Below, one piece after another: positions 1-33,685 of a DNA stretch of 33,685 nucleotides. Under the pieces are notes generated by a model, which worked only from the letters and a program-made list of their open reading frames with translations, was not told the DNA's origin and did no database searches. The first letter of the stretch is position 1. Each line of letters starts with the position of its first letter. Origin of the DNA: an uncultured Bacteroidota bacterium (lineage in GTDB: Bacteria > Bacteroidota > Bacteroidia > Chitinophagales > Chitinophagaceae); NCBI GenBank assembly GCA_903882965.1, contig CAIRZD010000327.1, positions 1-33,685 on the forward strand. The letters are read 5' to 3'. The position numbers and the translations under genes are program-made.

Positions 1-557
1 AGCACGCTGCCTGAGCCCTCTAAGAAAATAGTTGCACTGCCCGTGCTCCATGAGCCGCCCGGTGTCGCATCCGTCAAAATAATTGTTGAGCCGGTACATA
101 CTGCCGATGGACCACTGATGGCCGATGGCGAAGGATCTACTGTTATAACACTGCTGGCATAACAGCCGCCCGGCATTGTATAGCTTATATTCGCCGTTCC
201 CGCACTTACGCCTGTTACAGTCCCGTCTGTTCCTACAGTGGCGACCCCGGTAGTCCCTGAACTCCAGGCACCGCCCGATGGAAAATCACTGTAATAAGTT
301 GTTGCACCGGCACAAATTTCAGACACCCCTGATATGCCTGATGGTTGCGCGTTGATCGTTATTACTGTCGTTACATAACATCCTGATGGCATTGTATACG
401 TTACCGTTGCCGTACCCGACACATAGCCCAGCACACTACCTGATCCTTCTATGAAAATTGTCGCACTACCTGTGCTCCATGAGCCGCCCGGTGTTGCATC
501 AGTCAGCATAATTGTTGAGCCGGTGCATACTGCGGATGGGCCACTGATGGCAGCCGG
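1..557 (-). repeat. In-frame 429-bp spaced repeat of Ig-like units
   Basis: DNA at 1-128 matches 430-557 closely, with an offset of 429 bp (143 codons). Both encode the stretch ISGPSAVCTGSTI followed by LTDATPGGSWSTGSATIF. The unit between them is a different Ig-like variant, so the protein alternates two unit types. Confidence 0.85.
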
Positions 558-1928
558 CGCTGAGTTAACATTCAAAAGTGAGGTTACACTACTCCCGCCA
601 AGTGTATAGGTTATCATTGTCGTACCGGTTGCAATGGCAGTAACAAGCCCCGTGCTTGAGCCTATCGTTGCTACTGATGTATTACTACTGCTCCACGTAC
701 CACCTGCACTGGCATCAGAAAAGGTGTAACTACTACCCACACACATATTCGAAACACCTAACATAGCTGACAGCCCCTGCAATTCCATTACCGTTGCTCC
801 ATAATTATTAGCTTGATCCATGTACGATACATATATTGTACCGTTCTTGGTTACGGTTATATTAGGATACTGCACACCTGCAGCTGAAAATGCAGTGTTA
901 CCCTCTGCAACCCAACTGGTGCCATTATACGCTTTTACCGTTGCAGCCCACGACTGAAAGAAATCTGCATAAACCACGTAAGGCGCACCGAAGGTGTCAA
1001 GCGCTATAGATATATTGGGGTTACCCGGCGTCACCGAGAACTTTGTTGGGTTTAAAGATACCCAGCTGCTGCCGTTAAATTTCATCACTCCTGCGCTATC
1101 ACCATATGTATAACTGCCGTTTCCAAACGAGTAGCACACATAAGGTGTGCCATATTTATCTATCTTGATAAATGTTGAATAAGTCCTTGTTGGCGTAAAT
1201 CCTGCACTACCCACTGTTACCCAGTTGGTCCCGTCAAATTTCACTACCGTAGCCGGCCCTTCATAACCATCCTGGTATACCACATAAGGTGTGCCGCTTG
1301 GGTCCAGGGCTAACGAAGTGTAAGCAGAATACGGATTTGAAAAGCCCGGAGTCCCTACCCCTACCCAGCCGCTGCCACTGTTTTTCATCACTGTCACAGA
1401 ATTGCTATATTGGCCATCAATATAAGCCGTATAGATCGTACCAAACGTATCTACTGCTATAGAAGGGAAATTTATCAGATTTCCCGAGAATCCGGGGGCT
1501 CCTACCACATCCCAACTGCTCCCTACATGCTTCATCACCGTTGTCCCATCATTGTTCGTCCCATCCGAATAAACCACATACGGCGTACCATACTTATCCA
1601 TAGCTATAGCAGGTGCCCCTGCGCCGCCCGGCGTAACCCCGGCGGTATCCACAGGCACCCAACTAGTACCATTAAACTTCATTACAGTCGTCTTATCCGC
1701 ACGCGTAGCATCTTCATACACCACGTAAGGTACTCCGCCGGTGTCTATGGCAATACAAGTATTCCAGGCATCCCCAATCCCCGAAAAATCAACACTGCCA
1801 ACCACTTGCCAGGTTTGAGCATTAACCCCAAATGCAGACAGCAACAAGATAACACTGCATAACAGCCCACGGGTTACTGGTGCCTTCAGCGATCCCGGCG
1901 ACAAATATTTTATACAAATATTTTTCAT
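1..1928 (-). CDS. Large secreted repeat protein, beta-propeller-like then Ig-like repeats (partial, C-terminus off window)
   Basis: An uninterrupted minus-strand frame runs from an ATG at 1928 to the left edge (642 codons, no stop). Residues 1-38 form a signal peptide ending near VNAQ. Residues about 39-385 contain at least six imperfect repeats of about 55 residues with the pattern GTPYVVYxD ... VMKFNGSSWV, as in beta-propeller or sialidase-like repeats. From about residue 386 come Ig-like (Big_2-type) units of about 72 residues with the pattern CxGSTxxxTD..PGGxWS..TxxVTYTMPxGCY. The second and fourth Ig units are almost the same, spaced 143 codons apart. Family knowledge: such proteins in Bacteroidota are usually exported by the type IX system through a C-terminal sorting domain and act as surface adhesins or matrix proteins; that domain would lie outside the window, so the T9SS link is inference. 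Ligand and exact role are unknown. Confidence 0.85.
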   Translation of the reverse strand, partial: MKNICIKYLSPGSLKAPVTRGLLCSVILLLSAFGVNAQTWQVVGSVDFSGIGDAWNTCIAIDTGGVPYVVYEDATRADKTTVMKFNGTSWVPVDTAGVTPGGAGAPAIAMDKYGTPYVVYSDGTNNDGTTVMKHVGSSWDVVGAPGFSGNLINFPSIAVDTFGTIYTAYIDGQYSNSVTVMKNSGSGWVGVGTPGFSNPYSAYTSLALDPSGTPYVVYQDGYEGPATVVKFDGTNWVTVGSAGFTPTRTYSTFIKIDKYGTPYVCYSFGNGSYTYGDSAGVMKFNGSSWVSLNPTKFSVTPGNPNISIALDTFGAPYVVYADFFQSWAATVKAYNGTSWVAEGNTAFSAAGVQYPNITVTKNGTIYVSYMDQANNYGATVMELQGLSAMLGVSNMCVGSSYTFSDASAGGTWSSSNTSVATIGSSTGLVTAIATGTTMITYTLGGSSVTSLLNVNSAPAAISGPSAVCTGSTIMLTDATPGGSWSTGSATIFIEGSGSVLGYVSGTATVTYTMPSGCYVTTVITINAQPSGISGVSEICAGATTYYSDFPSGGAWSSGTTGVATVGTDGTVTGVSAGTANISYTMPGGCYASSVITVDPSPSAISGPSAVCTGSTIILTDATPGGSWSTGSATIFLEGSGSV

Positions 1929-1961
1929 AAATTTTAAATTTTTATAGTTACCAATATCAAT

Positions 1962-1969
1962 CAAATGTA
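1962..1969 (-). promoter_or_regulatory. Putative -7 box of the Ig-repeat protein gene
   Basis: The minus strand reads TACATTTG, a perfect TAnnTTTG box, 33 nt before the ATG at 1928. A TTG lies 15 nt upstream, shorter than the usual 19-20, so the -33 element is weak. Confidence 0.45.
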
Positions 1970-2390
1970 ATTTTCAGTATTATTCAAATATATGATTTTA
2001 ATCAGGTCTCTATATCCCTAATGTTCGGTAGATAAATGACCGATATTCTCGAATAAAACACATTAGCTGCATCAATTAAATCACTACATGCGAATATTAT
2101 CAATTCATTTATATCCTGGCCGGATCGACGCTTTCACCAGACTTGGCGACAATCAAAGCACTGTGCTGAATTTCCCTATCATATATAATCTTTCATGGCA
2201 AAAAAGGTGGGTGGCCCATCCGCCCAAAAATGTATCTGATCTGATTTCATAAAATTCACGTAGCGGCCAGGCCAGCTGTTTTTATACCAATTATAATATT
2301 ACAACCTCATAAAGTGCATGCACCAATTTTTATAAGAAAAAACTACACCTCAAAAGTCAACACCAGATCAACAGTACATTTTATCTTTAA

Positions 2391-2411
2391 AATTAGGTGT
2401 ATACACTAATT
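2391..2411. promoter_or_regulatory. Near-perfect palindrome around TGTATACA
   Basis: The sequence is AATTAG, one extra G, then TGTATACACTAATT. Without the extra G it is a perfect 20-bp palindrome. The core GTGTATACAC recurs at 24117-24130. This form fits a dimeric regulator site; the regulator is unknown. Confidence 0.4.
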
Positions 2412-2585
2412 GAAGCATATCCCCCACACCCACGACATTTACATACCCGCAGAAAGAAGATAAGAGGAGAATTGCACAACCACCCGCATATACTCACTTA
2501 ACAGACTTTGCGCCAAAATATCGAAAACAAATTTTAAACCGGCAATTTCATATTATGAAAAAACAACACAAATTGAAAATTTCCA

Positions 2586-2638
2586 ACTGTGACAATCAGC
2601 GTGATAAATTGGGGCATTTTGCGACATTTTGCGACATT
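2586..2638 (+). repeat. 53-bp conserved intergenic element, copy 1
   Basis: It aligns without gaps to the minus strand of 23672-23724, 45 of 53 positions identical by hand count. Shared blocks are ACTGTGACAA, GATAAATTG and two copies of TGCGACATT spaced 10 bp (one helical turn) apart. The element points toward the gene at 2767, whose -33 box lies 71 bp further on. Confidence 0.7.
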
Positions 2639-2709
2639 TTATTTTTGGCAGGAATTCGTAAATGTCTGCGCCTTCACATATAAATATTATTAACGCATTT
2701 ATTGAATTT

Positions 2710-2740
2710 TTGAGTTAATTATAATAATCTCTTACTTTTG
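2710..2740 (+). promoter_or_regulatory. Promoter of the enoyl-CoA hydratase gene
   Basis: TTG at 2710-2712, 20 bp, then TACTTTTG at 2733-2740, matching the Bacteroidota primary-sigma consensus. The start codon is 26 nt after the box. Confidence 0.65.
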
Positions 2741-2766
2741 ATACCCATCCAAAACTCACCATTATT

Positions 2767-3549
2767 ATGCGTCACACAGAAGGTCACGTTACCGCCGAGA
2801 TACAACATGGTATTGCTACGATAGAATTCTTCCATCCGTCCAGCAATGCTCTCCCCGCGGCAATACTTACGGATCTCGCTAAAACGATAAATGATATTGG
2901 CATTGATAACCGCGTAAAAGTTATCGTATTGCGGAGTGCCGGTGAAAAGGCTTTCTGCGCCGGAGCATCTTTTGATGAGTTGATGGCTATTGAGAACGAG
3001 GCAGATGGCAAAAAATTCTTTAGCGGCTTCGCCCATGTCATCAATGCCATGCGCAAATGCCACAAACTGATCATAGGCCGTGTACAAGGCAAAGCAGTAG
3101 GCGGCGGTGTCGGCATCATTGCTGCTACCGATTACGCAATAGCTACAGAAGATTCATCCGTTAAGCTTAGTGAGCTGGCAGTAGGCATAGGCCCATTTGT
3201 TGTAGGCCCCGCAGTTGAGCGCAAAGTAGGGGTGTCCGGTTATACCCAGCTGGCAATAGACGCTACCGAGTGGCGCTCTGCAGAATGGGCTAAGCGCCAC
3301 GGCCTTTATTCCGAGATACACAAAAATATTTTCGAAGTAGATGATGCGGTAACCAAACTCGCCGAGCAACTGGCTCACAGCAGCCCCGATGCCATGGCTC
3401 AGCTCAAAAAAATATTCTGGCAGGGCACCGAAAACTGGGACTCCCTCCTTTCTGATCGTGCAGCTATCAGCGGTCACCTTGTGCTCAGCACATTTACACG
3501 TAACGCCATAAATAAATTTAAAGCAAAAGCAAAACCACAAACTTCATAA
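2767..3549 (+). CDS. Enoyl-CoA hydratase/isomerase family protein, methylglutaconyl-CoA hydratase-like
   Basis: A 260-residue crotonase-fold protein of usual family length. The oxyanion-hole region is visible as AFCAGASFDEL (about residues 62-72) and GKAVGGGVG (about 108-116). The first catalytic Glu of classical hydratases (GGGxE) is Gly116 here, while the second is kept as Glu136 in LSELAVG. The GGGVG...LSE pattern is, from memory, typical of the bacterial LiuC group (3-methylglutaconyl-CoA hydratase, leucine breakdown), so that is the preferred role; another short-chain enoyl-CoA hydratase or isomerase is possible. No other leucine-degradation gene is adjacent. It has its own promoter and converges with the methyltransferase gene, the stops being 13 bp apart. 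Confidence 0.85.
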   Translation: MRHTEGHVTAEIQHGIATIEFFHPSSNALPAAILTDLAKTINDIGIDNRVKVIVLRSAGEKAFCAGASFDELMAIENEADGKKFFSGFAHVINAMRKCHKLIIGRVQGKAVGGGVGIIAATDYAIATEDSSVKLSELAVGIGPFVVGPAVERKVGVSGYTQLAIDATEWRSAEWAKRHGLYSEIHKNIFEVDDAVTKLAEQLAHSSPDAMAQLKKIFWQGTENWDSLLSDRAAISGHLVLSTFTRNAINKFKAKAKPQTS

Positions 3550-3562
3550 ACACCCGGGATCA

Positions 3563-4675
3563 TTAGGCTCTTGCACGCTCAAACTTTGCCACAAACATAC
3601 AGTCTGCATGAATCCCTATTCCGTTTATAAGTTCAGACCGCACTAATTGCAAACCTGCTTCTTGAAGTATATGATCCACTACTTCCTCGTTCTCAGTTTT
3701 AAATACCGAACAGGTAATATAAAATAGCTTACCACCGGGTTTTAAATACCGGCTCACATTTGTTGCTATAGTTTTCTGACGCGCAGCAAATGCAGAAAGA
3801 GTTGTTGGGTCGAAAAAATAAAGTTGTTCCGGTGTCCGGGCCCATGTGCCGGAACCGCTGCATGGTGCATCGCAGATAATATTATCAAACTGTTTGCCAC
3901 CCAAAGCCTTATCTAAAAGCACTTTATTACTAACATCCGTAACGTGCGCCACTGGCAAAATATGCCTGTATTGCCTGAAGCGGCTCTGTAGATTGTGTAT
4001 AATGCTTTCCCGCAAGTCTGATACGGTAAGTCGCACACCTGGCTCCAAATCTTTAAGTAATAAAGATTTACCGCCTGCACCAGAGCAGCAGTCATACCAC
4101 AATTCATTTTTCCCTGGATTAAAGAGTTCCCCGGTTTGTTGAGAAGATGCATCTTGTACCACATAGCAGTCAGGTGGTAAAACAGCATCTATTTTAGCTC
4201 CGTTGGGCAGAGATAGGCAATTATCTGTAATGAATGTAAAAGGTATTTGTTGTCCGTTCAGCAGGCTGATTACCTTGCCCTTGTCTTTACGAATACGTAT
4301 GAACAGATCGGGTTGCACTAACATTGATTGCAACCATTCTTCCTTATCAATACCATCGGACAATGCAATGTCAAATGGGAACAGGTCATTGATTTCAAAA
4401 GATATCTCCTTTTTGTTTAAATATTCTGATATTGAGAAGTTCTGGAATTTACCTGGATCAATTAGCCATTGCTCAATTAATTCACTAAACCATTCATCAG
4501 ACTTCATTCCTTTGCTACACCTATACCAGCAATATGCCATGGCACTAAGTATCTTTCGGTCCCTGCTGCCAAGAATTGGGTATTGCTTGAAGTAATTTTT
4601 AAGATAATGAGCAAGAGGAATGTCGCCATGGTATTGTTCCAATATTGCCTTAATATGTTGCCCGATATAGCGCAT
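3563..4675 (-). CDS. RsmB/NOP2/Sun-family RNA (cytosine-C5) methyltransferase
   Basis: A 370-residue SAM-dependent methyltransferase that would make m5C in rRNA (or tRNA). The SAM-binding loop is YDCCSGAGGKS (about 194-204). Motif IV is DAPCSGSGTW with Cys272, and motif VI is YITCSVF with the catalytic Cys322, so both cysteines of this two-cysteine family are present. The N-terminal about 100 residues are helical and lack a clear NusB domain. The protein is shorter than E. coli RsmB (about 430), as is common in Bacteroidota. The target base cannot be told from sequence. It is transcribed alone; the ATG at 4675 is the only good start. Confidence 0.9.
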   Translation of the reverse strand: MRYIGQHIKAILEQYHGDIPLAHYLKNYFKQYPILGSRDRKILSAMAYCWYRCSKGMKSDEWFSELIEQWLIDPGKFQNFSISEYLNKKEISFEINDLFPFDIALSDGIDKEEWLQSMLVQPDLFIRIRKDKGKVISLLNGQQIPFTFITDNCLSLPNGAKIDAVLPPDCYVVQDASSQQTGELFNPGKNELWYDCCSGAGGKSLLLKDLEPGVRLTVSDLRESIIHNLQSRFRQYRHILPVAHVTDVSNKVLLDKALGGKQFDNIICDAPCSGSGTWARTPEQLYFFDPTTLSAFAARQKTIATNVSRYLKPGGKLFYITCSVFKTENEEVVDHILQEAGLQLVRSELINGIGIHADCMFVAKFERARA

Positions 4676-4854
4676 AGGCTAAAATTACCTCTTTGAAGCT
4701 TATAGAGAAAATATAATCACAAATATTACAAAAGCCGTAATTTCGAGATAGGTTCTTAAACAACCGTAAAGAATTTGTTAAAGTCAAAATATTTTTTTCC
4801 CTTAAACAATCTTACGTGTGTTTTTTGCGTCTAACCATTACTTAATATATAATT

Positions 4855-5532
4855 ATGAAAAGAAGAAATTTTTTGATCGCTATAAGTTTTGTGATTGGCG
4901 GGAGCGTATTGTTTACATCATGCATAGAGCGGAGCGATTACAATACAAATCCCAATAACAATTATAACAATACTCATAACTCCAATTCAGACACTACATA
5001 TGCGCTGAATGTGCAATTTAGTGTAGGGGCAAATACAGAATGGGCTTTTATTGATCCTACAGATTCTGCATATGCCAGCGATAGCGGGGGTACTTACCAA
5101 TATGTAGACTACAGCAGGCTCAAATCGAGTATGACAGTTGTAAGCACTGACGCAAAAACTTCAAATAACCTTACTGTTACAACACGAGTGAAATCCAATA
5201 ATATGATCGGGCTTATATTTGGCGCATCATCTACAAGTAATGGTTATGCTTTTTATATAGATACAGCAGGTAATTACTCACTGTACGAGGAAGGCACTGG
5301 AACTAATGCTTCCATACCTATTATTCCTTCTACACAGGATACGCTATATGCGCTCAAGAACAACTGGAATACTATTGAAATGGATCAGGTCAATGGGGTA
5401 TGGACTTTTTATATTAATGGTACACAAGTCACCAGTTTAGCCGCAAGGGCATTAAGTGGTAGCAGTTTCGGGTTTAAGATATTACCGGGAACTGTGGGTT
5501 ATGCCAGCTACCTTACTGTAAGAAGTTATTAA
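4855..5532 (+). CDS. Lipoprotein with concanavalin/LamG-like domain, function unknown
   Basis: 225 residues. A type II signal peptide ends in the lipobox LFTSC, giving a lipidated Cys at about residue 23. An Asn/Ser/Thr-rich linker (about 30-46) follows, then a beta-rich domain (about 50-225) with NLTVTTRVKS, NGYAFYID and WNTIEMDQVNGVWTFYING. These patterns resemble the laminin-G/concanavalin-like folds (DUF1080 or LamG type) that often bind sugars. No catalytic residues can be named. It is likely outer-membrane anchored. The dipeptidase gene follows 50 bp downstream and both act in the envelope, but joint transcription is only a guess. Confidence 0.75.
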   Translation: MKRRNFLIAISFVIGGSVLFTSCIERSDYNTNPNNNYNNTHNSNSDTTYALNVQFSVGANTEWAFIDPTDSAYASDSGGTYQYVDYSRLKSSMTVVSTDAKTSNNLTVTTRVKSNNMIGLIFGASSTSNGYAFYIDTAGNYSLYEEGTGTNASIPIIPSTQDTLYALKNNWNTIEMDQVNGVWTFYINGTQVTSLAARALSGSSFGFKILPGTVGYASYLTVRSY

Positions 5533-5582
5533 GGAATTGTTTGTAACAAAGTAATTAGATTTGCCATGCAATACGATGATGC

Positions 5583-6281
5583 ATGCTAGACTATGTTATA
5601 ATAATTCTTTTGCCACTATTCTTTTTTTCAGATTCATCTCTCGCACAGCAATGCAAAACAGATGCGAAAGTAATCAGCAATAAATCAGTCCTGTTACTGT
5701 CTATAAAAAATGACCCGGCTAAAGAACTAGTAAATATAACGAAGACTATACCGGGCGTGGCATTAGATATCCGCTATGCCACAACTAATAATTTTACCAA
5801 AACTATATTGTATCATCACCCGCAGGTATATCTGCGAACAGCTCCTGCAAATGCATTGCGACAGATACAGGATGAATTGCATAAGAAGGGTATGGCGCTT
5901 AAAATATATGATGCGTTCCGCCCATTCAGCGTTACCTGCAAAATATGGAATATAGTGCCTGACAGGCGATATGCCGCAAACCCAAGGAAAGGCAGTAATC
6001 ATAACCGTGGGCTGGCGGTGGATCTCACTATAATAGATTTAAAGACCGGAAAAGAACTGGATATGGGTACCGCATTTGATAGTTTTACAGATACTGCACA
6101 CCATTCTTTTACACAGCTTCCAGCCAACGTCATTGCCAACCGTAAATTATTAAAGGGAGTAATGTGGAGGCATGGATTTGGCATGGTGCCGGATGAATGG
6201 TGGCACTATCAATGGAAAAATAATGATGACTACGAAGTTATAGACCTCGATTTTGATGACTTGAAGGAGATAGCAAACTGA
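5583..6281 (+). CDS. D-alanyl-D-alanine dipeptidase, VanX/DdpX-like (M15D)
   Basis: 232 residues with an N-terminal signal peptide (cleavage near LAQQ, residues 20-23), so periplasmic. The zinc site of the M15 family is complete: SNHNRGLAVD gives His140 and Asp147, and DEWWHYQW gives catalytic Glu205 and zinc ligand His208. Arg113 in DAFRPFS matches the transition-state Arg of VanX. The enzyme should split D-Ala-D-Ala, or similar peptides from peptidoglycan turnover. A secreted form with no vanH/vanA nearby points to wall recycling or nutrition rather than vancomycin resistance. Confidence 0.88.
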   Translation: MLDYVIIILLPLFFFSDSSLAQQCKTDAKVISNKSVLLLSIKNDPAKELVNITKTIPGVALDIRYATTNNFTKTILYHHPQVYLRTAPANALRQIQDELHKKGMALKIYDAFRPFSVTCKIWNIVPDRRYAANPRKGSNHNRGLAVDLTIIDLKTGKELDMGTAFDSFTDTAHHSFTQLPANVIANRKLLKGVMWRHGFGMVPDEWWHYQWKNNDDYEVIDLDFDDLKEIAN

Positions 6282-6305
6282 TTTTAATGAACCTTTGCCG
6301 GTTAG

Positions 6306-7388
6306 TTACGGATGTTTATTCATCAGCACATTTCTAGGTGTTTTGGGAGTACCTGCTTTTTGCCCGGGTATGTCTTTTTGGAAAAACTCATATGCTTTAT
6401 GAAGGATATTGCGGAATGCAAAGCGCTGGATCATAACTGTATCCTTATTGTTATTGATCACAGCATACATCCGGTCTGAATCATAATCATCCGGTACATC
6501 CTCATTATGGGTGGTTAGGTTTTTACTTCTTTTATTCAACGCCATAAAATATATGTCGGCATGCATATGTTGCCCATGCATACCTATAATATCTATTGCA
6601 GTCTCTTTAGGGGCTGTTTTTAAAGTAGTATCCATATCATTTAGTCCATTAAGATACCCTTCACAATTGACATTTGTGAAGTATTTCAGGTAAATTCTGG
6701 CCCTGCGAGAATTTTCACCATCGAGGCCCTTCATCAGACTTGGATCAGCTGTTACAGTAACTGAATCTTTGTCGCGTTGTATAACAAATGAGTTGATCGG
6801 GTGGTCTGCATATTGCATGGAAATGCTTTTTATTTCATCCGGCGCGATATTAAAGACAGTTCTGTCACGCCAGTCTGTAAGCCGTGTTGTATAACGTGCG
6901 GTTATGTATCCTACAAAGCCGGGCACTTGCACTACGTAGGGCATATGAGCACCTTCTACCAGCATATTAGTTCCGGTATTATTTACAGAAGCACCACCAA
7001 CATAGAATACTTTCATTTTTTTGCCTGCCCTGTCATATACTTCTACTTTTATACCATCTGTCGACAGGTTTTTTATTACATTATCTACAGCGTTTTTAGT
7101 AACCGGATATAGCGGGTTCTGTTGCGTAAACGTAGTAAGTATTAAGTTCAGCGTACTGGGTAGCGCTTTATATTTCTTATTGACTATCCAACCTGAATCA
7201 CTACGCTCTGCCAATATGGATTCGCCATCGGCAGAAACAATAAATATCTTGCCTACAGCGGCGGTATCTTTGATGCTGAACCCTGCCTCAGAGGTGCTGT
7301 ATGGCATTGCATCGTTTTTAATGATGAAGTAATAAATGCCAAACCCCAGGAGGGCCAGAATAACAAGGTATAATAATGTCTTACGCAT
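6306..7388 (-). CDS. DUF4340 domain-containing membrane-anchored protein, gldG-linked
   Basis: 360 residues with one N-terminal membrane segment (about 4-24) and a periplasmic rest. The region about 30-330 has the DUF4340 look: short beta repeats such as KIFIVSADGESILAERSD and GWIVNKKY, then TARYTTRLTDWRDRTVFNIAPDEI. It starts 12 bp after gldG stops and surely shares its transcript. Family knowledge: DUF4340 proteins commonly sit beside GldG/ABC-2-type gliding transporters and are thought to be accessory parts; the molecular role is not known. Confidence 0.8.
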   Translation of the reverse strand: MRKTLLYLVILALLGFGIYYFIIKNDAMPYSTSEAGFSIKDTAAVGKIFIVSADGESILAERSDSGWIVNKKYKALPSTLNLILTTFTQQNPLYPVTKNAVDNVIKNLSTDGIKVEVYDRAGKKMKVFYVGGASVNNTGTNMLVEGAHMPYVVQVPGFVGYITARYTTRLTDWRDRTVFNIAPDEIKSISMQYADHPINSFVIQRDKDSVTVTADPSLMKGLDGENSRRARIYLKYFTNVNCEGYLNGLNDMDTTLKTAPKETAIDIIGMHGQHMHADIYFMALNKRSKNLTTHNEDVPDDYDSDRMYAVINNNKDTVMIQRFAFRNILHKAYEFFQKDIPGQKAGTPKTPRNVLMNKHP

Positions 7389-7400
7389 TTACTGAGGGTT

Positions 7401-9128
7401 TTATTGTTTTTGTTTTATTTCATAGCGACGTTTTCTAAAAAAGAGATAGCAGGATGCAAATACAAGCACCAATGCTATAGGTATTGATACATTGATCACC
7501 TGCCATTGAGTTTTTTCATCTTTTGCCCTGCCGTTATCAAGTAAGCGGAGTTTCACTTGTTTTGAGCGGGATTCAAGAATTCCTGAATGGTCAGTAAGGT
7601 ATTCGAGACAATTAAGCAAGAAACTCTTATTAGCATAATACTGACCATTGAATTTGTAATAACCCATAGGAATAACGCCACTTTTAGTAGAATAGTCATT
7701 GCTGAAGAGATCACCAACTGATGTTACGATCATACTATTTTCACTGTCACATTCCGGTTTAAAAGGCGTTTTCATCGAATCAAGGAAGTGGAGGAATTCA
7801 GGTGCCAGCCTGTTTTTATAGGCAGATGTGAATTTCCCTTCGAGTAATACAGCTACAGGGCGGTACGGCTTATTGAACATTTCATTATTAAGCGGGAAAC
7901 TCATCATGGTAAGGCTTACACGAACCGGAGCTGCAGATGCGCGGCTGTACTTGGATGATTCAAGCAGAATTGTTTTTTTAATGCCAGGGGTCTTTATCGT
8001 ATCTATACTATTAGTAAACTGCCCGAAAATGAAATCCATATTCCTTACGATAGGATGGTCGGAAGTTGGGTTCAGCTTTGGAAAGTATACCCATTCATGC
8101 AATTCCGGTGTTCCATTGTTCATGACACGTGGCAAAGGAAGATTTTGGCGATCTTCAATAAGATCTGTATTAATACGGACACCATATTTGAATAGCAGAT
8201 CATCAAGGTCAAGCCCGTATTCCATTGCCATGATCTGTGGCGGGTGTAATTCCAGGCTATCAATAGATGCATTAAGCTGGTTTACATTCCATAGCACATG
8301 CCCACCGCCCATTATGTATTGGTCTATTTTAAGTTTTTCGGGGCCGGTGAATGTTATTTTGGGTTGGTTTATTATGATCGCATCATAAGCGAGTGATATC
8401 TGAATAGAATGCATCAGATTTAACGTATCCAGGTAATAATAGCTGGGCAGGCTGGCAAGCATATCAAAAGTTTTGATACCGAGGTCTTCGCCATTACCTA
8501 TTATATAAGCCACACGTGCAGGAGCAGGTCGTTGTAGCTGGCTGATCGCATCTGCAAATTTATGTTCCAGCATTGACTCTGTATAGTTTATCCCTTCTGC
8601 AAGCGACTTGTTGCCAGGCAGAGGCTCTGATAACATGATAGCTTTTTCCTTGCCATTATAGTGGATCAAAGCATATGGAAAGAAAACTTTTGAAGAAAAT
8701 TCTTCATCATCTTCATTATTGTTTCGAAGTTCCTGTATGACCATACCCTTTTGGGCCATGTCTTTAACGATCTGTTTTTTTTCAGGTTCGGTCTTTCCTT
8801 CCAGTGGATCTATAAAGTGAAAAATTATCCTGTTGCCGGCAATTTCTTTAAAAGAGGCCAACCTTTCGCGTGTTGCTTCCTGCAAACGCTGGATCTCAGC
8901 GGGGAATTTACCTTTCAGGTATACATCTACTACGGCAACTTCCTGCATATTATGCAAAAGCTTTTTGGTAGAGGGTGACAGGGTGAATCTATTTTCTTTT
9001 GTAAGGTCAATACCGGTATGAAAATAAGATGCCAGTACATTGATACAGATCAATATACCTGCCATGATGATTATGCGCATCATAGCTTGTTTTCGCCGTT
9101 GGTTATTATTTGGTGTTTTAGTACTCAT
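7401..9128 (-). CDS. gldG: Gliding motility ABC transporter subunit GldG
   Basis: 575 residues: cytoplasmic start, a membrane segment (about 17-37), a long periplasmic domain and a second segment near the C-terminus (about 545-563) followed by the basic tail FFRKRRYEIKQKQ. Family marks include LTKENRFTLSPSTKKLL after the first segment and the FIDPLEG region. The periplasmic part has the fold also seen in IFT52-like GldG proteins. With GldF and an ATPase (GldA) it forms an ABC transporter needed for gliding in Flavobacterium; the substrate is unknown. gldF lies 26 bp upstream and the DUF4340 gene 12 bp downstream. gldA is not in this window, as is usual. Confidence 0.92.
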   Translation of the reverse strand: MSTKTPNNNQRRKQAMMRIIIMAGILICINVLASYFHTGIDLTKENRFTLSPSTKKLLHNMQEVAVVDVYLKGKFPAEIQRLQEATRERLASFKEIAGNRIIFHFIDPLEGKTEPEKKQIVKDMAQKGMVIQELRNNNEDDEEFSSKVFFPYALIHYNGKEKAIMLSEPLPGNKSLAEGINYTESMLEHKFADAISQLQRPAPARVAYIIGNGEDLGIKTFDMLASLPSYYYLDTLNLMHSIQISLAYDAIIINQPKITFTGPEKLKIDQYIMGGGHVLWNVNQLNASIDSLELHPPQIMAMEYGLDLDDLLFKYGVRINTDLIEDRQNLPLPRVMNNGTPELHEWVYFPKLNPTSDHPIVRNMDFIFGQFTNSIDTIKTPGIKKTILLESSKYSRASAAPVRVSLTMMSFPLNNEMFNKPYRPVAVLLEGKFTSAYKNRLAPEFLHFLDSMKTPFKPECDSENSMIVTSVGDLFSNDYSTKSGVIPMGYYKFNGQYYANKSFLLNCLEYLTDHSGILESRSKQVKLRLLDNGRAKDEKTQWQVINVSIPIALVLVFASCYLFFRKRRYEIKQKQ

Positions 9129-9154
9129 TTAATGCGATAGCCATTTTTCAATGA

Positions 9155-9904
9155 TCACCCGGCTCTCTGAACGCCTTTTGTACGGCTGTTGAGCGAATAA
9201 CGGGTAAGAGAAACAAACAATATTATTACAGATAAAAAATAAACAACGTCGCGTGAATCTATCACGCCCCTGCTAATAGAATTGTAATGAAACTCCATAC
9301 CTATCATGCTCAGGTAATAATCTATGCCTTCAGAGAAATTAGGCAGTTTGCTGAGCTGTTCAAAGCCGGTATACAGGAGATAGCAAGACAGCAGGGAGAT
9401 AAGGAAGCCTACCACCTGGTTGGCAGTTAAGGATGAACAGAAAATACCAACCGCCGCAAAAGTAGCTGCGAGGCAAAACAGCCCGATATAGGAGCCGATA
9501 ATAGCACCTGTATCAAGGCCAATATCAGGAAATGAAAGCACACTTATGGTGTAGACATAAACAAGCGTGGGGAGAATAGCGAAAGCAATAAGCGCTAGTG
9601 TAGCAAGGTATTTGCCCACGATGATATCAATATCGGTTACCGGCTTGGTGTAAAGCCACTCAATAGTTCCGGTTCTGAATTCATCGGCAAAGGAGCGCAT
9701 GGTTACCGCAGGCACTAAAAGCAGCAGGAGCCAGGGAGCGATTGAAAAGAAGCGATCCATGGAAGCATACCCATATTCAAGGATGCTATATTGGGGAATG
9801 ATCCATAAAAAGAGGCCGCATGCTATTAAAAACACAAGCAATGCTACATAGCCGACTATGGAACTAAAGAAAGAGTTTATTTCCTTTATAAAGATACTGC
9901 GCAT
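9155..9904 (-). CDS. gldF: Gliding motility ABC transporter permease GldF
   Basis: About 249 residues with six hydrophobic segments, an ABC-2-type permease. The start MRSIFIKEINSFFSSIVGY matches the usual GldF N-terminus, so ATG at 9904 is preferred over a TTG at 9931 that would overlap the promoter box. Diagnostic stretches are PAVTMRSFADEFRTGTIEWL (permease loop, about 66-85), then KPVTDIDIIVGKYLA. It pairs with GldG in the inner membrane; the ATPase is encoded elsewhere. First gene of a three-gene unit gldF-gldG-DUF4340. Confidence 0.92.
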   Translation of the reverse strand: MRSIFIKEINSFFSSIVGYVALLVFLIACGLFLWIIPQYSILEYGYASMDRFFSIAPWLLLLLVPAVTMRSFADEFRTGTIEWLYTKPVTDIDIIVGKYLATLALIAFAILPTLVYVYTISVLSFPDIGLDTGAIIGSYIGLFCLAATFAAVGIFCSSLTANQVVGFLISLLSCYLLYTGFEQLSKLPNFSEGIDYYLSMIGMEFHYNSISRGVIDSRDVVYFLSVIILFVSLTRYSLNSRTKGVQRAG

Positions 9905-9928
9905 TATCCTATATATGTTCGAGGGTGG

Positions 9929-9936
9929 CAAATATA
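9929..9936 (-). promoter_or_regulatory. Putative -7 box of the gldFG operon
   Basis: The minus strand reads TATATTTG, a perfect TAnnTTTG, 24 nt before the ATG at 9904. A GTG sits 18 nt upstream in place of TTG. The box supports the shorter gldF start. Confidence 0.45.
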
Positions 9937-10012
9937 ATAAAACGATAGCGTTTTCACGATTTTATGGAAATCGTAAAAGTTAAAATTTGAAGCCTCGTAT
10001 TATGGGTTCTGA

Positions 10013-10702
10013 TCAATGATTGAAAAGGCGGGCAATGAAAAAAGCTGCTGACGCCGCTGCTGACCCAATGAACATAACGCGTAGCGCGCCGCCCCATGGG
10101 TTTTGGCCGGTAGCTTTGGCCTTGAAAAAACCGAAGATAAAAAGACAAATAACAGTAATAATGGCCGACAACTTTAGCCCATCAACCGGTGCAGTTACAA
10201 AAAAATAAGGGGTAAGCGGCACCATACCGCCTACTATATAAGATACTCCGATATTTAATGCACTATTTCTCGCTCGTTGCGGATGAGGTTTTTCAAGGCC
10301 CAGCTCGTTGCGCATCATAAAATCAACCCATTTCACTTTATCTTTTGCTATCTCTTCTACTACAATATTTTGTGTTTCGGCGCTTAGGCCCATTTCTTCA
10401 AATATAATCCGTACTTCTTCTTTTTCACGGTCAGGCAGGTTATCTACCTCCCATTCTTCCCTTTTCTGTTCTGCATAGTAGTGGTCCAGTTCGGTTTTGC
10501 CTGCAAGATACCCTCCTAACCCCATGGCTATGGAGCCGGCAGCAATTTCAGCCAGCCCGGCAATAATAACAATATGTGTACTACTTACTGCGCCGCTGAG
10601 ACCTGCAGCCAACGCAAAAGGCACAGTAAGCCCATCACTCATACCAATAACTACATCGGTCACGAATTCAGAACTTTGAAAGTGCTTTTCGAAGTGTGCC
10701 AT
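10013..10702 (-). CDS. VIT1/CCC1-family transporter (iron/manganese)
   Basis: 229 residues. The N-terminal FVTDVVIGMSDGLTVPFALAAG and the following segment with GSIAMGLGGYLAGKTE are the hallmark of the VIT1/CCC1 family. A charged cytoplasmic insert (about 75-140), rich in Glu and His and likely to bind metal, is followed by three more membrane segments. Family members carry Fe2+ or Mn2+ out of the cytoplasm, in eukaryotes into vacuoles; bacterial roles are less clear. It lies 81 bp upstream of gldF and 76 bp downstream of the POT gene, so it is probably a separate unit. Confidence 0.85.
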   Translation of the reverse strand: MAHFEKHFQSSEFVTDVVIGMSDGLTVPFALAAGLSGAVSSTHIVIIAGLAEIAAGSIAMGLGGYLAGKTELDHYYAEQKREEWEVDNLPDREKEEVRIIFEEMGLSAETQNIVVEEIAKDKVKWVDFMMRNELGLEKPHPQRARNSALNIGVSYIVGGMVPLTPYFFVTAPVDGLKLSAIITVICLFIFGFFKAKATGQNPWGGALRVMFIGSAAASAAFFIARLFNH

Positions 10703-10778
10703 TTAGGAGTATCTATTTGCGGTGCGAAAGTAGCGGAATTACAAATCAGTTCAGGTGATATTTGTCAGTTCCCCAGTT

Positions 10779-12284
10779 TTAATGCACCTCATGCATAAGT
10801 TTTCTAATCAATGGAGAAAGAATGATAAGGACCACACCCGCTATAGCAGCATAAATGGAAAGATGCCAGTAACCGTCAGTATACGATATGAGTTTTTCTG
10901 AGAGCGTAGCATTGGGATTTGATGTTGACATATCAGCCCCGAGCAAACCTGCAGCATATTGTCCGTATGCGCTGGCGAGAAACCACATACCCATCATTAC
11001 TCCATGCATAGGTTTGGGTGATAGTTTAGTCATAATAGACAGCCCAATTGGTGATAAACAAAGTTCCCCTATTGTTATAACAAGATATGCAAGTGTAAAT
11101 ACATTTAAAGATGTAATGCCATTTTTGTCTGCAAAAAAGCGTGTGTAATAGAATACATAAAAAGCGGCGCCCAGGAACAGGAACCCCAAACCAAACTTAA
11201 CAACCGTATTGGGCTCTATTTTACGCTTGCTGAGCCACAGCCATAATAACCCGATCAAAGGGCTGAACAGGATCACAAATAAAGAATTGGAGGAATTATT
11301 GATCACATTCGGATCAATGGTGAGTCCGGCAACTTTATCAGTAAGATTATGCTCCGCAAATAAATTTAATGAACCACCCGCCTGTTCAAAAAATGCCCAG
11401 AAAAATATCGAGAATATAATAAAGATCATGGCTGCCATCAGTTTTTGCCTTTCCACTTTATTGTACTTCATGGCCTCATAGAGTATATATATCAGTGTAA
11501 GTGGTCCCACGATATACATAAACAGGTCTGTATACTGAGAAACAGATACAAGTTTTAGGATAAGCGGAATGATGAGTAGCGAACCTGCATAGACCATTAT
11601 ATCATACATCCTTATTTTGCTTGCTGTGAATCTGCCTGCGAGCGGCGATAAGCCTATCGGGCCTAAGGTCCGCTTAGTAAAAATAAATATCAGCAGGCTG
11701 ATGGTCATTACAATGCCGGCACAGGAAAACGCAGCATTCCATGAATAGTTTTTCCCCAACCATACACATATTGCGCCTCCAAGCAATGCACCAATATTAA
11801 TGCCAGAATAAAATAAACCGAACCCCGCATCTCTTCTATGGTCATCTTTGGAATAAAGGCTGCCTACCATAGTTGAGATATTTGGTTTAAAAAAACCGGT
11901 GCCTACAATAGTAAAACTAATGCCAATGTAAAACATCTCCTTGGGTGCAATAGCGAGAATAAAGCTCCCTAAGATCATAAGAAAGCCTCCCCAGAATATT
12001 GATTTTCTGAAGCCCAGTATTTTATCGGCAAATAACCCACCCACAAAAGCCAGCGTATATACAAACGCCTGTGTAGCCCCATATTGCAGGTTGGCGTCAT
12101 GGTCATTCATATTCAGTTGGGCTTTATCAACCATAAAAATGGTCAGCATGCCCCTCATCCCGTAAAATGAAAAGCGCTCCCACATTTCAGAGAGGAATAA
12201 ATACCAAAGCTGTTTAGGATACTTGCCCTTAAAGTCTTGTATCTCCTCTAATGTCTGTGTATTTGTTGCGGCAGTTGTAGTCAT
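10779..12284 (-). CDS. POT/PTR2-family proton-dependent oligopeptide transporter (copy 1)
   Basis: 501 residues, about 12-14 membrane segments. The ExxER proton-coupling motif is in SEMWERFSFYGMR (about 33-45). The family signature GGLFADKILGFRKSIFWGG and the FYSGINIGALLG loop are present, as is FFKPNISTMVGSLY. It would import di- or tripeptides with protons through the inner membrane, useful to a protein-degrading bacterium. A divergent paralogue lies upstream at 13003-14598 with a DUF805 gene between. Substrate range cannot be read from sequence. Confidence 0.92.
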   Translation of the reverse strand: MTTTAATNTQTLEEIQDFKGKYPKQLWYLFLSEMWERFSFYGMRGMLTIFMVDKAQLNMNDHDANLQYGATQAFVYTLAFVGGLFADKILGFRKSIFWGGFLMILGSFILAIAPKEMFYIGISFTIVGTGFFKPNISTMVGSLYSKDDHRRDAGFGLFYSGINIGALLGGAICVWLGKNYSWNAAFSCAGIVMTISLLIFIFTKRTLGPIGLSPLAGRFTASKIRMYDIMVYAGSLLIIPLILKLVSVSQYTDLFMYIVGPLTLIYILYEAMKYNKVERQKLMAAMIFIIFSIFFWAFFEQAGGSLNLFAEHNLTDKVAGLTIDPNVINNSSNSLFVILFSPLIGLLWLWLSKRKIEPNTVVKFGLGFLFLGAAFYVFYYTRFFADKNGITSLNVFTLAYLVITIGELCLSPIGLSIMTKLSPKPMHGVMMGMWFLASAYGQYAAGLLGADMSTSNPNATLSEKLISYTDGYWHLSIYAAIAGVVLIILSPLIRKLMHEVH

Positions 12285-12376
12285 AATATGTGGAATGGAG
12301 TACCAAAATAAACTTTATTTTTTATTCACCCCTTTTTTAACCCTCAAATAATATTCAATTTAGATTAAATAATAAA

Positions 12377-12402
12377 GCCGCATTTCAAAATATGAATGCG
12401 GC
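12377..12402 (-). terminator. Rho-independent terminator-like hairpin after the DUF805 gene
   Basis: Perfect 8-bp stem GCCGCATT / AATGCGGC with a 10-nt loop, 26 bp past the DUF805 stop. On the minus strand it is followed by the T-rich run TTTATTATTTAA. Confidence 0.7.
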
Positions 12403-12427
12403 TATTAAGATTAGATTAGTTATTTCC

Positions 12428-12940
12428 TTAGCTGTTGGCATCAGGGGTACTCATAAAATCAAAGTCTTCTATATTCCCTATTCCTTTAGGGTTCGGGCCA
12501 TATTTATTTGGGCCTACAGTACTATCTGTGCATGTCAGCACCAATAGCCAGATGCAAATCCCCAGCCACACAATTAGAAGTAGTATCGATGCGAAAATAC
12601 TACCGCCATTTGATTGCATCATAAATACGGCTATTGCTATGCTCACGATAGAAACAATAAATAGTATTACCAATAACTTACCGCTTTTACCAACGTCATG
12701 TAATCTTCTTACCAAAACTGCCAGCCCAGGTATAAAAGCAAATAAAGCATAGAGAATATAAATATAGCCAAACCCTAAACTGACACCATTGAAATTGAAC
12801 GTGTCTCCAATTATTCTATCTAATATTTCAGTTCCAATTACAAAAATAAAATTGAATAGAGTAAACATCCAGTATTCTCTTCTCCTGGCTCTGCCACTAA
12901 ATGTGGCGTAATTCTTGATAACGCTGATATACTCTTTCAT
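12428..12940 (-). CDS. DUF805 membrane protein
   Basis: 170 residues with four hydrophobic segments. The N-terminal NYATFSGRARRREYWMFTLF and the later GLAVLVRRLHDVGKSG are the family's typical conserved stretches; the C-terminal CTDSTVGPNKYGPNPKG is also typical. DUF805 proteins are small inner-membrane proteins of unknown function. It lies between two peptide transporter genes, with a terminator after it and 62 bp before it, so it is likely its own unit. Confidence 0.88.
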   Translation of the reverse strand: MKEYISVIKNYATFSGRARRREYWMFTLFNFIFVIGTEILDRIIGDTFNFNGVSLGFGYIYILYALFAFIPGLAVLVRRLHDVGKSGKLLVILFIVSIVSIAIAVFMMQSNGGSIFASILLLIVWLGICIWLLVLTCTDSTVGPNKYGPNPKGIGNIEDFDFMSTPDANS

Positions 12941-13002
12941 TTTTTATATAATTTTTAGGCTTAAAAATATCCGTATAAAAGAATGTTAAGCGCATTCTCT
13001 AA

Positions 13003-14598
13003 CTAACTTATACCATGCATCATCTTCTGCAGTTTCCGGCTCAGCAGGAACAGCATAAATGCAGCAGCTCCGGCAAACCCTACAAATATCATAAAGTAAG
13101 TATGGAGGTTATCTATCTCCAGGCTGAAAAGATGAGGATGTACCGGGTTGGTTGGGTCCGGGTATAATGAACTCATTGCGCCGGCTAATTTATTACCCGT
13201 AGCTATTGCAAGGAACCATATACCCATCATCAGCGAGGTAAACCTGCCGGGGGTAAGTTTATTCACCATTGATAACCCAATAGGGCTAAGGCATAACTCA
13301 CCAACAGTATGCAAGAAGTATAAGCCTGTGAGGAACAGGATGCTTGCCCCTTCTTTGGGGATGGCATTACAACCAAAGGCTATAAACAAAAAGCCGGAAG
13401 CAAGGAATGCAAGGCCTAATGATTGCTTAAAAGGAGCCGCAACATTAACTCCTTTACGTGCAAGCCTTACCCATACTGCGCTGATGATTGGCGCTAATAT
13501 GATGATGAAACCTGCATTGAAGCTTTGGAAATAACTGGCAGGCATTTCCCATCCAAAGATGTGCCTGTTCGTTTGTTCCTCTGCAAAGAATGTTAAAGAA
13601 ACACCCGCCTGTTCAAAGCACATCCAGAAGAAGATCACGAATATCATGATCAGGATGATCACCCATAGCCTGTCTTTTTCAATTTTAGATAATGATTTAT
13701 CGGTAATGATCACAAATGGCCCAACTATGGTCATACCATATATAAGTGAGCCCCAAATATCTACGCCGGCTACAAAGTGAATCAAAGAAAATGCTGCTAT
13801 GATACCACCTATAAGAATAATGAGTTGTTGCTGGCTGAAACCACCTGCACCTTTTGTATCTTTTACTTCTGTTTTGGTGACGGAAGTATCCGTAAGTTTA
13901 TTAGGTCCAATACCCAGCTGGCGGCCATCTGGTGCAACTACATATTTGTTCTTGGTAATATAGAAAATAACAAGGGCAATTAACATGCCTATCCCTGCCG
14001 ACAGAAAACCCCATTTAAAATCAAATTTTTCACCCAGGGTTCCACATACAAAAGGTGCTAAAAACGCCCCGGCATTGATACCCATATAGAAAATAGTGTA
14101 TGCAGCATCCTTGCGCTCATCATTTTCTTTATAAAGCTGGCCTACCATCGTTGATATATTAGGTTTAAAGAAACCATTACCAAATATCAGAAACGTTAGT
14201 CCGGCCCACATCATTGTTACAGCAGCGCCCTTATCTGTCGCATGCGATAATGTTGCTGAAAAGAACATAAGGAATTGGCCCATTGCCATGAGAATTCCCC
14301 CAACGAAAATTGATTTCCGGTTACCCCAATACCTATCAGCTACATATCCACCAATAAGTGGGGTCAAATACACAAGCCCTGTATAAGTACCGTAAATGGT
14401 GCTCGATGCCGCTTTATCTAATAACAGCATCTTGGTCATGTACAAAGCAAAGATGGCGCGCATACCATAATAGCTGAAACGTTCCCAAAATTCTGTTGCA
14501 AATAATACATACAGTCCTTTGGGATGCCCTTTCCCCGACTTTTCGTCGGCTGGTAATTCTATTTCTGCGCCTACTTGCTGGTCATGTAGATTACTCAT
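13003..14598 (-). CDS. POT/PTR2-family proton-dependent oligopeptide transporter (copy 2)
   Basis: 531 residues. ExxER is in TEFWERFSYYGMRAIF, the ADxxxG motif in GGYVADRYWGNRKSIFVGG, and the loops FYMGINAGAFLAPF and FFKPNISTMVGQLY are conserved. It differs from the copy at 10779 by a longer N-terminus and a charged inter-domain loop (about 225-250), so the two are old paralogues rather than a fresh duplication; different peptide preferences are plausible. It is divergent from purD, the two starts being 93 bp apart. Confidence 0.92.
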   Translation of the reverse strand: MSNLHDQQVGAEIELPADEKSGKGHPKGLYVLFATEFWERFSYYGMRAIFALYMTKMLLLDKAASSTIYGTYTGLVYLTPLIGGYVADRYWGNRKSIFVGGILMAMGQFLMFFSATLSHATDKGAAVTMMWAGLTFLIFGNGFFKPNISTMVGQLYKENDERKDAAYTIFYMGINAGAFLAPFVCGTLGEKFDFKWGFLSAGIGMLIALVIFYITKNKYVVAPDGRQLGIGPNKLTDTSVTKTEVKDTKGAGGFSQQQLIILIGGIIAAFSLIHFVAGVDIWGSLIYGMTIVGPFVIITDKSLSKIEKDRLWVIILIMIFVIFFWMCFEQAGVSLTFFAEEQTNRHIFGWEMPASYFQSFNAGFIIILAPIISAVWVRLARKGVNVAAPFKQSLGLAFLASGFLFIAFGCNAIPKEGASILFLTGLYFLHTVGELCLSPIGLSMVNKLTPGRFTSLMMGIWFLAIATGNKLAGAMSSLYPDPTNPVHPHLFSLEIDNLHTYFMIFVGFAGAAAFMLFLLSRKLQKMMHGIS

Positions 14599-14691
14599 AA
14601 ATAAGTTTTTGTATTTTACGGAACTGCCAAAATAAATAAAATTATCAGGGTTGCGCCATTTTTTTAGTTTTTTTGCAGAGAATTTAATAAA

Positions 14692-15966
14692 ATGAAAAAT
14701 ATCCTTTTACTTGGGTCCGGCGGGCGTGAGTGCGCCCTTGCCTGGAAATTGAGCCAGAGTTCCCTCTGTGGTAAGTTCTATATAGCACCCGGGAATGCCG
14801 GCACAAGTGCGTATGGTATAAATCTGCCTATATCATATAATGATTTCGAGGGTATCAGGAAAGCCTGTATCGAGCATAAAATAGATATTTTGTTTCCCGG
14901 CCCTGAGGATCCGCTCGTGGCAGGCATCTATGATTTCTGCAAAAATGACCCCCTTTTGAAGCACATAGTCGTTGTAGGTCCATCAAAAGAAGGAGCGCAA
15001 CTGGAAGGGAGCAAAGCATACTCAAAAAAATTTATGGAGCGGCATAAAATACCTACCGCTGCATACAAAGAATTTAATTTAGATAGTTTTGAACGCGGGG
15101 TAGCATATATCAAACGCAGCGAACCGCCAATAGTAATTAAGGCAGATGGGCTGGCGGCCGGTAAGGGTGTAGTGATTGCCCAGAATACCATTGATGCCGT
15201 AAAGGCATTCAGAGCCATGGTAATGAATGAGCAGTTTGGTGAGGCAAGCAAAAAAGTAGTTATTGAGCAATTTCTTGATGGCATAGAGCTTTCCGTATTT
15301 GCATTTACAGATGGCACTAATTATGTATTACTACCTGAGGCCAAAGATTACAAAAGGATAGGCGAAGGTGATACCGGGCCGAATACCGGGGGCATGGGTG
15401 CGATATCGCCGGTGCCATTTGCTGATGATACATTTATGCAGAAAGTAAAAGACCGCATAATAGAGCCTACCGTAAAAGGGCTAAAAGACGAAGGAATTAT
15501 ATACAATGGCTTCATTTTTTTTGGCTTGATAAAAGTGAAAGACGAGCCGTACGTAATAGAATATAACTGCCGCATGGGTGACCCTGAAACAGAAGTGGTG
15601 ATACCAAGGCTGGAGAACGATCTTGTAGAGCTGATCCTGAAAATGCAGGAAGGCAAAATCAATGAGGTAACTGTACAGCACAGCCCTAAAGCTGCAGGTG
15701 CAGTGATGATGGTTTCAGAAGGCTATCCGGGAGATTATCCAAAAGGCAGAGTAATGCACGGTTTTGAAAAAGTGAAAGGCAGCCTACTGTTTCATGCAGG
15801 AACAACCGTTAAAGATAATAATGTTGTTACAAATGGTGGGCGTGTCATCGCCATTACTTCATATGGCGACAATGTAAAGCAAGCCATTGCAAAGTCTTAC
15901 GAAAATGCGGAGCATATAGAATACGAAGGGCGTTATTACCGCAAGGATATAGGTTTTGAATTTTAG
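14692..15966 (+). CDS. purD: Phosphoribosylamine-glycine ligase
   Basis: 424 residues, the usual length for GARS. It joins glycine to phosphoribosylamine with ATP, step two of de novo purine synthesis. The N-terminal LLLGSGGRECALAWKL is the family signature. The ATP-grasp region has VIKADGLAAGKGVVIA (about 149-164), and GDTGPNTGGMGAISPVP and YNCRMGDPETEVV match the active site. ATG at 14692 fits the family start. recG begins 10 bp after the stop, so the two are probably co-transcribed though unrelated in function. Confidence 0.96.
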   Translation: MKNILLLGSGGRECALAWKLSQSSLCGKFYIAPGNAGTSAYGINLPISYNDFEGIRKACIEHKIDILFPGPEDPLVAGIYDFCKNDPLLKHIVVVGPSKEGAQLEGSKAYSKKFMERHKIPTAAYKEFNLDSFERGVAYIKRSEPPIVIKADGLAAGKGVVIAQNTIDAVKAFRAMVMNEQFGEASKKVVIEQFLDGIELSVFAFTDGTNYVLLPEAKDYKRIGEGDTGPNTGGMGAISPVPFADDTFMQKVKDRIIEPTVKGLKDEGIIYNGFIFFGLIKVKDEPYVIEYNCRMGDPETEVVIPRLENDLVELILKMQEGKINEVTVQHSPKAAGAVMMVSEGYPGDYPKGRVMHGFEKVKGSLLFHAGTTVKDNNVVTNGGRVIAITSYGDNVKQAIAKSYENAEHIEYEGRYYRKDIGFEF

Positions 15967-15976
15967 CGTATAAATT

Positions 15977-18073
15977 TTGAATTTATCAACAATAGAATCA
16001 CCCATTGAATTCCTTAAAGGCGTTGGCCCGCAACGTGGCGAATTGCTGCGGCAGGAACTGGAGATCAGTACTTTCGAAGACCTGCTTTATCATTATCCTT
16101 ACCGTTACTTCGACAGAACACAGATCACAAAGATAGGGGCTATTAATGCCGGTACAGAATATGCCCAAATAGCAGGGATACTTGTAAACATAACAGAAGA
16201 GGGAACAGGTTTTAAGAAACGCCTTGTTGCCACATTGTATGATGAAACCGGACGTATAGAGCTACTATGGTTTCAGGGTGCGCAATGGATGAAAAAAACG
16301 CTGAAGGAAAATGAGCGCTACATAGTATTTGGGAAAGTAAATTTATTTGCTGGCTATTATAATATTTCACACCCGGAAGTAGAGTTGTGGAATGCAGATA
16401 CTGCAATAGCAGGGAGACAACCAGTTTATTCCAGCACAACTAAACTGATAGCAAAAGGTATTACCAACCGGTCATTTGCAAAAATTACACAGGCACTTTT
16501 CGAAAAGGTAAAACCCGGGGATGTTACCGAAGTATTACCAACTGATATTTTGAAAAAATATAACCTGTGCAATCGTTACACTGCCTTGCGATGGATACAT
16601 TTCCCGGATAGCGAGGAGCATGAGCAGGTAGCAAGGCGCAGAATGAAGTGGGAAGAGCTGTTCATATCTCAGTTGATGATCGCTCGTTTGCGCCTGCAGC
16701 ATACGGCACAACAAGGCTGGAAATTTGAAAAAGTCGGGGATCATTTTAATAATTTTTTCAAATTACATCTGCCATTCGAACTTACTAATGCGCAGAAACG
16801 GGTACTTAAAGAGATAAGGCAGGATACTGCTACCGGTAAGCAAATGAACCGGCTGTTGCAAGGCGATGTGGGTAGCGGCAAAACGATAGTAGCTGTTATG
16901 TCTATGTTGCTGGCTCTGGATAATGGTTTCCAGGCATGTATTATGGCGCCTACGGAGATACTTGCACAGCAGCACTATTTTAGTATATCTGAGTTGCTTG
17001 CGGATATGGGTATTAACGTTCGGCTACTTACAGGCAATGTAAAGGGCAAAGCACGTAAGGTGATATTGGGAGAATTGGCCGAAGGAAGTATACCTATAGT
17101 GGTCGGTACGCATGCTCTTATAGAAGAAAGTGTACAATTCAAAAACCTTGGGCTTGCCGTAATAGATGAGCAACACCGTTTTGGGGTAGGCCAGCGCGCA
17201 AGGCTGTGGAAGAAAAATGAAATGCCACCACATGTGCTGGTAATGACGGCCACGCCTATTCCGCGCACATTGGCGATGACGGTATATGGCGACCTTGATG
17301 TGTCTGTAATTGATGAACTGCCGCCTGGCCGAAAAGAGATAAAGACAGTGCACCGAAAGGATGCGCTAAGGATGGGCGTAATGGAGTTTATTCGTAAGCA
17401 GGTAGATGAGGGCAGGCAGGCATACATTGTATACCCGCTTATTGAGGAATCTGAAAAGATGGATTACGAGAGCTTGATGGCCGGTTATGAGCAAGTAAAA
17501 ATATGGTTTAATGAAAACAAGTATAAAATAGCCATGGTGCATGGCCGGCAGGAAGCTAATGAGCGGGAACGGAATATGCAACGCTTTGTAAAGGGTGAAG
17601 CCGATGTGCTGGTAGCAACTACTGTGATAGAAGTCGGGGTAAATGTGCCCAATGCCTCGGTAATGCTGATAGAGAGTGCCGAACGGTTTGGCCTTTCACA
17701 AATGCACCAGCTCAGAGGACGTGTAGGACGTGGCGCTGACCAATCTTATTGTATACTACTTACAGGAAATAAAATTTCAGAAGAAAGTTATAAACGGATC
17801 CAGATAATGGTATCCACTACCGATGGTTTTAAAATAGCTGAGCAGGATCTTGCCATGCGCGGCCCCGGTGACATGTATGGTACCAAACAAAGCGGGGTAC
17901 TTAAATTTAAGTTAGCTGACATTGTCCTCGACGGTGCAATACTTGAAGAAACCCGCATAGCAGCACAGCAGCTGTTGTCACAGGATATGAATCTAAGCAA
18001 ACCGGAGAATCAACCTTTGAGATATATGCTACAACAACAGGGAAAGCAATCGCATTGGGGGAAGATCAGTTAA
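15977..18073 (+). CDS. recG: ATP-dependent DNA helicase RecG
   Basis: 698 residues, complete. The wedge/OB domain is N-terminal (about 1-260; PIEFLKGVGPQRGELL at its start). The helicase core has Walker A GDVGSGKT, the DEQH box in DEQHRFGVGQR, motif III MTATPIPRTLAMT, and motif VI QLRGRVGRG. It remodels stalled replication forks and Holliday junctions in the cytoplasm. The start is a TTG at 15977: there is no in-frame ATG before about residue 104, deep in the OB domain, and the translation from TTG matches the family N-terminus. No Shine-Dalgarno is seen. Confidence 0.95.
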   Translation: MNLSTIESPIEFLKGVGPQRGELLRQELEISTFEDLLYHYPYRYFDRTQITKIGAINAGTEYAQIAGILVNITEEGTGFKKRLVATLYDETGRIELLWFQGAQWMKKTLKENERYIVFGKVNLFAGYYNISHPEVELWNADTAIAGRQPVYSSTTKLIAKGITNRSFAKITQALFEKVKPGDVTEVLPTDILKKYNLCNRYTALRWIHFPDSEEHEQVARRRMKWEELFISQLMIARLRLQHTAQQGWKFEKVGDHFNNFFKLHLPFELTNAQKRVLKEIRQDTATGKQMNRLLQGDVGSGKTIVAVMSMLLALDNGFQACIMAPTEILAQQHYFSISELLADMGINVRLLTGNVKGKARKVILGELAEGSIPIVVGTHALIEESVQFKNLGLAVIDEQHRFGVGQRARLWKKNEMPPHVLVMTATPIPRTLAMTVYGDLDVSVIDELPPGRKEIKTVHRKDALRMGVMEFIRKQVDEGRQAYIVYPLIEESEKMDYESLMAGYEQVKIWFNENKYKIAMVHGRQEANERERNMQRFVKGEADVLVATTVIEVGVNVPNASVMLIESAERFGLSQMHQLRGRVGRGADQSYCILLTGNKISEESYKRIQIMVSTTDGFKIAEQDLAMRGPGDMYGTKQSGVLKFKLADIVLDGAILEETRIAAQQLLSQDMNLSKPENQPLRYMLQQQGKQSHWGKIS

Positions 18074-18085
18074 CAGATATTGTTT

Positions 18086-19957
18086 CTAAACATTTACAAA
18101 GTACATACTTAGTTTTCCTTTATTCTTAGCTTCTATCTCTCCGCGATAAGTACAGTTAAATTTATCCTTCACTATCTCATAAGTGGTTTGTGAAATGTTG
18201 ATATGATTTGGTTCGCTGCTTTGTTCCATGCGCGCTGCAACGTTCACGGTATCTCCCCATATATCATAAGCGAATTTCTTCACGCCTACTATGCCCGCTA
18301 CTACGCTGCCGGTATGTATGCCTATGCGTACTTCGAAAGTTTTGTTACCATACTGCGCCTTTCTCCTTTGCATGAACCGAATGATTTCCATGGCCGCCCT
18401 AACTGCTTTTTCCGCATGATCAGAAGTTTCTATTGGCAATCCACCCACGGCAAGGTAAGCATCACCAATGGTTTTTATTTTCTCTATATTATGCCTGCCT
18501 ACTATTTCGTCAAATTCCTTAAAGCAGGTATGCAACTCATCTATCAATTCCTGGGGGCTTAATGTTTCAGCTACTTTTGTAAAACTTACAAAATCGGTAA
18601 ATAGCACTGTAACATTATTATAGTGTTTTGCGGCAGCAGTTCCTTTGTCTTTCAACTCTTCAGCTACCTCAGATGGCAATATATTCAGTAGCAGGTTCTC
18701 GCTTCGTATTTTCTCAAGCGTTACTACCGCATTTGATTTTTTCTGAATCCTATAGTTGCGGTAGATAGAAACAGAGATCAGCAGTAATACTACAATGCCT
18801 CCAATGTAAAAAAATTGTGCACGCATTTTCTGATATTTCAGCGCTTCTTCGCGCTTGCCATATTCATAATTCAGCTGTAATCTAGCAAAGTCGCTATTCT
18901 TTTTAAGGTTGTACACACTGTCGCGTACGGAAATATAATCTCTGTATGATTGAAGCGCATCTTTGAAATTACCAGACAGCATATATGCTTCTGTAAGTGA
19001 TTCACTGAATGCAATAATATATTCAGGATGGTTTATTTCCCTACTACTTTTAATTGTGTTGCTTAAATATTCAATTGCTTTATGAAGATTAGCTTCTTTG
19101 CCGGCAGGGATGAGACTATCCGATTTAATATCTCCGGATGTGTCTTTTGAAATATCCAGATAAGTTTCCCCGATATTGCCCATATTTCGGGCTATACCGC
19201 TTTTATTGCCAAGCTTGTTTTCAAGTGTTAAAGCCTTAAAATAATATTCCATTGCTTTTGAAGAGTTGCCCTGATCTGCGTAGACATTCCCTATATTTCC
19301 GAGATTGGTTGCTAATAATCTTTTATCATCAATTTGCTCAATAAGATTTAATGCCTTAAGGTCATATTCCAGCGTTTTAATGTAATTATGCTGTGTTGAA
19401 TAGATATTAGCGATATTGCCCAGAATCCTTGCTATGCCTTGTTTGTCATTTAGCTCATTATACATCTTAAGTGATAATGAGTCGTATTCCATTGCTTTGC
19501 CTTGGTCACCTTGGGTGTGGTATATAATGCCAATGTTGCCTAACATTGATGCATAATTTTGTTTATCTCCGCAAGCCTCATAAAGCTTTAACGCTTTGTA
19601 TTCATATAACAGCGCATTTGGATGATCGGATTTAGTTTCATAGTTACCACCAATAGCAAAGTTTGCTCTTGCAATACCAAGTTGCCATTTCAGTTTTTCA
19701 GCAAGTGCAAGGCTTTGGCGGCCATACTTTATACCTTCATCAGGGTTGATGTAAGGATATTCATAAGCTATTTCATTCAGGGTTTTAACCTTAGATGTAT
19801 CTTCTTTTGAGCCGGGCAATCCGTGTATTAGAGAATCTATTTTTAGCTGCCCTTGCAATTGGGAAAATGACTGCGTAGCGAACAGCATAAAGGACACACT
19901 AAAGATAAATACAAGCCGTAACTGACCGGTAATATTTTTAGTGTTTGCGCGCATCAT
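18086..19957 (-). CDS. TPR-repeat membrane adenylate cyclase (class III)
   Basis: 623 residues. A signal peptide (to about residue 33) is followed by at least five TPR-like repeats (about 85-340) with units such as ARNMGNIGETYLD, then a membrane segment (about 380-398), a short coiled linker and a class III cyclase domain (about 448-610). The catalytic set is complete: metal-binding Asp455 and Asp499, ATP-selecting Lys495 and Asp565, Asn572 and Arg576 in NVAARM. The Lys/Asp pair argues for cAMP, not cGMP. The TPRs would lie in the periplasm and sense a partner. The start codon overlaps the lpxD stop by one base (TAATG); a second ATG follows directly. Confidence 0.92.
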   Translation of the reverse strand: MMRANTKNITGQLRLVFIFSVSFMLFATQSFSQLQGQLKIDSLIHGLPGSKEDTSKVKTLNEIAYEYPYINPDEGIKYGRQSLALAEKLKWQLGIARANFAIGGNYETKSDHPNALLYEYKALKLYEACGDKQNYASMLGNIGIIYHTQGDQGKAMEYDSLSLKMYNELNDKQGIARILGNIANIYSTQHNYIKTLEYDLKALNLIEQIDDKRLLATNLGNIGNVYADQGNSSKAMEYYFKALTLENKLGNKSGIARNMGNIGETYLDISKDTSGDIKSDSLIPAGKEANLHKAIEYLSNTIKSSREINHPEYIIAFSESLTEAYMLSGNFKDALQSYRDYISVRDSVYNLKKNSDFARLQLNYEYGKREEALKYQKMRAQFFYIGGIVVLLLISVSIYRNYRIQKKSNAVVTLEKIRSENLLLNILPSEVAEELKDKGTAAAKHYNNVTVLFTDFVSFTKVAETLSPQELIDELHTCFKEFDEIVGRHNIEKIKTIGDAYLAVGGLPIETSDHAEKAVRAAMEIIRFMQRRKAQYGNKTFEVRIGIHTGSVVAGIVGVKKFAYDIWGDTVNVAARMEQSSEPNHINISQTTYEIVKDKFNCTYRGEIEAKNKGKLSMYFVNV

Positions 19958-20982
19958 TATGTTGTTTTATTCTGCTTTTCAAGCTTGTCAACACGTTGTA
20001 CAATGGAATCAAGGTTGCGGAAATGGATGTAAGCTTTACGATACTTATTTGCATCAAATGCGGGTGAGCCCATGTATACCTCCCCGGTTTTTGTGATGCT
20101 TTTTGAAATTCCTGATTGCGCAGTAATGATGGTGTTGTCTGCAATATTCAGATGCCCTACTATGCCAACCTGCCCGCTGAACATGCAGTTCTTGCCGATC
20201 TTTGTAGAGCCTGCCACTACATTACAAGCAGCGAGGTAACTGTTCTCGCCTATTTCTACATTGTGTGCTATATGCACCAGATTGTCGAACTTAACACCTT
20301 TGCGCAGGATAGTAGAACCCAGCGTGGCACGGTCTATAGCGCAATTAGCTCCTATTTCTACATCATCTTCTATGATCACATTACCTATTTGCGGCACTTT
20401 TTTATTGCCTTCATTCTGCGGTTCAAAACGAAAGCCATCACTCCCAATTACAGTGCCTGAATGAATAATGCAGTCTTTACCTATCTGTGTGTCTGAATAC
20501 ACCTTTACCCCTGCAAACAAAGTAGTATTGTCGCCGACAACAACATTGTCGCCGATAAAAACCTGCGGATATATTTTTACATTATTTCCTATCCGTGTAT
20601 TATCACTGATCACGGCAAATTCACCGGCATATATATTATCACCCACCTTTGCGCTTTCAGATATATATGCATGCTTTGAAATGCCGGTTTTATTAAGTTT
20701 CACCTGGTTATACATTTCCAGCAGCTTTGCAAAAGCAGCAGCAGCACTTTCCACTCTTATGAGTGTAGCCGCAACAGGGCTGGTAGGTGCAAAATCTTTG
20801 TTTACAATCACCAGCGAAGCTTTAGTATTGTAAATATAATGGGTATAAGCAGGGTTTGCAAGAAAAGAGATAGACCCGGGCTCCCCTTCTTCTATTTTAG
20901 ATAATTTAGTGATTTTCACATCAGCTTCACCCTCTATCTGCCCATTCAAAATACCCGCTATCTGCTTTGCAGTAAATTCCAT
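19957..20982 (-). CDS. lpxD: UDP-3-O-acylglucosamine N-acyltransferase
   Basis: 341 residues. The N-terminal uridine-binding domain (about 1-100) is followed by a left-handed beta-helix of hexapeptide repeats ([IV]GxNxx) to about 310. The catalytic His lies in [19 protein letters not shown]. The enzyme adds the N-linked 3-hydroxyacyl chain in lipid A synthesis. The C-terminal [20 protein letters not shown] is typical of the family. The usual lpxC/lpxA neighbours are absent; instead a cyclase gene is translationally coupled downstream. Confidence 0.94.
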
Positions 20983-21083
20983 TTTTAATGTTTGAAAGTG
21001 ATTATGAAATAAAAAGCGTTGTCAATATAGGAAAATAAGTTGAAAACAGATAACCGGTAATAGGAAATGGACCGAGCCGTTAC

Positions 21084-21944
21084 TTATTGCGCCGGTATTG
21101 CCCCATAGCTCTTCAGTATATCATGCACCAGTTCTATTCTTACCTTTAGCCAGTCTTTAGAAGTATCTGTCACCGGCATTTCGAAATTCTGAGCAAAGAA
21201 GTAGGGGTATTCCCTTACATCGCTTTTGTTCATTGATCCTTCAGGTTCTTTGACGTGTTCTATTCTTTCTACAAAGCCTACAACCCAATATATATATTTA
21301 TCACCAACACGGCCTGTGCCGGTTTTATAATAAAGATTATAAGCGGGAGTTTGCTCTTGTAGCATCAAAGTTTTGACAATACGCTGAGTTCTCTCAGCAA
21401 AAGGTAATTCAGCGAAATAGAGTTTTTTTACGAAGCCGGTTTGCTCGTCTGCTGATATCTGCAGGGAGTTATTGAGCCAAAAGGTATCAATACTGCCTTC
21501 CATTTTCATATTGCCATATTTTACGGTGTCAAGATAGTGTTGCATCCTGCCCGGGCCGATGCGACGAGCGATCTCTTGATAATAAGGGACACAACTAACT
21601 TTAAAAGCTTCGCGCATATTCATGTCCTTGTTCCATTCCGGCCTCCAGCGAGTAATGCCATCCCATTTTATAACTAATTGGTCGTCGGGGGCAACAGCAG
21701 TTTCCAGGGCAACCAATGAATTGAATATTTTGAATGTAGATGCCGGCTCAAAACGTTGTATACAACGTTCTTTATTGTAATAATGTATAGATTCATGATT
21801 ATTATCACGAAGCATAAAGCACGCATTCTTTATGCCATATTGTTTGTAATATTTAGCCCACTCAGTATGGTCGGTCATCCGTGTGCGTGTGCAGGATGAT
21901 AATGATATTACAAATAGACAAATGAGTAAAACGCGGGTGTGCAT
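21084..21944 (-). CDS. Class D (OXA-type) beta-lactamase-like lipoprotein
   Basis: 286 residues from ATG 21944. A signal peptide with lipobox SLSSC (Cys18) predicts membrane anchoring. All class D motifs are visible: STFK (Ser69, Lys72), SCV (Ser117), YGN (143-145), Trp156 in IDTFWL, and KTG (207-209). Trp156 matches the residue that stabilises the carbamylated Lys in OXA enzymes, which favours a real beta-lactamase over a plain transpeptidase. The spectrum cannot be told. An upstream in-frame ATG at 22025 is rejected because a TAnnTTTG box lies between the two. The gene is divergent from the CsbD gene. Confidence 0.88.
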   Translation of the reverse strand: MHTRVLLICLFVISLSSCTRTRMTDHTEWAKYYKQYGIKNACFMLRDNNHESIHYYNKERCIQRFEPASTFKIFNSLVALETAVAPDDQLVIKWDGITRWRPEWNKDMNMREAFKVSCVPYYQEIARRIGPGRMQHYLDTVKYGNMKMEGSIDTFWLNNSLQISADEQTGFVKKLYFAELPFAERTQRIVKTLMLQEQTPAYNLYYKTGTGRVGDKYIYWVVGFVERIEHVKEPEGSMNKSDVREYPYFFAQNFEMPVTDTSKDWLKVRIELVHDILKSYGAIPAQ

Positions 21945-21965
21945 GGAAAATTTTTGTTGATGGCA

Positions 21966-21973
21966 CAAAGGTA
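21966..21973 (-). promoter_or_regulatory. Putative -7 box of the class D beta-lactamase gene
   Basis: The minus strand reads TACCTTTG, a perfect TAnnTTTG, 21 nt before the ATG at 21944. No clear TTG lies 19-21 nt upstream. Confidence 0.45.
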
Positions 21974-22055
21974 AGTTTAATGCGGGGATTGAGAAATGTT
22001 CATTCGTCAAGCCTTGTTGGCACAAAATTTTTAGGATGTTTTCAAAAATGGCATT

Positions 22056-22241
22056 ATGGATACGTTAGAATTAAAAGGCAAATGGAACGAAATGAAAGGC
22101 AAGGTAAAACAGGCACATGCCAATCTTACAGATGATGACCTAGAGTATGAAGATGGCAAAGATGACGAATTGTTAGGACGGATTCAAAAGAAATTAGGTA
22201 AATCGCGGGATGAGGTGATTCGGTGGTTGAAGTCATTGTGA
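22056..22241 (+). CDS. CsbD-family small stress protein
   Basis: 61 residues, acidic and helical. The N-terminal [20 protein letters not shown] is the CsbD signature; the C-terminal half ([18 protein letters not shown]) is also typical. CsbD-like proteins are induced by general stress in several bacteria but have no known biochemical activity. It stands alone between the divergent beta-lactamase gene and the convergent cmk. Confidence 0.9.
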
Positions 22242-22259
22242 TAACCTGACCTTAATGGT

Positions 22260-22964
22260 TTATGGGTTTAGGATTGTTACGTTTGTGGCTCTGTCTTTTA
22301 CCCATTCAAGTACTATTTCCAGTTGTTCTTCTTTGGTTAGGTTGCTATTATTCAGGAGAATGGCATCATCGGCTTGATGTAAGGGGCTTTCTTCACGGGT
22401 GCTATCTATATAATCGCGCAGTTCTAAGTTGTGCCTCACTTCCTCAATCGTGGTTTGTGGGTTTGTGGCATACATTTCTTTAAACCGGCGCATAACGCGG
22501 ACTTCAGGATCTGCCGTCATGAATATTTTCAGTTCGGCGTCAGGAAATACCGTTGTGCCTATATCCCGGCCATCCATTACTATAGCTTTTTTTCTACCCA
22601 TTCTTTTTTGCTGGGCAACGGCGAATGAGCGCACTTCCCTGATAGCGGCTACTGTACTTACCTGTTCAGAAATAATCATGTCCCTGATATATGGTTCTAC
22701 ATCTTCTTCATTCAGGTATATATCAGATTTTTGGGTTTGTTCATTAAATATAAAAGAAAGATTTATACAGGCTATTGCATTGAGTATGGCGGAGTGATCG
22801 TTAAAATCGACCTGATTGCGTAAAAAATATAAGGTTATTGCACGGTACATGGCGCCACTGTCTATATAGTTGTAGCCCAATTTTGCGGCCAGTTCTTTTG
22901 CCAGCGTGCTTTTGCCGCAAGAAGAAAACCCGTCGATAGCGATTATGATTTTATGCGCAGACAT
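22260..22964 (-). CDS. cmk: Cytidylate kinase
   Basis: 234 residues, usual length. The P-loop is IDGFSSCGKST (about 10-20). CMP-binding marks include YIDSGAMYRA and MDGRDIGTTVFPDA, and RRFKEM lies in the lid. It phosphorylates CMP and dCMP with ATP in the cytoplasm. The ATG at 22964 is only 4 nt after a TAACTTTG box, so the mRNA may have almost no leader. Confidence 0.95.
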   Translation of the reverse strand: MSAHKIIIAIDGFSSCGKSTLAKELAAKLGYNYIDSGAMYRAITLYFLRNQVDFNDHSAILNAIACINLSFIFNEQTQKSDIYLNEEDVEPYIRDMIISEQVSTVAAIREVRSFAVAQQKRMGRKKAIVMDGRDIGTTVFPDAELKIFMTADPEVRVMRRFKEMYATNPQTTIEEVRHNLELRDYIDSTREESPLHQADDAILLNNSNLTKEEQLEIVLEWVKDRATNVTILNP

Positions 22965-22968
22965 AAAG

Positions 22969-22976
22969 CAAAGTTA
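22969..22976 (-). promoter_or_regulatory. Putative -7 box of cmk
   Basis: The minus strand reads TAACTTTG (TAnnTTTG). It ends 4 nt before the start codon, so transcription would begin at or next to the ATG. No -33 TTG at normal spacing. Confidence 0.35.
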
Positions 22977-23024
22977 GTAATAAGTTTGCTGCCTGTGGTA
23001 TACGTGGATATGCCATTTTGAATG

Positions 23025-23606
23025 TTAATTAAAGGTCCAGACTGATGGGTTATTGGCGGGATTGTTGTAGCCAAAATCATTTACAACTCCAGTATAAGTG
23101 TTCGTTACCTGGTATCTGAAAGTAATTGTGCTAAAGGCACCGTCTGTGCCGGGGGTGAAATAACCTTTCCCGACGATGGTGGCACTATCATATAGTGGCT
23201 GGGTGGGTATGAAAATACTATCGCCAGCAATGCTGCCGGACAATTGGGTTTGAGAGACAAAGTTACTGATGTATGGGTAGTATAGTTGATTAATAGTGAT
23301 GCTTGTGAGTGAAGAAAAGTTATCTATATAAATACTGTAATCCTGGATGCCTGTATTGCTCCCTTTTTCATTTACTATCCAGTTTCCAAGGAATTTTTGA
23401 AGGGCCTCCGTTTGGCAGGAGGTGCCTTCAAAGGCTGCAGGGCAGCGGCAGGTATCATTGATACATTGGCCGCCATTGGCACATGTAACGCACTTGATAA
23501 TGGTGGTGGATGTGACGTTGCGATCCTTGTTGCAGGAAATATAGCTGATAGCGGAAATGACTAAAATAAGTGCTAGTAGTGTTACTGTTTTGGGGGGGAA
23601 TCTCAT
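23025..23606 (-). CDS. Lipoprotein with an EGF-like domain, function unknown
   Basis: 193 residues. A signal peptide ends in ISYISC, giving a lipidated Cys at about residue 25. An EGF-like module follows (about 38-67): CVTCANGGQCINDTCRCP and then FEGTSC, six cysteines in EGF spacing. The rest (about 70-193) is beta-rich, starts FLGNWIVNEKG and resembles the lipocalin-like lipoproteins common in Bacteroidota. Such proteins are thought to be displayed on the outer membrane; the partner is unknown. The gene has a good promoter, preceded by copy 2 of the 53-bp element. Confidence 0.82.
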   Translation of the reverse strand: MRFPPKTVTLLALILVISAISYISCNKDRNVTSTTIIKCVTCANGGQCINDTCRCPAAFEGTSCQTEALQKFLGNWIVNEKGSNTGIQDYSIYIDNFSSLTSITINQLYYPYISNFVSQTQLSGSIAGDSIFIPTQPLYDSATIVGKGYFTPGTDGAFSTITFRYQVTNTYTGVVNDFGYNNPANNPSVWTFN

Positions 23607-23626
23607 AGGTTTTTAGTTTTAGAGAT

Positions 23627-23656
23627 TAAATTTAATTTTTTTTTAAATAACACCAA
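23627..23656 (-). promoter_or_regulatory. Promoter of the EGF-like lipoprotein gene
   Basis: On the minus strand TTG (23656-23654), 19 bp, then TAAATTTA (23634-23627), one mismatch to TAnnTTTG. The start codon is 20 nt further on. The 53-bp element ends 15 bp upstream of the TTG. Confidence 0.6.
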
Positions 23657-23671
23657 CATATTGGGACAAAG

Positions 23672-23724
23672 AATGTCGCAGAATGTCGCAAAACGCCACA
23701 ATTTATCCTAGTGTTTGTCACAGT
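23672..23724 (-). repeat. 53-bp conserved intergenic element, copy 2
   Basis: On the minus strand it shares ACTGTGACAA, GATAAATTG, TTTTGCGACATT and a second TGCGACATT with 2586-2638, without gaps and with 8 mismatches by hand count, five of them clustered in one 8-bp variable stretch. It lies directly upstream of the lipoprotein promoter, where an activator site would be expected. Confidence 0.7.
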
Positions 23725-23914
23725 GGAAAAATTCATGGTAATGGACATCTCCGGGCCTCTCCCCTTTGGCTACACTCAGGGCAAGTTTGAAGAGGTGAGG
23801 TGGAGTAAGCGCTATTATAGCATGCATAATTTTTCATGTGTTGTTTTTTTAAAAATCTGGTGTCGATTTATTCTGGATATTAAAATGTTTATTTAATAAT
23901 TTCAAATATAGTCT

Positions 23915-23949
<35 letters not shown>

Positions 23950-24116
23950 GTGAAAAGTAAAAAGAGTGGTAAAAAATTTCACATAAAGGATGCAAAAAAT
24001 CGTTGGGTTCATATTTATATAAAGTACGCATAGGTTGATATTATTTGAGTTTCATTTTTTTGCGAGGTATATCAATACGGAAACAAATTTAGATGATGGG
24101 AATGGATGTGAGGGGA

Positions 24117-24130
24117 AAGTGTATACACTT
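24117..24130. promoter_or_regulatory. Perfect palindrome AAGTGTATACACTT
   Basis: 14-bp perfect inverted repeat sharing the 10-bp core GTGTATACAC with 2391-2411. It lies about 390 bp upstream (in gene sense) of the second 53-bp element. Confidence 0.4.
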
Positions 24131-24178
24131 ATTATTGTGAGGGAGGAGCCAATCTATTTTAGGATGTGATGCATTGCT

Positions 24179-24243
24179 GTGAATGCCGTGGCAGGGAGTT
24201 ATATTTTGCGTTCGTGATGCGCTATGCTAACATTTGCAACAAC
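24179..24243. repeat. Direct repeat upstream of the gldN-like pseudogene, copy 1
   Basis: Begins GTGAATGCCGT and includes GATGCGCT, GCTAACAT and AACAAC in the same order as 25161-25228, with small indels. The hairpin seen in copy 2 is largely decayed here. Confidence 0.6.
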
Positions 24244-24328
24244 ATGATGCATGCACATTTGGGGTGCATCAAAAAAGCGAGATCGCATATTATCTGAATT
24301 CATTATCTTTAAATATAAACTAAAGCGT

Positions 24329-24997
24329 ATGAAGTGCTTAAATATTTGTGCGGTATTTATTGTAGGGTTGTCTTTTATGATGAGCCGGGCTGCTTCGGCA
24401 CAAACTGCGGATAATTTGCCAGCAGGGAATAATAACATGACCATTCTTCATAGCAGCTATAAGCCATGGGCACGGATAGCTGATAAGGACATTGTGAAAC
24501 AGAGGCGTGTATGGTAAGACATAGATCTTACTGAAAAGAACAACAGGAAATTCGGTATACATAATACCGGCATAGCACTTGTGGATGCAATGATAAATGG
24601 CGTGATGGATGCCAAAATAATTACCTATTCCAATGTAAATGGTCGTTTTACTACGCCGCTAACAACTGAAGAGTTTTCGGCTATCTCTGAAGACATAATC
24701 AATAAGCATACGCACATTACTAAGTTTGTCATAAAAGAAGATAGCTTGTACCTGAACACGGGCGAGGTGACTGTGCGAATATTGGGGATAGCGCCTGTAG
24801 GCTATACTATAGGGCCTGATGGCGCCGTAAAAGAACAGCCTTTATTCTGGATATACTATCCTGACTGCCGGCAGTATCTTTCTCAATACGTTGCATCAGG
24901 ATCTTATTCGTGGGATGATATTTTTGAGCACTGCATCTTTACAGGAAAGGTTACAAAAGTTGCTGAATACCCAAGGGCAGTATTTGGTAAGAAGTAG
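24329..24997 (+). pseudogene. gldN-like (PorN-family) gene interrupted by one in-frame stop
   Basis: One frame from ATG 24329 to the stop at 24995-24997 encodes a signal peptide (cleavage near ASAQ) and a GldN-type domain, broken only by TAA at 24515-24517. Before the stop is KQRRVW and after it DIDLTEKN, matching the GldN pattern (R)VWxxIDLxEK; later EQPLFWIYYPDCRQYLSQYV is a GldN hallmark. GldN is a periplasmic ring part of the type IX secretion/gliding motor, working with GldK, GldL and GldM. At about 222 codons this copy is shorter than usual GldN (about 300), and no gldKLM is nearby, so it looks like a decaying paralogue. A sequencing error at one base is the main alternative; readthrough is less likely. 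Confidence 0.85.
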
Positions 24998-25082
24998 AAT
25001 AATGCAGCGATGCGGGCTTTTCGCAAATTGGAGATAGTTGCATGAAAAGAAATGGCAAACGTCAATTGCGGGTACTTGACTG

Positions 25083-25118
25083 CCCGCCTCGTCTCGCGAA
25101 GGGCGGAGAATAGGCGGG
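25083..25118. repeat. REP-like hairpin
   Basis: Outer stem CCCGCCT / AGGCGGG (7 bp, perfect), then inner stem TCTC / GAGA around a GC-rich loop. It is much more GC-rich than its surroundings. Confidence 0.7.
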
Positions 25119-25160
25119 GAGAAAATACAGCGGGAACAATACTAATTAAACTGAGGTATA

Positions 25161-25228
25161 GTGAATGCCGTCAAAGACGGAGTTTTATTCGCAAGTTCCA
25201 GATGCGCTTCGCTAACATATGGAACAAC
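25161..25228. repeat. Direct repeat downstream of the gldN-like pseudogene, copy 2
   Basis: Partner of 24179-24243. It contains the inverted repeat GTTCCAGATG / CATATGGAAC (25195-25225; 9 of 10 pairs, 11-nt loop). Confidence 0.6.
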
Positions 25229-25325
25229 CCGGGTTGTGAAGGAGTGATGCGCGAGTGAAGATGCTTCGGTTCCTCAGCGTGACAAGTACGAGTAAATAAA
25301 AGCGGGAAGTATGCAGGATAGAAAT

Positions 25326-25409
25326 TCAGGTGTTATGTGCCCTGCCTGAGGGAAACAGCACGAGACTTAGCAGCCATATAGCTGTGGTATTTAAAAGATA
25401 TTGGCGCAT
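25326..25409 (-). pseudogene. 27-codon remnant copying the 5' end of the M56 (BlaR1-like) gene
   Basis: Reads MRQYLLNTTAIWLLSLVLF then PSGRAHNT and stop. Its first 19 residues differ from the start of the M56 protein encoded at 27364 only at residue 2 (MLQYLLNTTAIWLLSLVLF). The DNA matches at 52 of the first 57 bases, then identity ends abruptly. It lies 11 bp after the stop of the GldM_C-like gene, same strand. This is the broken end of a duplicated M56 gene; a 27-residue product would be one membrane helix without the protease. Confidence 0.85.
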
Positions 25410-25420
25410 AAAGGGAAGTT

Positions 25421-25855
25421 TTAAGGATGTGATATCAAATTGATGCCCGGCACTTTAGTTGTATCCTGGCCAGTACATTTTACATAAACATCATCAATAA
25501 ATATACGCACTTTCATGTTCTTGAATTCGCTGAGCATGCTTAATTGGTTTTGCCCGATCCGCGATCCTGTTTTAGTATAAGGCCCTTGTATCTCGCCACC
25601 AGCGGGAAGAATCATAATGCTAAACTTCGTTACTTCACAACCGGGTTGATTTGTGGTTAGCACAGGGTTGGCAAGTATTTTTTGGAGTGGGGCAGCAGAT
25701 GAATCAATATCTCCTAACCGTACTTTCAGGTGATTATTTGTGGCCTGTGTTTGTGCAAAAGCAATATTTGAAAAACAAATAACGCATGCCACACCCAATG
25801 ATGCGCATACAAGAGTCTTCACTTTTGACATTGCTAAATTCCGGAAATTATGCAT
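25421..25855 (-). CDS. Secreted small protein with GldM C-terminal-like domain
   Basis: 144 residues from ATG 25855; a second ATG (MSKVKTL) eight codons in is as good. The signal peptide is cleaved near AFAQ, leaving about 110 residues. QPGCEVTKFSIMILPAGGEI and the end KVPGINLISHP match, from memory, the C-terminal Ig-like domain of GldM and the tails of some Bacteroidota M56 proteins. It follows the M56 gene by 42 bp, so it is likely in the blaI-M56 operon and under the same control. It may be the sensing or effector part that other species carry fused to the M56 protein; this is inference. Confidence 0.7.
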   Translation of the reverse strand: MHNFRNLAMSKVKTLVCASLGVACVICFSNIAFAQTQATNNHLKVRLGDIDSSAAPLQKILANPVLTTNQPGCEVTKFSIMILPAGGEIQGPYTKTGSRIGQNQLSMLSEFKNMKVRIFIDDVYVKCTGQDTTKVPGINLISHP

Positions 25856-25897
25856 GATTTTTTGATTTTATGATTATGAAAATAATTTATCGCTATA

Positions 25898-27364
25898 CTA
25901 ATCTTTTGGATGTATTGTACCACTTGTAACATCCCATATTATTTTATGATCTTTTACAGTGAAATCCCATCCGTTATCATAGCCATAACTAAAGCATGTG
26001 ACACTATTGATCAAGAATGACGCCGGGGCGTTATTTACTTTTGCAGGCTCAAAAAGGGGTGCATCATTCATAAGATCATTGATCTTGTTATCAATGATCT
26101 GTTTTGACTTTGGTTGTTTGTCTATTTCCACTCCCACCTGAAATATGCCCTGATCATCAAAATATACGACCATCCCCTTAGCGTTAATAACTACATCACT
26201 GATAATGAAGAAGTATTTCCCATCATTGAGCGTCTCCATTTCTTTTTTGGCATTTTGCATAATATAAACTGCGAGGTTTTTGCAGCTTGATCTTAATACC
26301 GGCGGCTGAATATTTTTATCATTGTAAGGATCGTAAATTTTATCTCCGTTGACCTTTATCGGGGGTGTAGGCCAGGATATTGGCTTTCTTGATGTTTCGC
26401 CGGTTTTTTCATCAGTATACAAATAACTATCCGGTTTTTGGGGTGCGAGAAATTCTATAGTGTTTCCCCTGTATGTACATTTATTACCTTCTTTTTTGGG
26501 TTTATTTGAAAAGCTGTTTTGCGAAAAACATAAAATGCATACTACTACCAATGGAATAAATACCAACAATTTGCTTTTTGCAATTTCAGATGACCTGTGT
26601 GTGAGCATGACAATCCTGTTTTTTATGGGAGCACGGTTAAATGAATGAGACAGCGCAGGGGCTGACTGTAGTATGGCCTGCTCGACAAGAAATTTTCCAT
26701 ACACCTGTGGCTGTGCTGTTGTTTTATCTGCCTGGTACTCATGCACTAAAAGCAGGCGGGCATTATATACATATACCAAGGGATGAAACCAGAATATGAT
26801 CCTTGAAAGCTGCATGAGTAAAAGGTCGGCAGCATGTAAGAGTTTGTAGTGGCGTTTTTCATGAATGATTATCATGTTCCATTCATTAGTATCATATTGC
26901 AGCTTGCTGTGTACAAACAGTGCGTTTAAAAATGAAAATGGCGCATGCTCCCGCCCGGTTTCTATAACCAGCCAGTTATCTTCTTTTGATTTATGGCCAT
27001 GATAATACTTTACCAGCTTTACCAGATCAAGTAACAGGATGCATAATGTGACAATAAAACCTGTGACATAGACAACCATAAATAATTGCGCCCAATTGAA
27101 AGCCGGAGAAAGAGGGATAGTGGCAGTAATGATATTTTCTTTTGCTGTAATGACCTGTTGTACCGGGTGCTGCAATGCGGATTGTGTTATTGTGGTTACA
27201 TATTGATATTGCCAGTGGAATAGTGGCAGCAGCGCACCCAATAAGAAAGTGAACAGCAAGTAAAAGCGGTTATAATTGTGATAGCTTTCCTTCCTGAGGA
27301 ATAAATCAAATAGCACGAGGCTGAGCAGCCATATAGCGGTGGTATTTAAAAGATATTGGAGCAT
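25898..27364 (-). CDS. M56-family antirepressor metallopeptidase (BlaR1/MecR1-like)
   Basis: 488 residues. Four hydrophobic segments lie in about 1-270, with the zinc protease site on the cytoplasmic loop: HEKRH (168-172) and third ligand Glu209 in VHEYQAD. After the last segment (about 252-275) comes a periplasmic tail of about 210 residues rich in Lys and Pro. It lacks the Ser-x-x-Lys penicillin-sensor domain of true BlaR1, so beta-lactams are not the likely signal. By family logic, a signal on the tail activates the protease, which leads to cleavage of the BlaI-type repressor. It starts one base after the blaI stop. Confidence 0.88.
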   Translation of the reverse strand: MLQYLLNTTAIWLLSLVLFDLFLRKESYHNYNRFYLLFTFLLGALLPLFHWQYQYVTTITQSALQHPVQQVITAKENIITATIPLSPAFNWAQLFMVVYVTGFIVTLCILLLDLVKLVKYYHGHKSKEDNWLVIETGREHAPFSFLNALFVHSKLQYDTNEWNMIIIHEKRHYKLLHAADLLLMQLSRIIFWFHPLVYVYNARLLLVHEYQADKTTAQPQVYGKFLVEQAILQSAPALSHSFNRAPIKNRIVMLTHRSSEIAKSKLLVFIPLVVVCILCFSQNSFSNKPKKEGNKCTYRGNTIEFLAPQKPDSYLYTDEKTGETSRKPISWPTPPIKVNGDKIYDPYNDKNIQPPVLRSSCKNLAVYIMQNAKKEMETLNDGKYFFIISDVVINAKGMVVYFDDQGIFQVGVEIDKQPKSKQIIDNKINDLMNDAPLFEPAKVNNAPASFLINSVTCFSYGYDNGWDFTVKDHKIIWDVTSGTIHPKD

Positions 27365-27365
27365 A

Positions 27366-27749
27366 TCATTTCTTTTTAGGATTATCTAATGTTTTCATGA
27401 GGTCATTTAGTTCCTTTAAATCCATGTTGTCATTCTGTACCAAAAAACTCACTAACATTTTGGGTGAGCCACCAAAGTATTTTTCTACAAGGCTTTTTAC
27501 GCCATGCTGTGCGTAATCTTCTTTAGTAATAACGGGGAAGTATTCATGTGTTTTGCCATATGCTTTGTGGCCGACAAAGCCTTTCTTCTCGAGTATGCGA
27601 ACAACGGATGAGATGGTGCTGTGTGGCATATCGGGGTCTCCGAGTGCATCTATGATATCCTTTACCAGGCAACGATCGAGTTGCCAGATAATATGCATTA
27701 CTTCTTCTTCAGCTTTGGTAAGTGTGGGTAATGTGCTTTTCAGTTTCAT
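27366..27749 (-). CDS. blaI: BlaI/MecI-family transcriptional repressor
   Basis: 127 residues. A winged helix (about 8-80) has LTKAEEEVMHIIWQLDRCLV and HSTISSVVRILEKKGFVGHK, the BlaI/CopY signature with its recognition helix. The C-terminal part dimerises the protein. It should bind the palindrome at its own start and repress the operon until the M56 protease cuts it. The symbol names the family only; the regulon here may not involve beta-lactams. Confidence 0.9.
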   Translation of the reverse strand: MKLKSTLPTLTKAEEEVMHIIWQLDRCLVKDIIDALGDPDMPHSTISSVVRILEKKGFVGHKAYGKTHEYFPVITKEDYAQHGVKSLVEKYFGGSPKMLVSFLVQNDNMDLKELNDLMKTLDNPKKK

Positions 27750-27774
27750 AACGTAAAATTACGTTACAAAACTG
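27741..27774. promoter_or_regulatory. BlaI-type operator palindrome
   Basis: The core TAACGTAA-AA-TTACGTTA (27749-27766) is perfect. With flanks CAGTTTCA and CAAAACTG it extends to 34 bp with 14 of 16 pairs matching. It overlaps the blaI start codon and expected transcription start, just downstream of the -7 box. Confidence 0.75.
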
Positions 27775-27780
27775 AAAAAC

Positions 27781-27788
27781 CAAATTTA
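27781..27788 (-). promoter_or_regulatory. -7 box of the blaI-M56 operon
   Basis: The minus strand reads TAAATTTG (perfect TAnnTTTG), 31 nt before the ATG. A TTG lies about 23 nt upstream, a little far. Confidence 0.55.
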
Positions 27789-27848
27789 TTTTTAAAAATA
27801 GTTAAATCGAACAAATCTGAACAGTAGAGAATAAAAAGCACAAGGGTG

Positions 27849-27879
27849 CCATCGCCACAGAAGGTGATAGTAGCGATGG
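27849..27879 (-). terminator. Inverted repeat, possible fabD terminator
   Basis: 7-bp stem CCATCGC / GCGATGG with a 17-nt loop, about 59 bp past the fabD stop. On the minus strand a CTTTTTATT run follows after about 12 nt. Weak as an intrinsic terminator; it could be a REP-like repeat. Confidence 0.35.
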
Positions 27880-27937
27880 TGCATGGACCCTCCTTCGCTG
27901 AAGCTATGGCGGGTGAAACAAAAAATAAATAAGGGGG

Positions 27938-28819
27938 TTAACTTATACCATCAGTGATTACGTCTTTGGCTATTTTTTTTACGAGGCCTTGTAATACATT
28001 GCCGGGGCCAACCTCAGTGAAATGTGTGCAGCCATGCTCTACCATTTTTTGGACGGTCTGCGTCCAGCGGACGGGTGATGTGAGCTGGTTGATAAGGTTC
28101 TCTTTGATCATGGATGGGTCTATGTAAGGACTGGCATCAACATTCTGGAATATGGGGCAGGTGGGGTTACTGAAGTGTGTTTTATCTATGGCTTCCTGCA
28201 GCTCGGCACGGGCAGGCTCCATGAGCGGTGAATGGAAAGCACCGCCAACAGGGAGTATAAGGGCCCGTTTGGCACCGGCAGCTTTGAGGCGCTCGCAGGC
28301 GATCTTTACGCCTTCTATGCTGCCACTTATTACTAACTGGCCGGGGCAGTTATAATTGGCTGCGACAACAACCTCACCAGTTACCTCGTTGCATATTTCT
28401 TCTACCCTGGCATCATCAAGACCAAGGACTGCGGCCATCGTAGAGGGATTGATCTCGCAGGCACGCTGCATAGCCGCAGCACGGCGGGCAACAAGGCGCA
28501 GGCCATCATCGAAAGTCAATACTTTATTGGCAACAAGAGCTGAAAACTCACCGAGGGAATGACCGGCAACAAGACCGGGCAATAGATCGGGTGTAGTAAG
28601 AAATAATATTACAGAATGCAGAAAGATGGCCGGCTGAGTAACATTAGTCTGTTTGAGCTCGGCATCAGTGCCATTGAACATTACATCTGTGATGCGGAAA
28701 CCGAGAATCTCATTAGCTTTTTCGAAGTATTCTTTGGCGGTTGTGTTTTGCTCGTAAAGGGCTTTACCCATACCGGGGAACTGAGCGCCCTGGCCAGGGA
28801 AAATATATGCGTGTGTCAT
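27938..28819 (-). CDS. fabD: Malonyl-CoA:ACP transacylase
   Basis: 293 residues from ATG 28819. An ATG 12 codons upstream is rejected because family proteins begin at THAYIFPGQGAQFPGMG. The catalytic Ser is in GHSLGEF, the Arg in ARRAAAMQ, and the His in GGAFHSPLM. It moves malonyl from CoA to acyl carrier protein to supply fatty acid elongation. No other fab genes adjoin; it is followed by a hairpin and is probably monocistronic. Confidence 0.94.
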   Translation of the reverse strand: MTHAYIFPGQGAQFPGMGKALYEQNTTAKEYFEKANEILGFRITDVMFNGTDAELKQTNVTQPAIFLHSVILFLTTPDLLPGLVAGHSLGEFSALVANKVLTFDDGLRLVARRAAAMQRACEINPSTMAAVLGLDDARVEEICNEVTGEVVVAANYNCPGQLVISGSIEGVKIACERLKAAGAKRALILPVGGAFHSPLMEPARAELQEAIDKTHFSNPTCPIFQNVDASPYIDPSMIKENLINQLTSPVRWTQTVQKMVEHGCTHFTEVGPGNVLQGLVKKIAKDVITDGIS

Positions 28820-28883
28820 TGAAGAGATTTGTGTATTTGCGTGCAAAATAATCAATTGGGAGTAATTGGCAAATGTTTCTGAG

Positions 28884-29504
28884 TTAGCTAACCAAGGATT
28901 CCCATTCTCCGGCGCCTTCTCTTATCAGCTCAGCTTTGTCGCCGGTGCAATCAATTACTGTGGAGGAAATGATGTGGCCGGGGCCGCCATCAATAACTAT
29001 ATCAACCAAGTTGCCAAACTGCTCATACATGAGTTCGGGGTCGGTAAAGTATTCTACATCACCATCCATGGGTAGCGATGCACTCATGAGCGGGTGACCA
29101 AGGGAGCGTACGATATCTGCACAAATCTTATTGTTGGGGATGCGGATACCAACTGTGTCTTTTTTTGTTTTGAGTTGTTTGGGTACTTGCCTGCTTGCTT
29201 CTAAAATAAATGTATACGGACCTGGTAAGGCCGCCTTTAATAAACGAAAAATGGGGGTGCTAACACTCTTGGCATAGTCGCTGAGGTGGCTAAGATCGCT
29301 GCAAATAAATGAGAACTGAGCTTTTTTGGCATCTATTTTTTTTATACGTGCAATACGAGCAATTGCATCGGCATCAAAAATGTTACATCCTATTCCATAG
29401 ATAGTGTCTGTGGGGTAGATAATTACCCCACCCTTACGCAAGCAATCGACCACCTGTTGTATGTGGCGTGGCTGCGGATTATCGGGATGGATGCTTAGCA
29501 GCAT
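28884..29504 (-). CDS. yciO: YciO/Sua5/YrdC-family protein (threonylcarbamoyl-AMP synthase-like)
   Basis: 206 residues, one YrdC domain. IHPDNPQ near the start, then RKGGVIIYPTDTIYGIGC, GPYTFILEASRQVP and TVGIRIPNN give the nucleotide and threonine pocket. Length and N-terminus resemble E. coli YciO rather than TsaC (about 190) or the two-domain Sua5 (about 340). The family makes threonylcarbamoyl-AMP for the t6A37 tRNA modification; YciO activity is weaker and its role less settled. The gene's first codons are tandemly duplicated upstream. Confidence 0.87.
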   Translation of the reverse strand: MLLSIHPDNPQPRHIQQVVDCLRKGGVIIYPTDTIYGIGCNIFDADAIARIARIKKIDAKKAQFSFICSDLSHLSDYAKSVSTPIFRLLKAALPGPYTFILEASRQVPKQLKTKKDTVGIRIPNNKICADIVRSLGHPLMSASLPMDGDVEYFTDPELMYEQFGNLVDIVIDGGPGHIISSTVIDCTGDKAELIREGAGEWESLVS

Positions 29505-29620
29505 TTTAAGTCAAAAAAGTTAAAAGTTAAAACCAAAAAAGTATCCTGATAATTTGCGGTTTATCCGGATGAATGCTAAGTAGTATTTTAAGTTAAAAGT
29601 CAAAACCCCAAAGTATACTT
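29473..29620. repeat. Tandem duplication of the yciO 5' end and leader
   Basis: 29473-29509 and 29555-29591 match with an 82-bp offset (about 31 of 37 identical), and the A-rich leader beyond them repeats too. In the outer copy the ATG is ATA and the frame reads ILLSIHPDKPQ, then stops after about 19 codons. Confidence 0.75.
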
Positions 29621-29652
29621 ATGCATTTGGCATTATAAAGATACAATTGTAT

Positions 29653-31515
29653 TTATTGAGGATAGTAATTATAAAAAAAGACCCCGCCTGCACTGTCGAC
29701 AGGTTGTAAATGGTGCCGATCTACAAACTGCAAAGCATGAGTATAAAGTTTCAGCTGATTTTCGCTATGCGGGACATTATTACCGCTCATATCTGTGAGC
29801 AAGTTCTTTTTGACCGCTACAAGAATTGGTTTGCGGTTAAGTTTGGCTTTTAATTCTTTGCTCAAGCTATCATATGCAACGAACTCAATGAGCATGGTGT
29901 TGACAGACAATGGAGTCCGGCTCATTTTACAAGACATCAATGGTAAACCTGTATTAAGATGTAACCTGTAGGTATAAGTGCACCATTCATTATCGTCATC
30001 AAGGGTAATATCATAATTTTCTGAGCCGACAAAGTAGTATGGTATGGGGAGGATGGCCTGGTAATTGCGAGGATCTAAATGACCCGGAGTGGTCTTTGCC
30101 ACATTATCTGCACTGAGATAATTTTCATGGTCAGTTCTGTGCTGCATGGCATCTACAAAATCATCAATTTCAGTGCCGCCCAGAAAAAGTACACTTATAA
30201 CAATCCATATTTTTATTTTATTACCTGATTGCCTGTAGACGGCAACGATGGTGTACATGATCCAAATATAGAATGCGAAAAAAAAGGGCCACATAAACCG
30301 CTCGAGGCAGCGGAACTGCTCTACCCTATTTGTAAAAAAATGCACATACAGGAGCGGGTTGAATATATTTAATATGCGATACCCGTATTCATTTTGAGAA
30401 ACAGCAGTTCTGTATACCTCACCGAGTGAAACAGACAACATAATCAATGACCCCAGTAAAATAGCTGCTTTGAGTGGGTCTTTAAAGAAATCTTTCTGGA
30501 TGCCCATCATAATACTTCGAAAGCGCTTATTGAGGACAACTATAATCAGTATAATGAATACAGCATACAAGCCGACATTGCCCAGATATGCCGCCTGATC
30601 GGGGTCGGTGGTATCTAAATCATAATAGAAAGGGAAGAATATTTTTTGAAAATTGTAATGATTAAAAAGCGCGTACAAGCGGGTCTTCTGATACAAGCTA
30701 TCATAGCCATTTGCAGTATCTTTTCTGAGCGCAAGATATTTATCGGTAACAAATAACAACAACATCGTAAGCCCAAAAGCCAATACAGGGTAAATAAATG
30801 ACACCCATAGTGTGAACTTCCCGAATTTCTCCCTACGATTAAAGATGCCGTAAAAGAAGAGCATCGCAGCGATAAATAGCGTGATAATGGCTAAATAATA
30901 GCCATGAGCAAGGAAAGATGCAATAGCCAATAAGATCATGGCAATAGCAACAACGACCTGCCTGCTGAGCTGATACCTGTATTTGTGCCAGAGCATTACT
31001 AACCATATTGCCAATAATGACAGGGATGAAAAAGACAAACTATAATGGCCATGCCAGACACGCAATACCTGAACATTGGCCCAAGGCAGTATGATGGCCA
31101 TTATATAGGCAAGGAAATGCCCCTCCAACAATTGGTTGAAAATCTTATAGAGTAAAAAACCACTGACTAAAATATTTGAAATAACAAAAATGTAGAAAGC
31201 GATCAATGTGTAAGGTGAGAAATCATGTATATGGAGGCAAACCCAACGGAATGGTATAGAAAAAAGCGGGGTATTATCTGTGTAATAAACATAATCGCCA
31301 AATGGATAACTGAAAGAATTAAACTTGAAAATACCATCGGTAGTAATTGGTTCTTTTACATAACTGATGAGGGTGAAATTATTTTTCAACCCATCGCCGA
31401 CATTACAGAATGCCTGATGGAACGGATCTAAACGAAAATGGAGAAAAGCAACAAACGCAATGAATACATGAATAGAAATAAAGGAGAACCAGAGGTAAAA
31501 ACTTTTTGATTTCAT
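29653..31515 (-). CDS. Large polytopic membrane protein, glycosyltransferase-C-like
   Basis: 620 residues from ATG 31515 (a start at 31575 would add 20 residues). About 11 hydrophobic segments fill 5-450, and a soluble C-terminal part of about 160 residues (YDITLDDDNEWCTYTYRL...) lies outside. An acidic/aromatic loop between the first two segments (RLDPFHQAFCNVGDGLKNN) and the general layout resemble GT-C-fold transferases and uncharacterised families such as DUF6311. A role in building surface sugars is possible but unproven. It is transcribed alone, 132 bp upstream of the tRNA gene, on the opposite strand. Confidence 0.7.
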   Translation of the reverse strand: MKSKSFYLWFSFISIHVFIAFVAFLHFRLDPFHQAFCNVGDGLKNNFTLISYVKEPITTDGIFKFNSFSYPFGDYVYYTDNTPLFSIPFRWVCLHIHDFSPYTLIAFYIFVISNILVSGFLLYKIFNQLLEGHFLAYIMAIILPWANVQVLRVWHGHYSLSFSSLSLLAIWLVMLWHKYRYQLSRQVVVAIAMILLAIASFLAHGYYLAIITLFIAAMLFFYGIFNRREKFGKFTLWVSFIYPVLAFGLTMLLLFVTDKYLALRKDTANGYDSLYQKTRLYALFNHYNFQKIFFPFYYDLDTTDPDQAAYLGNVGLYAVFIILIIVVLNKRFRSIMMGIQKDFFKDPLKAAILLGSLIMLSVSLGEVYRTAVSQNEYGYRILNIFNPLLYVHFFTNRVEQFRCLERFMWPFFFAFYIWIMYTIVAVYRQSGNKIKIWIVISVLFLGGTEIDDFVDAMQHRTDHENYLSADNVAKTTPGHLDPRNYQAILPIPYYFVGSENYDITLDDDNEWCTYTYRLHLNTGLPLMSCKMSRTPLSVNTMLIEFVAYDSLSKELKAKLNRKPILVAVKKNLLTDMSGNNVPHSENQLKLYTHALQFVDRHHLQPVDSAGGVFFYNYYPQ

Positions 31516-31599
31516 GGTTGGCCAGCGATAATATATAAACAATGCATCATAAATAAAGTGGAGATATACCCACAATAATCAGAAATATACAAAGGCTTT

Positions 31600-31629
31600 T
31601 TGGATAATTGGTTATTAATCCTATTTTTG
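31600..31629 (+). promoter_or_regulatory. Promoter of tRNA-Phe
   Basis: TTG (31600-31602), exactly 19 bp, then TATTTTTG (31622-31629): a perfect Bacteroidota primary-sigma promoter. The box ends 18 bp before the mature tRNA start. Confidence 0.8.
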
Positions 31630-31647
31630 CACTCCCAAAACAGCTAA

Positions 31648-31723
31648 GGTGCGGTAGCTCAGTCGGTAGAGCAAAGGACTGAAAATCCTTGTGTCGCCGG
31701 TTCGATCCCGGCCCACACCACCA
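31648..31723 (+). tRNA. tRNA-Phe (GAA)
   Basis: 76 nt including the encoded CCA. Acceptor GGTGCGG / CCACACC, D-arm GCTC/GAGC, anticodon stem AAGGA/TCCTT with loop CTGAAAA (anticodon GAA), variable GTGTC, T-arm GCCGG/CCGGC with TTCGATC, discriminator A. The acceptor stem has a C-A mismatch at position 5-68, unusual but the rest is canonical. Confidence 0.96.
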
Positions 31724-31733
31724 GAAATACCTT

Positions 31734-31765
31734 GAAACCCTTGCCCAGCAAGGGTTTCATTTTTT
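31734..31765 (+). terminator. Rho-independent terminator after tRNA-Phe
   Basis: Perfect 10-bp stem GAAACCCTTG / CAAGGGTTTC, 5-nt loop, then ATTTTTT. Ten bases after the tRNA CCA. Confidence 0.9.
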
Positions 31766-32243
31766 ACAGAATAAAAATCAGGCAGTTTTGCAGGCAGTTT
31801 TCTAAAGTTCAGTTTTGTTTGGTCAACTAACACTTGTAAAACTATGTATTAGCCAGCCTTAAATATCCCGCATTTCACTTCCCCATATTAAAACCAAAAT
31901 AGGTATCAAAACTACTTCCCTATTTATTTTGTTTCTCCGAGTAATCAAAAGATAATCTGTCTACATAATGAACAATGATGGTTATTAGTTGCTTTCTGTT
32001 CTTACAATTTCAATAGACAATTCTTTTCGCTTATTTCGACAAAATATGCTCGGCAATAAACAACTTCATCACAAAAGTAAGGATCATTGAAATTTGACAC
32101 TCCAAAATCGCTTAAATGAGCATCCTGGATGTTTGCAATAATACTATTATCGTTAAACTAAAAGAGAACCAGTGCATGGTAGAAAAATACAAGCGTGTAA
32201 GTATTTTGTATTTTATTAATTATGTACATTTGATAAAGCCTCT
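31766..32243. other. AT-rich gap at the start of the presumed tRNA-linked island
   Basis: No convincing gene. An 11-bp direct repeat CAGGCAGTTTT occurs at 31779 and 31791. Near 32030-32160 the minus strand has a 50-codon open stretch with protein-like composition (SNFNDPYFCDEVVYCRAYFV) but no start codon, possibly the tail of a lost gene. An integrase was looked for and not found. Confidence 0.5.
32206..32232 (+). promoter_or_regulatory. Putative promoter of the 98-residue ORF and DUF2779 gene
   Basis: TTG (32206-32208), 16 bp, then TACATTTG (32225-32232). The spacer is short, and the start codon is only 11 nt after the box. Confidence 0.35.
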
Positions 32244-32540
32244 ATGGAACTATTGTTAGGATTGAACCCCACTCACGAATTTACTCATCTAGAAATTAAA
32301 GAATCCGTACCTGTATTCTTAGAAACCAATGATAATATTATTGGGGAATGTTTCATATCATATGATGATATTAGCATGATGGGTGAGTTAAAATTAAAAC
32401 AGCGAATTGACATTAAATTGCACATGAATTATTTGTTGAATCCTATCAGCGAATATAGTTGTAGTTTAATAGGAGTATTAATTACCATCAAAAATGTAAA
32501 TAACAATTCCCTTATGATTAATAGAACTCTATTACGATAA
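32244..32540 (+). CDS. Small hypothetical protein, first gene of the DUF2779 cassette
   Basis: 98 residues, mildly acidic at the start and basic at the end, with alternating hydrophobic residues that suggest a small beta-sheet fold. No signal peptide or membrane segment, so cytoplasmic. I do not recognise a family. It ends 30 bp before the DUF2779 gene on the same strand, and both are more AT-rich than the genes left of the tRNA, so they were probably acquired together. The start at 32244 is the only in-frame ATG before the conserved-looking part. Confidence 0.6.
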   Translation: MELLLGLNPTHEFTHLEIKESVPVFLETNDNIIGECFISYDDISMMGELKLKQRIDIKLHMNYLLNPISEYSCSLIGVLITIKNVNNNSLMINRTLLR

Positions 32541-32570
32541 AATATTAACTCATCACTATAAATAAGCAAT

Positions 32571-33575
32571 ATGCCATTTACACTTTCTAAGTCAGACTTT
32601 AAAGTAGCCGACAATTGTATGAAAAAGTTGAAGTATAAAAAACTTCACTACCCATCAAGCATGGAAGAAAACGATTTCATGAAGATGTTAGCAGAAGGCG
32701 GGTATGTTGTTGGGAAATTAGCGCAGTTAGTACATCCCGGAATATTGGTTACAGGTATTACATCCGAGGCATTACAGAAGACAACTGAATTATTAAAACA
32801 GGAAAAGGTTGTTCTACATGAAGCAGCAATTCAATCAGGTCAAAAGATTATACGAATTGATATTTTGAAAAAAGATGGCAGTCGGTTTGACATTATTGAA
32901 GTAAAGGCTAAATCATTTAGCGGGGAAGAAGAAAATAAAGAAAAAATGAACCTACTGGAATATGCAAGAGATGCGATTTTTCAAAAAATGGTTTTAGAAG
33001 AAGCCTATCCAGAAAGTAATGTAAAGGCTTGGCTTCTTTTACCTGATAAAACCAAACGAACAGAAATAGACGGTCTTGCGGGATGGTTTAAAACAGAAGT
33101 TCAGGAAGGTAATGGAAACTTCAGAAATGTAAATGTAACCTGCATCAATGAAAATGATCCTGACTTTGAAGAAAAAAGACAATCACTAATAAAAGATGGT
33201 TTGCTTAGTTTATACGACCTAACAGAACTAACTAAAGAAAACATAAGCAATATCCAGGATTTAACAAAAAGGATGTTAGAATTACTGAACAATGAATTCC
33301 AATATTCAGATAGTGATTACAAAATAAGTAAGGCATGTAAAGGCTGTGAATATAAAACAAATACGCCCGGTGAACCTGACGGCTATAAAGAATGTTGGGG
33401 AAAACTAGCCAATGTATCTCCCCATATCTTCGACATTTATTATGGTGGCACACTAGGAGAAAATAAACTTTTAAATGAGCTAATCAGTTTCGGCAAAGTC
33501 AGTCTTTGGAATTTGAACAAAAATCACTTTGTAAAAAAAGATGGTACTGTAAATCGTCAGCATAAAGTGGACTAA
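32571..33575 (+). pseudogene. DUF2779-family protein, Cas4-like nuclease half, truncated at its C-terminus
   Basis: 334 residues. The N-terminal TLSKSDFKVADNCMKKLKYK and GGYVVGKLAQLVHPG match the DUF2779 start. A PD-(D/E)xK nuclease core is suggested by Asp97 (RIDIL), Glu110 and Lys112 (IEVKAKS). Cys16, Cys256, Cys259 and Cys275 (CKGCEY...KECWG) form the split four-cysteine pattern of an iron-sulfur cluster, as in Cas4 and AddB. Full-length family members are, as I recall, about 480 residues or more and continue past this point into a second domain (PLHFIDFET-like). Here the reading ends in NRQHKVD, probably encoded by inserted DNA, 55 bp before an IS3-type orfA. Role in the cell is unknown; DNA processing in defence or repair is inference. 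Confidence 0.75.
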
Positions 33576-33685
33576 AAACAGCATAACTTTAGATAGTGTT
33601 TCCATTGTTAACCAACAAAAAATGTAAACATGGAATCAAACAAAAAGCAGTCCACAGAAAACTTCATCAAGGACATCCGCAGAAA
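33548..33685 (+). mobile_element. Left end of an IS3-family-like insertion sequence (partial)
   Basis: From about 33548 (TGTAAATCGTCAGCATAAAG) the sequence no longer encodes the expected DUF2779 continuation, and a transposase-like gene starts at 33630. IS3 ends typically begin with TG. The exact boundary and the right end cannot be seen. Confidence 0.55.
33630..33685 (+). CDS. IS3-family transposase OrfA, N-terminal fragment (runs off window)
   Basis: 18 codons to the right edge: MESNKKQSTENFIKDIRRK. The pattern STExFxxDIRRxTRR is, from memory, typical of the start of IS3-type OrfA proteins in Bacteroidota, just before the helix-turn-helix. Only a short piece is visible, so the call rests on this likeness and on the truncated gene before it. 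Confidence 0.55.
   Translation, partial: MESNKKQSTENFIKDIRR

Follow-up and report, generated by a model that had tools for sequence, protein, structure and literature searches.

The DNA arrays described here resemble, each in some respect, three bacterial systems reported previously. In Escherichia coli, the sites of ArcA, which belongs to the OmpR/PhoB family, comprise from two to five direct repeats with centres 11 or 22 bp apart and lie upstream of many operons, with ArcA dimers aligning along one face of the DNA (PMC3798270). The BrickBuilt MITE of Porphyromonas gingivalis, which is species-restricted, is built of 23-nt repeats without spacers, carries inverted-repeat ends, is present in 19 copies and is reported to have promoter activity (PMC4596501). 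Finally, Beggiatoaceae, Cyanobacteria and five Bacteroidetes have TAACTGA direct repeats, contiguous heptamers lying within nucleotides of the start codon and thought to act in translation (PMC4679880).

Our arrays come from the genome of an uncultured member of the Chitinophagaceae (GCA_903882965.1, here G000; 4.8 Mb in 508 contigs), and two of them lie in its contig C327, the whole of which, 33,685 nt, constitutes the window of this study. They are similar to the multi-repeat sites of ArcA in being direct repeats one helical turn apart, two to five in number, upstream of genes, but differ from that host regulon because they ride on a dispersed element and have a different sequence, genome and flanks. 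With BrickBuilt they have in common an intergenic, multi-copy and restricted occurrence in Bacteroidetes and a core of tandem repeats (PMC4596501), while departing from it in the phasing of their units by 10-11 bp and in having one palindromic edge, with no inverted ends seen on reading. The affinity with the TAACTGA repeats lies in forward direct repeats preceding unrelated genes, patchily across distant lineages; however, the unit is here TGNGAYATT, the spacing is of one turn and the median distance from the ORF is 111 bp, which places the arrays outside the TAACTGA class. Neither BrickBuilt nor the TAACTGA repeats match the G000 arrays in sequence or spacing. Mobile promoters, too, are upstream regulatory DNA spread as copies, like the G000 element, but in the latter each gene seems to keep a promoter of its own, outside the repeat. 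No report of these repeats was found in the open-access literature searched by text and sequence.

Phased Arrays in the Window and across Genomes

An earlier note on this DNA had claimed that positions 2586-2638 of the plus strand and 23724-23672 of the minus strand match over 53 bp without gaps, with about eight mismatches mostly clustered in one short stretch. Realignment yields exactly eight differences, five of them within 7 bp, and all the conserved blocks that the note listed are in place, namely TGTGACAA, GATAAATTG and two TGCGACATT units at a 10-bp step. In a repeat search of the window the matching pair reaches a length of 62 nt, with 82% identity. In a random window of equal size and composition the expected number of inverted pairs of such quality is 1.8e-10, which rules out chance similarity of the two copies (about 0.02 pairs are expected if the match probability is set to 0.40). 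Even with up to 22 mismatches allowed, the window yields no further copy, and a local two-copy duplication is dismissed because the family is genome-wide.

Copy 1 (2586-2638, plus strand; model match 2603-2642, E 1.2e-9) contains the units TGTGACA at 2588, CGTGATA at 2600, TGGGGCATT at 2610 and TGCGACATT at 2620 and 2630, the last four following each other at a 10-bp step; copy 2 occupies 23672-23724 of the minus strand (model match 23668-23707, E 2.8e-8). Both copies face gene starts, as the earlier note had it. The gene downstream of copy 1 (2767-3549, plus strand, ATG at 2767) does encode an enoyl-CoA hydratase/isomerase (PF00378), with relatives in Flavipsychrobacter, Taibaiella, Chitinophagaceae and other Bacteroidetes, whereas the EGF-like label given to the 193-aa ORF downstream of copy 2 (23025-23606, minus strand, ATG at 23606) rests upon a sole Pfam match, EGF_TEN, which lies below its cut-off.

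Across the genome, an array is a head-to-tail row of TGNGAYATT units with a step of about 10-11 bp. The family was defined by a sequence-only model built from 15 copies, which gives in G000 at least 85 matches at E≤10 and at least 62 at E≤0.1, counts that may be low since the best 150 candidates per genome were scored. Among the latter, 60 of 62 loci were fetched (five with less than 200 bp upstream), while C182:624 and C322:8804 were omitted because both adjoin arrays already taken. Strict TGNGAYA units number 128 in these 60 loci, as against four in one composition shuffle, with three or four units in 22 loci, two in 23 and one or none in 15. The 94 unit pairs within 45 bp fall into a ladder of 51 pairs at 10-11 bp, 28 at 20-23, eight at 30-32, one at 38 and six at 42-44, where a few loci can contribute several pairs.

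The family model itself carries this spacing and thus introduces a selection bias, for which reason the spacing was recounted on loci chosen by a palindrome or block of the surrounding element (see below). In these 40 loci, nine of the 16 pairs within 60 bp stand at 11 or 20-22 bp; the reversed control has three pairs, none at those distances. Moreover, 400 kb of long G000 contigs contain eight of 22 unit pairs at 10-11 or 21 bp, versus none of seven in the congener G013. The one-turn spacing therefore holds, 11 bp being commoner than 10 bp in weaker copies. Strong copies have TTTT every 10 bp, and within unit pairs the core is conserved while the linker drifts, most clearly at the 11-bp spacing, where the linker retains 0.23-0.85 bits and four core positions of the second unit 1.66-2.00 bits (the second unit having been matched loosely). 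Judging from the sequence, the arrays look like tandem binding sites for one DNA-binding protein.

This family is restricted in occurrence. With up to one mismatch, TGNGACATTTTGNGACATT has 32 matches in G000 (none in the reversed control) and one in 24 genomes of the same genus taken together; each of 39 other genomes, these 24 included, has between zero and four model matches at E≤0.1, and 10 of the 40 genomes, G000 among them, have any such match, in both cases among the best 150 candidates per genome. A two-unit score applied to the 400-kb sample finds six arrays at threshold 20 (control zero) and eight at threshold 18 (control one), whereas 400 kb of G013 gives none at all the thresholds used. 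Extrapolation to the whole of G000 gives about 70-95 arrays from a sample that is not fully unbiased, because its long contigs had appeared in earlier match lists. In a family-wide draw of 195 genomes, 14 have a pattern match, with more than two only in G000 (34) and in G072 (23), a genome of another genus; a phylum-wide draw of 395 genomes includes nine with a match, among which G000 alone exceeds one. Overall, G072 is the only one to have a comparable family outside G000 among the 614 genomes searched by pattern. The array pattern occurs in 25 stretches of 2.9 million viral contigs, one match each, as a raw count. Copy 2 with its element has no match in phage and plasmid collections and two block patterns have zero matches in viral contigs, upon which a phage or plasmid origin was rejected. 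Some arrays are found only a few hundred bases or less from the end of a contig (C459, C469, C381, C390 and C33 of G000, and several contigs of G072), as expected if repeats break the assembly.

In G072, where loci were chosen by a spaced pattern, 24 unit pairs stand at 10 bp, 11 at 20, six at 30 and nine elsewhere. Its composite differs from that of G000, consisting of GTTCTTTGACATACTGTAAACCC, the array, an inverted unit and a further unit, and GTTCTTTGACATACTGTAAACCC has 14 matches in G072 loci versus two in G000 loci. What is common to the two families is the array and its placement. An ORF follows at 142-241 bp in nine of the 17 G072 copies, and a -7 box is present in four of these nine loci (shuffles reach a maximum of five). 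CHAD genes lie downstream of arrays in both genomes, with 37% identity, in addition to one weak similarity. We take both GTTCTTTGACATACTGTAAACCC and GTTCTTTGA to be boxA-like motifs; the form GTTCTTTGA(A/C)A is found in composites of both genomes (G000 loci such as L280, L292 and L305; L224-L240 of G072).

Placement of the Arrays and the Element around Them

Polarity was evaluated on 78 arrays, combining the 60 model loci with 18 palindrome loci and using ORF-based gene calls; 14 were left unscored, eight lying inside a called ORF and six at a contig end. In the 64 scorable cases the next ORF to the right of the array is on the same strand 53 times and on the opposite strand 11 times (p 1e-7), and the 53 same-strand ORFs begin 4-499 bp away, with a median of 111 bp. 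The tendency is weaker in the smaller sets, the 400-kb sample (only five same strand versus two opposite, with one array in coding sequence) and G072 (nine versus four).

The -7 consensus of Bacteroidetes promoters is TAnnTTTG. Such a box separates the array from the ORF in 12 of 42 loci, as compared with one on the reverse strand and one upstream, while 500 shuffles give a mean of 2.0 and a maximum of six; together with a spaced TTTG it is seen in only two of the 42 (one reversed). For the enoyl-CoA hydratase gene, the likely native promoter spans 2709-2740 of the plus strand, with a TTTG at 2709-2712 recognized by eye and, 20 bp further on, TACTTTTG at 2733-2740 as the -7 box. A similar promoter stretch, again by eye, precedes the orthologue of this gene in locus L038, which is without an array. 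The good -33 box that the earlier note had placed after copy 2 could not be confirmed, and no TAnnTTTG box was found between this copy and its downstream ORF. A further motif shared downstream, TTATCAATAAATTAA, was discarded (six occurrences versus five in the reversed control).

Genes downstream of the arrays are disparate. The 42 downstream proteins scanned, including the two of the window, show no common function; at least one match is listed for 36 of them, with PMT_2 twice, and they include UvrA, succinyl-CoA ligase, homocysteine S-methyltransferase, NusB, ketoacyl synthase and E1 dehydrogenase, as well as MlaD, ferritin, MoaC, CHAD and a LysR regulator. Nor does the array accompany orthologous genes: it is present in none of 80 orthologous upstream stretches of up to 400 bp, the best two-unit score in these being 5.3 versus 29.1 for each window copy, and no array reaches threshold 18 in 508 kb of orthologous loci.

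Each array terminates, on the side of the gene, a longer non-coding element that is itself dispersed and the order of which is a palindrome, GTGTATACAC or GTGCATGCAC, then in some copies a 45-bp block, and finally the array. Allowing one mismatch, the palindrome lies upstream of the array in 43 of the 60 loci; the block B2 (AAATAAACATTTTAATATCC...ATCGACACCAGATTTTTTA) is present in 17, and B3, the right half of this block, in 27. In G000 the B3 pattern has 45 matches, versus five at most in each of 25 other genomes, and the palindrome pattern 156 strand-hits, versus eight at most. Long stretches are common to some copies, as in 446 bp at 71% identity (C446/C459) and 385 bp at 78% (C361/C446). 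Ten of the alignments listed run across the array; nine of them end within about 7 bp of the array end, only C129/C228 continuing, and six begin no more than 19 bp from a palindrome. Of the 40 loci fetched by palindrome or block, 35 fit the palindrome pattern, and in 18 of these a strong array stands 187-440 bp from the palindrome, to one side of it and never to both. Since homology stops at the array end and arrays are one-sided at palindromes, the array is the right edge of the dispersed unit. Identity is 0.76-0.94 in the B2 block versus 0.27-0.64 in adjoining sequence (16 of 17 block copies, ungapped), a difference that only suggests selection on B2, because the copies were picked by that very block.

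Copy 2 is a full unit, running from 24128 to 23672, with GTGTATACAC as its left edge at 24119-24128 (from pattern match and alignments), the B2/B3 block AAATAAACATTTTAATATCC...ATCGACACCAGATTTTTA at 23850-23894 of the minus strand and, at 23743-23800 of the same strand, another dispersed repeat, CCTCACCTC...GGGGAGAGGCCCGGAGATGTC, which was recognized by eye and recurs in other loci. Copy 1 (2314 to 2638) has a different order, with GTGCATGCAC at 2314-2323, a degenerate B3 (GTCAACACCAGATC, up to three mismatches) at 2356-2369 of the plus strand, GTGTATACAC at 2397-2406 and then the array; parts of the element have therefore also been shuffled.

Explanations of the Arrays

The earlier note read the phased units as tandem binding sites of one regulator and mentioned a dispersed non-coding repeat as the alternative, and each reading holds in part. 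One-turn spacing, a core kept while the linker drifts and the orientation of 53 in 64 arrays toward the next ORF speak for binding sites, but a conserved regulon is unsupported; shared stretches of up to 446 bp and homology ending at the array in nine of the ten listed alignments speak for the repeat. The signs that the note named against its own reading are likewise divided, as placement is non-random with respect to genes and yet the blocks are absent before orthologues. The explanation we favour, to which we assign a probability of roughly 0.45, combines the two: a lineage-specific, dispersed upstream element would bear a docking array in the style of ArcA and PhoB for one predicted protein, which would modulate neighbouring promoters. 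The two to five head-to-tail TGNGAYATT sites would form the platform and, being one helical turn apart, would lie on one face of the DNA, where one sequence-specific protein may occupy them next to each other, in the manner of ArcA or PhoB on sites with several repeats. Copying would have brought the element, made of palindrome, body, sometimes the 45-bp block and array, to roughly 70-100 positions, in most cases shortly before a gene and its native promoter, so that the bound protein could modulate transcription initiation. Cooperative head-to-tail binding would be the best model of the array by analogy. As in arrays of OmpR/PhoB type, direct repeats stand about 10-11 bp apart centre to centre, a spacing partly favoured by the selection of loci, and many sites have more than two. 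We nevertheless refrain from filing the array under the OmpR/PhoB family, because OmpR-type regulators are no more numerous than in congeners (six in G000, six to seven in four array-free congeners and seven in G072), and a surplus of them in the array carrier was accordingly rejected.

How could the same observations arise without a regulator? The copies are short, non-coding, many, dispersed and homologous, as MITEs are, and a serious rival to the docking model is a non-autonomous mobile element, with the palindrome as left end, the array as right end where transposase subunits dock, and the copies before genes as mere passengers. Its long shared stretches bounded near a palindrome and at the array end, its patchy occurrence (two of 614 genomes), the non-coding, intergenic copies nested with other repeats and the 11 of 64 scorable copies that face no ORF start would all follow. 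However, 42 copies give no signal of target-site duplication, with a mean longest match of 4.26 versus 4.29 in random pairings (their ends being uncertain and the copies old); reading of the two edges reveals no evident terminal inverted repeat, and no autonomous copy was noticed in the loci read. The polarity toward genes and promoters would also be left unexplained, unless by target choice or loss of harmful insertions, and on balance we consider this explanation less likely than the docking model. Were it correct, the element would still be unusual in its asymmetry, one edge being a palindrome and the opposite edge a phased array, and in a gene-ward polarity lacking explanation. A classical regulon, in which binding sites for a single conserved regulator evolved independently at every promoter, accounts for polarity, proximity to promoters and helical phasing, but is quite improbable given the array's absence from all 80 orthologous upstream stretches and of the family from same-genus genomes, the 42 downstream proteins without common function and the long flanks common to some copies.

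The arrays lie on the strand of the gene and their composites contain the boxA-like GTTCTTTGA, features which would also befit a transcribed leader in which an RNA-binding protein would recognize the repeats, a mode of action put forward for the TAACTGA repeats. Three G072 copies indeed fold better than shuffles (z -1.75, -2.67 and -2.47), but G000 pieces do not (z 0.70, 0.45, -0.17 and 0.92), the 17 G072 copies have no consensus pair, and pairing with the inverted unit is possible for the variable base of the second unit in seven of the 17 and of the first unit in none. Since copy 1 also lies upstream of the likely promoter of its gene, and Rfam returned only a tRNA and no family for the repeats in 60,853 bases, action at the RNA level appears very improbable. 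Least credible is that T-tracts at each turn (TTTT every 10 bp in strong copies) merely curve the DNA upstream of promoters, with no specific protein needed: the 11-bp pairs keep the core and the linker only weakly (1.66-2.00 versus 0.23-0.85 bits, the second unit being loosely matched).

If the docking model is right, a ready-made phased platform has spread before many unrelated promoters within the history of one genus, and strains with and without a given copy would offer a direct test of repeat-built regulatory networks in bacteria. A bolder version, distinctly unlikely in our estimate, is a mobile-enhancer system in which a lineage-restricted DNA-binding protein and its array elements would jointly have rewired, in one species, the transcription of unrelated housekeeping genes, as many as about 100 of them, while a second genus harbours a parallel family; bacteria would then have their own equivalent of the regulatory rewiring that repeats drive in eukaryotes.

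Other Repeats in the Window and the Genome

The dispersed repeat CCTCACCCTCTCC...GGGGAGAGGTC lies inside or beside many G000 elements, including window positions 23743-23800. Yet another repeat, about 300 bp long and with 79-92% identity between copies, is found upstream of arrays or of the element in C250, C375, C384, C388, C459 and C268, and some of the longest alignments among these contigs correspond to it and not to the element. The palindrome AAAGGTGTATACACTTT stands without an array near position 1500 of four loci (L272, L295, L300 and L303, in C6, C201, C320 and C423 of G000), often followed by TTGA and a short distance before phage-like genes (head maturation protease, baseplate region, DNA-binding/terminase-like and terminase large subunit); a promoter site, of phage or host, is one possible role. 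In the window itself, the minus strand of 3-1964 encodes a repeat protein of 654 aa, the frame of which runs off the contig end and contains coding repeats at intervals of about 147 bp or its multiples. A 58-bp direct repeat, 91% identical between 25353-25410 and 27308-27365, lies at or beside genes of M56-peptidase type and is likely a local duplication, and a tRNA gene occupies 31648-31720 of the plus strand.
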